A stretch of DNA of 64,000 nucleotides from Anaerolineae bacterium (GTDB lineage: Bacteria; Chloroflexota; Anaerolineae; Aggregatilineales; J027). Within the stretch, counting starts at the first letter, position 1, and the number at the start of each line of letters is the position of its first letter. The stretch spans positions 124,001 to 188,000 of the forward strand of contig JAJTXY010000007.1 of the NCBI GenBank assembly GCA_021463865.1. Reading direction: 5' to 3'. A model generated the notes under the pieces. It was not told where the DNA came from. It made no database searches and worked only from the letters and a program-made list of their open reading frames with translations. The position numbers were made by a program, and so were the translations under genes. Of this stretch, positions 1 through 64,000 are shown one piece after another.

Positions 1-1253
1 TCATCAATTTTGCGATGGGGGTCGTAACCGGGATTGTCATGGAGTTTCAGTTCGGTATGAACTGGTCGGAATATGCCCGTTTTATGGGGGATATTTTTGG
101 CGCTCCATTGGCGATTGAAGCATTAATGGCTTTCTTTTTGGAATCCACCTTTTTAGGTGTTTGGATTTTTGGGTGGAATAAACTACCCAAAGGGCTGCAC
201 GCGCTTTCGATTTGGATGGTCGCGCTCGGCACGAACATATCGGCACTCTGGATTTTGATCGCCAACTCTTTTATGCAGCAACCCGTCGGTTACAAGCTCG
301 TGCAATATACGCTGCCCAATGGTGAGGTGGCGAACCGGGTCGAAATGAAAGATTTCCTTGCCATCGTCACCAATCCCAACATTTTTGTACAGTACCCGCA
401 TGTGCTTTCGGGGGGGATGGTCACCGCCGCGTTTTTTGTGATGGGCATTAGCGCCTACCATCTACTCCGCAAGAATGAAAATACGACTATTTTTAAGCGT
501 TCGTTTCAAATGGCAAGCATCTATGGGGCTGTCGGCATTTTTATTGTGTTGGTCGGTGGACACGACCAAGCCCAGCACATGGTTGAAGCGCAGCCAATGA
601 AAATGGCCGCCGCCGAGGCCTTGTGGGATAACGAAGACCCAGCCTCGATGTCCTTGTTTACCATCGGCGATGAGAAAAACCGTGAAGACGTGTTTGCCAT
701 TCGCCTCCCCAGTCTGTTGAGCATTCTTGCCTATAACGACTCTACCGCCGAAGTCAAAGGGATTAATGACCTACAAGCTGAATATGAAGAAAAATATGGT
801 GAGGGCGATTATGTGCCACCTGTGGGAGTCTCCTATTGGAGTTTTCGTATCATGGTCGGCGCAGGGTTCTTGATGTTAGGCATCTTGATTTTTGCCTTGT
901 ATCTCAATTTTGAAGGCCAAGTCGAGCGCTACCGCCGTTTCCTCAAGTTCCTGCTGCCTGCGATGGCACTGCCTTACCTTGCCAATGCGTCTGGTTGGAT
1001 ACTCGCCGAGGTAGGCCGCCAGCCTTGGATTGTGTTTGGTCTACAAAAGACCGCCGATGCCGTTTCACCCAACATTTCGACAGGAACGGTATGGTTCTCG
1101 CTGATCGTCTTTACGCTCATTTACGGGGCGTTGGCGGCAGTGGATATTTATTTGCTGCGGAAATATGCCACCCAAGATGCGGGTGACGAGATTATCCCCA
1201 TGCCCAAAGAAACCCTGACCCCTGTCCAACAGGGTGCATTTTCTGGGGACTAA
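1..1253 (+). CDS. cydA: Cytochrome bd ubiquinol oxidase subunit I (5' truncated)
   Basis: Subunit I of the membrane quinol:O2 oxidoreductase that binds hemes b558, b595 and d. The reading frame is open to the left edge of the window (Ile-Asn-Phe-Ala precede the first Met at 15), so the true start lies outside. The missing N-terminus would include the family's first heme-ligand His. Seen in the remainder: a hydrophobic multi-helix protein, the MNWSEYARFMGDIFGAPLAIE-type region, a PHVLSGG segment (His codon at 399) matching the His186 heme b558 ligand of E. coli CydA, and the signature GRQPW near nt 1014-1028. The Q-loop is of the short type. It is followed after 15 bp by cydB and then by cydD and cydC, so it heads an oxidase-plus-assembly cluster. 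The family assignment is firm; only the 5' end and promoter are unknown. Confidence 0.97.
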   Translation, partial: INFAMGVVTGIVMEFQFGMNWSEYARFMGDIFGAPLAIEALMAFFLESTFLGVWIFGWNKLPKGLHALSIWMVALGTNISALWILIANSFMQQPVGYKLVQYTLPNGEVANRVEMKDFLAIVTNPNIFVQYPHVLSGGMVTAAFFVMGISAYHLLRKNENTTIFKRSFQMASIYGAVGIFIVLVGGHDQAQHMVEAQPMKMAAAEALWDNEDPASMSLFTIGDEKNREDVFAIRLPSLLSILAYNDSTAEVKGINDLQAEYEEKYGEGDYVPPVGVSYWSFRIMVGAGFLMLGILIFALYLNFEGQVERYRRFLKFLLPAMALPYLANASGWILAEVGRQPWIVFGLQKTADAVSPNISTGTVWFSLIVFTLIYGALAAVDIYLLRKYATQDAGDEIIPMPKETLTPVQQGAFSGD

Positions 1254-1268
1254 AGGGAGGAAAAAACA

Positions 1269-2288
1269 ATGGATATTGATCTAAATACAATCTGGTTTAC
1301 CTTGATCGCGGTGCTGTTCAGCGGATTCTTTCTACTAGAAGGCTTCGACTATGGCGTGGGTATCCTCCTGCCGTTTTTGGCAAAGCATGATGCTGAACGG
1401 CGGATGATGATTAACACCATTGGCCCATTCTGGGATGGCAATGAGGTGTGGATGATTACGGCTGGGGGGGCGATGTTTGCTGCTTTCCCGAACTGGTATG
1501 CGACCATGTTCAGCGGTTTCTATCTTGCTTTGACCCTCATGCTCTCGGCCCTGATTTTGCGCGGGGTGGCCTTTGAATTTCGCAGCAAGGATAAATATCC
1601 CCAATGGCGGCGATTCTGGGACGGGGCAATCTTCTTTGGCAGTGCGGTACCCGCGTTATTATGGGGGGTTGCGGTTGCCAATATCGTCAAAGGTGTGCCG
1701 ATTAATGGGCGCATGGCCTATACAGGTGACTTTTTTGACCTCTTGAATGTCTATACACTGTTGGGTGGTCTGGTCACATTTTTCATGTTCTTGCTGCACG
1801 GTGCGATTTTCCTCAACCTCAAAACAGATGGGGTTATTCGGGAGCGTGCCCACGAAACGGCAAAGCGGGTGTGGGTTCCAACCACCGCAGTCGTGGTCGC
1901 TTTTGTGGCTCTCAGCTATAGCCAGACCGACATCTTTGAGCAACTGGGCGTGAATCCGGGGATTACGGCTCTCGGTGCCGGGGTAGCCCTCGTCGCGGCG
2001 GGTGGATTTATCTTTAAACGCCAGCATGGATGGGCTTTCTTGATGACGGCCTTGACCATTTTGTTGACGGTTGTCACTGTTTTCCGGGGATTGTATCCGC
2101 GTGTCATGGTGTCGAGCCTGAATTCTAAGTTTAGCCTGACGATTTATAACGCTTCATCGAGCGATTACACCCTGAAGGTAATGACTGTCGTGGCGCTGAC
2201 GTTCGTGCCGATTGTCTTACTCTATCAAGGCTGGACATACTGGGTTTTCCGCAAACGTATTACGACTGAAACCCATCTCGAATATTAA
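1269..2288 (+). CDS. cydB: Cytochrome bd ubiquinol oxidase subunit II
   Basis: Second integral-membrane subunit of cytochrome bd oxidase. The 339-residue length is normal for CydB. The N-terminus (about residues 8-40) has the typical FxLLEGFDYGVGILLPFL segment, and about residues 50-65 contain GPFWDGNEVWMITAGGA, the CydB hallmark. Eight or so hydrophobic helices are visible. The start at 1269 is preceded by AAAGGGAGG with good spacing. It lies 15 bp after cydA and is almost certainly co-transcribed with it. Nothing in the sequence suggests decay. Confidence 0.97.
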   Translation: MDIDLNTIWFTLIAVLFSGFFLLEGFDYGVGILLPFLAKHDAERRMMINTIGPFWDGNEVWMITAGGAMFAAFPNWYATMFSGFYLALTLMLSALILRGVAFEFRSKDKYPQWRRFWDGAIFFGSAVPALLWGVAVANIVKGVPINGRMAYTGDFFDLLNVYTLLGGLVTFFMFLLHGAIFLNLKTDGVIRERAHETAKRVWVPTTAVVVAFVALSYSQTDIFEQLGVNPGITALGAGVALVAAGGFIFKRQHGWAFLMTALTILLTVVTVFRGLYPRVMVSSLNSKFSLTIYNASSSDYTLKVMTVVALTFVPIVLLYQGWTYWVFRKRITTETHLEY

Positions 2289-2374
2289 ACTCGTTTCAGG
2301 GCTGTCGGCGGGTCAATGAGACTTGTGGATAGCCCTCCCCTTATCCCATCGCAGCAACTCTGCGAGTAATTGCT

Positions 2375-4099
2375 ATGAAAATTGACCACCGCCTCTTTTG
2401 GGAACTTCGCCCCGTCCGCCTGTGGTTTGTCACTGCCGTCGGATTAGGTTTGATAAATGGCCTATTGGTGGTTGCACTGGCCTATACTCTGACCCAAATT
2501 ATTGACCAAGTATTTTTGCAGGATGCCTCCCTACAAGTGGTGCGTGGGCAATTGGCGTTGCTCATCGGGTTGGCAGGATTACGCTGGTTTGTGCAATGGG
2601 GCAGTGAATTTTCCGCCCTGCATCTGACTGATCATATCAAAACCAATCTGCGTGAACGGCTGTTTGGTCATTTGTTCCAGCTTGGCCCGGTTGCATTGGC
2701 CCAAGAGCGCAGCGGAGAACTGGTCAACACACTGCTCGAAGGAGTGGAATCGCTCGATAATTATTTTCGCCAACTCATTCCCCAACTTTTTCTAATGCTG
2801 CTTATCCCGTTGGCGATATTTTTTGTGGTTGTTCCCCAAGATGCCCTCTCGGCTATCATTCTCATTTGCACCGCGCCACTGCTGCCGCTCTTTATGATTT
2901 TGATTGGTTGGTGGGCCGGGGCAGTCGGCCAGCGTCAATTTAAAAGCCTGAGTTACCTAAGCGCCCATTTCTTGGATGTGTTGCAAGGGCTGACCACGCT
3001 GAAATTGTTTAATCGCAGTCAGGCGCAGATCAAAACGATTGGTCGTTTGAGTGATGATTTTCGGGTTGCCACCATGCGTGTGCTGCGGGTGGCCTTTTTA
3101 TCGGCGCTGGCATTGGAACTACTGACCACTTTGAGCATTGCCATTATCGCGGTGGAAATCGGCTTGCGGTTGCTGTATTCCAAAATGGAATTTGAACAGG
3201 CATTTTTCATTCTGGTCATCGCGCCGGAGTTTTATCAACCCCTCCGCAATTTTGGGGCGAGTTTCCATGCAGCCTCAGCAGGCAATGCAGCCGCCAACCG
3301 CATTTTTGAACTCTTGGCAATGCAGCCTATTGCTGTCACTATTCATGCCATTCATAAACCGTCCCCGCTGCCCCAACCCCCATTTCACATGCAATTTGAG
3401 GGCGTAAGTTTTACGTATCCGGGGCGCGAACAACCTGCCCTTCATCATCTCGACCTAACAATAAAGCCGGGGCAGCATACCGCCATCGTCGGGCCAAGCG
3501 GTGCTGGCAAAAGTACCGTCATCAACTTGTTACTCCGCTTTTTAGAACCTGCCAGCGGTCAAATTTTGGTCAATAGCGTTCCTCTTAACACGCTGTCGCC
3601 AGAGGGATGGCGCGGTCAGTTGGCATGGGTATCGCAGAAACCCTATTTGTTTAATACCAGCATTCTCGACAATATTCGATTAGCCAAAACGAATGCCACA
3701 CTGGACGAAATCATGTGGGCTGGCGAACAGGCAGGTCTAGCCAAATTTGTGCAACAGCTTCCGCAGGGATGGAATACCCGGATTGGTGAACGGGGCGCAC
3801 GATTGAGCGGTGGACAATCCCAACGGGTCGCATTGGCACGGGCATTTTTGAAAGACGCCCCCCTGTTGATTTGGGATGAGGCCACTGCCTATCTGGATGC
3901 CGAATTGGAAGCGCAAATCCAAACGGCGATGGAAAACCTTATGCAAGGCCGCACGGTGCTTACGATTGCCCATCGTTTGCACACGATTCGAAAGGCCGAC
4001 CAGATTATCGTGATGTCGGAGGGGCAGGTGATCGAGTCGGGTACACACTACGAATTATTGCATCAACAGGGTCTCTATTATCAATTGGCGGCGATATGA
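2375..4099 (+). CDS. cydD: Thiol reductant ABC exporter subunit CydD
   Basis: One half of the heterodimeric ABC exporter CydDC, which moves cysteine/glutathione-type reductants outward and is needed to mature cytochrome bd. The 574 residues show an N-terminal six-helix exporter domain (about 15-310) and a nucleotide-binding domain with Walker A GPSGAGKST (about 373), signature LSGGQSQR (about 477), Walker B LLIWDEATA (about 496) and a switch His in TIAHRLHTI. It starts 86 bp after cydB and its stop overlaps the cydC start by 4 bp (ATGA), implying translational coupling. The assignment to CydD rather than a generic exporter rests on position next to cydAB and pairing with the following gene. 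Confidence 0.93.
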   Translation: MKIDHRLFWELRPVRLWFVTAVGLGLINGLLVVALAYTLTQIIDQVFLQDASLQVVRGQLALLIGLAGLRWFVQWGSEFSALHLTDHIKTNLRERLFGHLFQLGPVALAQERSGELVNTLLEGVESLDNYFRQLIPQLFLMLLIPLAIFFVVVPQDALSAIILICTAPLLPLFMILIGWWAGAVGQRQFKSLSYLSAHFLDVLQGLTTLKLFNRSQAQIKTIGRLSDDFRVATMRVLRVAFLSALALELLTTLSIAIIAVEIGLRLLYSKMEFEQAFFILVIAPEFYQPLRNFGASFHAASAGNAAANRIFELLAMQPIAVTIHAIHKPSPLPQPPFHMQFEGVSFTYPGREQPALHHLDLTIKPGQHTAIVGPSGAGKSTVINLLLRFLEPASGQILVNSVPLNTLSPEGWRGQLAWVSQKPYLFNTSILDNIRLAKTNATLDEIMWAGEQAGLAKFVQQLPQGWNTRIGERGARLSGGQSQRVALARAFLKDAPLLIWDEATAYLDAELEAQIQTAMENLMQGRTVLTIAHRLHTIRKADQIIVMSEGQVIESGTHYELLHQQGLYYQLAAI

Positions 4100-5721
4100 C
4101 TGACCGACAGATAATTAAACGTCTTTTGGCGCTACTGATTCCTTTTTGGCGCGGGATTTTGATGGCAGTTGTGTTGAGTTTTTTGACCATCGGCAGCAGT
4201 ATGGCGCTCATGGGGACTTCTGCATGGCTGATTGCCAAAGCCGCATTGCATCCGTCAATTGCGGAGTTAAATTTAGCTATTGTCGGGGTGCGATTTTTTG
4301 GCATCGCGCGTGGACTGCTGCGGTATATAGAACGCCTGACCTCGCATCAAGTAACATTCCGTCTGCTCAAAAATCTGCGGGTATGGTTCTATGAACAACT
4401 CGAACCGCTTGCCCCGGCCCGGCTGATGGTGCATCGCAGTGGTGATTTGCTGGCTCGTATCAGCCACGATATTGATACTCTGCAAAACTTCTATTTACGG
4501 GTGATCGCGCCGCCGCTCGTCGCCATTGGCATCACACTTACGATGTTGAGTTTTACAGGTTGGCTCTCCCCGATCCTTGCACTGATCACCTTGTTTTTTC
4601 TCATTCTGGGCGGGGGGGTGTTACCAATGATTGCGTGGTTATCTGGCAGAAAAACAGGCCAAGCTGTAATTCAAACCCGTGCTGATTTGAATATCGAATT
4701 ATTGGATGGTGTGCAGGGCATGGCGGAATTATTGGTTTTTGGGCAAGCCCAATCGCATTTTGCCAAAATCCAAGCCATCAACCGGGACTATCTTCGTCAT
4801 CAGCATGGACTGGCACAGCGGAGTATCCTGCAATCGGCCTCCGGTAATTTTTGGGTCTGGGTGTCTATCGGCGTCTTATTATGGGCAGCAATTCCACGCA
4901 TTGATGGGATTATGCTTGCCCCTCTTGCACTTGTGACAATGGCATGTTATGAAGCCTTTCTGCCTTTGGGGACGGCCTTTCAAAATCTAGGAGGTTCCAT
5001 CGAGGCAGGCCGCCGCTTAATGACCTTAGTTGAAGAAAATTCGCCATCAACTCCCTCACAGGCTGTCCTTATCCCGCCTCATTATGACCTCACCTTTGAG
5101 AATGTCAGTTTTCAATATTCACCTGATGACCCACCTGTCCTTAATCATTTCAATTTGACCATTCCCCAAGGGGCACATCTTACGCTTGCAGGGCCGAGTG
5201 GTATTGGCAAAAGTACCCTCATTAATCTGTTGGTGCGTTTCTGGGACTATCAAGGCGGAGAAATTAAGTTTGGGGGGTATTCCCTGCGTGATTATGCTCC
5301 CGAAACACTGCGTGATTTAATCGCAGTTGTACCCCAAAATCCGCATCTGTTTAATGCTACCATCCGCGAGAATCTGCTGCTGGCTCGGCCAAGCGCCACC
5401 GATGAGCAGCTAGAGAGTGCGGCGAAAATCGCAGGATTGGATGCTCTCATTGCCACTTTTCCGGATGGTCTCGATACATGGGTGGGAGAGTTAGGGCTTC
5501 GGCTGAGCGCAGGAGAGCGTCAACGAGTGGCGATTGCTCGGGCCATCCTCAAAGATGCCCCCATTTTGATTTTAGATGAGGCAACCGCGAATTTGGATCG
5601 AGTCAGCCAACAAAGTGTCCTAAAAACTCTTCAAACAGAAATGCAGGGACGGACGGTGATTTTCATTACTCATGAGTCGCCTAAAGGAGATTTGCCAAAT
5701 TCAATTTGTGTCCTACGGTAG
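4096..5721 (+). CDS. cydC: Thiol reductant ABC exporter subunit CydC
   Basis: Partner half-transporter of CydD. The 541 residues comprise a membrane exporter domain (about 10-300, with the SSMALMGTSAWLIAKAA segment typical of CydC) and an ATPase domain with Walker A GPSGIGKST (about 365), a signature with Ala instead of Gly (LSAGERQR, about 469) and Walker B ILILDEATA (about 490). The C-terminus is short after the switch region (FITHES). The CydC order after CydD matches E. coli. No clear terminator follows; the next 176 bp are non-coding. Confidence 0.93.
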   Translation: MTDRQIIKRLLALLIPFWRGILMAVVLSFLTIGSSMALMGTSAWLIAKAALHPSIAELNLAIVGVRFFGIARGLLRYIERLTSHQVTFRLLKNLRVWFYEQLEPLAPARLMVHRSGDLLARISHDIDTLQNFYLRVIAPPLVAIGITLTMLSFTGWLSPILALITLFFLILGGGVLPMIAWLSGRKTGQAVIQTRADLNIELLDGVQGMAELLVFGQAQSHFAKIQAINRDYLRHQHGLAQRSILQSASGNFWVWVSIGVLLWAAIPRIDGIMLAPLALVTMACYEAFLPLGTAFQNLGGSIEAGRRLMTLVEENSPSTPSQAVLIPPHYDLTFENVSFQYSPDDPPVLNHFNLTIPQGAHLTLAGPSGIGKSTLINLLVRFWDYQGGEIKFGGYSLRDYAPETLRDLIAVVPQNPHLFNATIRENLLLARPSATDEQLESAAKIAGLDALIATFPDGLDTWVGELGLRLSAGERQRVAIARAILKDAPILILDEATANLDRVSQQSVLKTLQTEMQGRTVIFITHESPKGDLPNSICVLR

Positions 5722-5897
5722 CGGTCTGTTGATTACACAGTGCGCTAAGGTGTGTTTTTGGGCAACTGTGTTCGGCGGCGACCATGCGACGGTACGTTCG
5801 CCCGATGTTTATGAAATGCGGTCTATCTGGGAGGCATGAGTGCTTGAAAGGGCGTCATGAGTGATCGGTATAGTCATGACGCCGATTCACAGGAGAT

Positions 5898-6200
5898 TTA
5901 ATCAACAATCGTCAGGGTGTTCCAAGTCCAATCGCTTTGAACCCGCGCACCATCGTCGCGTATGGCCCTGTCATGGACTTCGAGCCTCAAGAAATAGGGG
6001 CCGACGGGTAAATTGGCAATATCCCAATCGGCCAATTGACCATTGACGACAGGTGTGCTGGCGGCATAGGCCGAGAACCGCGACTACTGGGCTTCGGTGA
6101 CGGTGGGGCCAATCCAGAACAAGGCATACTTATTGAAGAATTCATCAGAGGCAGTACCCTGAACCCTGACTTTGTTGGCGGTGCCCGCATTGCTAATAGT
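5898..6200 (-). pseudogene. Decayed fragment of a surface/secreted protein domain
   Basis: Reading the minus strand from about 6200 down to a TAA at 5898-5900 gives about 100 codons of protein-like sequence interrupted by one in-frame TAG (6084-6086). The translation ends in a segment containing STPVVNGQLADWD, LPVGPYFLRLEVHDR and DWTWNTLTIVD. This resembles the beta-sandwich 'W..STTPVVNG.L..W.....PNG.YTLRL.VVD' repeats that I associate with secreted Chloroflexota proteins; that family link is recollection, not a search. No start codon, RBS or upstream coding part is seen, so it looks like a C-terminal remnant. The flanks 5722-5897 and 6201-6286 hold nothing recognisable. Confidence 0.55.
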
Positions 6201-6286
6201 AGTAAGTTTTCGCGCGGGGAATTTTTATTATTCTCTTAACTTAGGAAGCAAAAAAGGGACCCCCCCCGCAAGACTGCCTCAGTTTG

Positions 6287-6940
6287 TCATGGCTTGTTCG
6301 CCAGTTCCGCGTATTGGAGCGCCAATTGGCGGAGGCTGTCCCAATCGCGCAGGGCGATCATCTTGGGATTAATGAGAGCGCCACCAACCCCCACTGCCAC
6401 GCATCCGGCCTTGAAGTAGAGTGTCAGATTTTCCAGTGTCACACCGCCTGTTGGGATGAGACGGAGTTCCGGCATGGCGGCCAATACGCCTTTAAAATAG
6501 GCTGGCCCCAGCGTGTCTGCGGGAAAGACTTTGACAAAATCGGCCCCAGCCGCCGCGGCGGTGGCGATTTCGGTAGGAGAATACGCACCGCATACACTGG
6601 CAATGCCACGTTTTTGACATTCAGCCACCATCTCCAACTGCAAAATGGGCGACACGAGAAATTGCGCCCCGGCATCAATCGCTTGGCGGGTGTGATCCAG
6701 TGACCGCACCGACCCAATGCCAATGATGGCCTCGCCTGTGTCAAAAATCGGCATGGATTGGCGTAAGGCTTGAACGGCTTTGAGCGACTCTAGGTTGGTG
6801 AGGGTGAACTCCAAAATTTTCACGCCCCCCTCCAACAGGGTCGTGGCAAGGGGTTGAAAATGGGCGAGATCATCCAACCGGATGACCGCAACGAGGCGAT
6901 TTTTCAGGACGATTTCCTTAATGTTAAAATTGGCGGTCAT
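6287..6940 (-). CDS. eda: 2-keto-3-deoxy-6-phosphogluconate (KDPG/KHG) aldolase
   Basis: Class I aldolase splitting KDPG into pyruvate and glyceraldehyde-3-phosphate, the last step of uronate catabolism. The 217 residues form a typical KDPG aldolase TIM barrel. The N-terminal LVAVIR is present, Glu in ILEFTLTN takes the place of the usual E(V/F)T(L)R region, the Schiff-base Lys is in ADFVKVFPA (about residue 137), and IPTGGVTLEN is the phosphate-binding loop. It starts inside the 3' end of uxuA (17 bp overlap) and is the last gene of the minus-strand pectin operon. Its substrate is supplied by KdgK (25026-25979). Confidence 0.95.
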   Translation of the reverse strand: MTANFNIKEIVLKNRLVAVIRLDDLAHFQPLATTLLEGGVKILEFTLTNLESLKAVQALRQSMPIFDTGEAIIGIGSVRSLDHTRQAIDAGAQFLVSPILQLEMVAECQKRGIASVCGAYSPTEIATAAAAGADFVKVFPADTLGPAYFKGVLAAMPELRLIPTGGVTLENLTLYFKAGCVAVGVGGALINPKMIALRDWDSLRQLALQYAELANKP

Positions 6941-7967
6941 AGGTTATTCCTTGATACAACCCATAAAGGTACATCGCACCCAACGAACGGTCATGCAGAC
7001 CATAACCCATAATGCCCGTTTCGCCCCAAATCATGCGTCCATGATCGGGCCGGATGGGGCCAGTAAACCCAATATCTACCAGTGCCTGCATCACGGCTTC
7101 CATATTGACCGAGCCAAATTCGGACGGGTGCGCCACTTCATAAAAATCATGATGCCCTGTGACCTTGACATTGCGGGCATGGAAAAAGTTGATGCGTCCG
7201 GCAAAGGCCCGAATCATGGCAGGCAGATTATTGTCGAGGGTTGCCCCTAATGAGCCAGTGCAGAACGTCAGGCCATGATAGGGACTCTTCACAACATCCA
7301 AAATACGCTGGATGGTCGGTTGGTCACGCACGATACGCGGCAGACCCCAGATGGGCCATGGGGGATCGTCGGGATGGAGGGCGAGATAGACCCCGCTGGC
7401 CTCCGCGACGGGCACCACACGCCGCAGAAAGTAGGCAAAATTCTCAAAAAGCTGATCTTCGGAAACCTGTTGATAACGGTCAATGAGCGCCTGCAATTGT
7501 TCGCCCGAAAACGCATTTGTCCACGCGACCCGTTTTTCAATCCCCTGACTAATGTCAAACGCCTCGATGTCCGCATTGACATAGGCACTGCTGGCCGAGC
7601 CATCGGGATGAACATAATGTAGGGTACTGCGCATCCAATCGAACCCCGGCATGAAGTTGTAACATAAGGTTGGAATACCCACTTCCCCCATGTGTTGGAT
7701 GCTTTGGCAGTAATTTTCGATATGGGCGTCCCGTTCCGGCAGACCCAATTTGATCGCTTCGGAAATCGGGATACTTTCGATCACTGCTAATTTAAGGCCG
7801 ACTGCTTCAATTTTTGCTTGGAGGGCTTGCAAGCCCTCAATGGGCCAGACTTCCCCTACCGGAATGCCATCCAACGCGCTTACAATGCCTTTGATACAGG
7901 GCACTTGGGCGATGTAGTCCAAGCGCACCGGGTCGGTATCGCCCAACCACCGCATGGTCATTTTCAT
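6924..7967 (-). CDS. uxuA: Mannonate dehydratase
   Basis: Dehydrates D-mannonate to 2-keto-3-deoxygluconate. The 347 residues match the UxuA family: an N-terminal MRWLGDTDPVRLDYIAQVPCIKGIVSAL, then the metal-site regions CYNFMPGFDWMRST, LALHPDDPPWPIWGLPRIV and FFHARNVK, and IRPDHGRMIWGE near the C-terminus. Three Met codons lie within the first five; the second (7961) aligns best with family N-termini, so the start may be 6 bp downstream. The gene sits between the fructuronate reductase gene (upstream, across a 301-bp repeat-containing gap) and eda. Confidence 0.96.
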   Translation of the reverse strand: MKMTMRWLGDTDPVRLDYIAQVPCIKGIVSALDGIPVGEVWPIEGLQALQAKIEAVGLKLAVIESIPISEAIKLGLPERDAHIENYCQSIQHMGEVGIPTLCYNFMPGFDWMRSTLHYVHPDGSASSAYVNADIEAFDISQGIEKRVAWTNAFSGEQLQALIDRYQQVSEDQLFENFAYFLRRVVPVAEASGVYLALHPDDPPWPIWGLPRIVRDQPTIQRILDVVKSPYHGLTFCTGSLGATLDNNLPAMIRAFAGRINFFHARNVKVTGHHDFYEVAHPSEFGSVNMEAVMQALVDIGFTGPIRPDHGRMIWGETGIMGYGLHDRSLGAMYLYGLYQGITYDRQF

Positions 7968-8020
7968 AGGTCATTCTTTTCTTGTTAAATCTGATTAGGC
8001 TATTAAATTCGATAACTTGG

Positions 8021-8095
8021 CCCCATCCCACACCCTTCCCCATCGCAATAAGGGAAGGGCTTCTATACCTTTTCCCTTAACGCTTTAGGGAGGCG
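8021..8095. repeat. G/C-rich hairpin repeat (family B), copy 1
   Basis: Two adjacent hairpins, one with CCCTTCCCC / AAGGGAAGGG arms. The stretch is the near reverse complement of 34300-34396, including the shared strings 'ccctaaagcgtta' and 'tattgcgatggggaaggg' in rc orientation. It lies in the 301-bp gap between the uxuB-like gene and uxuA, next to palindromic element A1. Likely a dispersed non-coding repeat that can act as an mRNA processing or terminator-like structure. Confidence 0.7.
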
Positions 8096-8100
8096 CTGGA

Positions 8101-8238
8101 GACTTGTTCGACATTTGATTGCAAGGGACAGCGACGGGGTTTTGAGTACGGACGCAACATGTTGCGTCCCTACGAAACCGATATTGCGACCAAGTAATCC
8201 CGCTTATTCATGCGATTTCCACCTATGTCGGACAAGCC
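8101..8238. repeat. MITE-like palindromic element A1
   Basis: About 138 bp bounded by imperfect terminal inverted repeats (8101-8115 against 8224-8238, 12 of 15 matching, core TTGTYCGACAT). In the middle is a perfect palindrome GGACGCAACATGTTGCGTCC at 8150-8169, with the context GAGTACGGACGC...CTACGAAA. The same core context recurs at 10563-10717 and, decayed, at 9541-9645. No coding potential is seen. All three copies lie in gaps between genes of the same operon. Confidence 0.75.
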
Positions 8239-8268
8239 TTCGTCGGTGTGGTTTCATTATTTTCCGTC

Positions 8269-9084
8269 TCATATGCCACTAAAGGCGCTCCAGCCGCCAT
8301 CTACCGGAATGACGACCCCGGTGACAAAACGTGCCGCATCGCTGACCAGCCACAACAGCGTGCCCAACAAATCCTCCGGGTCCCCAAATCGGCGCATGGG
8401 TGTATGGTCAATAATCTGCTGTCCACGTGGAGTCAGATTGCCCGTTTCGGCATCAATCAGCAGGAAGCGATTTTGCTCGCCCAAAAAGAAACCGGGGGCA
8501 ATCGCGTTGACGCGGATGTCGGGGCTGTGTTCTCGTGCCATGTAGACCGCCATCCACTGTGTAAAATTCTGAAGGGCCGCTTTTGCCGCGCTGTAGGCCA
8601 CCACCCGCGTCAGGATTTGATAGACCGCCATTGAGGAAAAATTAATCATCACCCCCGTCGGCTGTTGCGCCATATAACGCCCAAACACCTGTGAGGCAAG
8701 GAGCGTGCTGGTGAAATTTAGATCAAATACCCAGCGCAGGGCATCTTCCGGTAAATCAAAAAAGTTGCGTTCACCGGGCACAGCCGTCGCGCCGGGTTTG
8801 TTGCCCCCCGCCCCATTCACCAAAATGTCGAGTTTGCCATAGGTGTCCATAATGGTCTTGGCGGCGGTTTCCAGCGAGTCTTTTTTCAAGACATCCGCGC
8901 TAATGCCGAGGGCCTTGCCACCCTCCACCTTGATTTCTTCGACCAGCGCATCAATTTTGATCTGATTTTGGGCGAGTACCACAACGGAGGCACCTGCATC
9001 GGCAAGGGCTACACACATCGGTGAGCAAAGTACCCCTGTTCCCCCAGTGACAACGGCGACCTTGCCAGAAAGATCAACCTGCAT
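8269..9084 (-). CDS. uxuB: SDR-family D-fructuronate reductase (D-mannonate oxidoreductase)
   Basis: A classical short-chain dehydrogenase of 271 residues: TGGTGVLCSPMC nucleotide-binding loop (about 15-26), NGAGG in place of NNAG, and catalytic Ser...Tyr-x3-Lys in FSSMAVYQ...YSAAKAAL (about 147-165). It is most similar in overall character to the SDR-type UxuB/YjmF of Bacillus, which interconverts D-fructuronate and D-mannonate with NAD(P)H, rather than to the long-chain UxuB of E. coli. Position directly upstream of uxuA supports this role. Alternative: another sugar-acid SDR; specificity cannot be read from sequence. It is separated by 7 bp from kdgF upstream. Confidence 0.85.
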   Translation of the reverse strand: MQVDLSGKVAVVTGGTGVLCSPMCVALADAGASVVVLAQNQIKIDALVEEIKVEGGKALGISADVLKKDSLETAAKTIMDTYGKLDILVNGAGGNKPGATAVPGERNFFDLPEDALRWVFDLNFTSTLLASQVFGRYMAQQPTGVMINFSSMAVYQILTRVVAYSAAKAALQNFTQWMAVYMAREHSPDIRVNAIAPGFFLGEQNRFLLIDAETGNLTPRGQQIIDHTPMRRFGDPEDLLGTLLWLVSDAARFVTGVVIPVDGGWSAFSGI

Positions 9085-9091
9085 AAACGAT

Positions 9092-9430
9092 TTATCCCTT
9101 CAAAAAATCCTCGCGGATAGGGCTAAAAGTATCAATCAACCGTACCGTCGGCGTCAGGAGTTGGATGGTATGGGGCACATTCGACGGAATGGCGATCATA
9201 TCCCCGGCCTTGAGTTGGTGGGGCGTATCCCCCACAAAGAATACTAGCTCGCCCGACGCCACATAGGTGATTTGCTCATGGGGGTGGCTGTGGGGAGGAT
9301 CAGGTAAGTTGTATGGGCCATCCGAAAAATCCATGACCACCATCATGAGGTCGTTGGTGTGGGTTAAATAGCGTGTGCGCCCCGGTTTAATGGTCTCGCG
9401 CACGGCTTCTGCTTGTAATACTGCCGCCAT
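9092..9430 (-). CDS. kdgF: Cupin protein, KdgF-like (unsaturated uronate linearisation)
   Basis: A small single-domain cupin of 112 residues when started at 9430, where AGGAG stands 6 nt upstream; a longer frame to 9469 lacks a better RBS. Cupin metal motifs are visible: H-x-H-x3-E-type HSHPHEQITYVASGELVFFVG (about 44-65), then AGDMIAIPSNVPH. KdgF proteins speed conversion of 4,5-unsaturated galacturonate (from lyase products) to the linear 4-deoxy-L-threo-5-hexosulose uronate used by KduI. Length, fold and position between uxuB and kduD fit that role. Many cupins exist, so the specific call is inferred from context. Confidence 0.8.
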   Translation of the reverse strand: MAAVLQAEAVRETIKPGRTRYLTHTNDLMMVVMDFSDGPYNLPDPPHSHPHEQITYVASGELVFFVGDTPHQLKAGDMIAIPSNVPHTIQLLTPTVRLIDTFSPIREDFLKG

Positions 9431-9465
9431 TGTTCTGCTCCTGTTATGAAATGAACAACCCCATC

Positions 9466-9702
9466 CCAAAGGGGTTAAACGCGGTGCTCACTCCCCTCTA
9501 TGCTTGGGGAGAGGATTCAATCTGGTGTGATGTTGGTAAACCGCATGGGCAGGGTTTCTGAGTACGGATGCAATATATTGCGTCTCTACGAAATGCACAC
9601 GAGCGCTATTTTGATCCTGCTTGTTCATGCGATGTTCCCCCATAGCTTCAGGATGGGTTGTATGCAAGAATGAAAGTCCATAACGCTAGTTGTTACCGTA
9701 CC
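9466..9702. repeat. Intergenic gap with family-B hairpin and decayed palindromic element A3
   Basis: The gap holds a family-B-like C-rich stretch at about 9466-9515 (CCCCTCTATGCTTGGGGAGAGG forms a hairpin) and, at 9541-9645, a relic of element A. The relic keeps GAGTACGGATGCAATATATTGCGTCTCTACGAAA (palindrome region 9566-9585, now imperfect) and the downstream TTCATGCGAT, but no terminal inverted repeats are clear. No gene is seen. Confidence 0.6.
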
Positions 9703-10473
9703 TTAACGGGCTAACCAGCCGCCATCTACTGGAATAATCGCCCCGTTTAAATAATCGGAGGCCTTTGATGCCAAAAAGACCACTGCGCCCTGCAAATCAT
9801 CAGCCTCACCCCACCGCCCTGCCGGAATCCGCGCCAAAATGGAGGCATTGCGCGTTTCATCGGCACGTAGGGCGGCGGTGTTATCGGTAGACATATAACC
9901 GGGAGCGATGGCGTTGACGTTGATGCCCATCGAAGCCCATTCGTTTGCCAAAGCGCGTGTAATGCCCATGACGCCGCTTTTCGAGGCGGTATAGGAAGGA
10001 ACCAGTATGCCACCTTGAAACGACAGCATGGAAGCGATATTGATAATCTTGCCATGCCCATTGGGAACCATGCGGCGGGCGGCGGCCTGCGAAAGGAAAA
10101 AGACCGCCTTCAGATTAATTTGTAGCACGGCATCCCAGTCATCCTCACTAAATTCGAGGGCCGGGGCACGTTTGATAATCCCCGCGTTGTTCACCAAAAT
10201 ATCAATGCTGCCGAGTTCTTTGACGACGGTATTGATCACATCCGTCAACCCGCTGACCGGGGTGCTGTAGAGATCGCAGGAAATGGTGGTAAATTTACGT
10301 CCGGCCTTTTTGACCAGATCACAGGTCTCGTTGCAGTCGGGGGTGCGATCTAACACGGCGATATTCGCGCCTGCTTCGGCCAATCCTACCGCCATTGCCT
10401 GCCCCAACCCACGACTTGCTCCAGTGACAAGGGCGACTTTGCCGTTCAGTCGAAATGCATCTAATATGCCCAT
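9703..10473 (-). CDS. kduD: 2-dehydro-3-deoxy-D-gluconate 5-dehydrogenase
   Basis: NAD-dependent SDR that reduces 2,5-diketo-3-deoxygluconate to 2-keto-3-deoxygluconate after KduI. The 256 residues begin MGILDAFRLNGKVALVTGASRGLGQAMA, as in KduD proteins. Also visible are DILVNNAGI, INIASMLSFQGG and YTASKSG with catalytic Ser/Tyr/Lys, and GINVNAIAPGYMSTDNT. The start is preceded by AAAGGA. It lies between kdgF and kduI, each across a gap carrying hairpin repeats. Confidence 0.95.
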   Translation of the reverse strand: MGILDAFRLNGKVALVTGASRGLGQAMAVGLAEAGANIAVLDRTPDCNETCDLVKKAGRKFTTISCDLYSTPVSGLTDVINTVVKELGSIDILVNNAGIIKRAPALEFSEDDWDAVLQINLKAVFFLSQAAARRMVPNGHGKIINIASMLSFQGGILVPSYTASKSGVMGITRALANEWASMGINVNAIAPGYMSTDNTAALRADETRNASILARIPAGRWGEADDLQGAVVFLASKASDYLNGAIIPVDGGWLAR

Positions 10474-10740
10474 AAATGTGTTCCTTTTATAAAATTAAAT
10501 CTGGTGTCCATTGCATGGGTTTACCTCACCCCAAACCCCTCTCCAATTAGAGAGGAGGCCGGGACCTGTCCGACATTCGATTGCGGGTGATGCTTAGAAA
10601 ACCGCATGGCGATGGGGTTTTGAGTACGGACGCAACATGTTGCGTCCCTACGAAACCCATAGTGCAACCAACCCTGTCCCGCTGATTCATGCGATTTCCA
10701 CCAATGTCGGACAAGCCTCCGAGGGGTGAGGTTAATCTCC
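10474..10740. repeat. Intergenic gap with family-B stretch and MITE-like element A2
   Basis: Family-B type sequence (CTCACCCCAAACCCCTCTCC then AGAGAGG) occupies about 10524-10560. Element A2 spans 10563-10717: terminal inverted repeats 10563-10577 and 10703-10717 match at 13 of 15 positions, and the perfect palindrome GGACGCAACATGTTGCGTCC is at 10628-10647. A2 shares long identical strings with A1 at 8101-8238 and is about 17 bp longer because of an internal insertion before the palindrome. Confidence 0.75.
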
Positions 10741-11565
10741 CTAGAGCAGGCTCGTCATGGGAATGGCGTCCATATCCGAGAAGGTTTGATTTTCACCAGC
10801 CATTGCCCAGATAAAGGCATAATTCCCCGTACCCATTCCGGCGTGAATTGACCAACTGGGCGAGATGACAGCCTGCCGATTGCGAATGACCAGATGGCGC
10901 GTTTCGTTTGGCTCACCCATCAGATGAAACACGATATTGTCGCCTTCAAGGTCGAAATAGAAATAGACCTCCATGCGGCGGGCGTGGGTGTGGGCGGGCA
11001 TGGTGTTCCACATATTGTTGGGTTCGAGTAGGGTCACACCCATGACCAACTGGCAACTTCGGATGCCTTCGGGATGGATAAATTTATTGATGGTACGCTC
11101 GTTGGAATTGGCGATGCTGCCGAGATGGACGGGTTGCGCTTGGCTAATTGGCAGATGCACGGTTGGGTAGGTCATGTGGGCGGGTGTGCTGGCGATATAA
11201 AACAGCGCCCCCTCCCCCGCAAAACACACCGATCTGGTGCCCATGCCGATGTAGAGACAGTCGAGTTTTTCCAATGAAAATACCGTGCCATCTACCGTGA
11301 CCGTGCCGCGCCCGCCGACATTGACAATGCCCACTTCACGCCGTGCAAGGAAAAATTCCGCCCCCAAATCTTTGGGGCTGGCGGTCAGTTCAATCGGTTG
11401 GGTGTTGGTCGGGCAAGCCCCCCCGATGATAATCCGGTCAATATGGCTGTAGGTCAGGGTCAGTTCGCCGGGTTTGAATAGTTCAGGAATGAGAAATTCG
11501 GCCCGAAGCTGCTCGGTGGAAAAATTTTTCACCTTGTCGGGGTGCGATGGATAACGCATGTCCAT
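10741..11565 (-). CDS. kduI: 5-dehydro-4-deoxy-D-glucuronate isomerase
   Basis: Cupin-type zinc isomerase converting 4-deoxy-L-threo-5-hexosulose uronate to 2,5-diketo-3-deoxygluconate. The 274 residues have the family features: MRYPSHPDKVKNFSTEQLRAEFLI at the start, then IIGGACPT. The metal ligands are in MPAHTHARRMEVYFYF (His-x-His-x4-Glu, about 190-205) and SWSIHAGMGTGNYAFIWAM (His about 241). A GGGAGG RBS precedes the start. It is followed by kduD and preceded by the oligogalacturonate lyase gene 14 bp away. Confidence 0.97.
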   Translation of the reverse strand: MDMRYPSHPDKVKNFSTEQLRAEFLIPELFKPGELTLTYSHIDRIIIGGACPTNTQPIELTASPKDLGAEFFLARREVGIVNVGGRGTVTVDGTVFSLEKLDCLYIGMGTRSVCFAGEGALFYIASTPAHMTYPTVHLPISQAQPVHLGSIANSNERTINKFIHPEGIRSCQLVMGVTLLEPNNMWNTMPAHTHARRMEVYFYFDLEGDNIVFHLMGEPNETRHLVIRNRQAVISPSWSIHAGMGTGNYAFIWAMAGENQTFSDMDAIPMTSLL

Positions 11566-11579
11566 GAGTGGTGGCCTCC

Positions 11580-12755
11580 CTATAGTTCCAGCAAATACAA
11601 TTGGACGCGCCCGCCTTCATCCGAGGCGAACAAAATGCGGCTGCCATCCCAATCCCATGTGGGGTGACAATGACTGCTTTGCGTATGCCATGAGGTTTTG
11701 TGTCCGCATAATTCGGTTAATTTCGGCTCGGTGCCCGAAATATCAATCAGCACTAATTTGTCTACATCGTCGCCCACCAACACAGTATTATCGGGGTTGG
11801 CGTGGTAATGATTGCAGTAGAAGGGCATATCAATCTTCTTGACCAGCTTGCCATTGCGATCCATGAGGCCGACAAACGGGATCATGGTGTTTTGATTCAC
11901 CGCCACGTCTTTGACCACCGCCTGTGTCTTATCGGAAGTAATCGTACCGTCGTGCCCCGGCCCGCGATTGTCGAAAAAGACATAGCCGTCCTGCGTCCAA
12001 AACTCATGCCCAATCGAGTCCTCCTCGTTTTGGCGGAAACAGGGCCGCGCCTCCCGCGAGATGAAATCCAAGAACCAGATGCGTTGCTGTACCAGATTCC
12101 ACGGGCCTTCATGACAGAACATGCCTAAGGTGGGGTCTACGGGCGAAAATTGGAAATGCCCAACCTGATGCGTGTCCTTAAACACATCAAATGACCCCGA
12201 TCCGTCAATGTAGGCCAGTGTGATGCGCCCATCCTTGATGGCATAAAAGCGTTCCTTGAACCCCGCATAATTCGCGCCGTGATAATGAATGGGGTCGCGG
12301 CTGTCTTCATTGCGGCAAAACGCGACATATTGGCGATTGGGGGCGATGGACGGCACACTCGCCATTTGATACGCGCCTGTCTCTCGATAAACCAACGTCG
12401 TGACGCCTGTTTCGGTATTCAGCACCTTGACTTCGCAGTTGGTGGTATAGGCGATCAGGTGGCCTTCGGGGGTTTTGGTGACGGCGCTTGCGGAACGCAC
12501 AATATCCTCGCTCAACTGCTCGATCACCCCAGTATCCAGATTCATGCGAAAAATGCTGAATTCGGGGTCTTCGTGGGGGGCACGATTTTTGCCAGAGGCG
12601 CGGTCTGACTGGAAAATAATCTCGTTTTTGCCCTGTACAAACGAATTTTCCGTAAAATACATATGCACATTATTGCCCGTTGTGGTCAGGCGCTTGATGG
12701 TGCGGCCTGTCAGCGCATCGGTAAACGTGCTCATTTCCGATTGCCATGTTCTCAT
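11580..12755 (-). CDS. ogl: Oligogalacturonate lyase (PL22)
   Basis: Intracellular beta-elimination lyase that cuts di- and tri-galacturonides to unsaturated monomers. The 391 residues read as a seven-bladed beta-propeller (repeated YxxDxxxGxxxxLxxD-type strands). The Mn2+ site of the family is intact: a His in YCNHYHANPDN (about 283-293) and Gln/His/His in TQSSHCHPTWDWDG (about 354-367). FCHEGPWNLVQQRIW and GHEFWTQDG, also diagnostic, are present. There is no signal peptide, which fits a cytoplasmic enzyme acting on imported oligogalacturonides. An AAGGA RBS precedes the ATG at 12755. Confidence 0.95.
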   Translation of the reverse strand: MRTWQSEMSTFTDALTGRTIKRLTTTGNNVHMYFTENSFVQGKNEIIFQSDRASGKNRAPHEDPEFSIFRMNLDTGVIEQLSEDIVRSASAVTKTPEGHLIAYTTNCEVKVLNTETGVTTLVYRETGAYQMASVPSIAPNRQYVAFCRNEDSRDPIHYHGANYAGFKERFYAIKDGRITLAYIDGSGSFDVFKDTHQVGHFQFSPVDPTLGMFCHEGPWNLVQQRIWFLDFISREARPCFRQNEEDSIGHEFWTQDGYVFFDNRGPGHDGTITSDKTQAVVKDVAVNQNTMIPFVGLMDRNGKLVKKIDMPFYCNHYHANPDNTVLVGDDVDKLVLIDISGTEPKLTELCGHKTSWHTQSSHCHPTWDWDGSRILFASDEGGRVQLYLLEL

Positions 12756-12766
12756 AGACTATCCTT

Positions 12767-14608
12767 TTACGATTCTGGCGTCACGACCAATGTAAAGGTT
12801 GTGCCCGAAATTAAAGTGCTGATGCGTTTCAAGACCCCGCACCGTTCATTTTCGCGGCTCTCTTTTTCCAAATATTCGACCTGAAAATTCGCCCCTTCCG
12901 CACAGACGCTAATCGTGGATTTTTCACCACGAATCAGCAGGGTATCCGGTGTTTGCACCGATACATCATGCCATGTCACAAAGGTTTCTTCAATCGGCAG
13001 GGGGCCGGCGGCAAATTCAAATTGATCTTGGACAATGGCGACACCGGTTTGGGGATCGAGCGAGACGGTGCGGCGGGCAAGGGTTAATTCCGGCAAATCA
13101 TAGGCGGTGTGGAAATCGAGTGTGACGAATTTCCAGCCCTTGTCTTCGCCGTGTTCCAAAATCGTGCCATAGAAGCGGCGCGACCCGCCAAATTCACGTC
13201 CGGGTTGTTCCATGTGACCGCCGATACGCGGGATATTGTGGCTATAGGCGTTGGTGAAAATATTGTCATAGCGCGTCTGGCGGAAATAGGCTTTGCTATA
13301 TTTGCCACGTCCGGCGTCGGGGATAAGGCTTTCACCCGCGATGTGGTAGACAAAACTGCCCACATCCACATGGCTGTGATGTCCATCATTGTGCCCCACC
13401 GTCACCGCCAACACGACGGGTTTTTGGGCGACCTTGCCAACCATCTTGACCACGCCGACGGTTGGTAAAATATAATCGCGTAGGGGGGGCGGGTCATATT
13501 CTTTGCCATCCCACCACACCAATTGGCGCAGCATAATGGGCAGCTTGGCGACGGAATAACTATGTTCATCCGGTTTGGGCAGACTGCCGACCAGCGCCCG
13601 TAGTTCATGCACCCCGGTACGTTCGGCTAATTTCTGCGCGATGCCTGCCGCGATATTAACCGTCTCCGGTGTATCGCCAAAATTGAGATATTGCGGGGGT
13701 TGCAGCGCCATGCCGACTGGATAATAGGCAATATCTTTCATGCGCTCGGTTGCCAGCAAATCATATTCCCCTGCCGTGATTTCGCGCAGCAGTTCCGCGA
13801 CGGTGACATAAAACATGAGACCATAATTCCAATAGCCCACGCCTTCAATGCTGCCGCCATCGGCCTCGAACCCGGTGGCAATGTATGTCTCGAAGCCTTC
13901 CAAGACCAGCGCCAAGGCTTCCGCCAACGTTTGGGGATCGTCCACCATGCGCAAAAAGGCCAGACCGATGCTGCCATTACACACGCCGTTCCAATTCAGC
14001 GCCCCTTTAAACCACCAGTGCTTGCGGGCATTGGCGAGATAGGGTTTAAAAATGTGGCGCTCCAATTCCTGCTTGACGCGCTGAACCACTTCGGGTGTTA
14101 GGTCGTTTTTCAGCAGATAGGCCGTTTCGGCCAGCACCGCGCCAGTTTCCGCCGCGAACAAATCAATGCTGTCTGGCTCACGGGTCAGGGATGTGTGGGC
14201 GCCAAGTGGTTCGGTGCGGAGGATGGGCGGCTCAATTTCCCAATAATTCGGCCCTTGCTCCTCATGCGCCGGGACAACCCAAGAGGTTTCTTCGCAGATG
14301 GCCCACAGCAAATTTTCAATCGGACGCAGCATGGATGTATCGCCCATGATGAATTCGACAAGGGCGCGGGTGAGCATGGCCCGCCGCAGAAAATAGGGGT
14401 CTTGATATTCGGGACGGCTGCCCGTGTGTTCAAATTCGCGGTAGAGATGATAGGTCAGCAGTGGAATATTGTGTACATCGGGAACCATGACCCGTATCAC
14501 ATCAAGCATCGGCAGGGTCATGGGGGCGGTGCGGATTTGTTCGCGCAGATCGCTGATCGGGGCAGGGTTGGCAAACCACTGCTTGAGTTGCTGTACGGAT
14601 GGACGCAT
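12767..14608 (-). CDS. Heparinase II/III-family polysaccharide lyase-like protein
   Basis: 613 residues with an N-terminal alpha/alpha toroid (about 1-340, including GCxNWNGVCNGSIGLAFL and GFEADGGSIEGVGYWNYGLMFY, which carry likely active-site Asn and Tyr) and a C-terminal beta-sandwich. The Hepar_II_III segment NDGHHSHVDVGSFVYHIAGESLIPDAGRGKYS (about 405-437) supplies a conserved His. No signal peptide, so it is probably cytoplasmic. Relatives act on alginate, heparan or other uronic-acid polymers. Within this pectin operon it most likely removes a uronate that Ogl cannot release, such as one from a branched or decorated fragment. Substrate is not determinable from sequence. Confidence 0.8.
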   Translation of the reverse strand: MRPSVQQLKQWFANPAPISDLREQIRTAPMTLPMLDVIRVMVPDVHNIPLLTYHLYREFEHTGSRPEYQDPYFLRRAMLTRALVEFIMGDTSMLRPIENLLWAICEETSWVVPAHEEQGPNYWEIEPPILRTEPLGAHTSLTREPDSIDLFAAETGAVLAETAYLLKNDLTPEVVQRVKQELERHIFKPYLANARKHWWFKGALNWNGVCNGSIGLAFLRMVDDPQTLAEALALVLEGFETYIATGFEADGGSIEGVGYWNYGLMFYVTVAELLREITAGEYDLLATERMKDIAYYPVGMALQPPQYLNFGDTPETVNIAAGIAQKLAERTGVHELRALVGSLPKPDEHSYSVAKLPIMLRQLVWWDGKEYDPPPLRDYILPTVGVVKMVGKVAQKPVVLAVTVGHNDGHHSHVDVGSFVYHIAGESLIPDAGRGKYSKAYFRQTRYDNIFTNAYSHNIPRIGGHMEQPGREFGGSRRFYGTILEHGEDKGWKFVTLDFHTAYDLPELTLARRTVSLDPQTGVAIVQDQFEFAAGPLPIEETFVTWHDVSVQTPDTLLIRGEKSTISVCAEGANFQVEYLEKESRENERCGVLKRISTLISGTTFTLVVTPES

Positions 14609-14609
14609 G

Positions 14610-15686
14610 TTAATGCACTCCTACCAGTGAGAGTTGATCGGCAAAATGACAAGCTACCCCATGTCCTTCGGGAGTTTCCCGCCACGCCGGGACTTCTTGT
14701 TTACATATGTCTTTGGCGTAATGACAACGCGGATGGAACGCACAGCCACTTGGTGGATTGGCCGGATTCGGCACATCGCCCGAAAGGAAAATGCGTTCGC
14801 GTTTGATATCCGGGTCTGTCGAAGGCACGGCAGAAAGCAGGGCCTCGGTATAGGGGTGACGGGGGTTTTGATAGAGTTGTTTAGATTCGGACAGTTCGAC
14901 AATCTTGCCCAGATACATCACAGCGACGCGGTTGCTGATGTGTTGCACTACTGACAGGTCGTGGGCGATAAACAGATAGGCCATATTCAATTGCGACTGT
15001 AAATCTTGCAGCAGATTGACCACTTGGGCTTGCACCGACACATCCAACGCCGAGACGGGTTCATCACACACAATCAATTTGGGTTTGAGTGCTAGGGCAC
15101 GTGCAATGCCGATGCGTTGACGCTGCCCCCCGCTGAAGGCATTCGGATAGCGATTCATGTGTTCAGGGCGCAACCCGACATTTCGGAGCAGGTCGGCGAC
15201 TTCTTCTTTTAGCTGACGCGGACGCTTGCCCGTGTGGATGACCAGTGGCTCGGCGACAATATCCAAAACCGTCATACGCGGGTTGAGTGATGAAAAGGGG
15301 TCTTGGAAAATCATCTGAATTTCGTGCCGATACTGGCGCAAACTGTTGGAATCGAGCTTGGCGAAATCAATCATGTGCCCCTGACTAATCCCGTCTTTGT
15401 GATGCCGCGCATGAACGACCAATTTTTTGACGTTATAGGTCAGGTCTTCGTCTTCATGAAACAAGATTTCGCCTGTCGTCGGTTGATAGGCCCGTACCAC
15501 ACAACGGCCTGCGGTGGTCTTGCCACAGCCGGATTCACCCACTAGCCCCAACGTCTCGCCACGCTGGATTTTAAAATTGACACCATCCACCGCCCGGACA
15601 TGCCCCACGACTTGTCGGAGGACACCCCGCCGGATGGGGAAATATTTGCTGAGATTATTCACTTCAATTAGATAATTGGTTTCCAT
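14610..15686 (-). CDS. ABC transporter ATP-binding protein, OppF/DppF type
   Basis: One of two ATPases of the peptide-type importer in the pectin operon. About 358 residues with Walker [10 protein letters not shown] (about 53), signature FSGGQRQR (about 166), Walker [13 protein letters not shown], and the C-terminal oligopeptide-transporter extension with [17 protein letters not shown], a Cys motif typical of this subfamily. The likely start is ATG 15686 (GGGGGG about 4 nt upstream); an in-frame GTG at 15689 is too close to the RBS. It is the last gene of the transporter set, 1 bp before the heparinase-like gene. Confidence 0.93.
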
Positions 15687-15695
15687 CACACCCCC

Positions 15696-16700
15696 CTAAC
15701 TATATAGTGTGCAGCGGACTTGATGACCGGGTTCGACTTCGACCAATGGCACACCCTCTGGGTCTTGGCAGGCCGATGATTTGTTTTTGACCGGACAGCG
15801 ATCAAAAAAGGCACAGCCTTTGGGTACATTAAAGGGGTCGGGAATCATGCCGGGGATGGGATGCAGCCGCGTGCGCTCTTGATTACCCATCGCGGGGACG
15901 GATTGCAGCAGGCCGACGGTGTAGGGATGTGCGGGACGTTTTAACAAGGTGGTACGCTCCGCCACCTCAACCACTTTACCCAGATACATGACCGCGATAC
16001 GATCCGCCATCTCATTGATGACCCCCAAATTGTGGGTAATCATCATGATGGCCGAGCTAAATTCATTTTGCAGATCACGCATCAAGTCCAAAATCTGGGC
16101 TTGGATGGTCACGTCCAGCGCGGTAGTTGGCTCGTCGGCAATCAACAATGACGGGTTGCAGGAAAGCGCCATCGCAATCATGGCCCGCTGACGCATCCCA
16201 CCCGAATATTGATGGGGGAAGGAGCGCACAAATTGACGCGGGTTGGCGATGCGGACGGCCTGCAACATCTCAATGGCTTTTTCTTCGGCTTCCTTCTTGC
16301 CGACCTTTTGATGCAGCATGATGGCTTCCATGATCTGGTTGCCAATGGTGTGCATCGGCGAGAGTGAGGTCATCGGCTCTTGGAAAATCATGGCGATTTC
16401 GTTGCCGCGTATCGAGCGAATTTCCGAGCCATTGGGGTCGAGGGCGGTCATATTGACTTCTTCGCCACTGCGACGGCGGAACCACACCTCGCCCTTAGAA
16501 ATTTTGGCGACACGGCGGGGCAGCAAACGCATGATGCTGTGGGCGGTGACGCTTTTGCCACAGCCGGATTCGCCCACGACCCCTAATGTTTCCCCATTGC
16601 GGATGGAGAGTGTCACCCCATCCACGCCGCGCACCGTGCCATCAAGGGTATGAAAATGGACTTCTAAGTCCTGAATTTCTAAGCAGTTTTCGGGATTCAT
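15696..16700 (-). CDS. ABC transporter ATP-binding protein, OppD/DppD type
   Basis: Second ATPase of the importer. The 334 residues have Walker A GESGCGKSV (about 40), signature YSGGMRQR (about 165), Walker [13 protein letters not shown] (about 187), and C-terminal GCAFFDRCPVKNKSSAC. A short insert between the Walker A and Q-loop (RRRSGEEVNMTALDPNGSEIR) resembles the insert in the paralogue at 45623-46675. Neighbours are spaced by under 15 bp on both sides, implying one transcript. Confidence 0.93.
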   Translation of the reverse strand: MNPENCLEIQDLEVHFHTLDGTVRGVDGVTLSIRNGETLGVVGESGCGKSVTAHSIMRLLPRRVAKISKGEVWFRRRSGEEVNMTALDPNGSEIRSIRGNEIAMIFQEPMTSLSPMHTIGNQIMEAIMLHQKVGKKEAEEKAIEMLQAVRIANPRQFVRSFPHQYSGGMRQRAMIAMALSCNPSLLIADEPTTALDVTIQAQILDLMRDLQNEFSSAIMMITHNLGVINEMADRIAVMYLGKVVEVAERTTLLKRPAHPYTVGLLQSVPAMGNQERTRLHPIPGMIPDPFNVPKGCAFFDRCPVKNKSSACQDPEGVPLVEVEPGHQVRCTLYS

Positions 16701-16708
16701 GGCACACC

Positions 16709-17881
16709 TTAAACCGTATAGGGGTCAGCCGCGTCGCGCAGGCCATCGCCCAAAAAGCTAAACGCAACGGTGACAATCACGATAACGAAAGCTGGCGAAA
16801 ACACCCAAGGATAGAGCGCCAGCGATTGCAGGTTTTGCACCTCATTGAGCAGCACGCCCCAACTGGTGGTCGGAGGTCGTAGGCCCAAGCCCAGATAGCT
16901 GAGGGCGGTTTCGGCCAAAATCATGCTGGGCAACGACAGCGTGGCGACCACGATAATCTGCCCAATCGTCGCGGGCACAAGATGTTTAAAGATGATGCGG
17001 GAATCGCTTGCCCCAGCCAGCCGCGCCGCCATGATGTAATCACTTTCGCGTAGGGAGAGCACCACCCCGCGCAGTTGCCGCGCCAGCCATGTCCAGCCAA
17101 TCAAGGACAAAATGAGGGTGATGGCAAAATAGGTCTGAATTTGTGACCAATCTTTGGGCACGGCGGCGGAAAGCGCCATCCACAGGGGAATAGACGGAAA
17201 GGCCCGCACGACTTCAATCAAACGTTGAATGATCTCATCTACTAAACCGCCATAATAGCCGGAGACAATGCCCAAGACCGTCCCCAGCACCAAACTCATG
17301 ATGACCCCGACGAGGCCGATGGTGAGCGAAATTTGCCCGCCGATTAAGATACGGGTAAACATGTCCCGCCCCTGTCGGTCTGTACCTAAGATAGCGACGA
17401 CCCCGCCCGGCGCTTGGAATAAATGCACATCTGTTTTAAACAGCCCCATTAATTTATAGGGTTCGCCCTTTGCAAAAAATTCGAGATGGATTTTTTTATC
17501 GGTGCGGGTAAACACGCGCCGCAGATTTTCATCGTAACTGCTTTCGACCTCATAGACATAGGGTCGAAGCGTCCCCTCGTCAAAAAAGTAGACGGGTTGC
17601 GGGGGCAGATAGGTTTGTTTGGGAAAGCGCGTTTGTAGGGTATAGGGGGCGACAAAATTGGCAAACAGGGCCAACACATAATAGATGAGCACAATCACCC
17701 CGCCCAACATCGCAAAGCGATTGCGACGGAAGCGCCGCCAAATCATCGTCCACTGCGAGGCAGCATAACGCGCTTCTTTCTCCGAAAGCCCCTGATATTC
17801 AGCGCCTTCTTGCATCGCCTCTTCATATAAACCGCGCAGTTCGCCGGATTTTTGTTCAAGTTGAATGCTTCCAACAGCCAT
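16709..17881 (-). CDS. ABC transporter permease, OppC/DppC type with long periplasmic insert
   Basis: Inner-membrane permease. The start at 17881 is chosen because AGGAG lies 10 nt upstream; an in-frame ATG at 17899 has no RBS. About 390 residues: a cytoplasmic N-terminal tail, TM1 (FAMLGGVIVLIYYVLALFANF), a roughly 100-residue extracytoplasmic stretch beginning with VAPYTLQTRFPK and containing LPPQPVYFFDEG, then the core permease domain ending in FSFLGDGLRDAADPYTV. The EAA-like loop is ESDYIMAARLAGAS. The same long insert occurs in the permease at 44426-45607, so both belong to one sugar-oligomer-type branch of the peptide transporter family. Confidence 0.92.
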   Translation of the reverse strand: MAVGSIQLEQKSGELRGLYEEAMQEGAEYQGLSEKEARYAASQWTMIWRRFRRNRFAMLGGVIVLIYYVLALFANFVAPYTLQTRFPKQTYLPPQPVYFFDEGTLRPYVYEVESSYDENLRRVFTRTDKKIHLEFFAKGEPYKLMGLFKTDVHLFQAPGGVVAILGTDRQGRDMFTRILIGGQISLTIGLVGVIMSLVLGTVLGIVSGYYGGLVDEIIQRLIEVVRAFPSIPLWMALSAAVPKDWSQIQTYFAITLILSLIGWTWLARQLRGVVLSLRESDYIMAARLAGASDSRIIFKHLVPATIGQIIVVATLSLPSMILAETALSYLGLGLRPPTTSWGVLLNEVQNLQSLALYPWVFSPAFVIVIVTVAFSFLGDGLRDAADPYTV

Positions 17882-17904
17882 ATTTGTAATACTCCTCATC
17901 CGTG

Positions 17905-18888
17905 TTAGTTATAGGCAATGCGCGGGTCAACCCAAGCCAACACGAGGTCAGCGATCAGGTTGGCAATCAGCAGCATCAAAGACATCAGCATCAAAAATGT
18001 ACCGGCTACAAAGGGGTCTTGGCTGCGCAGCGAACGCAGGAACAATGGCCCAGTCGTCGGGACGGACAACACCTGCCCAATCAGGATGGAGGAGGAGATA
18101 ATTTTCGGAATTTCGAGGGCCACCACGCTGATGACTGGATTAAGGGCCGAACGCACCACATATTTATTGATGACAACTTTCTCTTTGAGTCCTTTGGCGC
18201 GGGCGGTGGTGACATATTGTTGGTTGAGTGTATCCAGCATCCCGCTCCGCATAATACGAACCAACTGGGCGGTACTGGCGAGGGCCAAGATAATAGCCGC
18301 TGGGATGAGGTGCATAATATAGTCCAACGTTTTGTCAAAGCTGGCGGGGGCGTTGGCATATTCAATGGATTGATCGCCAAGCACTTCCAGATCGAGAACA
18401 ATCCCACCGACATATAACCAGATGAGCGCCAGCAAAAAACCCGGTATGGACAAGCCCAGATAGGCCAATGCCGAAAGCAGAGTATCGCCAATCGAATATT
18501 GATGCGTGGCGGAATAGATGCCAATCGGGATCGCCATCACGATCATAATGAGAATCGAGATGCCCCCCAACAGCAGGGTATAACTCACACGGCTGTCAAT
18601 CAGGGGCCAGACATCCTCTGACCATTCATACGAATAGCCAAAGTCACCTTTCGGAAAACCCGTGACCCATTTGTAGTATTGCGTCAAAAAGGGCTTATCC
18701 AAACCGTAGCGCTCGCGCAGCAGGTCGGCGGTGTCGTCGGACATCCCCCCACCGCTTGTTCCCTGTACCGCTTGCAAGGTGGTGAAGTAATCACCCTTGG
18801 GTAGTTGAATGATGCCGAAGGAGATGAAGGAGATGAGAAACATCATCGGGATCATCCCTAATAGGCGGCGAATGATATAGGCAATCAC
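17905..18888 (-). CDS. ABC transporter permease, OppB/DppB type
   Basis: First permease of the importer, 327 residues, beginning IAYIIRRLLGMIPMMFLISFISF with the usual N-terminal helix. It has PTTGPLFLRSLRSQDPFVAG and ends DLVLAWVDPRIAYN, the signature end of DppB proteins. The coupling loop is QQYVTTARAKGLKE. The start is GTG (18888) with GGAG 8 nt upstream; a nearby ATG at 18894 is out of frame. It is separated from the binding-protein gene by 164 bp containing a long inverted repeat. Confidence 0.93.
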   Translation of the reverse strand: MIAYIIRRLLGMIPMMFLISFISFGIIQLPKGDYFTTLQAVQGTSGGGMSDDTADLLRERYGLDKPFLTQYYKWVTGFPKGDFGYSYEWSEDVWPLIDSRVSYTLLLGGISILIMIVMAIPIGIYSATHQYSIGDTLLSALAYLGLSIPGFLLALIWLYVGGIVLDLEVLGDQSIEYANAPASFDKTLDYIMHLIPAAIILALASTAQLVRIMRSGMLDTLNQQYVTTARAKGLKEKVVINKYVVRSALNPVISVVALEIPKIISSSILIGQVLSVPTTGPLFLRSLRSQDPFVAGTFLMLMSLMLLIANLIADLVLAWVDPRIAYN

Positions 18889-18929
18889 TTTTCATACTCC
18901 GTCAAAAAACTTAAAGGCGTTTAAAGGGG

Positions 18930-19028
18930 AACCTCACCCCAAACCCCTCTCCCTCGTGAGATGGGCTTAAATGCAGTGATTTCGATTCCCCCTCGCCGGT
19001 TGGAGAGAGGGGGTTAGGGGGTGAGGTT
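18930..19028. repeat. Long inverted repeat (family B) between binding protein and permease
   Basis: Arms 18930-18953 (AACCTCACCCCAAACCCCTC and on) and 19002-19028 (GGAGAGAGGGGGTTAGGGGG and on) can pair over more than 20 bp around a loop of about 48 nt. It sits in the 164-bp gap after the binding-protein gene, where an intra-operonic stem-loop would protect the upstream message or partly terminate transcription. Arm sequence is of the dispersed family-B type. Confidence 0.7.
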
Positions 19029-19052
19029 AACGTTCTAACTTAAAGTGATCTG

Positions 19053-20960
19053 TTATTCTCCGCCATCAGAGAAATAGAAGTGTTCGGGATTCATCGTACC
19101 GGGGGTCATGATAATCCAGTCGGCGGTGTGGTTTTCCGCAACATTCATGAAGTTGTCCTTCACGACCACAGGATTCGGGACCAGACCCACTGTACCCAGC
19201 GTCCATAGACCTTCGCTGGACATGCGGACAAGCTCTTTGCCGATTTCAACTTGACGGACTGGATCAGTGGTCAGTTTGTATTCGTCATAGAGTGCCATCG
19301 CAGCCTTGAATTCTTCGGTGGGTTCCAAACCTTCTGCGCCACCCGTCTTGTACCACGTGCCATAGGCCGGAGCCATCCAAGAGCGCTCGTCAAAGGGGAA
19401 GATGTAGATGGGGTCAACCATCGGCAGCAACCCACGATCAGTCGTCCATGTGGCGACCATAACTTCATTGGCACCAGCACGCGGCCAGAACACGTCACGA
19501 GTCGAGGTTTGAACCTGTGTCTCGATACCGACGGTGTTCCACCATTCGGCAATGAGTTCCAACGAGTCTTGGATACCAGAGGAGGTATTGGAGGTTTCAA
19601 TCAAGATCAGGATGTCCGAGCCATCCGCAAAGTTATAGAAGCCGTCGTCACCCTTTTGGAGGCCAATTTCGTCCAGCAAGGAGGTGGCTAGATCAACATC
19701 ATATTCGCCGTTTAGATTCTCAATTTCGGGGATGTAGTACGGAGAATCGGGCACAACGGCAATCGTGCGTGGCACACCCTGACCCAAGAAGGCGATGTCA
19801 TTGATGGCGTCGCGGTCAATCGCGTGCGACATGGCCTGACGGAAGCGCAGGTCTTGGAATAGCGTGCGATACTTGTCATCGGGATAGCTCTGGTTGAACC
19901 ACAGACTGGCAGAGGAAGCCTGCGCCTGCGGCCATAGCAGCATGTGATAGTTGCCTTCTTCGGCATTGTCCATATAGATCGGGAATTGGGCGAGGTCAAT
20001 GGCACGGGCCTGCATATCGAGGTCGCCCGCGATACCCATTGCATTCACGCCGTCCACGCCTTCGACCAAGTGTAGATACACATAGTCAATGTAGGGCAGT
20101 TGGTTGCCTTCTTCGTCCACTTTCCAATAGTAAGGGTTACGTTCCGCAACCACGAGGGTGGTACCGGCTTCGTATTCCGTAATCTTCCATGCTGTCATCA
20201 CGGGGCGATCTACGTTGTAGTCAAAGGCTTTTTCTTCAAACAGTTCGTAGGTGGCGTCGCTGTTATATTTGGGGTGGAATTGTTCCAGATAGTGACGTGG
20301 CGCAAAGAAACCAAAACGCTCAAAACCCAGCGGCCATTGATTGCCATGGAAGGCCAAACCGACGGTCTCCGCCAACCCATTGGGGGCAGCGAAATGTAGG
20401 GTGATGGTGTCATCATCCACTCGTTCGAGCGTCATCGGCTCGCCACCAATCATCCACTCACCATGAACGGCGGCGGTGATATTGGGATCATTTTCGATGT
20501 CTTCCCACCAGAAGATCACATCATCCACCGTGAACGGTACGCCGTCTGACCATTTTAGGCCGGGGCGGAAATTCAGGGTCAAGGCTTTACCATCATCGCC
20601 GAATTCCCAGCTTTCAGCCAGATTTTCTTGCACAGCATCCGAAGGGTTACGCGGCCAACGCAGCACGGGGTCATAGGTGATACGACCAAAGCAGTGGAAG
20701 TCATCTACACCGCGCCATGCACGATGCCATGTCCCACCATAAACACCAATCGTATCACCTTCAGCCAGTGGGACGACGAGTGGGTTAGCGGGGAGGCGTT
20801 CTTCAACAGGGGGGAGTTCACCAGCCGCAACCTTTTCAGCCAGCATTGGGGCTTCTTTATAGGCGGCGCCATCTTGGGCCGCCGTTTGACGGGGTAGTGC
20901 AACAAAAGCAGATGCAATTAAAACACATACAATTACAAAAGGCAGAATTCGCTTGTACAT
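19053..20960 (-). CDS. ABC transporter substrate-binding protein, family 5 (peptide/oligosaccharide type)
   Basis: Exported solute-binding lipoprotein-free protein of about 635 residues. It has a signal peptide (KRILPFVIVCVLIASAFVAL...TAAQ), then the mature start containing MLAEKVAAGELPPVEERLP, nearly identical to the paralogue at 41322-43268. The SBP family 5 core is clear: LAESWEFGDDGKALTLNFRPGLKWSDG (about 95-120) and FRQAMSHAIDRDAIN. AGGAGG lies 1 nt from the first ATG (20963) and 4 nt from the second (20960), favouring the latter. As the first gene of the pectin-side arm, it probably captures oligogalacturonides or related uronides; that ligand is inferred from the operon. Confidence 0.9.
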   Translation of the reverse strand: MYKRILPFVIVCVLIASAFVALPRQTAAQDGAAYKEAPMLAEKVAAGELPPVEERLPANPLVVPLAEGDTIGVYGGTWHRAWRGVDDFHCFGRITYDPVLRWPRNPSDAVQENLAESWEFGDDGKALTLNFRPGLKWSDGVPFTVDDVIFWWEDIENDPNITAAVHGEWMIGGEPMTLERVDDDTITLHFAAPNGLAETVGLAFHGNQWPLGFERFGFFAPRHYLEQFHPKYNSDATYELFEEKAFDYNVDRPVMTAWKITEYEAGTTLVVAERNPYYWKVDEEGNQLPYIDYVYLHLVEGVDGVNAMGIAGDLDMQARAIDLAQFPIYMDNAEEGNYHMLLWPQAQASSASLWFNQSYPDDKYRTLFQDLRFRQAMSHAIDRDAINDIAFLGQGVPRTIAVVPDSPYYIPEIENLNGEYDVDLATSLLDEIGLQKGDDGFYNFADGSDILILIETSNTSSGIQDSLELIAEWWNTVGIETQVQTSTRDVFWPRAGANEVMVATWTTDRGLLPMVDPIYIFPFDERSWMAPAYGTWYKTGGAEGLEPTEEFKAAMALYDEYKLTTDPVRQVEIGKELVRMSSEGLWTLGTVGLVPNPVVVKDNFMNVAENHTADWIIMTPGTMNPEHFYFSDGGE

Positions 20961-21049
20961 CATCCCTCCTAAAATTTTGCTTGAAAAATTGGAACAGAAC
21001 GGCTTTTTGCTGTCGTGTTGCTCCTTTCTCTCGATATTATTTTGGGGTC

Positions 21050-21065
21050 GAGTTAGCGCTAACTC
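21050..21065. promoter_or_regulatory. LacI-type operator O1
   Basis: GAGTTAGCGCTAACTC is a perfect 16-bp palindrome with the central CG typical of LacI-family sites. It lies about 90 bp upstream of the binding-protein gene on the minus strand, in the divergent region shared with the regulator gene. Confidence 0.85.
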
Positions 21066-21096
21066 TAGTAAAGCGACTCAAAACCCGACTCATTTT

Positions 21097-21112
21097 GAGT
21101 TAGCGTTAACCC
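21097..21112. promoter_or_regulatory. LacI-type operator O2
   Basis: GAGTTAGCGTTAACCC, a near-palindromic second copy of O1 (13 of 16 identical), 47 bp from it centre to centre. Spacing close to an integral number of helical turns would place O1 and O2 on a similar DNA face. Confidence 0.8.
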
Positions 21113-21132
21113 AGAAAACATTCAAAGAATAG

Positions 21133-21162
21133 TTGCAAAAGGTTAGCGTTAACTCATATAAT
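21133..21162 (+). promoter_or_regulatory. Regulator promoter with operator O3 in the spacer
   Basis: A sigma-70-like promoter for the LacI gene: TTGCAA (21133-21138), 18-bp spacer, TATAAT (21157-21162). Operator O3, AGGTTAGCGTTAACTC (21140-21155), fills nearly the whole spacer, so binding would directly block RNA polymerase. This indicates negative autoregulation and control of the lacI-uxaC-uxaE-kdgK transcript. Confidence 0.75.
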
Positions 21163-21225
21163 ATAAAATGGTTTTTAAATTTTGTCAAATTTTGTGTTTT
21201 TCGACTATTGACAATTGGTATAAGC

Positions 21226-22230
21226 ATGACCCGCAAACTGCAAAAAGCAACTCTCGCCGACGTAGCACGCGAAGCTGGCGTCTCCATGATGACCGTCTCT
21301 CGGGTGATTCATGGGACAGGCCGGATTAGTGAAGATACCCGTCAGCACGTCCGCCAGATCATTGAGAAACTGGAATATCGCCCTAATCGCGCCGCCCGCA
21401 CCCTCGTCACCAAACGCACCAACATGATCGCCTTCGTCGTCCCCGACATCACCAATCCCTACTTTACGGAAATCCTTCAGGGGGTGGAAGAATTTTTCTG
21501 GCGCGAAGGCTATAACGTCATGCTTGCCAACAGCAACGAAAACCCCGAACGCGAAAAAGCCTTGCTCGACCAGTTGGAATCTACGATGGTAGATGGCGTG
21601 ATTGTCTGTGCGTCGCGTTTATCGGATGATGAACTGATCCCCCTGATCGAAAAACACGCGGCTATTGTCACGGTGAATCGGAATTTGCCCCACCATCTCG
21701 GCAGCGTTGTCACCACCCTGCATCCACGTGGCTATCGGGCAGTGCTGGCCGCCAAATATCTTTATGAAACGGGGCGGCGTAGAATCGGCTATGTCAATCT
21801 CGTGCGCAGCATTTCTAGTGTCAATTTGGAAATGTTTATGCACGAACTAGAAGACCTCAACATTGCGGTGAATCCCAGTTGGTACGCCACCTGTAAACCC
21901 ACATGGCAGGCGGGTTATGATACGGGCAAAGTGCTGCTGGCCCAACACCCGGAGCTAGATGCCGTAATTGCCGGGAATGATCTTGTGGCGCTGGGTGTCA
22001 TGCGGGCTGCCGTTGAACAGGGCCTCCGTATCCCGCAGGATTTAGCCATTATTGGGGGCGATGATATTTTGATGGCAAGCCAAGTCACCCCACCCCTCAC
22101 CACCTTTCGGAGTGACAAATATAGTATTGGGACGATGGCGGCGGAACTGCTGCTCCGACGAGTCGAAGGGGATTTAACCTATTATGAGCATCATTATGAT
22201 GATGTCCTCATTATTCGAGAGAGTACCTAA
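21226..22230 (+). CDS. LacI-family transcriptional regulator of the uronate regulon
   Basis: 334 residues from the ATG at 21226, which begins MTRKLQKATLADVAREAG; the frame extends further upstream, but that part overlaps the promoter/operator. The N-terminal helix-turn-helix is ATLADVAREAGVSMMTVSRVI (about 7-27), followed by the hinge helix region RPNRAARTLVTKRT and a periplasmic-binding-like effector domain. It is divergent from the importer and immediately upstream of uxaC (1 bp gap), with three TTAGCGYTAA-centred operators between. Role analogous to KdgR/UxuR/ExuR repressors; a uronate or 2-keto-3-deoxygluconate inducer is inferred only. Confidence 0.9.
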   Translation: MTRKLQKATLADVAREAGVSMMTVSRVIHGTGRISEDTRQHVRQIIEKLEYRPNRAARTLVTKRTNMIAFVVPDITNPYFTEILQGVEEFFWREGYNVMLANSNENPEREKALLDQLESTMVDGVIVCASRLSDDELIPLIEKHAAIVTVNRNLPHHLGSVVTTLHPRGYRAVLAAKYLYETGRRRIGYVNLVRSISSVNLEMFMHELEDLNIAVNPSWYATCKPTWQAGYDTGKVLLAQHPELDAVIAGNDLVALGVMRAAVEQGLRIPQDLAIIGGDDILMASQVTPPLTTFRSDKYSIGTMAAELLLRRVEGDLTYYEHHYDDVLIIREST

Positions 22231-22231
22231 A

Positions 22232-23632
22232 ATGGAAGTTAAAGAACGTTATTTAAACTCCCCTTTAGCCTATGAGTTGTATCAGGCCATTGCCCACTTG
22301 CCGCTCATTTGTCCACATGGGCATGTGGATCCGCGTTTGTTTGCCGAGACCGATTATCCGTTCGGCACCCCCGTTGATTTGCTGATTATCCCTGACCATT
22401 ATATTTTTCGGATGCTCTATTCGCAGGGTATCGCATTGGAATCGCTTGGTATTCCGCGCCGCGATGGTGCCCCCGTCGAGACCGACCATCGGCGTATCTG
22501 GCAGATTTTTGCCGACCATTTTTATCTGTTTCGTGGCACACCAACGGGTATTTGGATCAAGGATGAATTGGAGCAGGTGTTTGGGATTTCCGAAAAACTG
22601 ACCAGCAGCACGGCCCAAGCCATCTATGACGCCCTCGCCGACAAACTGACCCAATCGGATTTTGCCCCCCGCCGCCTGTTTGAGCGCTTTAATATCGAAA
22701 CACTCGCCACCACCGACACCGCTACCGACCCTCTGAGCTATCACACCCAAATGCGTGCGTCGGGCTGGCCGGGCAATATCATTCCCACCTTTCGCCCAGA
22801 TGCGGTGGTTAATCTCGACAGCCCCAACTGGCTCGATAGCATCCACCAACTCAGCCAAGTGAGCCGAATCGAGGTGGGCAGTTATGCCAGTTTTATCACG
22901 GCTCTCGAAAATCGCCGTGCCTTTTTTAAACAGATGGGGGCAGTTGCCACCGACCATGCCGCATTGACGGCCCATACCGAACACCTAACCGCCGCCACCG
23001 CCGAGGCCATATTTGCACGTGCCCTTAGCGGCAATCTCCACGCGGATGATGCCCGTCGTTTTACTGGGCACATGCTGATTGAAATGGCGCGGATGAGTGT
23101 CGAAGATGGCTTGGTGATGCAGTTGCATATCGGGGCATTCCGCAATCATAACCCGCATATCTATGAATATTTTGGGCGAGATATGGGGGCGGATATTCCC
23201 ATCCAGACCGAATTTACCCGTGCGCTGAAGCCCCTCTTGGATTGTTATGGCAGCGACCCACGCCTGACCCTGATACTGTTTACACTGGATGAAACAACCT
23301 ACAGCCGTGAACTCGCGCCTCTCGCGGGTCATTATCCTGCCCTGCGCCTTGGCCCACCATGGTGGTTTTTCGACAGCTTCAATGGCATGGCCCGCTATTT
23401 CGATCAGGTAATTGAGACCGCCGGACTGTATAACACCGCCGGCTTTAACGACGACACCCGTGCGTTTCCGTCCATTCCGGCGCGGCATGATGTGTGGCGA
23501 CGGGCCAGCGCCAATTGGGTGGCCGATCTGGTGATGCGGCAGATTGTGGATGACGAGGATGCGGCAGAGATGATGCACGATTTGGCGTATGGCTTGGCAA
23601 AACGGGCCTACCGAATGGGAGAAAAAGCATGA
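22232..23632 (+). CDS. uxaC: Uronate (glucuronate/galacturonate) isomerase
   Basis: Isomerises D-galacturonate to D-tagaturonate and D-glucuronate to D-fructuronate. Started at 22232, 1 bp after the lacI stop, giving 466 residues, the usual UxaC length; an upstream in-frame ATG would overlap lacI and add 16 unrelated residues. Amidohydrolase-type features are seen: CPHGHVDPRLFAE (metal-binding His-x-His, about 26-38), YPFGTPVDLLIIPDHYIFRMLYSQG, HYPAL and GFNDDTRAFPSIPARHDVWRR near the C-terminus. Its stop overlaps the uxaE start by 4 bp (ATGA). Confidence 0.97.
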   Translation: MEVKERYLNSPLAYELYQAIAHLPLICPHGHVDPRLFAETDYPFGTPVDLLIIPDHYIFRMLYSQGIALESLGIPRRDGAPVETDHRRIWQIFADHFYLFRGTPTGIWIKDELEQVFGISEKLTSSTAQAIYDALADKLTQSDFAPRRLFERFNIETLATTDTATDPLSYHTQMRASGWPGNIIPTFRPDAVVNLDSPNWLDSIHQLSQVSRIEVGSYASFITALENRRAFFKQMGAVATDHAALTAHTEHLTAATAEAIFARALSGNLHADDARRFTGHMLIEMARMSVEDGLVMQLHIGAFRNHNPHIYEYFGRDMGADIPIQTEFTRALKPLLDCYGSDPRLTLILFTLDETTYSRELAPLAGHYPALRLGPPWWFFDSFNGMARYFDQVIETAGLYNTAGFNDDTRAFPSIPARHDVWRRASANWVADLVMRQIVDDEDAAEMMHDLAYGLAKRAYRMGEKA

Positions 23633-25017
23633 ACCTTCAACAGATTCAGCAGGCCGACACGACGTATACCCTCGTTCGCACCCCGCAAGGCAAACATTTG
23701 GTGGTGAGCGGGGATACACAGGGTTTTGAAGGCACGTCGGGGGATGGTGGGTTGGTTTGTCCGCTCAACCCGTATAATGCCGCCGAACTCCGCAAGCGCC
23801 TCAGTTGGCTCAAGCCGCAGCCGCTTGGATTAGCCACCTCCGCCGGATTTGGAGATCGTCTCGGCATCGCTACCCCCGGCCACGCACAGGCCGTTTATGC
23901 AACCGGGATCGCGCCGATTTTTGCGCAGCAGTCTGTCCGCGAAAACACCCGTACCAGACGCAGCCCGCAGCAGGTGATGGATGACGCCATGTGGGGCGTC
24001 TTGGAAAGCAATTGGCAGGCGGCATGGGGCGCGGATGCCGATCACCAAAAAACGACTGCCGATCTTGACCAGTTCATCGCGGCGGGGTACACCTTTTTTA
24101 CGATTGACCCCGGCGATTTTGTAGATAACGACGCCGAAACCGATGATTTGGAGACCCTGCGTCAAAAAGTGCAGCATTTGGAATGGAGTGTCTTATCCAG
24201 CGACCCCAAGCGCCTATTGGAAGATTATCTGAGAGATTGGCCGACCCTCAATCTGCACTTGGATGAATACGCCCTGCTCAAAGCCGCCGCGAAGTATGGC
24301 AAGGCCGTCGTGCATACGGTCAATATGGCGCGTTATTTGCTGACCCGCCTTGCCGCTTTCGATCTGGAAATGTCGGTGGATGAGACGGACATCCCGACTT
24401 CCTTCGCCGAGCATTTTTATATCGTCAGCGAACTTAAACGCCTGCAAATTCCGGTGGTCAGCATTGCCCCACGTTTTGTTGGCCGATTTGAAAAAGGCGT
24501 GGATTATATCGGAGACCTCGGTGAGCTTGATCGTAATATCGCGGGACACGCCGCCATTCAGAACTTTTTTGGCCGGACATATAAACTAAGTCTGCACAGC
24601 GGCTCGGATAAGTTCTCGGTTTATCCCATCGCCATGCGCCACACCAAAGGATTGGTACATCTCAAGACGGCTGGCACCAGCTATCTGGAGGCCCTGCGCA
24701 TCTTGGCGGACAAACAACCCAAACTGTTCCGCGAGATGCTCAGTTTCTGCGTGGCCCGTTATGAAACTGACCGCAAGACCTATCATGTTTCGGCGGAATT
24801 GGAGCGGATGCCCAAAAATGTACTGGATGACGAACTACCCGATTTACTGGATCAGTTCGATACGCGCCAAGTGCTGCATGTGACGTTTGGCTCAGTCCTA
24901 AACACCTATGGGACAGTGCTGCACAGCACGTTGCGGCAATATGAAACCGACTATCATGCGGGGCTGAAGTGCCATTTTGATAGACATCTGCAACCCTTTA
25001 GCACCCAAAAATCATAG
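23629..25017 (+). CDS. uxaE: D-tagaturonate 3-epimerase (UxaE family)
   Basis: 462 residues matching the UxaE family first defined in Thermotoga, which converts D-tagaturonate to D-fructuronate. Diagnostic segments recalled from that family: LGLATSAGFGDRLGIATPGH (about 65-85), RENTRTRRSPQQVMDDAMWGV, WGADADHQKTTADLDQFIAAGYTFFTIDPGDFVDND (about 133-170) and LSLHSGSDKFSVYP. The enzyme routes galacturonate into the fructuronate/mannonate branch (UxuB-UxuA), which explains why no tagaturonate reductase (UxaB) or altronate dehydratase (UxaA) gene is present. Translationally coupled to uxaC. Confidence 0.9.
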   Translation: MNLQQIQQADTTYTLVRTPQGKHLVVSGDTQGFEGTSGDGGLVCPLNPYNAAELRKRLSWLKPQPLGLATSAGFGDRLGIATPGHAQAVYATGIAPIFAQQSVRENTRTRRSPQQVMDDAMWGVLESNWQAAWGADADHQKTTADLDQFIAAGYTFFTIDPGDFVDNDAETDDLETLRQKVQHLEWSVLSSDPKRLLEDYLRDWPTLNLHLDEYALLKAAAKYGKAVVHTVNMARYLLTRLAAFDLEMSVDETDIPTSFAEHFYIVSELKRLQIPVVSIAPRFVGRFEKGVDYIGDLGELDRNIAGHAAIQNFFGRTYKLSLHSGSDKFSVYPIAMRHTKGLVHLKTAGTSYLEALRILADKQPKLFREMLSFCVARYETDRKTYHVSAELERMPKNVLDDELPDLLDQFDTRQVLHVTFGSVLNTYGTVLHSTLRQYETDYHAGLKCHFDRHLQPFSTQKS

Positions 25018-25025
25018 CAGAGGGC

Positions 25026-25979
25026 ATGATGACACTCGATATTTTGACGATGGGGGAAATCATGCTGCGTTTCACCCCACCCCTGCCCCAAGTGTTGGAG
25101 CAATCGCCCTATTTTGAAGTGCGGCCTGCGGGGGCAGAATCGAATGTGGCGATTGCCGCCGCTCGGATGGGCCTCAAAACGGGCTGGATTTCGCGCCTGC
25201 CCGATCATTCATTGGGGCGCCGCGCCGCCGCCTCGGTGCAACAGCATGGCGTGGACATCAGCGGGGTCGTGTGGACGCCGACGGGCCGCTTGGGGTCATA
25301 TTATCTCGACTATGGCGTGCCCCCCCGCTCCCCCCACGTGATTTATGATCGGGCTGGCTCGACCTTTACCGAAATGACCATGGGCGAGGTGGACTGGGAC
25401 TATTTTTGTTCCACCCGCCTGTTTCATGTGTCGGGCATTACGCTGGCCCTCAGCGAAAGCCTGCGCGAGGTGGTGCGCCATGCCATTCATTTAACCCGAC
25501 AATCCGGTATTTTGACGGCACTGGATGTCAATTATCGCGCCAAATTGTGGTCAACCGACACGGCCTATCAGACCATTCGCCCGTTGTTGTCGCAGGTGGA
25601 TATTCTCAAAATGGGCCTCGACGAAGCGCATCACGTCCTCCAAATGAGCGGGGACGCCGCCACGATTGCCCAGCGCCTGCATGATGAATTTGGCTGTCGG
25701 GTGGTTGTTATCACCAACGAAAGCCAGCCCGTCGTAGCCTTTGATGGTCAATTGCACACCCAAGCCACCCAGCCCGTTCAGGTCGTGGATTCAATTGGGG
25801 CGGGGGATGCGTTTATGGGTGGATTTTTGTGCGGCTATCTGGAACAGGGAGTGGCATGGGGACTGCAAATGGGCAGTGTCTTAGCCGCGCTTAAATTGAC
25901 CTATCAGGGTGATGTGGTGTGGTGTAACCGCGACCAAGTGATGAGCCTTATTGAGGTACGGCAGTCGGCTTTTCGGTGA
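25026..25979 (+). CDS. kdgK: 2-keto-3-deoxygluconate kinase (PfkB family)
   Basis: Phosphorylates 2-keto-3-deoxygluconate to KDPG. The 317 residues have the ribokinase-fold features: ILTMGEIMLRF at the start, GAESNVAIAAARMG (substrate loop, about 36-49), and the C-terminal PfkB signature DSIGAGDAFMGGF with the catalytic Asp (about 257-269). It follows uxaE after 8 bp and ends the plus-strand arm, with a terminator 70 bp downstream. The sugar-acid specificity is inferred from the operon. Confidence 0.92.
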   Translation: MMTLDILTMGEIMLRFTPPLPQVLEQSPYFEVRPAGAESNVAIAAARMGLKTGWISRLPDHSLGRRAAASVQQHGVDISGVVWTPTGRLGSYYLDYGVPPRSPHVIYDRAGSTFTEMTMGEVDWDYFCSTRLFHVSGITLALSESLREVVRHAIHLTRQSGILTALDVNYRAKLWSTDTAYQTIRPLLSQVDILKMGLDEAHHVLQMSGDAATIAQRLHDEFGCRVVVITNESQPVVAFDGQLHTQATQPVQVVDSIGAGDAFMGGFLCGYLEQGVAWGLQMGSVLAALKLTYQGDVVWCNRDQVMSLIEVRQSAFR

Positions 25980-26050
25980 TCGTTTTCGGCCTCATCTCGA
26001 CACCCCTCCCCAAACCCGTTCCCGTGCCGATACTTTTGTAGAAAAACGGA

Positions 26051-26080
26051 CTCCTCTCCCGCCTGAGAGGAGTTTTTATG
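26051..26080 (+). terminator. Rho-independent terminator after kdgK
   Basis: CTCCTCTC...GAGAGGAG, a perfect 8-bp stem with a 6-nt loop, is followed directly by TTTTTAT. It closes the lacI-uxaC-uxaE-kdgK transcript and separates it from nosZ. Confidence 0.9.
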
Positions 26081-26147
26081 TCCCCCGCGTGCTTCTGACC
26101 GGACACCTCTACTGGCCCCTTCTTTTCGATTGTTCAATTTTTCCCCA

Positions 26148-26163
26148 TGTGACTTAAGTCACA
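26148..26163. promoter_or_regulatory. Crp-type operator upstream of nosZ
   Basis: TGTGACTTAAGTCACA is a perfect 16-bp palindrome identical in form to the Crp consensus TGTGA-N6-TCACA. It lies 72 bp before the nosZ start, where it could activate transcription. Candidate binders are the two Crp/Fnr proteins encoded at 34496-35905. No FNR-type TTGAT-N4-ATCAA site is seen here. Confidence 0.75.
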
Positions 26164-26234
26164 GTGCCCCAATCCGACCTTTGGCAAGATGTAAGCATAG
26201 CATTTGAAAATTGAATCTTGCACAAGGAGTGTTT

Positions 26235-28211
26235 ATGAGCAAGTTGCGAACATTTCTGATTATCGTGGTGGTCGCCGCGATTGGTATCTCAGTCGGGCGC
26301 ACCTTTACCACCAAGACCAACGTCAAGGCGCAGGGCCCGGGTTGGCAGGAAATTGCTGAGGCACGTGGCCTGACCGAAGATGACCTGCGGGCGGCGGCCA
26401 TGACCTATACCCCAAGCGGTGTGATGGATGAATACGTGATGTTTGCGTCGGGCGGTCACAGTGGACAGGTGTTAGCCATCGGTGTCCCCTCGATGCGTCT
26501 GCTGCGTACCATTAGCGTTTTTACCCCTGAGCCATGGCAGGGATACGGTTATGGGGCAGGCAATGAAGTCCTCGATCAGGGGAACATTGACGGGCAAGAA
26601 ATTCGTTGGGGCGATTCGCATCACCCATCGTTAAGCGAAACGAATGGTGAGTATGACGGCGAATGGTTATTCATCGGCGATAAGGCCAATGGGCGCGTGG
26701 CGGTGATTGACCTGCGCGATTTCGAGACCAAACAAATTGTCACCAATCCGATTTATCTCAACGATCACGGCGGCACCTTTGTGACCCCCAACACCGAATA
26801 CATTGTTGAAGGTGGTCAATATGCCCATCCGTTGGGTGGCGAATATGCGGATATTGCGGAATATCAAGACCAGTATCGGGGCCTCATCACCTTCTGGAAA
26901 TTTGACCGCACCACCGGGCGCATTGATGAAAGTGCCTCGTTTGCAATGGAACTGCCCCCCTATTGGCAAGACCTGTGCGACGCGGGTAAAGCTGTTTCAG
27001 AAGGTTGGGTTTTCTGCAACTCCATCAATACCGAAATGGCGACAGGTGGTATTGAATCGGGCAATCCCCCCTTTGAAGCAGGTGTTAGCCAAAACACGCA
27101 CGACTATCTGCACGCCATTAACCTAAAGGCAGCCGAAGCCGTTGCCCAAGCGGGCAATACGGTTGACATCAATGGGATGCGTGTCATTCCACTCGAAACC
27201 GTCAACGAAAATGGCCTGCTCTATTTCGTCCCCGAACCCCGCAGCCCGCATGGTGTAGACATTGCCCCACACGGTGATTTTATGGTGGTGGCAGGCAAAC
27301 TTGACCCACATGTCAGCGTCTATAGCTTTGCCAAATTGCAGGCGGCGATTGCGGCAGGTACGAGCGAAACCGACCCCTATGGTGTGCCAATTCTGCCAAT
27401 GGAATCCGTTTTGGAAGCGCAGGTCGAACTAGGGCTTGGGCCACTCCACACCCAGTTCGATAATCAAGGCTATGCCTATACCAGCTTATTCCTCGATTCA
27501 GCCGTTGCGCGGTGGAGTCTTGGCGCGGAGGGCTATCGTCCACAGGATGGCTGGGCGCTGCAAGGTCGCATCCCGGTTCAATATAACGTAGGCCATATTG
27601 CTGCCGCCGAAGGGGACACTGTTTCACCGGACGGTACCTATCTGGTTGCTCTCAACAAATGGTCAATTGATCGTTTCCTTTCCACTGGCCCGCTGCTCCC
27701 CCAGAACCTGCAACTCGTGGATATTTCGCAATCGGGTGAGACCATGCAGGTCTTGTATGACCTCCCGATCACGGCTGCCGAGCCACACTATGCCCAGATT
27801 ATGAAGGCCGACAAGCTCAAGGCGTGGGATGTCTATCCTGAAGTGGGCTGGAATCCACTGACCCAAGCGGCAGACCCCAACTCGGTGAAACAAGGCGAAG
27901 AGGGTGTTGAACGTGATGGCAATAACGTTACTGTCCGTATGACCGCCGTCCGCAGCCACTTTACGCCAGAACATGTCGAAATCCAACAGGGCGATCATGT
28001 CGTCTGGACAATCACCAATGTCGAACGCGCCCGCGATGCGACACACGGCTTCTCGATTCCTTTCTATAACATCAACCTGAGTATTGAACCCGGTGAAACC
28101 GTCACCTTCGAGTTTGACGCCATTCGTCCGGGGGTCTTTACATGGTACTGCACTGAGTTCTGCTCGGCGCTGCACCTCGAAATGATGGGGTATTTCAACG
28201 TCCAACCCTAG
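26235..28211 (+). CDS. nosZ: Nitrous oxide reductase, Sec-exported (clade II type)
   Basis: Reduces N2O to N2 outside the cytoplasmic membrane. Start at 26235 (AAGGAG 6 nt upstream); an in-frame TTG at 26211 is not needed. 658 residues: a Sec signal peptide without twin Arg (KLRTFLIIVVVAAIGISVG), a beta-propeller with His-rich CuZ segments (DSHHPSLSETNG, LNDHGGTF, PHGVDIAPHGDF, GPLHTQFD, YNVGHIAAAEGD), and a C-terminal cupredoxin with the CuA site in THGFSIPFYNINL and WYCTEFCSALHLEMMGYF (Cys-x3-Cys, His, Met). The Sec signal and accompanying gene set mark it as the atypical clade II form. It heads the nos cluster under a Crp-type site. Confidence 0.97.
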   Translation: MSKLRTFLIIVVVAAIGISVGRTFTTKTNVKAQGPGWQEIAEARGLTEDDLRAAAMTYTPSGVMDEYVMFASGGHSGQVLAIGVPSMRLLRTISVFTPEPWQGYGYGAGNEVLDQGNIDGQEIRWGDSHHPSLSETNGEYDGEWLFIGDKANGRVAVIDLRDFETKQIVTNPIYLNDHGGTFVTPNTEYIVEGGQYAHPLGGEYADIAEYQDQYRGLITFWKFDRTTGRIDESASFAMELPPYWQDLCDAGKAVSEGWVFCNSINTEMATGGIESGNPPFEAGVSQNTHDYLHAINLKAAEAVAQAGNTVDINGMRVIPLETVNENGLLYFVPEPRSPHGVDIAPHGDFMVVAGKLDPHVSVYSFAKLQAAIAAGTSETDPYGVPILPMESVLEAQVELGLGPLHTQFDNQGYAYTSLFLDSAVARWSLGAEGYRPQDGWALQGRIPVQYNVGHIAAAEGDTVSPDGTYLVALNKWSIDRFLSTGPLLPQNLQLVDISQSGETMQVLYDLPITAAEPHYAQIMKADKLKAWDVYPEVGWNPLTQAADPNSVKQGEEGVERDGNNVTVRMTAVRSHFTPEHVEIQQGDHVVWTITNVERARDATHGFSIPFYNINLSIEPGETVTFEFDAIRPGVFTWYCTEFCSALHLEMMGYFNVQP

Positions 28212-28225
28212 TTGGTTGAAAGGTG

Positions 28226-28249
28226 TGGGAGGGGGCGCGAACCCTCCCA
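28226..28249 (+). other. Stem-loop between nosZ and the next nos gene
   Basis: TGGGAGGG and CCCTCCCA pair over 8 bp around an 8-nt loop, with no T-run after it. It probably stabilises the nosZ message or reduces read-through within the operon. Confidence 0.6.
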
Positions 28250-28294
28250 TATCTCTACCCCCCAAGTAATGTCTTGTTTTATGGAGAATAAACC

Positions 28295-29011
28295 ATGACC
28301 ACCATGACACAATCTTTAAATCCTTCAACCACCAACACTAGGGCCATCTGGCACAAAGTTTTACGAGCCGTTCCATCAGTGCTGCTGATTGTGGCGGCGA
28401 TCTTGATCTTGCAATCCATGTCGAAACCTTATTGGAATATGCACTTGGATGCGGTGCAATATGAATATCGTGGCGGTCTCGATATTTTGGTCTATGTAGA
28501 CCGGATGACTGGACGCGACCCTGAATTTGACGAACTGCGCGAACTCAATTCGCTTAATCATTACATCGGGATGCGGAAGCTGGACGATGCCGCCGAATTT
28601 GAACGTTCGATTGCCGAAGTCAGCGTCTATGCCTTTGCGGTGCTGCTGACCCTGACGGCAGTTGGACAATTTATTCAATGGCGTGGGCGGAAATTCGTCT
28701 GGTTGTTGGTCTTGCCACCTCTATCCTTCCCCTTTGTTTTTCTGGGTGATCTCTATTATTGGCTGCGCGACAGTGGGCAGAATCTTGACCAGAATGCTCC
28801 GTTTTCAAGCTCGATTCACCCCTTTACCCCACCGATCTGGGGCGAGGGCAAGGTGGGCCAATTTGAAACCGTCGCCAGCTTGGACACGGGCTGGTATATG
28901 ATTTTTGCCGCCAGCGTGTGCATTGTTGTGGCGCTACTTTGGACATTGGTGATGGCTCGGCGGGGACATTCGGCGGTGACAACTCCCCCAACGCCCGAAG
29001 GAGCTAAGTAA
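28295..29011 (+). CDS. Nos-cluster membrane protein of unknown function
   Basis: 238 residues with four predicted helices (about 29-46 VPSVLLIVAAILILQSMS, 107-127, 131-155 and 200-224). A roughly 60-residue extracytoplasmic segment lies between helices 1 and 2 and contains LDILVYVDRMTG and ELNSLNHYIGM. The His/Met-bearing LNHYIGM motif recurs in membrane proteins I recall next to atypical nosZ genes; metal binding by it is a guess. A GGAG-type RBS precedes the start. It lies between nosZ and nosD and overlaps neither. A role in NosZ metal assembly or electron supply is inferred from position. Confidence 0.75.
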   Translation: MTTMTQSLNPSTTNTRAIWHKVLRAVPSVLLIVAAILILQSMSKPYWNMHLDAVQYEYRGGLDILVYVDRMTGRDPEFDELRELNSLNHYIGMRKLDDAAEFERSIAEVSVYAFAVLLTLTAVGQFIQWRGRKFVWLLVLPPLSFPFVFLGDLYYWLRDSGQNLDQNAPFSSSIHPFTPPIWGEGKVGQFETVASLDTGWYMIFAASVCIVVALLWTLVMARRGHSAVTTPPTPEGAK

Positions 29012-29012
29012 C

Positions 29013-31361
29013 ATGTCCCGCTGGATAGTCGTCGGGATATGCCTGTTCATGGCCCTCACGATGTTTCCGGCGTCGGCGCGGGGTGGCGACCATCAGCGGC
29101 TGATTGTCGCACCCGACGGCCCTTTTATGACCATTGATGCCGCATTGGAGGCTGCTGAGACGGGTGATGTAATCGAGGTGCATGGTGGGGTATATGCTGC
29201 GCCACTCATCATCGAAAAAAGCGTCACTCTGACTGGCATTGGGCAGCCCGTGATTGATGGTCAAGGTGAAGGTAGTTTGGTATATATCCGGGCCACCGAT
29301 GTCACGCTGCAAGGTTTTGATTTACGCAACAGCGGCAGTGTCCAACATCACCAAGATGCCGGCATCGTGGTTGAGGCCCAGCAGGCGACGTTAATTGAGA
29401 ACAATCTCACCGATGTGTTGTACGGGGTGCTTTTTGCCAATGCAGCCGGCGGGGTCGCCCAACAAAACACCATTCGTGGCAAGGAAAATGAACCGAGTCT
29501 CCGAGGGGATGGCTTCAATATCTGGTACAGCAATGATATCAGCCTGTTGGATAACACCGTCGTTTACACCCGCGACACGCTTGTGTCCTACTCCAATGGC
29601 CTGACCATTCGCGGGAATCATTTTGAAGACAACCGCTATGGCCTGCATTTTATGTATAACAATGGGGCGCTAGTCGAGGACAATACCTTCGTCAACAACT
29701 CGGTGGGCGCGTTTTTGATGTACTCGCACGATGCGACGATCCAAAACAACATCTTCGCCTATAACCGAGGATCAAGCGGCTACGGCTTGGCCCTCAAAGA
29801 TATGGACAACGTGACCGCCACCGATAATTTTTTCGTGGGCAACAATGCCGGCGTCTATCTCGATAACTCACCCTCGCTGGTAGATGTCTATAACACCTTT
29901 CGGGGCAATACCTTTGTGTATAACGATGAAGGCGTCACCTCGCTACCCTCCGTCTCGCGCAACATCTTTACCGAAAACAGCTTTTTGGAAAACACCGAAC
30001 AGGTCAGTATGCGGGGGCGCGAAATCCTCAGCCGCAATCAATGGTCATTCGAGGGACGCGGCAATTATTGGAGCGATTATGCGGGCTATGACCGCAATGG
30101 CGACGGTGTAGGCGAAACGACCTATCAAGCCGATCAGGTCTTTGAGAATTTGGTGGACGAATACCCCGTTATCCAGCTTTTTGCGTATGGCCCGGTGGTA
30201 CAGGCAATTGAATTCAGCGGGTCGGCTTTCCCGGTGCTGCGCCCCCAACCACGTTTGGTGGATGATGCCCCATTGCTGAATTACCGCTTTCCGCCCTATC
30301 TGGAAAAGCAGTCTAGCACAATGGCATGGTCAACCCTAGCGGTTTCATTGGGTCTGCTTGGTCTTGCTATGCTGCCCATGCTGATGGTTGTCAAGCGGCC
30401 CATTCGGAAAAAGTCAGCTTCTTACCCACAGGCGAAGGCATCACGTGTTTCCATTGCCCCAGACCGACAGGAGTCTGTTCCTATGATTACCGCCGACCAT
30501 CTCAGTAAACATTATGGCAAACACCGCATTTTGAACGATGTCTCGTTTTCCATTCAACCCGGCGAGGCAGTGGCTTTGTGGGGCACGAATGGCGCTGGCA
30601 AAACCACCACCCTGCGCTGCCTGTTGGGGACGGTGAATTTTCAAGGGCAGTTGACAGTCAACGGCTTAGATGTCAAACGTGAGGGCAAACGGGTGCGGGC
30701 CAGCATTGGCTATGTCCCCCAAGAAACGGCCTTTTATGATATGACCGTCGGCCAGACCATGCAGTTTTATGCCAAATTGAAAAAAGTCGCCGTGACCGAC
30801 ATCACCCCGATTTTGGAACGGGTGGGTTTGGCGGCGCAGGTACAAAAACCCGTTCACAATCTGTCGGGTGGGATGAAACAGCGCTTGGCGCTGGCGGTGA
30901 GTCTGTTGGGGAATCCCCCCCTGCTCCTGTTTGACGAACCCACTGCCAATCTCGATACCCAATCTCGACAGGAATTTTTGCAGCTTGTCCATACGTTAAA
31001 TCACGACGGCAAGACTATCCTATTTTCGACTCACCGTCCCGATGAAGTGCTGTCGCTTGCCACTCGTGTTTTGGGGTTGCGCGATGGACAGGTGATTTTG
31101 GACGGTGCGCCCGATGCCCTGTTACAGGAAATCGGTCTTTCCCAATGGCTGCGCATGTGGATTCCCCCCCATCACTGGCAGGCCGCCATCGCCCTCCTCA
31201 GCACCAGTGGTTTTCGCACCGCCCCCAATGGACATTCGCTGTTTGTGCAGGTCGGCAGTCAATCCAAGATTTCGGCGCTACGGCTTTTGGAAACCGCCCA
31301 AATCCCGGTTGAGGATTTTGATGTCGTGGACAGCAGCTTTGTACCGGAGGTGCAATCGTGA
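29013..31361 (+). CDS. nosDF: NosD-NosF fusion: copper-maturation protein joined to ABC ATPase
   Basis: A single 782-codon frame. Residues 1-22 form a signal peptide. Residues about 25-400 are the right-handed beta-helix of NosD (repeats such as GLHFMYNNGALVEDNTFVNN and ending RGNYWSDYAGYDRNGDGVG). Residues about 435-458 form one membrane helix followed by KRPIRKK (positive-inside). Residues 491-782 are the NosF ATPase: Walker A GTNGAGKTTT (about 523), LSGGMKQRL (about 616), Walker B LLLFDEPTANLD (about 638). The helix would place NosD outside and NosF inside, as needed for the NosDFY copper-chaperoning transporter. An internal ATG at 30483 (codon 491) has AGGAG 9 nt upstream, so separate NosF could also be made. 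A single-base change in AAAAA (30408-30412) would split the frame; see findings. Confidence 0.9.
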   Translation: MSRWIVVGICLFMALTMFPASARGGDHQRLIVAPDGPFMTIDAALEAAETGDVIEVHGGVYAAPLIIEKSVTLTGIGQPVIDGQGEGSLVYIRATDVTLQGFDLRNSGSVQHHQDAGIVVEAQQATLIENNLTDVLYGVLFANAAGGVAQQNTIRGKENEPSLRGDGFNIWYSNDISLLDNTVVYTRDTLVSYSNGLTIRGNHFEDNRYGLHFMYNNGALVEDNTFVNNSVGAFLMYSHDATIQNNIFAYNRGSSGYGLALKDMDNVTATDNFFVGNNAGVYLDNSPSLVDVYNTFRGNTFVYNDEGVTSLPSVSRNIFTENSFLENTEQVSMRGREILSRNQWSFEGRGNYWSDYAGYDRNGDGVGETTYQADQVFENLVDEYPVIQLFAYGPVVQAIEFSGSAFPVLRPQPRLVDDAPLLNYRFPPYLEKQSSTMAWSTLAVSLGLLGLAMLPMLMVVKRPIRKKSASYPQAKASRVSIAPDRQESVPMITADHLSKHYGKHRILNDVSFSIQPGEAVALWGTNGAGKTTTLRCLLGTVNFQGQLTVNGLDVKREGKRVRASIGYVPQETAFYDMTVGQTMQFYAKLKKVAVTDITPILERVGLAAQVQKPVHNLSGGMKQRLALAVSLLGNPPLLLFDEPTANLDTQSRQEFLQLVHTLNHDGKTILFSTHRPDEVLSLATRVLGLRDGQVILDGAPDALLQEIGLSQWLRMWIPPHHWQAAIALLSTSGFRTAPNGHSLFVQVGSQSKISALRLLETAQIPVEDFDVVDSSFVPEVQS

Positions 31362-32194
31362 TGAATTTCAACGCGGTCTGGTTGATTGCTCAGAAAGAAC
31401 TGCGCGACGCCCTACGCAATCGCTGGTTCTTGCTGTATACCGTAATTTTTGGCGGGTTGGTATTGGCGCTTTCGATGCTCAGTCGGCCCGATGTCGAATT
31501 TACCCAACTGGCGGAATATAACCGCACGGTGACAGGCTTGGTCAATCTGGTGTTGCTGTTTGTGCCGCTAATGGCGCTCACATTCGGAGCATCCAGTATT
31601 TCGGGCGAACGCGAGACGGGCGCACTAAAATACCTGTTGACCCAGCCGATTGACCGAGGCGAAGTGCTGCTTGGTAAGTTTTTGGGGTTGGCCTCGGCTC
31701 AACTCAGCACCCTAATGCTCGGCTTTGGCGTGGCGGGGGTCATTCTTTCGACACGCGGCGGGGGCGATGGCCTCTCCGGTTATGTGGTGATGACGGGCAT
31801 GGCATGTTTGCTTAGTCTTGCCATGTTGAGTGTCGGTTTCCTTATCTCGGCACTCGCCCATAAAACCTCGACGGCCCTCGGCGCAGCGTTGTTTCTGTGG
31901 CTGCTGCTGGTGTTCGTCGGCGATCTGGGGCTGATTGGGGCGGCAATTGTCACTCAGATGCCCACCCAGACCACCCTGCTGCTGGCGATGGTCAACCCAC
32001 TGCAACTGTTTAAGATGGCCTCGATTTTCAGCACCCTCAGTTCGTTGGAGGTCTTAGGGCCTGCCGGACTGTATGCCTCGGATACGTTCGGGGGGATGTT
32101 TATGCCCTTGATGTTGGCGGGACTGGTGCTGTGGATTTTGCTGCCGCTTGGTCTGGCCCAATTTGCTTTTGCACGAAAAGGAGACGGCGGATGA
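31358..32194 (+). CDS. nosY: NosY-type ABC permease for NosZ maturation
   Basis: Membrane subunit of the NosDFY complex. 278 residues, ABC-2 type, with six hydrophobic segments and the typical SSISGERETGALKYLLTQPIDRGEVLLGKFLG motif (about 82-112) after helix 2. It begins with GTG (31358, GGAGG 7 nt upstream) or the following ATG (31361), overlapping the nosDF stop. Its partner ATPase is the NosF half of the preceding protein. Confidence 0.9.
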   Translation: MMNFNAVWLIAQKELRDALRNRWFLLYTVIFGGLVLALSMLSRPDVEFTQLAEYNRTVTGLVNLVLLFVPLMALTFGASSISGERETGALKYLLTQPIDRGEVLLGKFLGLASAQLSTLMLGFGVAGVILSTRGGGDGLSGYVVMTGMACLLSLAMLSVGFLISALAHKTSTALGAALFLWLLLVFVGDLGLIGAAIVTQMPTQTTLLLAMVNPLQLFKMASIFSTLSSLEVLGPAGLYASDTFGGMFMPLMLAGLVLWILLPLGLAQFAFARKGDGG

Positions 32195-32571
32195 ACACGC
32201 GATTTGTACTGCCTGCCATTCTCGTCATTGTAATCATCGGCCTTGTGGGGTTTGTGGTGGCTACCGTTGTTGGCTCGACCCAATCCAAAGAATCCCATGA
32301 ATTTCGCATTGTGATTCCAGCCGGGACCGGTGATCGCATCGCCGCCGGGGAAGACCCCGACATTGTGCCGCTGGAAATCCACCTGACGATTGGCGAAAAA
32401 GACACCCTCGTGATCGAAAACCGCGACACGGTGGGCCATACGATTGGCGATTTCTGGGTGGGCACGGGCGAAACGGTGCGCCAGAAATTCCAGACACCGG
32501 GGGTTTATCTTGGTCTCTGCACTGTTCACCCGGCCCAACAGATTCAAATCATTGTTAGCGACAAAGGATGA
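32191..32571 (+). CDS. Membrane-anchored cupredoxin
   Basis: 126 residues starting at the ATG that overlaps the nosY stop (ATGA). One N-terminal helix (FVLPAILVIVIIGLVGFVVATVV) anchors a blue-copper domain. Type-1 copper ligands are visible: His in VGHTIGDF (about 89), then Cys and His in LGLCTVHPAQQ (about 113-123), where a Gln may replace the axial Met. It could shuttle electrons to NosZ or copper to the maturation machinery; both are inferences from its position in the cluster. Confidence 0.85.
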   Translation: MNTRFVLPAILVIVIIGLVGFVVATVVGSTQSKESHEFRIVIPAGTGDRIAAGEDPDIVPLEIHLTIGEKDTLVIENRDTVGHTIGDFWVGTGETVRQKFQTPGVYLGLCTVHPAQQIQIIVSDKG

Positions 32572-32574
32572 ACC

Positions 32575-33600
32575 ATGTTTCGTAATCGTAATTTTTCTGA
32601 ACTGATGCCATTGGCTGGTGCAATCGGTGCGCTGACCCTCGGTCTGGTTTGTTTACTGGTGGGGTTTGCTTCCCTGTACCAATGGATAGACAAAAACGAT
32701 AATGAAAAATCCAGTGCCGAGGCATCAGCGGGACTGCCTCCCATGTCCGACTATGCGGCGGCGATTGCCACTCTTGATGCCGCTCCAGTTCGCACCGCGC
32801 AGCCGCGTGCGGTGAGCCAAGCCTCCGGTTCGACTTCGGGTGATCTAGGCTATGATCCAGCGGTGGTTACACAAGGGCAGGAATTGTTTATTGCCACCTG
32901 TTCGGCCTGTCATGGCCCGGACGCGCATGGGGTGGTCGGTTTGGGCAAAGACCTCATCAACAGCGAATTTGTCCACGAGCAGACCGATGCCGACTTGATG
33001 AATTTTATCAAGATGGGCCGTCCGATTTGGGATGCCGCCAATACGACGGGGATTGATATGCCCCCCAAAGGCGGCAATCCAGCCCTGACCGATGAACAGT
33101 TAACGCTCATTATCACCTTTATTCGCGCATCGTCGGGCGTTCCGGCCACAGCATCGGGTGGCGATGTGGTTGTTGCACCCACCGAAAGCACCCCGGAAAC
33201 GGTGGCGGTTGTGCCGACCACTGAATCGCCCGCAAGCGTACCTGTTGTCGCTCCTACCACTGCTCCGACTGTTGCCCCCGCCGAAGATGCCAATGTCAGT
33301 ACCTCATTGGTCACCGAAGGCCAAGAATTATTTGTGGCGACCTGTTCAGCTTGTCACGGTGCAGATGCACATGGCATTGTCGGATTGGGCAAAGATTTGG
33401 TCGTCAGTGAATTTGTGCATGAATTGACCGATGCCGATTTGCTCACCTTTGTCAAAACAGGTCGTCCGATCTGGGATGCGGCCAATACGACGGGGATTGA
33501 TATGCCCCCCAAAGGCGGGAACCCGGCGCTCACCGATGAACAAATTATGAGCATCATTGCCTATATTCGCTCGCTGCAAAATCCGGAGGGTGGATCATGA
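32575..33600 (+). CDS. Membrane-anchored tandem-domain cytochrome c
   Basis: 341 residues: an N-terminal helix (about 14-38), then two class-I cytochrome c domains with heme motifs CSACH at about 109-113 and 257-261, each followed by a distal Met in DMPPKGGNPALTDEQ. They are separated by a Thr/Pro/Val-rich linker (about 190-240). The two domains are nearly identical, including at DNA level (about 33028-33080 versus 33472-33524), indicating a recent internal duplication. As the only c-type cytochrome in the nos cluster, it is the likely electron donor to NosZ. The stop overlaps the next gene by ATGA. Confidence 0.92.
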   Translation: MFRNRNFSELMPLAGAIGALTLGLVCLLVGFASLYQWIDKNDNEKSSAEASAGLPPMSDYAAAIATLDAAPVRTAQPRAVSQASGSTSGDLGYDPAVVTQGQELFIATCSACHGPDAHGVVGLGKDLINSEFVHEQTDADLMNFIKMGRPIWDAANTTGIDMPPKGGNPALTDEQLTLIITFIRASSGVPATASGGDVVVAPTESTPETVAVVPTTESPASVPVVAPTTAPTVAPAEDANVSTSLVTEGQELFVATCSACHGADAHGIVGLGKDLVVSEFVHELTDADLLTFVKTGRPIWDAANTTGIDMPPKGGNPALTDEQIMSIIAYIRSLQNPEGGS

Positions 33601-34220
33601 AACGCTGGGGATTAATGCTTGTTATATTGTTGCTCGTGCCTATCCTCGCGGCCTGTGGTCAAACCACCGAAGCCGAAGACCGATTGGAACAATCCACGCC
33701 ATCGCTGCAAGAACAAATCCGAGGAGCGGTCATTGTGCCCCCCCGCCAGATCGAGGATTTTACACTGCCCTCGACAGACGGTGAATTTCGCTTCAGCGAT
33801 TTACGCGGCAAATTGGTGCTGATCTATTTCGGCTATATGACCTGCCCAGATGTATGCCCCACCAGCGGCGCTCATCTCAAACGGGTCTATGAGGAAATCA
33901 ATCGCCCCGACGACCTTGCGGTGGTGTTTGTCACAGTTGACCCCGAACGCGACACGCTTGACCGTCTGCGGCCTTACATCAAACTGTTTAATGAAGATTT
34001 TGTGGCCCTACGCGGCGAAGGGGATGCCCTCCAAGAGGTGCTAAATCAATTTGGTGTGGTAGCCATTCGACGGCAGGTCGGTGAATCGGCTTTAAGTTAT
34101 CTAATGGATCACACCGCCAGTATCTTTTTGGTCAATCAAGAGGGTTTGCTCATCTCCCAGTTTATTTTTGGGCTGGGGTCGGACGACATTTTGCATGATG
34201 TCGAGCTACTATTAGAGTAA
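33597..34220 (+). CDS. SCO1/SenC-family copper/redox lipoprotein
   Basis: 207 residues with a lipoprotein signal (VPILAACG, lipid-attachment Cys about 21) and a thioredoxin-like Sco domain. The copper-binding Cys-x3-Cys is in TCPDVCP (about 82-88) and the third ligand is His in DHTASIFLV (about 171). Sco proteins deliver copper to CuA centres, usually of cytochrome oxidase. Here the nearest CuA protein is NosZ, so it may build the NosZ CuA site and substitute for NosL, which is absent from the window. Coupled to the cytochrome gene by a 4-bp overlap. Confidence 0.93.
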   Translation: MKRWGLMLVILLLVPILAACGQTTEAEDRLEQSTPSLQEQIRGAVIVPPRQIEDFTLPSTDGEFRFSDLRGKLVLIYFGYMTCPDVCPTSGAHLKRVYEEINRPDDLAVVFVTVDPERDTLDRLRPYIKLFNEDFVALRGEGDALQEVLNQFGVVAIRRQVGESALSYLMDHTASIFLVNQEGLLISQFIFGLGSDDILHDVELLLE

Positions 34221-34299
34221 CGCTTGGCTTTAAAGCGGTTTTCAAGCCTGTTATGACACGGGGCTAATGACGTTTAACAAATTAATCAGGTCATCATGC

Positions 34300-34396
34300 T
34301 CCCCACCCCCAACCCCTCCCCAAAGCGTTAGGGAGGGGAGAAAATGCCGTATTAAAGCCCTTCCCTATTGCGATGGGGAAGGGTTTGGGATGGGGA
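34300..34396. repeat. Family-B double-hairpin repeat, copy 2
   Basis: Two strong hairpins, 34313-34338 (CCCCTCCC/GGGAGGGG) and 34358-34383 (CCCTTCCC/GGGGAAGGG). The stretch is a near reverse complement of 8021-8095. It lies downstream of the Sco gene, where it may end the nos transcript; no long T-run follows. The rest of the 275-bp gap (34221-34495) shows nothing clear. Confidence 0.7.
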
Positions 34397-34495
34397 CGAT
34401 TTAGCCCTTTTTAAAAGTTAAAGAGCATAAGCCACCGTGCTGAATCTAGCTGGAAATACAGGTCAGAATCGCTTTAGTTTTCGGGAGGCTATTGT

Positions 34496-35173
34496 ATGAG
34501 TGTATCCATAGCCGATTTGGAGACGATTAAAGCATTAAGCCATCTGCCGCAGACCAGTCTGGAAAAACTCGCTGGCCTCATGATTCCGCAGACCTATGCT
34601 CCCGGTGAGCTTATCTTTATTGAGGATGAGCCAACCGAGGGAATGTGGTTCATTTTTGAGGGTCAAGTCAAGGTGATGAAACAGTCATCGTTGGGACGAG
34701 TACAGGCCCTATGTCTGGTGGACAAAAAACGCTGTTTTGGGTCATGCCCGTTGTTTACCCGACCCATGAACCCCGCCAGCGCACAGGCCCATACCGATGT
34801 GACCCTGTTTATCTTACCGGCTAGCGCTGTCGCCCAATTGGTTAACCGCGATCCAGCCTTGACGAGGGTACTCCTTGAAATCTATGGCGAGTACATTACG
34901 CTGTTGTCTTGTTTGAGTGAAAAACTGGGGGTATGGCGGGTGGCGGGTCGCCTGAATGATGCGTTGCTCAACTATGCCGTGCCACATGACCCCTATCCGA
35001 TGGTGCGCTTGACGCATGAGCAATTGGCAGAATTGGTCGGGACGGTGCGCGAGGTGGTTTCCCGCCATCTGTTGCAGCTAGAACAACAAGGGCTAATCCT
35101 AATTGAGAAAGGACTCATCCATCTGGTTCACCCGGAGCGTTTAGATACCATGCTCCCCTGTGCAAAAGAATAG
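34496..35173 (+). CDS. Crp/Fnr-family regulator with a cysteine cluster
   Basis: 225 residues: an N-terminal cyclic-nucleotide-type beta-roll (about 15-125), a dimer helix (about 125-160) and a winged helix-turn-helix with LTHEQLAELVGTVREVVSRHLLQLEQQG (about 165-193). Three Cys in CLVDKKRCFGSCP (about 76-88) sit where other family members have a GxxFGE loop, with further Cys at about 141 and 222. These might bind a cluster, heme or sense redox state, but no N-terminal Fnr-type Cys array is present. GGAGG precedes the start. Encoded directly after the nos genes, it is a candidate activator at 26148-26163. Confidence 0.88.
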   Translation: MSVSIADLETIKALSHLPQTSLEKLAGLMIPQTYAPGELIFIEDEPTEGMWFIFEGQVKVMKQSSLGRVQALCLVDKKRCFGSCPLFTRPMNPASAQAHTDVTLFILPASAVAQLVNRDPALTRVLLEIYGEYITLLSCLSEKLGVWRVAGRLNDALLNYAVPHDPYPMVRLTHEQLAELVGTVREVVSRHLLQLEQQGLILIEKGLIHLVHPERLDTMLPCAKE

Positions 35174-35218
35174 GGTGACTCCGATCATCGAGCCAATTTG
35201 GAGAGGCGGTGCAGACTT

Positions 35219-35905
35219 ATGCAGGTCTCAATAGACAATATACGCCACATTGAACGCTTTGACCAGCTTTCTGCGCCGACCCTTGCCGCGCTTGCTGCGA
35301 TTGCGCAACCAATGGCTTTTGATCGCCATCAGGTGTTTTATCAGCAAGGCGAAACACCCCCCGGCGTCTACTGCCTGCAATCCGGCCAAGTCAAGCTCTA
35401 TCGGCAGGCAGGCACCAAGATTCAAATATTGGTCATCGTCCAAGCGGGCGGCGCGTTTGGGGTCGAGGTTTTGAATGCCAGAGCGGTTGCGGCCTGCAAT
35501 GCGGAGGCGACGGCCAAAGGGGTTGCCTTCTATTTACCCGGCGACAAGCTGTGTCATCTGTTGAGGGTAAATGCGGAATTGGCCCTCGCGTTTTTGGGCT
35601 TGCTTTCCGACCAATTTTTGACCATGAGCAATCTGGTACATGATCTGGTTTTTCACGATGTCAGCGCCCGTTTAGCTTTGTTTCTTCTGCGACAGGACAG
35701 GTATCCAAGTTTGGAAGGCCACTGTATTTCGCGCAATTTTTCGCAGCAAGAATTGGCGGCGGTGGTTGGCACAGGGCGTGAAGTGGTCTGTCGGACGCTG
35801 AAACGTTTTGAAACCGAAGCCATTCTGCGGGTGATCCCCCGTAAAATCCTCATCCTCGATTTAGCCCGATTGACGGCACTCGCCAATCAGGACGGCGGTA
35901 ATTAA
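35219..35905 (+). CDS. Second Crp/Fnr-family regulator
   Basis: 228 residues from ATG 35219 (a TTG 21 bp upstream is a possible alternative). It has a beta-roll with FDRHQVFYQQGETPPGVYCLQSGQVKLYR (about 33-61) and a C-terminal winged helix with FSQQELAAVVGTGREVVCRTLKRFETE (about 174-200), where Cys replaces the usual Ser in REVVSR. It lies 45 bp after the previous regulator; the two are diverged paralogues, probably co-transcribed. Ligand unknown. Sensors of NO, O2 or redox in this family (Dnr/Nnr type) control denitrification, which fits the location. Confidence 0.86.
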   Translation: MQVSIDNIRHIERFDQLSAPTLAALAAIAQPMAFDRHQVFYQQGETPPGVYCLQSGQVKLYRQAGTKIQILVIVQAGGAFGVEVLNARAVAACNAEATAKGVAFYLPGDKLCHLLRVNAELALAFLGLLSDQFLTMSNLVHDLVFHDVSARLALFLLRQDRYPSLEGHCISRNFSQQELAAVVGTGREVVCRTLKRFETEAILRVIPRKILILDLARLTALANQDGGN

Positions 35906-36002
35906 GGACTGTTTGGGATAAATTCCATTTTCCCCAATAACCAGTACGCGGTAGAATTGAATGGAATGGTTTCTCAAAGATTGGGAGATATTTGAGGGCT
36001 GT

Positions 36003-36028
36003 CTCAATTTTTTGCATCGAAAATTGAG
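36003..36028. other. Inverted repeat in the leader of the GH42 gene
   Basis: CTCAATTTT and AAAATTGAG pair perfectly over 9 bp with an 8-nt loop, 74 bp before the GH42 start. It could be an operator or RNA hairpin. The surrounding gap 35906-36101 has an in-frame open extension of GH42 but no homology to the enzyme, and no LacI-type GTGA-N4-TCAC site. Confidence 0.4.
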
Positions 36029-36101
36029 CAACACAGACTTTGTAACCTTGCTGGATCACACCAGCGGGTTTCTCAATTCACTCATTTTTGAGAGGGACAT
36101 C

Positions 36102-38132
36102 ATGTCTTCGACTGCTTCTTATCTTCCCGTTTCCAACAAAGCACCTTTTCTATGGCACGGCGGCGATTACAACCCCGAACAATGGCCGCGTGAGGTCTGG
36201 CAAGAAGATTTCCGCCTGATGCAGCAAGCGGGAATTACCGTTGCGACGGTGGGTGTTTTTAGCTGGGTCTCGCTCCAACCCGCCGAGCATATTTTCACCT
36301 TTGAGTGGCTGGATGAAATCTTGGATGGCCTGCACGCGCACGGTATCAAGGCTATTTTAGCGACCCCCAGCGCCGCCCAACCTCAATGGATGTCGCAAGC
36401 CTATCCCCAAATGCTGCGCTCGGATGAACGCGGCCAACGCAATCCACATGGCGGACGGGTCAATTATTGCCCCAACTCGGCGGAGTATCGGTATTTTAGT
36501 GGGAATATGGCGCGTGCCCTTGCCGAACGCTACCAAAACCACCCGGCCCTGATTTTGTGGCACATCAGCAATGAATATGCAGGTCAGTGCCTGTGTGAAA
36601 CGTGTGCCAGCAAATTTCGGGTGTGGCTACAGGCCAAATATGGCAGCTTGGATGAACTGAATCGGCGCTGGTGGACGCCATTTTGGAGCCATACTTATAC
36701 CGATTGGTCACAAATTATGCCGCCGCTAAAAGGGGGCGAAACACTCACGCACGGCCTAAATGTGGACTACTTCCGCTTCATGACGGAAAGCTCATTGGGA
36801 TGTTATCGCAACGAACGTGATATGATCCGCGCTATTACCCCCGATATTCCCATCACCACGAATTTGATGGGGGCGTATAAGCCACTGGACTATCGGCGCT
36901 TTGCCAAAGAAATGGATGTGATTGCGTGGGATTGTTACCCCAGCGCGACCCACGCGGCGGGTGAAATCGCGCTGATGCACGACACCATGCGCGGTCTCAA
37001 AGACGGACAGCCGTTTTTGCTGATGGAACAGACCCCTAGCAGCCAAAATTGGGCGTGGGTCAATGCGCTCAAGCGGCCCGGTGTGCTGCGCTTGTGGAGC
37101 TATTTGGCAGTGGCACATGGCGCGGATTCTGTGTTGTATTTCCAATGGCGGCGCGGACGAGGGGGCTGTGAGAAACTGCATGGCGCGGTGATTGAACATG
37201 CAGGCCGTTCCGATACCCGCGTTTTCCGTGAGGTCAGCCAATTGGGAGCGGAATTACAGAAACTGGGGGATGCCATTATCGGCGCACGGGTAGAGGCGAA
37301 GGTCGGCGTGGTGTTTGACTGGGACAACTGGCACGCACTGGATGATGCGATTGGGCCAGTGCGCGACAAACGCTATTATCAGACCATCACCCAACATTAC
37401 CTGCCCTTTTATCGCCACAACATCGCGGTGGATATTGTGTTTGCCGATTCCGACCTCAGCCGTTATGACATTATCGTCGCGCCGATGCTGTACATGGTCA
37501 AAGCCGAATTTGCCAAGAATATCGAGGCGTTTGTGGCGAATGGCGGCACATTGGTGGCGACCTGTTTCAGCGGGATTGTGGACGAAACCGACCTTGCCTT
37601 TGAAAATGGCTATCCCGGCCCGCTGGCTTCGATTTTGGGCATTTGGGTTGAAGAGTTTGACGCCTTGTTTGAGGGGCAGACCAATCGGATAGTGATGCGG
37701 GACGGCAGTGGTGAATACTCCTGTGGGCATCTGGCCGATATTCTCCATTTGGAAGCGCAGACCGCCGAAGCACTGGCGATGTATGGTGAGGATTTTTATG
37801 CCGGGATGCCCGTCGTCACCAAGAACCGCTATGGCGAGGGGCAAGCCTATTATATTGGGACACAACCAGAAGCGGCCTTCCTCGACACTTTCTATGGAAG
37901 GCTTCTCACTGAACACGGCCTTAAATCACCCTTCCCGCCCGTAGATGGGGTGGAATTCAGCCTGCGCCACAAGGATGACAGGTCACTCGTTTTTGTTTTA
38001 AATCATAATGCCCAAGCCGCGACGGTTGATTTGGGCCCTCGGACTTTCCGTGATTTACTCACCGATGCGACTCTGACTGGCCCGGTTCAACTTGAGGCGT
38101 ATGGGGTCTATATTCTCGTCGAGCAGGGTTAA
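36102..38132 (+). CDS. GH42 beta-galactosidase
   Basis: 676 residues from ATG 36102 (GAGGG 6 nt upstream); 47 upstream codons are open but not GH42-like. Clear GH42 features: GGDYNPEQWPREVW at the N-terminus, a TIM barrel with the acid/base Glu in WHISNEYAGQC (about 150-160) and the nucleophile Glu in LLMEQTPSS (about 308-316), and the zinc-type Cys set NYCPNS and CLCETC. C-terminal trimerisation and Greek-key domains follow. No signal peptide, so it is cytoplasmic. With the alpha-fucosidase next to it and the alpha-xylosidase nearby, it probably removes galactose from imported xyloglucan fragments. Confidence 0.93.
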   Translation: MSSTASYLPVSNKAPFLWHGGDYNPEQWPREVWQEDFRLMQQAGITVATVGVFSWVSLQPAEHIFTFEWLDEILDGLHAHGIKAILATPSAAQPQWMSQAYPQMLRSDERGQRNPHGGRVNYCPNSAEYRYFSGNMARALAERYQNHPALILWHISNEYAGQCLCETCASKFRVWLQAKYGSLDELNRRWWTPFWSHTYTDWSQIMPPLKGGETLTHGLNVDYFRFMTESSLGCYRNERDMIRAITPDIPITTNLMGAYKPLDYRRFAKEMDVIAWDCYPSATHAAGEIALMHDTMRGLKDGQPFLLMEQTPSSQNWAWVNALKRPGVLRLWSYLAVAHGADSVLYFQWRRGRGGCEKLHGAVIEHAGRSDTRVFREVSQLGAELQKLGDAIIGARVEAKVGVVFDWDNWHALDDAIGPVRDKRYYQTITQHYLPFYRHNIAVDIVFADSDLSRYDIIVAPMLYMVKAEFAKNIEAFVANGGTLVATCFSGIVDETDLAFENGYPGPLASILGIWVEEFDALFEGQTNRIVMRDGSGEYSCGHLADILHLEAQTAEALAMYGEDFYAGMPVVTKNRYGEGQAYYIGTQPEAAFLDTFYGRLLTEHGLKSPFPPVDGVEFSLRHKDDRSLVFVLNHNAQAATVDLGPRTFRDLLTDATLTGPVQLEAYGVYILVEQG

Positions 38133-38148
38133 AGGAAACTTATCCATC

Positions 38149-39576
38149 ATGACATCTATGAATGGGGCCTTCGAGCCAACATGGGAATCACTGGCGCACT
38201 TTACCATCCCGACATGGTATCAGGACGCCAAGTTTGGCATTTTTATCCATTGGGGGATTTTCTCAGTACCGGCCTTCGACAACGAGTGGTATTCGCGTAA
38301 TATGTATATGCAAGGCAGCCGCGCCTTTGAACATCACCGCCAAACCTATGGCGAGCAAACCCGCTTTGGTTATAAAGATTTCATCCCCCAGTTTCGTGCG
38401 GAAAAATTTGATCCGGCGGAATGGGCCAGTTTGTTTAAGGAGGCCGGGGCCAAATATGTCGTGCCCGTCGCCGAACATCATGACGGGTTTGCGATGTACG
38501 ACTCCGCTTTATCACACTGGACAGCCGCCAAGATGGGGCCAAAACGCGATGTGATTGGCGAACTGGCCGTTGCTGTTCGAGCGCAGGGGCTAATATTTGG
38601 CCTATCGAGCCACCGCGCTGAACATTGGTGGTTTATGAATGGGGGTCGGCAGTTTGATTCGGACGTGCAAGACCCGACCTATGCCGATTTTTATGGCCCG
38701 GCCCACCCCGGCCCAAATTTCGATCAACCCGAATTGTTTGATAGCAACGATTGGCAGCCCCGCCCTGATGGGAAATTTTTAGAGGATTGGCTGGGACGCT
38801 CTTGCGAACTGGTGGATAAATATCAACCGCAGCTTTTCTACTTCGATTGGTGGATTCGGCAGATTGTTTTTGCGCCCTATCTGCAACGCTTTGCCGCCTA
38901 TTATTACAATCAGGGGATTGAGGGGGTTATCAATTACAAACAGGACAGCTTTCCGGAGGGCACGGCAGTTTTTGATATGGAGCGCGGTCAACCGAGTGAC
39001 ATCTTGCCCCAAACATGGCAGACCTGCACCTCGATGTCCAAAAATTCGTGGTGTCACATCGCCGACCATGATTACAAATCGTTTGCCAGCCTGCTGCACG
39101 ACCTGATTGATATTGTCAGCAAAAATGGCAACCTGCTGTTGAATATCGGCCCGCGCAGTGATGGCACAATCCCCGAAATCGAAGCGGATTATCTACGCGA
39201 TTTTGGTCGCTGGTTAGCCATCAATGGTGAAGCGATTTATGGAACCCGCCCCTTCAAAGTTTTTGGGGAAGGCCCCACCCAGATTGTTGGCGGCCAGTTT
39301 CAGGATGCCAATCGTCCTGCGTTCACGGCCCGCGATATTCGGTTTACCACCAAAGGCAATACCTTGTATGCGATGGTGTTGGGCTGGCCGGATGATGGCG
39401 AAGTGATGATACAATCGCTGGGCAAGGCATCTGGGTTGGATTTGCCACCGATTCAGAAAATCCAACTGCTGGGGGCGGATGCACCCGTCACATGGATTTG
39501 CAGCACGGAGGGGTTGAGGGTCACATTGCCCAATGTGTCGCCAATGGAGCCTGCGTTTGTCTTAAAGATTGAGTAG
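38149..39576 (+). CDS. GH29 alpha-L-fucosidase
   Basis: 475 residues from ATG 38149. The family start is seen in WYQDAKFGIFIHWGIFSVPAFDNEWYSRNMY, then AKYVVPVAEHHDGFAMYDS (HHDG, about 117-135), the nucleophile Asp in LFYFDWWIRQ (about 228-237) and NLLLNIGPRSDGTIP near the C-terminus. No signal peptide. It begins 16 bp after the GH42 stop, so fucose and galactose removal are encoded as a pair, as needed for Fuc-Gal-Xyl side chains of xyloglucan. Family call firm; substrate inferred. Confidence 0.94.
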   Translation: MTSMNGAFEPTWESLAHFTIPTWYQDAKFGIFIHWGIFSVPAFDNEWYSRNMYMQGSRAFEHHRQTYGEQTRFGYKDFIPQFRAEKFDPAEWASLFKEAGAKYVVPVAEHHDGFAMYDSALSHWTAAKMGPKRDVIGELAVAVRAQGLIFGLSSHRAEHWWFMNGGRQFDSDVQDPTYADFYGPAHPGPNFDQPELFDSNDWQPRPDGKFLEDWLGRSCELVDKYQPQLFYFDWWIRQIVFAPYLQRFAAYYYNQGIEGVINYKQDSFPEGTAVFDMERGQPSDILPQTWQTCTSMSKNSWCHIADHDYKSFASLLHDLIDIVSKNGNLLLNIGPRSDGTIPEIEADYLRDFGRWLAINGEAIYGTRPFKVFGEGPTQIVGGQFQDANRPAFTARDIRFTTKGNTLYAMVLGWPDDGEVMIQSLGKASGLDLPPIQKIQLLGADAPVTWICSTEGLRVTLPNVSPMEPAFVLKIE

Positions 39577-39618
39577 AGTTTGAGAGGATGTCAAAAAACA
39601 GGTAGTCCCCACCCCAAA

Positions 39619-39650
39619 CCCCTCCCCATTGCATGGAGAGGGGCTTTAAA
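39619..39650. terminator. Probable bidirectional terminator between convergent genes
   Basis: CCCCTCCCC and GGAGAGGGG form a hairpin with loop ATTGCAT, and a second short hairpin with T-run (GGCTTT...AAAGCC GTTTT) overlaps it. It lies between the convergent GH29 gene and the minus-strand LacI gene. The arms are of the family-B type. Confidence 0.6.
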
Positions 39651-39674
39651 AAGCCGTTTTATGCCCAAAAACGG

Positions 39675-40694
39675 TTAGCGTGTAAGGTTAACCCGTTGGT
39701 CGGTTAGCGCGGCTGTGCTTTCGCGGATAATCAGTTTGGGTTGCAAAACACGCTGGTGAATCGCTGTGTTGGGGTTTTCGATCAAATCTACCAGATATTC
39801 GACGGCCATCCGCCCCAGCAGATTAAAATCTTGGCGCACGGTGGTCAGCCCCGGCACAAAATGGGCCGATTCCGGGAGGTCGTCGAAGCTGACCATCGAA
39901 ATATCATCGGGCACGCGCAGGCCATATTCCCGTATCGCCGTATGTGCGCCAAAGGCCATTGAATCGTTGGCGATAAAAACCCCAGTGAATTCAGCCCCAC
40001 TCTCCAATAAATGCCGCATGGCCTGATAACCCCCGTCAATCGTGAAATCGGATTCAATGCTGACACCCGTCTCCAAACCCGCTTCTCGCAGGGTTGCCAT
40101 CCAACTGTTATGGCGATCATACCCATCTTGATTCCGCAGTGGGCCGCTGATTTCGGCAATATTTTGGTGGCCCAGATCAATCAAATGTTGGGTGGCGAGG
40201 CGTGCGCCCTGTACTTGGTCATAGATGACGGAGGGCACACTCGCCCCCAGTGGAGCACCGACCTGAATAAATGGGATGCCCCCAGTCAGCGCCTTTAATT
40301 CTTCATAGCTCCCCCGCAGCCGGGTATCGGGCACGATGATGAGGCCGTCCACAAAACGCGACGCCGCGCTTTCGAGCGTCCTTGCAAAATCCGCATCGGT
40401 GATGGCGGAGATGACAAAGTGATACCCCAACTGCTGCACCATCCGCGCCATCTCATAGAGGAACAGATTGAAGCCGGAGTAGAACAATACCACCTCAATC
40501 GTATCCGAGCGCTCGGTTTGCATAATTTGGGCAGCGCGGTTGGGCCTAAACCCCAATGTTTTTATGGCTTTTTGAACACGTTCACGGGTTTCTTCGGAGA
40601 CATGCGCTTTATCGTTAATGACCCGCGAGACCGTTTGATAGGACACATTCGCTTCACGGGCCACATCGTAAAGCGTGGGACGTTTTGTTTTCAT
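39675..40694 (-). CDS. LacI-family regulator of the GH42/GH29/GH31 locus
   Basis: 339 residues: N-terminal helix-turn-helix PTLYDVAREANVSYQTVSRVI (about 6-26), hinge region FRPNRAAQIMQTERS, and a sugar-binding-like effector domain with FIANDSMAFGAHTAIREYG. It is divergent from the family-5 binding-protein gene at 41322, with two TGTGA-N4-TCACA operators between them. It most likely represses the importer and glycosidase genes until an imported oligosaccharide or breakdown product is present. Confidence 0.9.
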   Translation of the reverse strand: MKTKRPTLYDVAREANVSYQTVSRVINDKAHVSEETRERVQKAIKTLGFRPNRAAQIMQTERSDTIEVVLFYSGFNLFLYEMARMVQQLGYHFVISAITDADFARTLESAASRFVDGLIIVPDTRLRGSYEELKALTGGIPFIQVGAPLGASVPSVIYDQVQGARLATQHLIDLGHQNIAEISGPLRNQDGYDRHNSWMATLREAGLETGVSIESDFTIDGGYQAMRHLLESGAEFTGVFIANDSMAFGAHTAIREYGLRVPDDISMVSFDDLPESAHFVPGLTTVRQDFNLLGRMAVEYLVDLIENPNTAIHQRVLQPKLIIRESTAALTDQRVNLTR

Positions 40695-40803
40695 ATCAAC
40701 CTAACTAAATCATCATCGGCTTTTTATCACTACGAGTTTACTGAAGGGTGAGAACGCTGTCGAGATTTTGGGTTTGATCGCCCAAAGCTCTTGTTTAAAT
40801 TAT

Positions 40804-40819
40804 ATGTGAGCATTCACAA
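40804..40819. promoter_or_regulatory. LacI-type operator copy 1
   Basis: ATGTGAGCATTCACAA, an imperfect palindrome of form TGTGA-N4-TCACA, 110 bp upstream of the minus-strand LacI gene. It matches the second copy at 40970-40985 in 13 of 16 positions. Confidence 0.75.
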
Positions 40820-40940
40820 ATTTTCAAATCAAGCCTCTGTCAATTGAATGAAATTTGTAAAGATGATAGCCTGCCAACGGCCATTGTTCTTGTTTTAATC
40901 TCGCCTTAAAAAGGGAATAAAACATCCTAAAAAGATTTTT

Positions 40941-40985
40941 TTGCTTTTTAAAAATTTGTGGTATAACTGTTGTGAGTGTTCACAA
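40941..40985 (+). promoter_or_regulatory. Importer promoter with operator copy 2
   Basis: TTGCTT (40941-40946) and TATAAC (40962-40967) form a possible promoter with a short 15-bp spacer. Operator TTGTGAGTGTTCACAA (40970-40985) lies just after the -10 box, covering the expected transcription start. A transcript from here would have a leader of about 340 nt before the binding-protein gene. Confidence 0.6.
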
Positions 40986-41167
40986 TTTTTATTGCCGAGC
41001 TAGATGTACAGATGGTCAAGAATATTTTGTTAGGCAATTTAGTCGGCCTCACCAAATTTTCATCTATTGCGGGCAAGTTCCGTCAATACCCTCTGTTTGC
41101 GGCTCATCATTCGGTTTCAAGTTATTTGAGATTCAACATTATCCTCCGACGCTTAGACACTCCTTAT

Positions 41168-41240
41168 CGGCTTTAAGGGGCATGACGTGAGGAGAACATC
41201 GGTCTTCTCACGTCCCCCTAAAGCTGAAAGAGGTTTTTTT
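41168..41240 (+). other. Long leader hairpin followed by a T-run
   Basis: CGGCTTTAAGGGG-cat-GACGTGAGGAGAA pairs with TTCTCACGTC-CCCC-TAAAGCTG through 41225, with an inner loop around ACATCGGTC. Seven T residues follow at 41234-41240. It lies about 85 nt before the binding-protein gene start in the untranslated leader, so it resembles an attenuator or a protective hairpin. The rest of 40695-41321 holds no convincing gene; short open frames there lack RBS. Confidence 0.6.
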
Positions 41241-41321
41241 GGAAAGGAGCAGTCCACATTCGATAAGACTTAGGCGCACCTGCTTACATCTCTAACCTTT
41301 ATGAGTTCAGGAGCATAAACT

Positions 41322-43268
41322 ATGAAACGCTTTTTAGTATTTTGTTTTGTTCTTGCTTTGCTTGTCGCCATTGTCCCCCACCCCAGCCAAGCCCAAGACG
41401 GGCAGTATCATGAATCCCCGATGTTGGCCGAACGTGTTGCGGCGGGTGAACTCCCCCCGGTTGAAGAACGTCTGCCCACCAACCCGCGTGTCATCAGCCT
41501 GCCCGGTTCCGAAATTGGCACTTATGGCGGCGACTTTGACGACCCATTTGTAGGTGACGGTTTCTGGGCCAGCCAAATGGTTTTTTGGACATTCTGGAAG
41601 GGTCTGGTCAATTGGAACGAAAGCTATAGCGACTGGGTTCCGAATATAGCCGAGAGTGTCGAAGTCAGTGAAGACGCGAAGGTCTATACCTTCCACCTAC
41701 GTGAAGGCCTGAAATGGTCAGATGGTTTCCCCTTTACCTCCGACGATGTGCTGTTTGCGATTAATGACATTATGGCGAATGAAGAACTCAACGCAGGGAC
41801 ATTCCCGGCTGGTTGGCTACGCCCCAGTGATGCTGCACCTGTCGCTGAAAAGATTGACGACACCACCTTTACCATTACCTTTGATGTCTCCTATGGCATG
41901 TTCCTCATCAACATGTGCGGTTGGCCCGGTTGGGAATTGGTGACCGCGCCCAAGCACTATCTGGAACAATTCCATATTGACTATAACCCCGACGGTATTG
42001 ATGAACTGATTGCCCAAACCGAAGGTGCAACCGACTGGGTATCCCTGTTCCAAGCCCATTCAGCGGTTGGCCCCGGCACAGACCCCGCCGTCATCAGCCG
42101 TGATGTGAACTATCCAACCATGTTCCCATGGGTCTATACCGAACCGCTCGGCACGGGCACGCAGTTTGTGGCCGAACGCAACCCCTACTACTATTGGGTA
42201 GACAGCGCGGGTAATCAACTCCCCTATATGGATCGCATTGTCGGTTCGCTCTATCAAGACAACGAAACGATGTTGGTAGATGTGCTGGCGGGCAAGTATG
42301 ACACGATGGCAAACACCACCGACGAACAGCGTCCATTGTTCTTTGAATATCAGGATGAATCCGGTCTGGCGATTTACCCTGTCAAGAGCGAGGGCGGTGG
42401 TACGGTCAGCGTCATGTTCAATATGACCCACCCTGTATTAGGCGAAGTGTTTAGCCAAAAAGATTTCCGCGTCGGCATGTCCCATGCGATTGACCGTCAG
42501 GAAATCATTGACATCGTGTATTTCAGTCAGGGTGTGCCACGTCAACTTTCGCCGCTAGAAGATTCCCCGCTGTACAACGAACAACTGACCACTCAATATT
42601 TGGAATACAACGTTGATCTCGCCAATGAATATCTCGACAAAGTGTTGCCGGATAAAGACAGCGAGGGTTGGCGCATTAATCCCGCCACTGGTGAAAAACT
42701 CTCCGTCGTGTTTACCGTGCAAATTAACGACTACGGTCTACGATTTTTGGATGTGGCCGAACTGCTGAAGGGCTATTTTGCCGAAGTCGGGGTGGACATC
42801 ATCATCAACTCGGTAGACAACGAAGTTTGGACGCAGGCCGCGGAAGACAACAGCATGGAAGCGACTATCTTCACGGGCGAAGGCGGTTTCGGTATCACCG
42901 CGATTCTCGATCCGCGCTATTTTGTGCCAGTGCATGGTCAGGCCATCTGGGGCAACGGCTGGGCGATTTGGTATAAGACACCGGATAATCCCGCTGGTAT
43001 TGAACCACCCCAAGAAATCAAAGACCTGATTGATCTCTATGAGAGCGTACTGCAAGCCCCAACTAGCGAACAACGCATCGAACTGATGTCGCAGGTGCTG
43101 CAATATGATGCCGACAATTTCTTTGTCATCGGCATTTCGAGCGCCAATGAGAGCTATCGCCCATTAAGCGCCAAGTTGGGTAATGTGCCCGCGTCGTGGG
43201 TGAATGGCTGGAATCCCGGCGGCGTCGCCATCGCCTTCCCCGAACAGTGGTATTTCAAGAGCGAGTAA
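41322..43268 (+). CDS. ABC transporter substrate-binding protein, family 5
   Basis: 648 residues with a Sec signal peptide (KRFLVFCFVLALLVAIVPHPSQAQ), then ESPMLAERVAAGELPPVEE, almost the same as in the pectin-side paralogue. Family-5 core motifs are IAESVEVSEDAKVYTFHLREGLKWSDGFPFT (about 105-135) and FRVGMSHAIDRQEI. First gene of a five-gene importer followed by alpha-xylosidase. The ligand is inferred to be a branched oligosaccharide such as a xyloglucan fragment. It is separated from the permease by two stem-loops. Confidence 0.9.
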   Translation: MKRFLVFCFVLALLVAIVPHPSQAQDGQYHESPMLAERVAAGELPPVEERLPTNPRVISLPGSEIGTYGGDFDDPFVGDGFWASQMVFWTFWKGLVNWNESYSDWVPNIAESVEVSEDAKVYTFHLREGLKWSDGFPFTSDDVLFAINDIMANEELNAGTFPAGWLRPSDAAPVAEKIDDTTFTITFDVSYGMFLINMCGWPGWELVTAPKHYLEQFHIDYNPDGIDELIAQTEGATDWVSLFQAHSAVGPGTDPAVISRDVNYPTMFPWVYTEPLGTGTQFVAERNPYYYWVDSAGNQLPYMDRIVGSLYQDNETMLVDVLAGKYDTMANTTDEQRPLFFEYQDESGLAIYPVKSEGGGTVSVMFNMTHPVLGEVFSQKDFRVGMSHAIDRQEIIDIVYFSQGVPRQLSPLEDSPLYNEQLTTQYLEYNVDLANEYLDKVLPDKDSEGWRINPATGEKLSVVFTVQINDYGLRFLDVAELLKGYFAEVGVDIIINSVDNEVWTQAAEDNSMEATIFTGEGGFGITAILDPRYFVPVHGQAIWGNGWAIWYKTPDNPAGIEPPQEIKDLIDLYESVLQAPTSEQRIELMSQVLQYDADNFFVIGISSANESYRPLSAKLGNVPASWVNGWNPGGVAIAFPEQWYFKSE

Positions 43269-43280
43269 ATGGCAAGGGAC

Positions 43281-43361
43281 GATCAGCATTTCTCCCACGC
43301 TGATCTTCTGACTTGGTAACGAGCGTGCTGAAAGTTCTCCCGATGCAGGGGGACTTTCAGC
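43281..43361 (+). other. Two stem-loops between binding protein and permease
   Basis: GATCAGC/GCTGATC (43281-43305, 7-bp stem) and GCTGAAAGT/ACTTTCAGC (43327-43361, 9-bp stem). Neither is followed by a T-run. They would raise the level of the binding-protein message over that of the permeases. Confidence 0.7.
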
Positions 43362-43412
43362 CTCGGCTCAGTTACGACATACTAGGCTTGTAGACTCAAA
43401 GGAGGTGTCAAC

Positions 43413-44414
43413 GTGGCGAAATACATCTTAAAACGGCTACTGCTGGTGATTCCCACCATGTACATTATTTCAATCTTGGTTTTTGTGACCATTCAACTCC
43501 CCCCCGGCGATTACGTCACGGTTATGTTGGAAAATATGCGTAATCAACAGACGGGCGGCACCACATGGACCCCCGAATTTGAAGAAGCAATGCGCGAACG
43601 CTATGGCTTGAATGAGCCAGTTTATGTGCAATACTACAAATGGGTCGAAAATATTGTCGTGCATGGTGATTTTGGGTACTCCTTTTATTACAATGTCTCC
43701 TCCGAACAAATGATTACCGATCGCATGGGGATGACGCTGGCGGTGTCGCTGTCCAGCTTTGTCTTTACGTGGATGATCGCCCTGCCCATCGGGGTGCTGT
43801 CGGCGGTGCGTCAATACAGCTTCGCGGATTATTTTTTCAGTTTCATTGGCTTTTTGGGTCTGGCTACCCCCGGTTTTCTCATCGCGCTGGTGTTGGTCTT
43901 TATCTCCTTCAAATATGGTGGGATTAGTGTGACCGGCCTGTTTTCGGACGAATACGAACAAGCACCGTGGTCATTTGCCAAAGTGATTGATCTGCTGAAA
44001 CACCTGTGGATTCCTATGATTATCATTGGCGTCTCCGGGACAGCCGGGTTAATCCGGGTAATGCGGGCCAATTTGCTGGATGAGCTTCACAAACCTTATG
44101 TGGAGGCGGCGCGTGCCAAAGGCCTGCCCGAATGGAAGTTGCTGATTAAGTATCCCCTGCGCCAAGCCATGAATCCCTTTGTCAGCACGCTTGGGTGGGT
44201 GCTGCCGGGGTTAATCGCAGGTGAAGCCATTATCTCGATTGTTTTGAATCTACCCACCAGCGGCCCGATCTTGCTGCAAGCGCTTAAACAGCAAGACATG
44301 TTTTTGGCCGCCGGGTTCTTGATGCTGCTTAGTCTGCTCACCATTACGGGAATGCTGCTGTCGGATATTTTGCTGGCATGGCTCGACCCACGTATCCGCT
44401 TTGAGTCGAAATAG
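43413..44414 (+). CDS. ABC transporter permease, OppB/DppB type
   Basis: 333 residues starting with GTG at 43413 behind a strong AAGGAGGTG RBS. It has the N-terminal helix YILKRLLLVIPTMYIISILVFVTI, an LHKPYVEAARAKGLPEWKL coupling loop, LPTSGPILLQALKQQDMFLAAG, and ends LLAWLDPRIRFESK. Paralogue of 17905-18888. Confidence 0.93.
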   Translation: MAKYILKRLLLVIPTMYIISILVFVTIQLPPGDYVTVMLENMRNQQTGGTTWTPEFEEAMRERYGLNEPVYVQYYKWVENIVVHGDFGYSFYYNVSSEQMITDRMGMTLAVSLSSFVFTWMIALPIGVLSAVRQYSFADYFFSFIGFLGLATPGFLIALVLVFISFKYGGISVTGLFSDEYEQAPWSFAKVIDLLKHLWIPMIIIGVSGTAGLIRVMRANLLDELHKPYVEAARAKGLPEWKLLIKYPLRQAMNPFVSTLGWVLPGLIAGEAIISIVLNLPTSGPILLQALKQQDMFLAAGFLMLLSLLTITGMLLSDILLAWLDPRIRFESK

Positions 44415-44425
44415 AGGAAATCGCT

Positions 44426-45607
44426 ATGGCCCATCGCGTGATCCCTTTTCCCAAACGAGTGCCCGCCGAGGTGACGGCTGTGGAAGAAACCGACGCCCCG
44501 AAAATTCTGGTGGCCTCGCAGTGGCGTTTGATGTGGTGGAAATTCCGCAAACACCGCCTTGCCATGATGAGCTTGGTGATAATCTTCACCTTCTACTTTG
44601 TGGCCTTTTTTGCGGGATTTTTTGCCCCCTTTACCAAAGAGTTCTATTCCAAGAACTATACCCAAGCCCCACCCCAGAGCGTGCATCTTTTTGATAACGG
44701 CCAATTTTCGCCCTTCGTGTATGCCTATAAACAAAAAACCGATCCGATGACCTATAAGCGCAGTTACACGGAAGACAAAGAAAAGAAAATCCGCTTGGGC
44801 TTTTTTGTCAAAGGCGAAGAATATCAAATCGGGTTTGGAGGCATCCCTGTTCCAGTTATCAACAAACTTTCAGTCAAATGGGATGTGCATTTTTTTGGCC
44901 CGGTTGAAACAGGTGCCCCCTTTTATTTTCTGGGGGCGGATGACACCGGACATGATTTGTGGAGCCGCATGATTTATGGCGCCCAGATTTCGCTGTCCAT
45001 TGGTCTGGTCGGGGTGTTCCTTAGTCTTGGGCTTGGCATTTTGCTCGGCGGCATCTCCGGTCTAATCGGTGGGATAGTGGACAACTTTATTCAACGCCTG
45101 ATTGAGGTGCTGCGTTCCATTCCAGATATTCCGCTGTGGATGGCATTAGCCACCGCCGTGCCGCCGCGTTGGAGTCCTGTGGCGGTCTATTTCGGCATCA
45201 CCATCATCCTCTCCCTGCTCGGTTGGACGGGGATGGCGCGGGTGGTGCGTGGCAAGTTTTTGTCGCTGCGGGAGGAAGATTTTGTCGTCGCGGCGGAACT
45301 GGATTCAGTGCCCCGTATGCGGATTATCACGCGGCACATGATCCCCTCGTTTATGAGCCATATTATCGCCTCGGTGACACTGGCAATCCCCGGCATGATT
45401 TTGGGGGAAACGGCCCTCAGCTTTTTGGGATTGGGGCTGCGTAAACCGGTGGTTAGTTGGGGGGTGATGCTGCATGAGGCCCAAAATATCCCGGCGATTG
45501 CCAATACCCCTTGGCTGCTCATCCCCGGATTGGCTGTCGTGATTACTGTGCTGGCCTTTAACTTTTTGGGTGATGGCCTGCGCGACGCCGCCGACCCCTA
45601 TCATTGA
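44426..45607 (+). CDS. ABC transporter permease, OppC/DppC type with long periplasmic insert
   Basis: 393 residues. After TM1 (about 42-65) comes a roughly 110-residue insert beginning FFAPFTKEFYSKNYTQ and containing PPQSVHLFDNGQFSPFVYAYK, then the permease core with DDTGHDLWSRMIYGAQISLSIGL and an REEDFVVAAELDSVP coupling loop, ending NFLGDGLRDAADPYH. The insert corresponds to that in 16709-17881. It is 11 bp after the preceding permease. Confidence 0.92.
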   Translation: MAHRVIPFPKRVPAEVTAVEETDAPKILVASQWRLMWWKFRKHRLAMMSLVIIFTFYFVAFFAGFFAPFTKEFYSKNYTQAPPQSVHLFDNGQFSPFVYAYKQKTDPMTYKRSYTEDKEKKIRLGFFVKGEEYQIGFGGIPVPVINKLSVKWDVHFFGPVETGAPFYFLGADDTGHDLWSRMIYGAQISLSIGLVGVFLSLGLGILLGGISGLIGGIVDNFIQRLIEVLRSIPDIPLWMALATAVPPRWSPVAVYFGITIILSLLGWTGMARVVRGKFLSLREEDFVVAAELDSVPRMRIITRHMIPSFMSHIIASVTLAIPGMILGETALSFLGLGLRKPVVSWGVMLHEAQNIPAIANTPWLLIPGLAVVITVLAFNFLGDGLRDAADPYH

Positions 45608-45622
45608 TGAGGAAGTCACAAC

Positions 45623-46675
45623 ATGACGCAACCATTACTCGAAATTCATGATCTAAAAGTCCACTTCTTCACCGATGAAGGCGTTGTCCGCGCGGTAGAT
45701 GGGGTTGAACTTTCCATCCAGAGCGGCAAAACACTCTGTTTGGTAGGCGAAAGTGGCAGCGGCAAGAGTGTGACGGCCCGCGCCATCCTGCAAATTGTGC
45801 GGCGGCCCGGCAGAGTGGTGTCGGGCAGTATCCTCTATCATCAACCTCGACCCGATGGCACAACCAAAACGATTGATATTGCGACCCTTAGACCCACTGG
45901 GGTGGATGTTCGGCGGATTCGCGGCAACGAGATTTCGATGATTTTCCAAGAGCCGATGAGTTCGCTGAGTTCAAATTACACCGTCGGCAATCAAATCATG
46001 GAGGCCATCCTGCTCCACAGTGATGCGTCCAAAGCGGAGGCGCGGAATCGCACGATTGAACTGCTAGGGCGGGTGGGATTGCCCAAACCTGAACAACGGA
46101 TTGACGAATATCCGTTTCGACTCAGTGGCGGGATGTTGCAGCGCTGCATGATTGCGATGGCCCTGTCATGTAACCCGAAACTATTGATTGCCGATGAACC
46201 GACCACTGCGCTGGATGTGACCACCCAAGCCCAGATTCTGGACTTGATGAAAGAATTGCAGGCCGATTATGGCATGGCGATCTTGTTCATCACCCACGAT
46301 TTGGGGGTGGTGGCGGAAATTGCCGACGATGTGGCGGTGATGTATCTGGGGAATGTGGTCGAAAATTCGGATGCCGACACCATTTTTAATAATCCCAAAC
46401 ATCCCTATACCCAAGCCCTGCTGCGTTCGATTCCTAAGATTGGCCTGTCGCATCAACGCCTTGATCCGATCAAGGGCATGGTGCCGTCACCGTTCCAACG
46501 ACCAACGGGCTGTCCGTTCCATACGCGCTGTGATCGTCAGGTCAAAGGGCTGTGCAATCGGGTTGAACCGAAACTGACGGTGGTTGCTCCATATCACACC
46601 GCCAGTTGTTTGATGTATGACCCCGCCTATCAAAACGAATTTGTCCATACGGAAGTCGAGATGAGTCATGGTTGA
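45623..46675 (+). CDS. ABC transporter ATP-binding protein, OppD/DppD type
   Basis: 350 residues with Walker [10 protein letters not shown] (about 38), a Q-loop insert ([22 protein letters not shown]), signature LSGGMLQR (about 168), Walker [13 protein letters not shown], and C-terminal [16 protein letters not shown]. The stop overlaps the next ATPase gene by 8 bp. Confidence 0.93.
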
Positions 46676-47726
46676 GCCAACACCGTCCCTCCTAGAAGTA
46701 CGCAATTTGAGCATGTGGTTTCCACGCCGCAGTGGGTTATTGGGCCGCAACGTGAGTTATGTCAAAGCGGTGGATGATGTCAGTTTTACCGTTCAGCGTG
46801 GCGAGACTTTAGGCTTGGTGGGTGAAAGCGGCTGTGGCAAGACCACCGTTGGGCGCTGTGTGGTGCGCATGTATCGGCCTACAGGCGGCGAGATTATCTA
46901 TCGTGCCAAAGACACCGATGCGGTAGATTTAGCCAAGCTGACCCGCGATGAACTGAAACCCTATCGCCAGCAAATCCGCCTCATTTTCCAAGACCCCTAT
47001 TCGTCACTCAATCCGCGTATGACCGTGTTTGAGATCGTCAGCGAGGTGTTAAAGGTCAATCATCTGGCGGCGGGCAGCGATTTGGAAGACCGCGTGGCCC
47101 TCCTGCTGAAACGTGTTGGCTTGCGACCCGAATATATGCGGCGTTATCCCCATGCTTTTAGCGGCGGCGAACGTCAGCGCATTGTCATTGCCCGCGCCCT
47201 TGCCACCAATCCGCAGTTGGTCGTGGCGGACGAGGCGATTTCGGCGTTGGATGTTTCCATTCGCGCCCAAATCTTGAATCTATTAAAAGACCTGCAAGAA
47301 GAATTTGGCTTGACCTATCTGTTTATCGCCCACGACTTGAGTGTGATTCGGCATATTTGTGATCGGGTCAATGTGATGTATGTCGGGAAATTGGCCGAAC
47401 TAGCCGAGGCGAGTGCGCTCTATGCCCATCCCAAGCACCCTTACACCGAAGCGCTGATGTCCGCGGTGCCGATTCATAACCCCCGCCATCGCAGCCAGCA
47501 ACAGCGTATCCGACTGGAAGGGGATGTCGCTGACCCAGCCAATCCGCCGAGCGGGTGCTATTTCCATCCCCGCTGCCGCTATGCCATTGAACGCTGCCAA
47601 ACCGAAGCCCCGCCGTTAGAGGTTATGTGGGAAGATGCTGAACATTTTGTCGCCTGCCATCGCGCCAAAGAATTATCGCTGCGTGGTGCAGTGGATGAGC
47701 AGTTGGCTGAGGTGGAGACTGTATAA
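46668..47726 (+). CDS. ABC transporter ATP-binding protein, OppF/DppF type
   Basis: 352 residues with Walker [10 protein letters not shown] (about 51), signature FSGGERQR (about 165), Walker [13 protein letters not shown] (Ala-Ile in place of Pro-Val), and C-terminal [15 protein letters not shown]. It completes the five-gene importer. The following 156-bp gap has a family-B hairpin. Confidence 0.93.
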
Positions 47727-47745
47727 GCTAGACCCCTTGCCAATT

Positions 47746-47790
47746 TGACCTCACCCCCCGGCCCCTCTCCGAAGGCTTTCAGAGAGGGGG
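47746..47790. repeat. Family-B hairpin between importer and GH31
   Basis: CCTCACCCCCCGGCCCCTCTC then GAGAGGGGG; the CCCCTCTC/GAGAGGGG arms pair with a 12-nt loop (47762-47790). It may separate or attenuate expression of the alpha-xylosidase gene relative to the importer. Confidence 0.6.
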
Positions 47791-47882
47791 AGCAAAGCAA
47801 AATGAAACGTGGTCGGATGACTGAAAAAAGGCGATGAAGAGCCTGAAATTTTTGCACTTATGTTTCTACGAAGGATGACTTT

Positions 47883-49910
47883 ATGAAGTTCGATTATGGG
47901 CAATGGATGTTACAACCCGGCACAGAGGCTATTTATCCGCTGACCGTGACACATGTCGAGGTTGAACCCCACGCCGTCACCCTCAGCGGCTACAATCATC
48001 ACGTGCATGGACGCGGCAGTTTTATTGACGGCACGCTGATTACCGCCCGTTTTTCATCCCCGCTGCCAAACGTGATTCGTGTCCAACTGAATCATTTTAA
48101 GGGTCGGCGGGAACGTCTGCCTGCTTTTGCCCTCGATTATGGCCTGCAAAATGACGACGCCGAGGTGCTATGTGATGAAACACAGGTCTGGTTGAATGCA
48201 GGTCGGCTGGCGGTGCAGATGCCACGCAGCGGCGAATGGCGGTTTGCGTTTTACCGCGACGGTGAACCCCTAACCGCCAGCGAACCCCATGCAGTGGGCC
48301 TGTTTAAACAAAACGGCGAAACGTACCTGCGCGAACAGCTTTCCCTTCAGGTTGGGGAGGCGATTTATGGCTTGGGGGAGCGCTTTGGGCCGTTCATCAA
48401 AAATGGACAGTCGCTGGATATATGGAATCACGACGCCGGGACGAATTCAGAATATGCCTACAAAAATGTGCCGTTTTATTTGACCAGTCAGGGCTATGGC
48501 GTTTTGGTCAATCATCCGGGGCAGGTCTCCTATGAAGTCGGAACCAGCCATGTTAGCCGGGTGCAGTTCAGCGTGCATGGTCACAGTCTGGAATACTATA
48601 TTTTCGCGGGGCCGACCCCCAAAGATGCCCTTGAGCAGTACACAGCATTGAGTGGCCGCCCCCCCAAACTCCCGGATTGGTCATTTGGCCTTTGGCTTTC
48701 GACCTCGTTTACCACCAACTATAACGAAGCGGACATCCTCAACAACATTGATCGTATGGAAGAACTCGACATCCCGATCAGCGTCTTTCACTTTGACTGC
48801 TTCTGGATGCGCGAACTGACATGGACGAGTTTCTTGTGGGATGAGCGCAACTTCCCCGATCCCGAAGGATTGCTGCGGCGCATCAAAGAAAAGGGCATCA
48901 AAATCTGTTTGTGGATCAACCCCTATATCGCGGAATCCTCTATCGTGTTTGAAGAGGCCGCCCAACAGGGTTATTTGCTGAAAAACAAGGAGGGCGACAC
49001 CTTCCAAGCGGATTTCTGGCAGCCGGGCATCGGGCTGGTGGATTTTACCAATCCGGCGGCGCGTGAGTGGTATACAAGCCATCTTAAGCGATTACTGGAT
49101 ATGGGGGTAGATGCGTTTAAGACCGATTTTGGCGAACGTATCCCCACCGACGTGGTCTATTATGACGGCTCCGACCCCGAACGAATGCACAATTATTATG
49201 CCTATCTGTATAACCAGACGGTGTTTGATTTGCTGCGCCACGAAAAAGGTGAAGGCGAGGCGGTGGTGTTTGCCCGATCTGGCACGGCGGGTTCACAGCG
49301 TTTCCCGGTGCATTGGGGCGGCGATAATACCTCTAACTATCCTTCAATGGCGGAGACGCTGCGCGGTGGGTTATCCCTCTGTCTAAGCGGATTTGGCTAT
49401 TGGAGTCACGACATCAGCGGGTTTAATGACACCGCCACGCCAGATTTGTATAAACGTTGGGTGGCGTTTGGGCTATTTTCATCCCACAGCCGCCTGCATG
49501 GGGCCAATAGTGCCAAGATGCCGTGGTTGTTTGATGACGAATCCATTGAAGTCTTGCGGTTCTTTAATCACCTAAAAGCTCGCCTGATGCCCTATTTGCT
49601 CGATATGGGCAGTGAAGCCTCCGCGCATGGTTGGCCGATGCTGCGGGCGATGGTGTTGGAGTTCCCCAACGATCCCACCTGCCGCTATCTCGATCAGCAA
49701 TATATGTTAGGGTCGGCCCTGCTGGTCGCGCCTGTTTTTCACCCAGCCGGACAGGTCACGTATTATTTGCCAGCGGGTGAATGGCGCAATTTGCTAACAG
49801 GCTTAACTACGCAAGGGGGCGGTTGGCGCACCGAAACCCATGATTATTTCAGTCTGCCGCTGTGGGTACACACCGAACGCGGCGCACAATGGAAGTGTCT
49901 GAACTCCTAG
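47883..49910 (+). CDS. GH31 alpha-xylosidase (YicI type)
   Basis: 675 residues, cytoplasmic (no signal). The catalytic domain has ISVFHFDCFWMRELTWTSF (about 298-316), a stretch characteristic of YicI-like alpha-xylosidases. The nucleophile Asp is in AFKTDFGERIPTD (about 414-426) and the acid/base Asp in HWGGDNTSNYPSM (about 478-490). AAGGA precedes the start. Alpha-xylosidase removes xylose from the non-reducing end of xyloglucan oligosaccharides, complementing the GH42 and GH29 enzymes of this locus. A strong terminator follows. Confidence 0.93.
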   Translation: MKFDYGQWMLQPGTEAIYPLTVTHVEVEPHAVTLSGYNHHVHGRGSFIDGTLITARFSSPLPNVIRVQLNHFKGRRERLPAFALDYGLQNDDAEVLCDETQVWLNAGRLAVQMPRSGEWRFAFYRDGEPLTASEPHAVGLFKQNGETYLREQLSLQVGEAIYGLGERFGPFIKNGQSLDIWNHDAGTNSEYAYKNVPFYLTSQGYGVLVNHPGQVSYEVGTSHVSRVQFSVHGHSLEYYIFAGPTPKDALEQYTALSGRPPKLPDWSFGLWLSTSFTTNYNEADILNNIDRMEELDIPISVFHFDCFWMRELTWTSFLWDERNFPDPEGLLRRIKEKGIKICLWINPYIAESSIVFEEAAQQGYLLKNKEGDTFQADFWQPGIGLVDFTNPAAREWYTSHLKRLLDMGVDAFKTDFGERIPTDVVYYDGSDPERMHNYYAYLYNQTVFDLLRHEKGEGEAVVFARSGTAGSQRFPVHWGGDNTSNYPSMAETLRGGLSLCLSGFGYWSHDISGFNDTATPDLYKRWVAFGLFSSHSRLHGANSAKMPWLFDDESIEVLRFFNHLKARLMPYLLDMGSEASAHGWPMLRAMVLEFPNDPTCRYLDQQYMLGSALLVAPVFHPAGQVTYYLPAGEWRNLLTGLTTQGGGWRTETHDYFSLPLWVHTERGAQWKCLNS

Positions 49911-49937
49911 TCCAGAAGGCGATTTTTCCATAACCTC

Positions 49938-49978
49938 TCAGGGAAGGCTTTTTTGCAGGCTTTCCCTGATTTCATTTC
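49938..49978 (+). terminator. Terminator after the GH31 gene
   Basis: TCAGGGAAGGC...GGCTTTCCCTGA forms a stem of about 10 bp around a T-rich loop, followed by TTTCATTTCT. It separates the GH31 transcript from the next LacI promoter. Confidence 0.75.
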
Positions 49979-50019
49979 TGCCCATGAAAACGAATTTTGA
50001 AAATATTTCTGCAAATTGA

Positions 50020-50066
50020 TTGACAAATCTTGCAGATAGGGATATGCTTTCTGCAAACGCTTGCAG
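50020..50066 (+). promoter_or_regulatory. Promoter with operator A for the LacI/CUT1/GH3/GH8 operon
   Basis: TTGACA (50020-50025), exactly 17 bp, TATGCT (50043-50048), then operator CTGCAAACGCTTGCAG (50051-50066) over the expected transcription start. The operator form TGCAA-N4-TTGCA is typical of LacI-family sites. Confidence 0.8.
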
Positions 50067-50115
50067 GTTTATTCAATATATTTTGGACGCAGGCGGATAA
50101 AATTCTGGTTTTTTA

Positions 50116-50131
50116 TTGCAAACGCTTGCAA
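50116..50131. promoter_or_regulatory. LacI-type operator B
   Basis: TTGCAAACGCTTGCAA, identical to operator C and differing from operator A only in the outer base pair. Centre-to-centre distance to A is 65 bp. Confidence 0.8.
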
Positions 50132-50176
50132 AATTGCTAAATATTGGAATCTATACATCGAAGTTTTGATTTAGCA

Positions 50177-50192
50177 TTGCAAACGCTTGCAA
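50177..50192. promoter_or_regulatory. LacI-type operator C
   Basis: TTGCAAACGCTTGCAA in the leader, 21 bp before the regulator's start codon and 61 bp from operator B. Together A, B and C allow looping or cooperative binding and point to autoregulation. Confidence 0.8.
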
Positions 50193-50213
50193 AGGCTGAA
50201 GCTAGAGGCCTTT

Positions 50214-51254
50214 ATGAGCGAAATAAACACCAGTGTAACTATCTTAGATGTTGCACGTGAGGCCGGAGTGTCCTATTCAACGGTTTCACGGGTACTCAGT
50301 GGTTATAACTATGTCAAGGACTCGACGCGCGAACGGGTGCTTGAAGCAGTTGAACGACTTGGGTATGTGGTCAATCAACAAGCGCGGAGCTTGGCAGGCG
50401 GCAAATCTGGTGTGATTGGTCTGCTCGTCCCCGGCCTCGACAACGGCTATATCGGCGAAATTGCACGTGGCATTGACGAAGAACTCTCCAAATCTAGCTA
50501 CGACCTCCTCCTTTATACCACCCACCGCACCAGCACCGAAGCCTCCTATGCCCTAAAAATGACCAAAGGCCTAGCAGATGGCGTGCTGCTGGTAGTGCCG
50601 CTGCTCACGACTGGTTATATCGAGACCCTCCGTGAGCAGAACTTCCCTTACGTGCTGATTGACCAAGTAGACCCCAATAATCGCAGCTCAGTAGTAGATA
50701 GCTTGAATCGTCAGGGGGCCTATGAAGCCACGCAATATCTTTTGGGCTTAGGGCATCGGCGCATCGGCTTTATCACCGGGTTGATGAAACTGCGCAGCGC
50801 TGAAGAGCGACTGGCCGGGCATATGGCAGCCCTGCGCGATGCTGGAGTGTCGGTTGAAGAAGACCTGATTCAAACCGGTGATTTTTGGCGCAGAGAAGGC
50901 TACGAAGCCGCCGAACGCTTATTAAATCTCCACAACCCCCCCACCGCGATTTTTGCTTCCAATGACCTTTCCGCATTTGGCGTAATGGAAGCCGTTCGCG
51001 CCTATGGATTGCAAGTTCCACACGATATTTCCGTCATCGGTTTCGATGATATTCCACAAGCGTCGTTGGTCTATCCCCGGTTGACAACTGTCCGTCAGCC
51101 GTTGGATGAAATGGGCAGGATTGCGGCGCGACTGTTGATTGAGCAGATTGAAAACCCCGATAGGCCAATTCGTCATGTGACCCTGCCCACCTCGCTCGTT
51201 ATTCGGGAATCATGTCAATCCCCCCAGCAATCGTGGCTTGATTTAAGGAGGTGA
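50214..51254 (+). CDS. LacI-family regulator of the xylo-oligosaccharide locus
   Basis: 346 residues from ATG 50214 (AGAGG 6 nt upstream); a TTG-initiated extension from 50187 would overlap operator C. Helix-turn-helix VTILDVAREAGVSYSTVSRVL (about 8-28), hinge VNQQARSLAGGKSG, then an effector domain with IFASNDLSAFGVMEAVRAYG. It is the first gene of its own operon, preceding the binding-protein gene by 69 bp. Confidence 0.9.
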   Translation: MSEINTSVTILDVAREAGVSYSTVSRVLSGYNYVKDSTRERVLEAVERLGYVVNQQARSLAGGKSGVIGLLVPGLDNGYIGEIARGIDEELSKSSYDLLLYTTHRTSTEASYALKMTKGLADGVLLVVPLLTTGYIETLREQNFPYVLIDQVDPNNRSSVVDSLNRQGAYEATQYLLGLGHRRIGFITGLMKLRSAEERLAGHMAALRDAGVSVEEDLIQTGDFWRREGYEAAERLLNLHNPPTAIFASNDLSAFGVMEAVRAYGLQVPHDISVIGFDDIPQASLVYPRLTTVRQPLDEMGRIAARLLIEQIENPDRPIRHVTLPTSLVIRESCQSPQQSWLDLRR

Positions 51255-51323
51255 TAAGTATCAAGAGGCTGTATACACACATATCTTCGGAATTTCAATT
51301 CTGTGAAAATTAGGAGCTAGACC

Positions 51324-52622
51324 ATGAAAAAGTTTTTGCCGGTGTTCTCAGTAGTTTTAGCCATTGTGACGATTCTGTCGCTGGGTCTCGGCAGCACCCA
51401 ACCCAAAGCCGCCGCGCAAGATCAGGTCACCATTACGTGGTGGCATATCGGCACCGTCGAGGACCAAGGGGCCTATTGGCAGTCGCTCGCTGATGCCTAT
51501 ATGGAAGCGAACCCCAATGTCACCATCGAAATTACCATTTTGGAAAATGAAGCCTTTAAGGAACGTCTTGTCACTGTTATGCAGGCAGGCGATCCACCAG
51601 ACGTCTTCCAAAGCTGGGGTGGTGGTGTCTTGTGGGAATTTGCCGAGGCTGGCCTTGTTCGTAATATCGCCCCCGAATTGGAAGGCGAGTGGAAAGATTC
51701 ATTCTCGGCCCAAGCTGCGTTGGAACTGTATGGGCGAGATGGCGAATACTATGGTGTGCCATGGACATGGGGCACTGTTGGTCTGTTCTATAACAAAGCC
51801 CTGTTTGCCGAAGCTGGCCTTGACCCAGAAGCTCCACCCGTGACATGGGAAGAATTCCTAGCCGCGGTGCAGGCACTTAAGGATGCAGGCATTACCCCGA
51901 TTGCGTTGGGCGAAGGCGACAAATGGCCCGGCCACTTCTGGTGGGTCTATCTAGCCATCCGTCTGGGTGGTGAGCAGGCGTTCTTGGATGCCTACAACCG
52001 CGATGGCGCGTTCACCGATGAGCCATTTGTACAGGCGGGTGAATATCTGCAACAGTTGATTGACCTCGAACCGTTCCCCGATGGCTTCATGGGTCTGAGT
52101 TATAATGATCAAGCTGGTCTGATGGGCGATGGTAAGGCTGCGATGGAACTGATGGGCCAATGGGCACCCAGCGTCCAAAGGGATAACAGCGAAAACGGTG
52201 GTGAAGCCATCGAAGGCAACCTCGGCTGGTTCCCCTTCCCAGTGATTGAAGGCGGCGCGGGTAATCCCGGTGACGTACTCGGCGGTGGCGATGGTTATGC
52301 CGTTGGTTCCAATGCCGAAGATGAAGCCGTTGATTTCCTAAAATTCATCACCTCTGCCGAAAATCAGGCCGCAGGCGCGAAGATATGGATTCTCCCCACA
52401 GTTGCCGCTGCTGAATCCGCAATTGAAGATCCAGTTCTGCAAACCATCTTGGTTGCACGCAACAGCGCCACCTATTCGCAACTGTACTATGACCAATTCT
52501 TGCCACCCGCTGTTGGGCAGGCTGTGAATGACGCGGTACAGGGGTTGTTTGAAGGTACGCTCTCACCAGAAGATGTGGCATCAGCTATCGAAGATGAAGC
52601 CTCGTTTGAACTAGACGAATAA
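51324..52622 (+). CDS. ABC transporter substrate-binding protein, family 1 (sugar type)
   Basis: 432 residues with a Sec signal peptide (MKKFLPVFSVVLAIVTILSLGL...AAAQ). Carbohydrate-binding (CUT1) features: VTITWWHIG, then GDPPDVFQSWGGGVLWEFAEAG and GLFYNKALFAEAGLD. AGGAG precedes the ATG. It is followed by two MalF/MalG-type permeases. The ligand is inferred as a xylo- or gluco-oligosaccharide from the GH3 and GH8 genes downstream. Confidence 0.92.
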   Translation: MKKFLPVFSVVLAIVTILSLGLGSTQPKAAAQDQVTITWWHIGTVEDQGAYWQSLADAYMEANPNVTIEITILENEAFKERLVTVMQAGDPPDVFQSWGGGVLWEFAEAGLVRNIAPELEGEWKDSFSAQAALELYGRDGEYYGVPWTWGTVGLFYNKALFAEAGLDPEAPPVTWEEFLAAVQALKDAGITPIALGEGDKWPGHFWWVYLAIRLGGEQAFLDAYNRDGAFTDEPFVQAGEYLQQLIDLEPFPDGFMGLSYNDQAGLMGDGKAAMELMGQWAPSVQRDNSENGGEAIEGNLGWFPFPVIEGGAGNPGDVLGGGDGYAVGSNAEDEAVDFLKFITSAENQAAGAKIWILPTVAAAESAIEDPVLQTILVARNSATYSQLYYDQFLPPAVGQAVNDAVQGLFEGTLSPEDVASAIEDEASFELDE

Positions 52623-52640
52623 TCTCCGAACCTGCCAGAT

Positions 52641-52695
52641 GGGTGAGGTGTACGCTGACCGGCGACGGGAATTGCAGGGCAGCTACACCCCACCC
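52641..52695 (+). other. Stem-loop between binding protein and permease
   Basis: GGGTGAGGTGTA (52641-52652) pairs with TACACCCCACCC (52684-52695) at 11 of 12 positions, around a 31-nt loop. No T-run follows. It sits 19 nt after the binding-protein stop, the third such structure in this position in the window. Confidence 0.7.
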
Positions 52696-52756
52696 TCTGT
52701 CACACGTGAAGTATATCAGTAAATCACCGCCATCAGTTTAGCAAAGGATTAGGCTC

Positions 52757-53707
52757 ATGTCTGCCCTCGGTGCTCAAGTACAAACGATAACCCGTCAACG
52801 GGACAAAACCCACCCTCGACGCATCAATTTTGGCAAATGGGGCACCATTAGCCTCTTTGTACTGCCCGGAATGCTCTTGTTTATTCTGTTTGTGCTGATT
52901 CCAATTGCAAAAGCAGCCCAATACAGCCTGTACGATTGGGACGGTTTCGGCCCCCTAACCGAGTATGTCAAGTTTGGTAACTATGATCGCCTGAATGATC
53001 ACAAGCCGTTTCGCAGTGCCATCAACCATAGCTTCTTTATCATGTTTCTGTCTCTCACCATCCAATTGCCCCTAGCGATGATGTTGGCTTTGTTAGTGGG
53101 ACGTGGAAAACTGCACGGCAGAAAAATATTCCGGATGATTTTGTTTGTCCCCTTTGTTTTTTCGGAAATCATTACCGCCCTTATTTGGATGTATGTGTTT
53201 CACCCCGGTGAAGGCCTCGCTAATGTGGCGTTTGGCACCCTAATCCCCGGTTTTGAAGGCCAAACATGGTTGGGTGACCGGGACCTTGTCATGTATTCCC
53301 TGTTTGCGGTGCTGACATGGAAATATTTCGGTTTCTACATGATTCTTTATATGGCAGGATTGCAGGGCGTGTCCAAAGAACTAGAGGAGGCGGCCCGCGT
53401 AGATGGAGCTAATGAGCTTCAAGTTTTGCGTTATGTCACCTTGCCCTTATTGGGTAGTACCATTCGGCTGACCATCTACCTATCGGTATTGGGTTCTTTC
53501 CAGCAATTTGCTATCGCTTGGATTTTGACACGCGGCGGTAGCCCTGCTAATTCCAGTCACCTGATTTCGACGTATCTGTATAAATTTGGCATCAAGACGT
53601 TCCGCCTCGGTTATGGCAGTTCCGTCGCAGTGGTGCTCTTTACGATTAGCCTACTCTTCTCGCTGGGCTATCAGCGTATTGTATTGCGGCGCGATTATGC
53701 CGATTAA
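52757..53707 (+). CDS. Sugar ABC transporter permease, MalF type
   Basis: 316 residues with six helices starting at about residue 30 (WGTISLFVLPGMLLFILFVLIPI). The EAA loop is KELEEAARVDGANELQVLRYVTLPLLG (about 212-238), where the ATPase docks. AAAGGA precedes the start. Coupled by 12 bp to the next permease. Confidence 0.93.
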   Translation: MSALGAQVQTITRQRDKTHPRRINFGKWGTISLFVLPGMLLFILFVLIPIAKAAQYSLYDWDGFGPLTEYVKFGNYDRLNDHKPFRSAINHSFFIMFLSLTIQLPLAMMLALLVGRGKLHGRKIFRMILFVPFVFSEIITALIWMYVFHPGEGLANVAFGTLIPGFEGQTWLGDRDLVMYSLFAVLTWKYFGFYMILYMAGLQGVSKELEEAARVDGANELQVLRYVTLPLLGSTIRLTIYLSVLGSFQQFAIAWILTRGGSPANSSHLISTYLYKFGIKTFRLGYGSSVAVVLFTISLLFSLGYQRIVLRRDYAD

Positions 53708-53719
53708 GAAAGGCAGTTT

Positions 53720-54592
53720 ATGATGCGATCTTCAACCTACATTCCTTCACCCACCACGCTCAAAATACGGCGCGGTTTGTCAGTGGCGCTGAAATATACC
53801 ATTCTGATCCTTGTCTGCATGATTGTGGTGTCACCCATCTTGACCGCCATTTTGGGAGGACTTCGCACCACGGGCGAATTTATTGCAAGACCTTTTGGGC
53901 TGCCAACCAAAGGGATTCAATGGGAAAACTACACCAATATCCTAGAGGACAATATCTTTTGGCGTTCGGTTAGAAACAGCCTCTACATTACCCTTGCGTC
54001 CACTGCCTTTACGGTCATTCTCAGCAGCACGATGGCCTTTGTGTTCAGCCGTATACAGTTCAAGGGGCGGGAAGTGCTTTTTAATATTCTCTCGTTGGGC
54101 CTGCTCTTTCCGCTTGGGATTGCCATTCTGCCGATCTTTCTGCAAATTCGAGCACTCCATTTGACCGACAGTTACTGGGGGGTTGTGATGCCGCTGGTGG
54201 CCTTTAGTCTACCCAGCAGTACCATTATTCTGCGCACTTTTTTCAGAGCGATTCCGCCCGAATTGGAAGACGCCTCCTATATTGATGGCTGCACCCGCAT
54301 CGGCTTTTTTGTCTACATCCTCCTACCCCTTGCGCGTCCGGCGATCACGGCCATCGCTACCCTTCAGGTCATTGCGGGCTGGAACGAATATTTCCTGTCG
54401 CTGTTGGTCCTCACCGATTCCAAAAAATGGCCGCTGACGTTGGGGCTGATGCAGTTTCAGGGCGATCATGCAACCGACTGGGCGCGTATGATGGCCTACG
54501 TCACTATTCTGATTGTTCCAGCCGTCATTTTTTACCTGTTTGCCGAAAAGTATATTGTCACTGGCTTGACAGGTGGTGAACTCAAGGGCTGA
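53720..54592 (+). CDS. Sugar ABC transporter permease, MalG type
   Basis: 290 residues with six helices and the EAA loop PPELEDASYIDGCTRIGFFVYILLPLARPA (about 191-220), plus WNEYFLSLLVL. No ATPase gene follows, so the transporter probably shares an MsmK/MalK-like ATPase encoded elsewhere, as is common for CUT1 systems. Confidence 0.93.
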   Translation: MMRSSTYIPSPTTLKIRRGLSVALKYTILILVCMIVVSPILTAILGGLRTTGEFIARPFGLPTKGIQWENYTNILEDNIFWRSVRNSLYITLASTAFTVILSSTMAFVFSRIQFKGREVLFNILSLGLLFPLGIAILPIFLQIRALHLTDSYWGVVMPLVAFSLPSSTIILRTFFRAIPPELEDASYIDGCTRIGFFVYILLPLARPAITAIATLQVIAGWNEYFLSLLVLTDSKKWPLTLGLMQFQGDHATDWARMMAYVTILIVPAVIFYLFAEKYIVTGLTGGELKG

Positions 54593-54689
54593 TTTTACTC
54601 TGGGGCGGTTGGCAGCATACTAAAATAGCGCAGGTCTTCTGCTGCCCGCCCTGCTGATTACGTCGGTTGAACACGCTAACTGAAAGAAG

Positions 54690-57041
54690 ATGAGTATCAT
54701 GACGATCAATGTAGGGCACTCTGTTGAGGAGCGCACAGAGCATCTGCTGTCGCAGATGACCTTAGAAGAAAAATTAGGGCAGTTGGGCGCGGTTTGGGCG
54801 ACTGATCTTATAGATGACCAGAAACATTTTGTCCAAGCTAAGGCCGAGCAAAAAATTGTCAACGGTATCGGTCATGTCTCGCGTGTGGGGGCTGTCAGCC
54901 TGCTTAAGCCACAAGCCTCGGCTGCCGTTGCCAATGCTATTCAGACCTATTTAGTCAAACAGACGCGCTTGGGCATCCCCGCCATCGTGCATGAAGAAAG
55001 TTGTGCGGGGTATATGGCCCGTGACGCCACGACCTTCCCCCAAGCTATCGGCCTCGCTGCAACATGGGCACCGGAACTAATTGAAGAAATGGCCGGGGTG
55101 ATCCGTACCCAGATGCGGGCTGTCGGGGCACATCATGGTCTTGCGCCGGTGTTGGATGTCTGCCGTGATCCGCGCTGGGGCCGGGTTGAAGAAACCTTTG
55201 GTGAAGACCCCTATCTGATTTCGCGCATCGGGGTCGCCTATATACGCGGCCTGCAAAACCATGATTTGCGTGAAGGAGTCGTGGCGACGGGCAAGCACTT
55301 TTTGGGCTATGGTACAACCGAAGGCGGCCTCAATTGGTCACCCGCGCACATCCCGGAACGTGAACTGCGTGAAATTTTCGCCCTACCCTTCTGGGCCGCG
55401 ATCCAAGAAGCAGGTATCGCCTCCATGATGAACGCTTATCATGAACTGGATGGCATCCCCTGTGGCGCATCCAAAGAATTGATGGTGGATTTCCTGCGCC
55501 ATGAAATGGGCTTTGATGGCGTGGTGGTCTCGGATTATTTCACGCTCGATATGTTAAAGGTCTATCATCATGTAGCAGCGGATAAAACTGAAGCGGCGCT
55601 GTTGGGGTTGGAAGCGGGCATTGATATTGAACTACCCGCCACCGATTGTTATGGCGACCCCCTGCGGCAGGCCCTCAAAGATGGCCGGATCCGCATGGAT
55701 TTGATTGACCTGTCCGTCAGTCGCGTGCTGCGCCAGAAATTCCAATTAGGCCTATTTGAAAATCCCTATGTGGACACCAACCAAATCCCGACGGTCTTTA
55801 ATACGCCATCGCAGCGTGATTTGTCGCTGGAACTGGCCCGTAAATCACTGGTGCTGCTGAAGAATGCCGATCATCTGCTGCCGCTTTCGCCCCAACTGGA
55901 GTCCATCGCGGTGATCGGCCCCGGCGCAGACAGCATCCGCCTACTGCAAGGCGATTATCATTATCCCTCCCATTCCGAAGGTGTGGTGATTTCCGAAATC
56001 AACACCGAAGCCCCAACACCCATGCGCGACCTCTCCGGCATTGATTTCTTACAACATTTTGTGCCATCCGTGTCGGTCTTGGCGGGGATTCAAAAACTGG
56101 TCTCGCCCCAAACCAAAGTCTATTATGCCCCCGGCTGCGAAATCACCAGTTTCGATACCTCTGGTTTTGCTGAAGCAGTTGCCGCCGCCGAAAAAGCACA
56201 GATCGCGGTGGTGGTGGTGGGTGAAAAATCCGGCCTCTCCAAAGAAAGCACCACTGGCGAATCGCTGGATCGTGCCGAAATTGACCTCTATGGGGTGCAG
56301 CAGCAGTTGGTCGAGGCGATCTACGCCACTGGAACCCCGGTGATTGTGGTTTTGCTCAATGGCCGCCCGCTGTCTATCGAGTGGATTGATGAGCATGTTC
56401 CCGCCGTGATTGAGGCGTGGCTGCCTGCACAGGAAGGCGGCACCGCCATTGCCGAAGCCCTGTTTGGTAAGCTAAACCCCGGCGGCAGACTGCCGATTAC
56501 CATCCCGCGTTCGTCGGGTCAAATTCCTGTCTACTACAATCACAAACCATCGGGTGGCCGCACGCATTGGCAAGGCGATTATATTGATCTGCCCGCCAGC
56601 CCACTCTACGCCTTTGGGCACGGCCTAAGCTATACCGAATTTGCCTATCGCCATCTCCACATTAGCCCGAACCCCGTGCAAGCTGATGATACGGTGATGA
56701 TTAGCCTGAGTGTGCAAAATATGGGCACGATGGCCGGAGATGAGGTCGTCCAATTGTATTTACATGACCCAATTGCCAGTGTCACCCGCCCGGTTCAAGA
56801 ACTCAAAGGCTTCCAACGGGTCACGTTGGCCCCACAGGAACAAAAAACCCTCACCTTCCATGTCCCGGTGCGTCAGATGGCCTTTTATGACCGCGACATG
56901 CAGTTGGTGGTCGAACCCGGTGAAATTCAAGTCATGGTCGGCAGCGCCTCAGATGATATTCGGCTGTCCGGCAGTTTTACAATTGCGGGCCAGACCACAC
57001 GGGTTCAACCTGTCTTTAAATCGCACGTGGAGGTGAGTTAA
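54690..57041 (+). CDS. GH3 beta-xylosidase/beta-glucosidase
   Basis: 783 residues, no signal peptide. GH3 N-terminal barrel with LLSQMTLEEKLGQLGAVW, HEESCAGYMARDATTFPQAIGLAATW (about 110-135), LAPVLDVCRDPRWGRVEETFGEDPYL and ATGKHFLGYG; the nucleophile Asp is in GFDGVVVSDYFTLDM (about 272-286). The second domain carries VVVGEKSGLSKESTTGESLDR with a likely acid/base Glu, and a fibronectin-III-like C-terminal domain follows. The HEE...ARDATTFPQ style is shared with Thermotoga-type GH3 beta-xylosidases as I recall them. Start ATG 54690 or 54699. It is followed after 1 bp by the GH8 gene. Confidence 0.9.
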   Translation: MSIMTINVGHSVEERTEHLLSQMTLEEKLGQLGAVWATDLIDDQKHFVQAKAEQKIVNGIGHVSRVGAVSLLKPQASAAVANAIQTYLVKQTRLGIPAIVHEESCAGYMARDATTFPQAIGLAATWAPELIEEMAGVIRTQMRAVGAHHGLAPVLDVCRDPRWGRVEETFGEDPYLISRIGVAYIRGLQNHDLREGVVATGKHFLGYGTTEGGLNWSPAHIPERELREIFALPFWAAIQEAGIASMMNAYHELDGIPCGASKELMVDFLRHEMGFDGVVVSDYFTLDMLKVYHHVAADKTEAALLGLEAGIDIELPATDCYGDPLRQALKDGRIRMDLIDLSVSRVLRQKFQLGLFENPYVDTNQIPTVFNTPSQRDLSLELARKSLVLLKNADHLLPLSPQLESIAVIGPGADSIRLLQGDYHYPSHSEGVVISEINTEAPTPMRDLSGIDFLQHFVPSVSVLAGIQKLVSPQTKVYYAPGCEITSFDTSGFAEAVAAAEKAQIAVVVVGEKSGLSKESTTGESLDRAEIDLYGVQQQLVEAIYATGTPVIVVLLNGRPLSIEWIDEHVPAVIEAWLPAQEGGTAIAEALFGKLNPGGRLPITIPRSSGQIPVYYNHKPSGGRTHWQGDYIDLPASPLYAFGHGLSYTEFAYRHLHISPNPVQADDTVMISLSVQNMGTMAGDEVVQLYLHDPIASVTRPVQELKGFQRVTLAPQEQKTLTFHVPVRQMAFYDRDMQLVVEPGEIQVMVGSASDDIRLSGSFTIAGQTTRVQPVFKSHVEVS

Positions 57042-57042
57042 C

Positions 57043-58269
57043 ATGCGTCGGCTAATTTTATTTAGTATGGTGATTATGATGATGATCGTTCCACTGAATA
57101 CCCAAGCTCAAGATTCGTCCAATGGTGCGTTTTATACCGGGGTCTATCCCAATCTACTCAAGGAATGGGGACGGAGTGACGCCGAAATCCAAGAACGTAT
57201 TGATGCGACATGGCAGCAGTTGTTTTATGGCAATGATGACACCCAACGGGTTTATTATCCGGTGGGCGATGACATGGCGTATATGCTAGATGTCGGCAAT
57301 CAAGATGTGCGCACCGAGGGCATGTCGTATGGCATGATGATCGCCGTCCAACTTGATAAAAAAGAGGAATTTGACCGCATCTGGAAATGGGCCAAGACCT
57401 ATATGTATAACGAAAGCGGTCAGTACGTGGGTTATTTCGCGTGGCACTGCAATACCGACGGCACCCAGATTAGTGAGAACCCCGCCTCGGATGGCGAAAT
57501 CTGGTTCGTAATGGCGCTGTTTTTTGCCGCCCATCGCTGGGGGGATGGCGAAGGCATCTTTAACTATACGGGCCAAGCCAATGAAATCCTCCACACCATG
57601 CTGCACCAAGATGAGAAGAACTTGATTTCGACCAATCTCTTTGACCCCGAAACCAAACAGGTCGTCTTTGTGCCCAGTGGCCGCAACAGCCGATTCACCG
57701 ACCCCTCCTATCACGTGCCACATTATTATGAACTGTGGGCACGTTGGGCCGAGGCCGATAATGAGTTTTGGACGGAAGCTGCACAGGTCAGCCGCGAGTT
57801 TTGGAAAACCACTGCCCACCCCGAAACGGGCTTGATGCCAAATTATGCCGAGTTCACGGGTGAGCCAAAACCATCGGGTGACTATGGCGAATTCTTCTAT
57901 TCCGATGCGTGGCGTAACGCCATGAATGTCGCGGTGGATTATGTGTGGTTCGCGGCGGATGAATGGCAGATTGAACAAAGCAATCGCTGGCTGAAGTTTT
58001 TCTATGATCTGGGCATTGGGCAATATAACACCCGCTTCCAGATTGACGGCACACCCGTGAACCCCCAACATCGTTCGCCGGGCTTGGTTGCCATGAACGC
58101 AGTGGCGGCGATGGTGGCGACGGAGGATTTCCGTTGGGAATTTGTGGAAGAATTATGGAACACACCTATCCCGGCTGGGCGGTGGCGCTATTATGACGGC
58201 CTGCTCTATCTCATGGCCCTGCTGCATCTGAGTGGCAATTTCCAGATTATCGCACCGCAAGGATCGTAG
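57043..58269 (+). CDS. GH8 exo-oligoxylanase-like enzyme (Rex type) with signal peptide
   Basis: 408 residues. About 1-22 (MRRLILFSMVIMMMIVPLNTQAQ) is a signal peptide; the rest closely resembles Bacillus Rex, which releases xylose from the reducing end of xylo-oligosaccharides. Matching segments: YPNLLKEWGRSDAEIQERID, DVRTEGMSYGMMIAVQLDKK (catalytic Glu about 92), ASDGEIWFVMALFFAAHRWGDG, FTDPSYHVPHYYELWARWA, FFYSDAWRNAMNVAVD (catalytic Asp about 288) and LSGNFQI. Length and architecture agree with a single (alpha/alpha)6 domain. Export is unusual for Rex, which is normally intracellular. Confidence 0.88.
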   Translation: MRRLILFSMVIMMMIVPLNTQAQDSSNGAFYTGVYPNLLKEWGRSDAEIQERIDATWQQLFYGNDDTQRVYYPVGDDMAYMLDVGNQDVRTEGMSYGMMIAVQLDKKEEFDRIWKWAKTYMYNESGQYVGYFAWHCNTDGTQISENPASDGEIWFVMALFFAAHRWGDGEGIFNYTGQANEILHTMLHQDEKNLISTNLFDPETKQVVFVPSGRNSRFTDPSYHVPHYYELWARWAEADNEFWTEAAQVSREFWKTTAHPETGLMPNYAEFTGEPKPSGDYGEFFYSDAWRNAMNVAVDYVWFAADEWQIEQSNRWLKFFYDLGIGQYNTRFQIDGTPVNPQHRSPGLVAMNAVAAMVATEDFRWEFVEELWNTPIPAGRWRYYDGLLYLMALLHLSGNFQIIAPQGS

Positions 58270-58313
58270 CATCACTTAAGTTAGATTATTCCCGACTCAC
58301 AACCGTTTTTCTA

Positions 58314-58350
58314 AAACCCTTCTCTGTCTTCGGGGAAGGGTTTGTCTTTT
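58314..58350 (+). terminator. Terminator after the GH8 gene
   Basis: AAACCCTTC and GAAGGGTTT form a 9-bp stem around CTCTGTCTTCGGG-type loop bases, followed by GTCTTTTCC. It closes the LacI-to-GH8 operon. The remaining gap to 58506 shows nothing clear. Confidence 0.8.
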
Positions 58351-58506
58351 CCTACGGGCTGTCCGATTCCCGGCTTGCACCGTCGCATCATCTGAGTTTA
58401 GTAAAAGACATCCGTCACCATTTTTGCTCAGAATGTAACCAACATCACACGTCGGGGAGGGACTTCCATTAGAATGACTTAAAGCGATGGGCTTAAGGAG
58501 TTTTTT

Positions 58507-61500
58507 ATGTGGTTTTCATCGGTTGAGCAGGACATCTTGCGCGAATGTAGTAAGGACGACGCAAGTTTTCAAAGGCTTATGGCGGCTTTCGAAGCGCAAG
58601 GGGCACTTTCGACACAGGCGATGTTTACCCGTTTTTTCCAAACTTTCCTGCCCGAAGTGGCGGTGTGGATAGATGGCACGGGAAAAATCTTGTTTAGCAC
58701 GCCCAAGTGCCAAGCCTTGTTGGGCTATACGGCAGACGAACTGCATGGCCTACAATGGGAAAGGCTCTACCATCCTGATGAGGTGACGGTCTTAAATCAA
58801 ATTACCGAAAGTCTATCCCCGGAGACGGTACAGGTTCAGCACCGCTTACGCCATCGCAATGGCAGCTATGTCTGGTTCGAGACCACCTACAGCAAGAAAC
58901 ACATCGGGCATCTACAGGGCATTCTCGCCATTTCGCGTGACATTACTCCACATCATGATACTGAGACACGGCTCCGCCATTCCGAAGAAAAGTTTTTTGC
59001 GGCTTTTCACGCCAGCCCGCTGCCCCAATTTGTCGGTACGCTGGATGAAGGTCGTATCTTGGAGGCCAATCAAGCCTTTGCGGATATGATTGGCATTGAG
59101 CGCGACGCGATTGTTGGGCATACCACTGTGGAATTAGGGATTAGCGTGGATGTCGCTTTACGTGAGCAATTGTATGACCAGTTGCATGAAACGGGTAGCC
59201 TGCGCGACGTTGAATATTTGTTTCGGGGTACGGATGGCAAGATACGCACTGTGCTGTTATCTGCCGAGCGCTTTGAAATCCGTCAGCAGCCTTGCTGGTT
59301 GGCGATGTACTATGACATTACCGAGCGCAAAGCAGCAGAGGCGGCACGAGTCGCTTCCGAACAAAAATTTGCCACCATCTTCGAGAGCAATCCAATTCCT
59401 ATGACCCTCTCCGACCTCGCCACCACCGAGCTAGTCGAAGTGAACCCAGCTTTTTGCAGGATGATCGGCCTGCCCAGTACAAAATTGCGCGGTTTTTCCA
59501 CACTCGAATTGGGTCTGGTGGTTGACCCTGTTACCCATCAAGAATTCTATCGTCATGCGGAACTGCAAGGCTCAGTACCAGAGATAGAACAGCGCTTTCG
59601 TGCGCATGACGGCCAGATTCGCACCGTGCTGGCCTCGGCAGAAACGATTGTGGTCAATGGGAAGCCGCATTTGCTGAGTATGTTCCATGATATTACGGAT
59701 CGCAAGCAGGCCGAAGAAACCCTTGCAACCGAGCGCCAGATGCTGCGTGCTCTCATTGACCATCTGCCTCACCTGATCTATTACAAAGATACCGAAGCCC
59801 GTTTTCTCATCAGCAATGTCGCCAACACCCGCGTTTTGGGTTTGGAGTCTGCTGAAGAAGCAGTTGGCAAATCTGACCTCGATTTCTACCCACCCGACTT
59901 AGCCGCCGAATTTTATGCCGATGACCAAGCCGTGCTTTCGTCCGGTCAGCCCCTGATTAACCATGAAGAAATGGGCCTCGATGCAGAGGGGGGCAGCCGT
60001 TGGGTGCTGACCAGCAAGTTCCCCTTACGCAATCGCGCTGGCGAGGTTACTGGCTTGGTCGGGATTGGCATTGACATCACGGAACGTAAAGCGGCAGAAG
60101 CGGCCTTGCGAGCCTCCGAGGAACGTTTTTATAAGGCCTTTTGGGGCAGTCCCTTTGGCATGGTAATGGTGGATTTGCCGTCGCAGCGCATTATTGACGC
60201 CAATCCGATGGGTTTGCGTATTGGTGGGTTGTCCCGCGAAGAATTGATAGGGCAAACGGTTGAGTCGGTTGGGTTCATGTTGGCCCCGGCGGTGCGTGCC
60301 GAATTTGACCGCCAACTGACACAAGACGGCCATGTCCGGGGCCTTGAAGCCTCATGGATAAACGATGGTCAGACCACCATGGTGAAATTTGCGGCTGAAA
60401 TCATCGAAATTGGCGGGTCGCCCCATTTATTGGTCATGTTTGATGACATCACCAGCCAGAAAATCGCCGAAGCCGCCCTAGAGAGCGCCCGCTTGGAACT
60501 GATCTATGAGCGAAACCTGTTGCGTCAACTGATAGATCACTTACCCGACGCGGTGTTTGTCAAGGATGCGGCAGGTCGTTATCTATTGGTGAATAAACGG
60601 CACGCGCAGTTGGCAGGCTACCCGGTTGAGGCACTGCTTGGCAAAACCGCCCTTGAGGTGTTCCCCGATGAGGGCGCGGCGTATTATGCTGACGACTTAG
60701 CGGTGATTCAGTCTGGTGAGCCATTGCTAGGACGTGAAGAGCGCCTCATTCATCGTGAAGACCCCCGTCTGCCCGATGGGTGGTGCATTACCTCCAAAAT
60801 ACCTGTCAGCAACGCGGACGGCCTAACAGTGGCACTGGTGGGGCTACAGGTGGACATTACCGCGCATAAACAGGCTGATTTGAAACGCCTTGAAAATGAA
60901 AAACTGCAAACGACCCTCCAAAAAGAGCGCGAGTTAAGTGACCTCAAGACCCGCATGATGCAGCGTATTTCCCATGAATTTCGCACCCCGCTGACGATTA
61001 TTCAAACTTCAGCCAACCTCATTCTCCATTACCAAGATCGTTTGGCGGCTGAACAACGGGACAAACTTGGTAGCCAGATTGAAGAACAAATCACCAGCCT
61101 CACCGATATGCTGCGGATTATCTCTGGGATTGTCCGCGAAGAAGTTCCCGAACAGAAGATGCAGGTAGAACGGGTAGACCTCCCTGCTCTTGTGCAGTCG
61201 GCGATTCACAAGTCTGAGGAGCAAGACCGTCATCGGCACCCCATCCGGTTTGAGGTCTCTGAGTGGCCTACCGCTAACATAACGGTCATGGGCGACCCTC
61301 ATCATTTACGGGCGCTGGTCATCAATCTGCTGTCGAATGCCTGCCTCTATTCCCCACACAAGCGACCCATCACCGTAAACCTGACACAGGAGAATGCCTT
61401 TGTGAAATTGCAGGTTCAGGATGAAGGCATCGGAATTTTGCCAATCGAACTAGAGCGCGTAACGGAGGCATTTTTCCGGGGGAGCAACTTTGATGAGCGC

Positions 61501-61632
61501 CCCGGCTTAGGACTGGGCTTGACGACGGCCAAAAATATCACAGACCTACATCATGGCACATTGCATATCGAAAGCACGGCGGGGCAAGGCACGCTCGTCA
61601 CCGTGTGTCTGCCTATCAGCTTTGAGGTTTAG
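58507..61632 (+). CDS. Soluble histidine kinase with six PAS domains
   Basis: 1041 residues without membrane helices or signal peptide, so probably cytoplasmic. Six PAS domains at about 38-150, 160-280, 290-405, 410-535, 540-660 and 670-800 (each closing with a DIT-x(0-2)-RK/HK-type motif). PAS 4 and PAS 6 are of one subtype (LIDHLPHLIYYKD and LIDHLPDAVFVKD). The HisKA domain has the phospho-acceptor His in QRISHEFRTPLTII (about 822) and the HATPase domain has NLLSNACLYS, DEGIGI and GLGLGLTTAKN. AAGGAG precedes the ATG. The sensed signal is unknown; PAS domains often bind heme, flavin or small ligands. No receiver domain is attached; its regulator may be 61743-62429 or distant. Confidence 0.92.
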   Translation: MWFSSVEQDILRECSKDDASFQRLMAAFEAQGALSTQAMFTRFFQTFLPEVAVWIDGTGKILFSTPKCQALLGYTADELHGLQWERLYHPDEVTVLNQITESLSPETVQVQHRLRHRNGSYVWFETTYSKKHIGHLQGILAISRDITPHHDTETRLRHSEEKFFAAFHASPLPQFVGTLDEGRILEANQAFADMIGIERDAIVGHTTVELGISVDVALREQLYDQLHETGSLRDVEYLFRGTDGKIRTVLLSAERFEIRQQPCWLAMYYDITERKAAEAARVASEQKFATIFESNPIPMTLSDLATTELVEVNPAFCRMIGLPSTKLRGFSTLELGLVVDPVTHQEFYRHAELQGSVPEIEQRFRAHDGQIRTVLASAETIVVNGKPHLLSMFHDITDRKQAEETLATERQMLRALIDHLPHLIYYKDTEARFLISNVANTRVLGLESAEEAVGKSDLDFYPPDLAAEFYADDQAVLSSGQPLINHEEMGLDAEGGSRWVLTSKFPLRNRAGEVTGLVGIGIDITERKAAEAALRASEERFYKAFWGSPFGMVMVDLPSQRIIDANPMGLRIGGLSREELIGQTVESVGFMLAPAVRAEFDRQLTQDGHVRGLEASWINDGQTTMVKFAAEIIEIGGSPHLLVMFDDITSQKIAEAALESARLELIYERNLLRQLIDHLPDAVFVKDAAGRYLLVNKRHAQLAGYPVEALLGKTALEVFPDEGAAYYADDLAVIQSGEPLLGREERLIHREDPRLPDGWCITSKIPVSNADGLTVALVGLQVDITAHKQADLKRLENEKLQTTLQKERELSDLKTRMMQRISHEFRTPLTIIQTSANLILHYQDRLAAEQRDKLGSQIEEQITSLTDMLRIISGIVREEVPEQKMQVERVDLPALVQSAIHKSEEQDRHRHPIRFEVSEWPTANITVMGDPHHLRALVINLLSNACLYSPHKRPITVNLTQENAFVKLQVQDEGIGILPIELERVTEAFFRGSNFDERPGLGLGLTTAKNITDLHHGTLHIESTAGQGTLVTVCLPISFEV

Positions 61633-61659
61633 GACAGTTAATGTGTTGACGTTGCCTAA

Positions 61660-61677
61660 GGCTGTTTCTGTACAGCC
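61660..61677 (+). other. Short hairpin after the PAS kinase gene
   Basis: GGCTGT/ACAGCC with a 6-nt loop, 28 nt after the stop; no T-run follows, so termination is uncertain. Confidence 0.35.
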
Positions 61678-61742
61678 CCGCGTAATTTCCGCCTAGCCTA
61701 TCCCCGTCTCATCATTGATAATCGGATTGGACGAAAGGCGGT

Positions 61743-62429
61743 ATGATGACAACCATTCTAGCGATTGATGATGAAGACTCCATTTTACAGCTTGTCGAAG
61801 CCTACTTAGTCGCGGAGGGCTACACCGTCCACACTGCCCCGGACGGCCCCGCTGGATTAGCCGCATTCCGCCGCCACAAGCCCGATTTAATCATTTTGGA
61901 TGTGATGCTCCCCGGTCTCAACGGTCTCGACGTTTTGCAGCAAATCCGCCGGGAATCCGATGTTTACGTCCTGATGCTGACTGCCAAATCGGAAGAAGTG
62001 GATCGGGTGGTCGGCCTGACCGTCGGCGCGGATGATTACCTGACCAAGCCGTTTAGCCCGCGTGAATTGGTGGCGCGGGTCAAAGCCATTTTACGACGGG
62101 GGCGTGCCGCAGAATCCGATGAAAACGCCGCCCTGAGTTTCCCCCACTTTCACATTGACCCCCGCCGCTATGAAGTCACCCGCGACGACACCCCGATTGA
62201 ACTGACCGCCCTTGAATTTAAGCTGCTTCATATCCTTGCTACCTATGCGGGCATGGTTATGAGCCGCCAGCAGCTTTTGGAGCGGGTGTGGGGCTATGAT
62301 TATTTTGGCGAAGACCGCGTGGTAGATGTGCATATTGGGCATCTGCGCCAGAAGCTCGAAACCGACCCAACCGACCCCCGTTTTATCCTAACGGTGCGCG
62401 GCGTCGGCTATAAATTTGAGGATAAATGA
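61743..62429 (+). CDS. OmpR/PhoB-family response regulator
   Basis: 228 residues: receiver domain with acidic pair DDE (about 9-11), phospho-acceptor Asp in IILDVMLPG (about 53) and Lys in LTKPFSPREL (about 102), then a winged-helix DNA-binding domain ending VVDVHIGHLRQKLETDPTDPRFILTVRGVGYKF. It is 6 bp upstream of a membrane histidine kinase gene, its likely partner. Confidence 0.95.
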   Translation: MMTTILAIDDEDSILQLVEAYLVAEGYTVHTAPDGPAGLAAFRRHKPDLIILDVMLPGLNGLDVLQQIRRESDVYVLMLTAKSEEVDRVVGLTVGADDYLTKPFSPRELVARVKAILRRGRAAESDENAALSFPHFHIDPRRYEVTRDDTPIELTALEFKLLHILATYAGMVMSRQQLLERVWGYDYFGEDRVVDVHIGHLRQKLETDPTDPRFILTVRGVGYKFEDK

Positions 62430-62435
62430 GCCAAC

Positions 62436-63578
62436 ATGCGTCTACGAACCAAAATCCTGCTGTCCTATCTCGCGGTAGCCATCATTAGCCTTGTGGTGAT
62501 CTTTGCTTCGACCAGTTTTGTTGCCCCGCGCAATTTCGCCCATCGCATGGAAATGATGATGAAGCACGATACCGAAACGGAACATGGTCAGGGGCAAGGG
62601 CGTGGCATGATGGGCGGCGGTGGGGGCAGCAACGCCCCGACGGATGAGGAGATCAACCAGCGTTTTCGGGATGCCCTCAATGAATCGCTGCTGTGGGCAA
62701 GCGCTGCTGCGATTACGGCTTCCCTGCTTATCAGCGGCTTTGTCACATGGCGCATTACCCGTCCCATCAACGCGATGGTCGCCGCCAGTCAACGCATTGC
62801 CGATGGGCATTACACCGAACGCCTGCCCAAACATGCCCGCGACGAAATCGGTGATTTGATTCACAGCTTTAACCAGATGGCGGAGTCGTTACAGCAAACC
62901 GAATCCATGCGCCAACAGTTGATCGCCGATGTCACCCATGAATTAAAAACCCCCCTCACGACCATTATGGGCATGATGGAGGGTTTGGAGGATGGCGTCA
63001 TGGCGGCAAATCCGGCTACCTATCACCTTGTGCATCAGGAGGCTGACCGACTGCGGCGCTTGGTGCAGGATTTACAGGAGTTGTCACGCATCGAAGGCGG
63101 CCAAATCGCCCTCAATCTTCGTTCCCACACCCCGACTGAACTGGTCAAATTTGCCACTGACCGCCTTGCCCCGCAGTTTGCCGATAAGAATATTGCCCTC
63201 CACGTAAATCTGCCCCCTACCCTGCCCTGTGTCCATGCCGACCTTGAACGCACCGGACAGGTGTTGATGAACTTGCTTGGCAACGCCCTGCAATATACCC
63301 CTGCGGAGGGGCGGGTCGAGGTATCGGCCCAACCCGTTGACCATCAGGTGCGTTTCGCCATAAAGGATTCCGGGGTGGGTCTCACCGAGGCCAACCTGAC
63401 CAAGATTTTTCAGCGCTTCTATCGGGTAGATAAATCGCGTTCACGGGCCAGTGGTGGCAGTGGCATCGGCTTAACCATCGCCCGCCATCTGGTTGAAAGT
63501 CAAGGTGGCACGATTTGGGCAGAAAGCGACGGGCCAAATCTGGGCAGCACTTTCTATTTCACCCTCCCCATTGCCTAA
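62436..63578 (+). CDS. Membrane sensor histidine kinase with HAMP domain
   Basis: 380 residues: TM1 (about 8-28), a short extracytoplasmic loop of about 55 residues rich in Met, Gly and His (MEMMMKHDTETEHGQ, then a Gly/Met run), TM2 (about 85-107), HAMP (about 108-160), HisKA with His in DVTHELKTPLTTIMG (about 168) and HATPase with NLLGNALQYT, DSGVGL and GGSGIGLTIARH. The His/Met-rich loop suggests metal sensing, which is only an inference. Forms an operon with the regulator above. Confidence 0.94.
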   Translation: MRLRTKILLSYLAVAIISLVVIFASTSFVAPRNFAHRMEMMMKHDTETEHGQGQGRGMMGGGGGSNAPTDEEINQRFRDALNESLLWASAAAITASLLISGFVTWRITRPINAMVAASQRIADGHYTERLPKHARDEIGDLIHSFNQMAESLQQTESMRQQLIADVTHELKTPLTTIMGMMEGLEDGVMAANPATYHLVHQEADRLRRLVQDLQELSRIEGGQIALNLRSHTPTELVKFATDRLAPQFADKNIALHVNLPPTLPCVHADLERTGQVLMNLLGNALQYTPAEGRVEVSAQPVDHQVRFAIKDSGVGLTEANLTKIFQRFYRVDKSRSRASGGSGIGLTIARHLVESQGGTIWAESDGPNLGSTFYFTLPIA

Positions 63579-63663
63579 AAAACTTTACCAAATCTTCATA
63601 ATCTCGATACATCAACTTTATACGCTGCTGGCATCCTATAGATAACCCTTGAAGGAGCGCAGA

Positions 63664-63903
63664 ATGATGATGCATGGGGATTGGGATTTTGGAATGTGGG
63701 GTGGCTGGCTGGTGATGCTGCTGTTCTGGTTTTTGGTGTGCAGTTTGGTCATCAGCGCCCTTGTCTCGGTGTTTAATCGAGGCAGGGCCACACCACGTTA
63801 TTTAGGAGAACCGTTTGATCCACGCCGGATCGTCCAAGAACGCTATGCCAAAGGCGAAATCTCACGCGATGAATATCTCGCACTCATGAACGATTTTAAA
63901 TAA
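63664..63903 (+). CDS. Small membrane protein with SHOCT domain
   Basis: 79 residues from ATG 63664 (AAGGAG 6 nt upstream). A His/Trp/Met-rich N-terminus (MMMHGDWDFGMWGGW), one membrane helix (about 12-36) and a C-terminal SHOCT motif (RIVQERYAKGEISRDEYLALMNDF). Such proteins are often short membrane factors next to two-component or metal-related genes. Function unknown. Confidence 0.85.
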   Translation: MMMHGDWDFGMWGGWLVMLLFWFLVCSLVISALVSVFNRGRATPRYLGEPFDPRRIVQERYAKGEISRDEYLALMNDFK

Positions 63904-63918
63904 CACGGGAGAAAGACC

Positions 63919-64000
63919 ATGTTGAACAAACGCTATGTATCCACTTTGATGATTATTGCAATCGCCCTCGTCGCGGCGATTGGCCTCAGTGTGTTTTCCG
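63919..64000 (+). CDS. Start of an exported or membrane protein (3' truncated)
   Basis: GGGAGAAAGACC precedes an ATG, followed by 27 codons (MLNKRYVSTLMIIAIALVAA then IGLSVFS) to the window edge. The Lys/Arg start and hydrophobic core look like a signal peptide or first helix. It is 15 bp after the SHOCT gene, hence probably in the same operon. The rest is outside the window. Confidence 0.7.
   Translation, partial: MLNKRYVSTLMIIAIALVAAIGLSVFS

Follow-up and report, generated by a model that had tools for sequence, protein, structure and literature searches.

The nos cluster of the window, the 64,000-nucleotide stretch of an Anaerolineae genome analysed here, encodes NosD and NosF in a single gene, nosDF, whose product joins the two proteins through a transmembrane helix. 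NosDF is a variant of the NosDFY machine that recurs within the phylum Chloroflexota. We think that, in the genus of the window, the start of the former nosF gene at position 30483 is still translated from within the fusion, and this reading gives a directly testable dual-product prediction, namely the fusion together with free NosF. N2O reductase, which NosDFY helps to assemble, is the principal biological sink of a potent greenhouse gas, and there is current interest in how ATP consumption in the cytoplasm is coupled to the delivery of copper sites outside the cell; in the fusion, the external donor and the internal motor are linked in one chain. Our literature searches, judged mainly from titles, found no publication on a NosD-NosF fusion.

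Architecture of the nosDF gene

The nosDF gene lies on the forward strand between nosZ (26235-28211; TIGR04246 823 bits, cut-off 625) and nosY (31358-32194; ABC2_membrane_2, E 6e-36), and spans positions 29013-31361, a frame of 782 residues that ORF calling and translation find uninterrupted. The start is preceded by an AGGAG Shine-Dalgarno (SD) sequence at 28999-29003 with a spacer of 9 nt, and the first ~23 residues (29013-29081), hydrophobic after MSRW, are probably a Sec signal peptide. Residues 41-422 (29133-30278) form the NosD beta-helix domain, which scores 401 bits with TIGR04247 (cut-off 300) and 141.3 with the Pfam NosD/Beta_helix family PF05048 (cut-off 23.6), and beta strands are predicted within it. 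This assignment is further supported by the location of the gene in a nos cluster that contains both nosZ and nosY. The core of the transmembrane helix follows at residues 442-460 (30336-30392), with a hydropathy of 2.38 over 19 residues, and is succeeded by KRPIRKK at the beginning of a predicted cytoplasmic linker, residues 461-490 (30393-30482), which up to position 30466 is the most variable of five regions compared. The NosF ATPase occupies residues 491-782 (30483-31361), with an ABC_tran match at residues 507-645 (E 3.9e-31), and its translation contains a Walker A motif (GTNGAGKTT), an ABC signature (LSGGMKQ) and a Walker B motif (LLLFDEPTA).

The first-pass annotation of this DNA had proposed a single frame joining an exported NosD, a membrane helix and a complete NosF, which the domain matches bear out. 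Its view that the positive charges lie on the inner side of the membrane agrees with the topology predicted from the domains, the hydropathy and the KRPIRKK stretch. The helix is likewise present, but its core lies at residues 442-460 rather than at about 435-458 as had been suggested. The products of about 85 and 32 kDa that were anticipated correspond to calculated masses of 85.8 kDa for NosDF and 32.0 kDa for the candidate free NosF that would begin at the ATG at 30483.

From its first residue on, the NosF part aligns with separate NosF proteins beginning at their own N-terminus, and a one-way search of 21 genomes of the order matches it over near full length, at 300-361 bits, to the nosF that follows a separate nosD. 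Judged by sequence, it is the orthologue of the separate nosF genes that lie beside nosD. Both parts of the fusion also match the chains of NosDFY in PDB entry 7o0y, from Pseudomonas stutzeri, with the NosD chain 7o0y_A aligning to residues 58-429 of NosDF and the NosF chain 7o0y_B matching as well. NosDFY of this and related entries thus has the same functional modules as the protein described here; however, NosD and NosF are separate chains there, whereas here they form one chain through a membrane helix. A structure model of NosDF (pLDDT 66.2, 8 sequences) falls below 50 at residues 346-489, helix and linker included. The best 50 Foldseek matches to this model are to ABC ATPases, including the NosF chains 7o0y_B and 7o14_B, with no NosD chain among these 50.

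Distribution and origin of the fusion in Chloroflexota

The window genome (G000) is a 59-contig draft, and a missed stop codon or a frameshift, introduced in sequencing or assembly, could in principle join two genes into an apparent fusion. Three congeners, however, carry full-length single frames with 95, 93 and 92% identity (JAIOHL010000236.1, QMIT01000005.1 and JABFGB010000012.1), many further fusions occur in the sample described below, and the complete plasmid of a cultured isolate, Thermomicrobium roseum DSM 5159, encodes a 783-residue one-gene fusion (WP_012643063.1). Since both the congeners and the complete plasmid carry the fusion, it is real and does not result from an indel, and an artefact, which is hardly credible, was rejected on these three grounds. 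The case that the first-pass annotation had named as adverse, an indel here together with close relatives that have only separate genes, is therefore absent.

The T. roseum protein has the same NosD-helix-NosF architecture and matches NosDF in one piece, at 39.9% identity over 94% of the query. It differs from the gene in the window in having no SD at the boundary start and in its adjoining nosL, the gene order being nosZ, hypothetical, nosDF, permease, nosL. Among the best 15 of 157 matched plasmid records it is the sole one-piece match, the other 14 being in two pieces. We further note that the T. roseum fusion (L175:5920-8271) is annotated as 'NosD' alone. Where fusions are annotated in this way, automatic surveys may score an organism as lacking nosF. 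A passage in a study of Thermoflexus names nosDYLZ, a list from which nosF is missing (PMC8129789), and a fused nosF could explain its omission there.

Among the 154 genomes of the order, 28 have NosD (TIGR04247); samples of 396 genomes from the class and 400 from the phylum contain 83 and 26 such genomes, respectively. Fused, separate and neither-class loci number 7, 21 and 0 in the order, 50, 28 and 5 in the class, and 12, 14 and 0 in the phylum; these samples overlap, and combined they give 61 fused, 54 separate and five in neither class among 120 NosD-bearing genomes. The fusion that the first-pass annotation had suggested looking for in related Chloroflexota nos clusters is thus widely present. 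A locus is called fused when NosD and NosF fall within one stop-to-stop frame. The five genomes in neither class comprise four in which the NosF part is absent from the available stretch (G429, G510, G344 and G172) and one with NosD on two contigs (G464), and outside all counts are T. roseum, two loci with separate frames (L012 and L013) and one with a NosF-like gene alone (L014). With seven fused against 21 separate loci, separate genes are the commoner state within the order. The fusions cover 21 families, as defined by group codes.

A quick LG+G4 tree, built from 108 of the 115 rows, requires at least nine changes between the fused and the separate state, where shuffles give 35.6; starred branches force at least seven of these changes. 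The tree cannot separate gains from losses, and long branches, those of the group f18 and the outgroup, may meet in it. Absent from the tree are the locus of G182, which has an X in the helix, and the divergent separate loci of G779, G705, G792, G808, G726 and G840.

Separate NosD proteins already end in a hydrophobic segment, so that the fusion did not have to create the helix anew. Such a C-terminal segment, with a 19-residue mean hydropathy of at least 1.3, is present in all 54 separate NosD proteins (at least 1.6 in 52 of them), and is followed by a tail with a median of 18 residues. The NosF start, taken as aligned residue 1, lies no more than 20 bp from the nosD stop in 40 of the 54 pairs and at most 300 bp from it in the remaining 14, and several of the pairs overlap by 4 bp. 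Among the fusions, the hydrophobic segment reaches at least 1.3 in 58 of 61 and at least 1.6 in 47 of 61, with none found in the stretch searched in one of them (G386). The tail helix has a parallel outside the phylum, in that a putative C-terminal transmembrane helix is described for all five NosD proteins of the Gram-positive Bacillus azotoformans, where, unlike in the fusion here, nosD and nosF are listed as separate genes (PMC3475470). Because separate NosD proteins carry their membrane helix directly before nosF, the fusion would most simply have arisen when a tail-anchored nosD lost its stop codon in frame with the nosF directly behind it.

An internal start for NosF and the subunit ratio

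In the gene of the window, codon 491 is an ATG at 30483 preceded by AGGAG at 30469-30473, with a spacer of 9 nt and a duplex energy of -6.9, as the first-pass annotation had noticed. The start of nosDF itself has the same AGGAG-N9-ATG signal with the same spacing. Predicted mRNA accessibility, which gives no clear indication either way, is 0.61 (unpaired) at the internal SD and 0.33 at the internal start, compared with 0.55 and 0.11 for the SD and start of nosD. The in-frame, SD-led start at the domain boundary is invariant in all four NosD-bearing genomes of the genus, the fifth genome of the genus (G025) having no NosD. Across these four congeners, an invariant run of 29 nt (30467-30495) extends over the SD and the ATG and ranks in the top five by length over 2409 columns; in the adjacent linker 40 of 66 columns vary (30400-30466). 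Invariant runs of at least 29 nt cover about 8% of the columns of the gene and the alignment of the linker is uncertain, so that conservation among congeners by itself is suggestive and not decisive.

Evidence from beyond the genus comes from a count of internal starts, sought from the end of the helix to four codons beyond NosF residue 1, with an SD scored as AGGA, GGAG or GAGG at a spacing of 4-12. Across the 61 fusions, 26 of 65 linker ATGs carry an SD, compared with 42 of the 652 ATGs found in frame outside the linker and 183 of 2141 linker codons that are not starts (Fisher ~1e-12 and ~2e-11, respectively, values that are inflated by relatedness). An SD-bearing linker ATG occurs in 13 of the 21 fused families (13 of the 20 that have a linker ATG), where 3.7-4.7 would be expected (P 2e-6 to 3e-5). 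Synonymous shuffles, which leave the encoded protein unchanged, predict 16.3 SD-ATGs where 26 are observed (P 7e-5 if sites are independent), and codon choice thus adds to the SD excess, while the encoded amino acids explain much of it. Linker GTG codons are hardly enriched for an SD (11 of 59, against 198 of 1803 elsewhere) and TTG codons are not clearly enriched (2 of 22, against 67 of 757). By the same test, 24 of 45 separate nosF starts have an SD. Strong SDs are retained in the three fusions of the f40 genus, whose linkers diverge in amino acid sequence (NGEEEN, QEDVN and GERVRD). The idea that the internal start is lineage noise was dropped; the counts show a start that is absent in many fusions and over-represented in the rest.

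The mechanism that we favour, with moderate confidence, begins with a tail-anchored nosD that lost its stop codon and so became joined to the adjoining nosF. The resulting NosDF would be a fused subunit of NosDFY, the ABC machine responsible for maturing the copper sites in N2O reductase, with NosD exported and held by its own C-terminal helix, NosF inside the cell on the same chain, and both working with the NosY encoded next door. In the genus of the window the old nosF start, AGGAG-N9-ATG, would have been kept and translated, giving the fusion plus some free NosF, and the two products could assemble into DF:F:Y2, a complex that would contain a single NosD and a pair of ATPases. This stoichiometry, which is less likely than use of the start, fits the chain counts in the PDB, where a single NosD sequence accounts for 16 chains over 16 entries and a single NosF sequence for 30 chains over 15 entries. 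A similar principle, in which one gene supplies a long and a short subunit, is found in type I-D CRISPR systems, where Cas11d is made from the 3' end of cas10d by internal translation and one Cas10d is described as joining two Cas11d (PMC9123187). The proteins are unrelated to NosD and NosF, and internal translation is supported by experiment for cas10d, whereas for nosDF it is proposed from sequence.

Had all lineages depended on this arrangement, each fusion would be expected to carry the start, and many do not. Of the 61 fusions, 11 have no ATG in the linker and four have neither ATG, GTG nor TTG; a linker ATG with an SD or a duplex of -5 kcal/mol or lower is missing from 28, or from 24 when GTG and TTG are counted. 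No SD precedes the boundary GTG of T. roseum; an ATG located 14 codons into its NosF, downstream of GGGGAA, may serve as a start, though it would shorten the ATPase. G032, the nearest fused relative outside the genus, keeps the ATG with a GGGG-type site only, and G019 has a boundary ATG without an SD. All seven f18 fusions lack an SD-ATG. One of these is on a single-contig genome (G163) with no close second NosF, its best other ATPase reaching 144 bits at 38% identity; identities rise to 44-45% in lower-scoring matches, out of 77 ABC ATPase matches overall. Given the fusions that lack a linker ATG or an SD, together with T. roseum and G163, an SD-led linker start appears unnecessary as a general source of NosF. 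Since the f18 fusions have no SD-ATG and G163 has no close NosF, a complex built from the fusion alone must probably work in such lineages. Other fused lineages share the internal start of the genus only in part.

A rival explanation extends this arrangement to the window as well, such that all NosF is made as fusion, the complex is D2F2Y2 with two NosD or with one of them idle, and the ATG and its SD are leftovers. Something like it must hold in the lineages without a linker start, including T. roseum and the f18 group. For the genus of the window, we consider it doubtful though far from negligible, because there the motif is unchanged beside a linker that varies at most of its columns, and because the SD of linker ATGs is enriched across many families. 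Alternatively, the fusion might be cut in the linker after synthesis into NosF and a tail-anchored NosD, with proteolysis or turnover determining the ratio. At 30 residues here, and a median of ~31 over the fusions, the linker is long; it is also poorly conserved and of low confidence in the structure model, but the linkers viewed by eye have no common cleavage motif, and we regard cleavage as improbable. Free NosF for the second ATPase site could also come from another gene, and ABC ATPases are plentiful in G000 (114 matches) as in G163. The best candidate in G000, however, reaches only 122 bits at 36% identity, and neither this nor the best in G163 approaches the scores of the separate NosF proteins of the order, so that on sequence comparison of these two genomes, which a diverged NosF could escape, a supply from elsewhere in the genome is very improbable.

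The first-pass annotation had linked an internally started NosF to a ratio of one NosD to two NosF. Independent initiation finds support in the conservation of the motif within the genus and in the enrichment of the SD across fusions, and is weakened by the many fusions without it; the ratio agrees with the PDB entries, but the linker start is dispensable as a general NosF source. Overall, the fusion that it described is confirmed and its interpretation is supported in part, with a 1:2 stoichiometry possible in the genus of the window and not general. For the phylum as a whole we suggest, tentatively, that Chloroflexota have recurrently rebuilt this machine, with NosD and NosF on one chain across the membrane, several lineages keeping an in-gene ribosome-binding site whose extra NosF would restore one NosD to two NosF, and others having lost that site and running a two-NosD machine. 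Variants with and without the internal start offer a natural comparison for deciding if the machine requires a single NosD or a pair.

Neighbouring genes of the nos cluster

The nosZ gene encodes a Sec-type nitrous oxide reductase; its ORF as called starts at a TTG (26211), and the ATG at 26235 is the likely start. Between nosZ and nosDF lies a gene for a 238-residue membrane-type protein (28295-29011, forward strand) without a Pfam or NCBIfam match, and T. roseum has a 212-residue 'hypothetical' at the equivalent position. This position resembles that of NosB in clade II clusters. The nosY permease gene starts at GTG 31358 or ATG 31361 and overlaps the stop codon of nosDF.

Downstream of nosY, also on the forward strand, positions 32194-34220 encode a small cupredoxin-like protein, for which the cupredoxin matches are weak and below cut-off, a protein with two cytochrome c domains and an SCO1/SenC protein (33597-34220). 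No NosL (PF05573) is found in G000, and among nine further nosD-bearing genomes it is clear in G163 only, with a weak fragment in G026 and none in the other seven; the SCO1/SenC protein might stand in for NosL.

The cytochrome gene (32575-33600) has two stretches around CxxCH that appear very similar by eye and two Cytochrome_CBB3 matches, consistent with a tandem duplication of the cytochrome c domain, and the spacer between the two domains is rich in proline, valine and threonine. Two adjacent genes for Crp/Fnr-like regulators lie downstream of the nos cluster (34496-35905), the first with matches to cNMP_binding and HTH_Crp_2 and the second assigned by eye.
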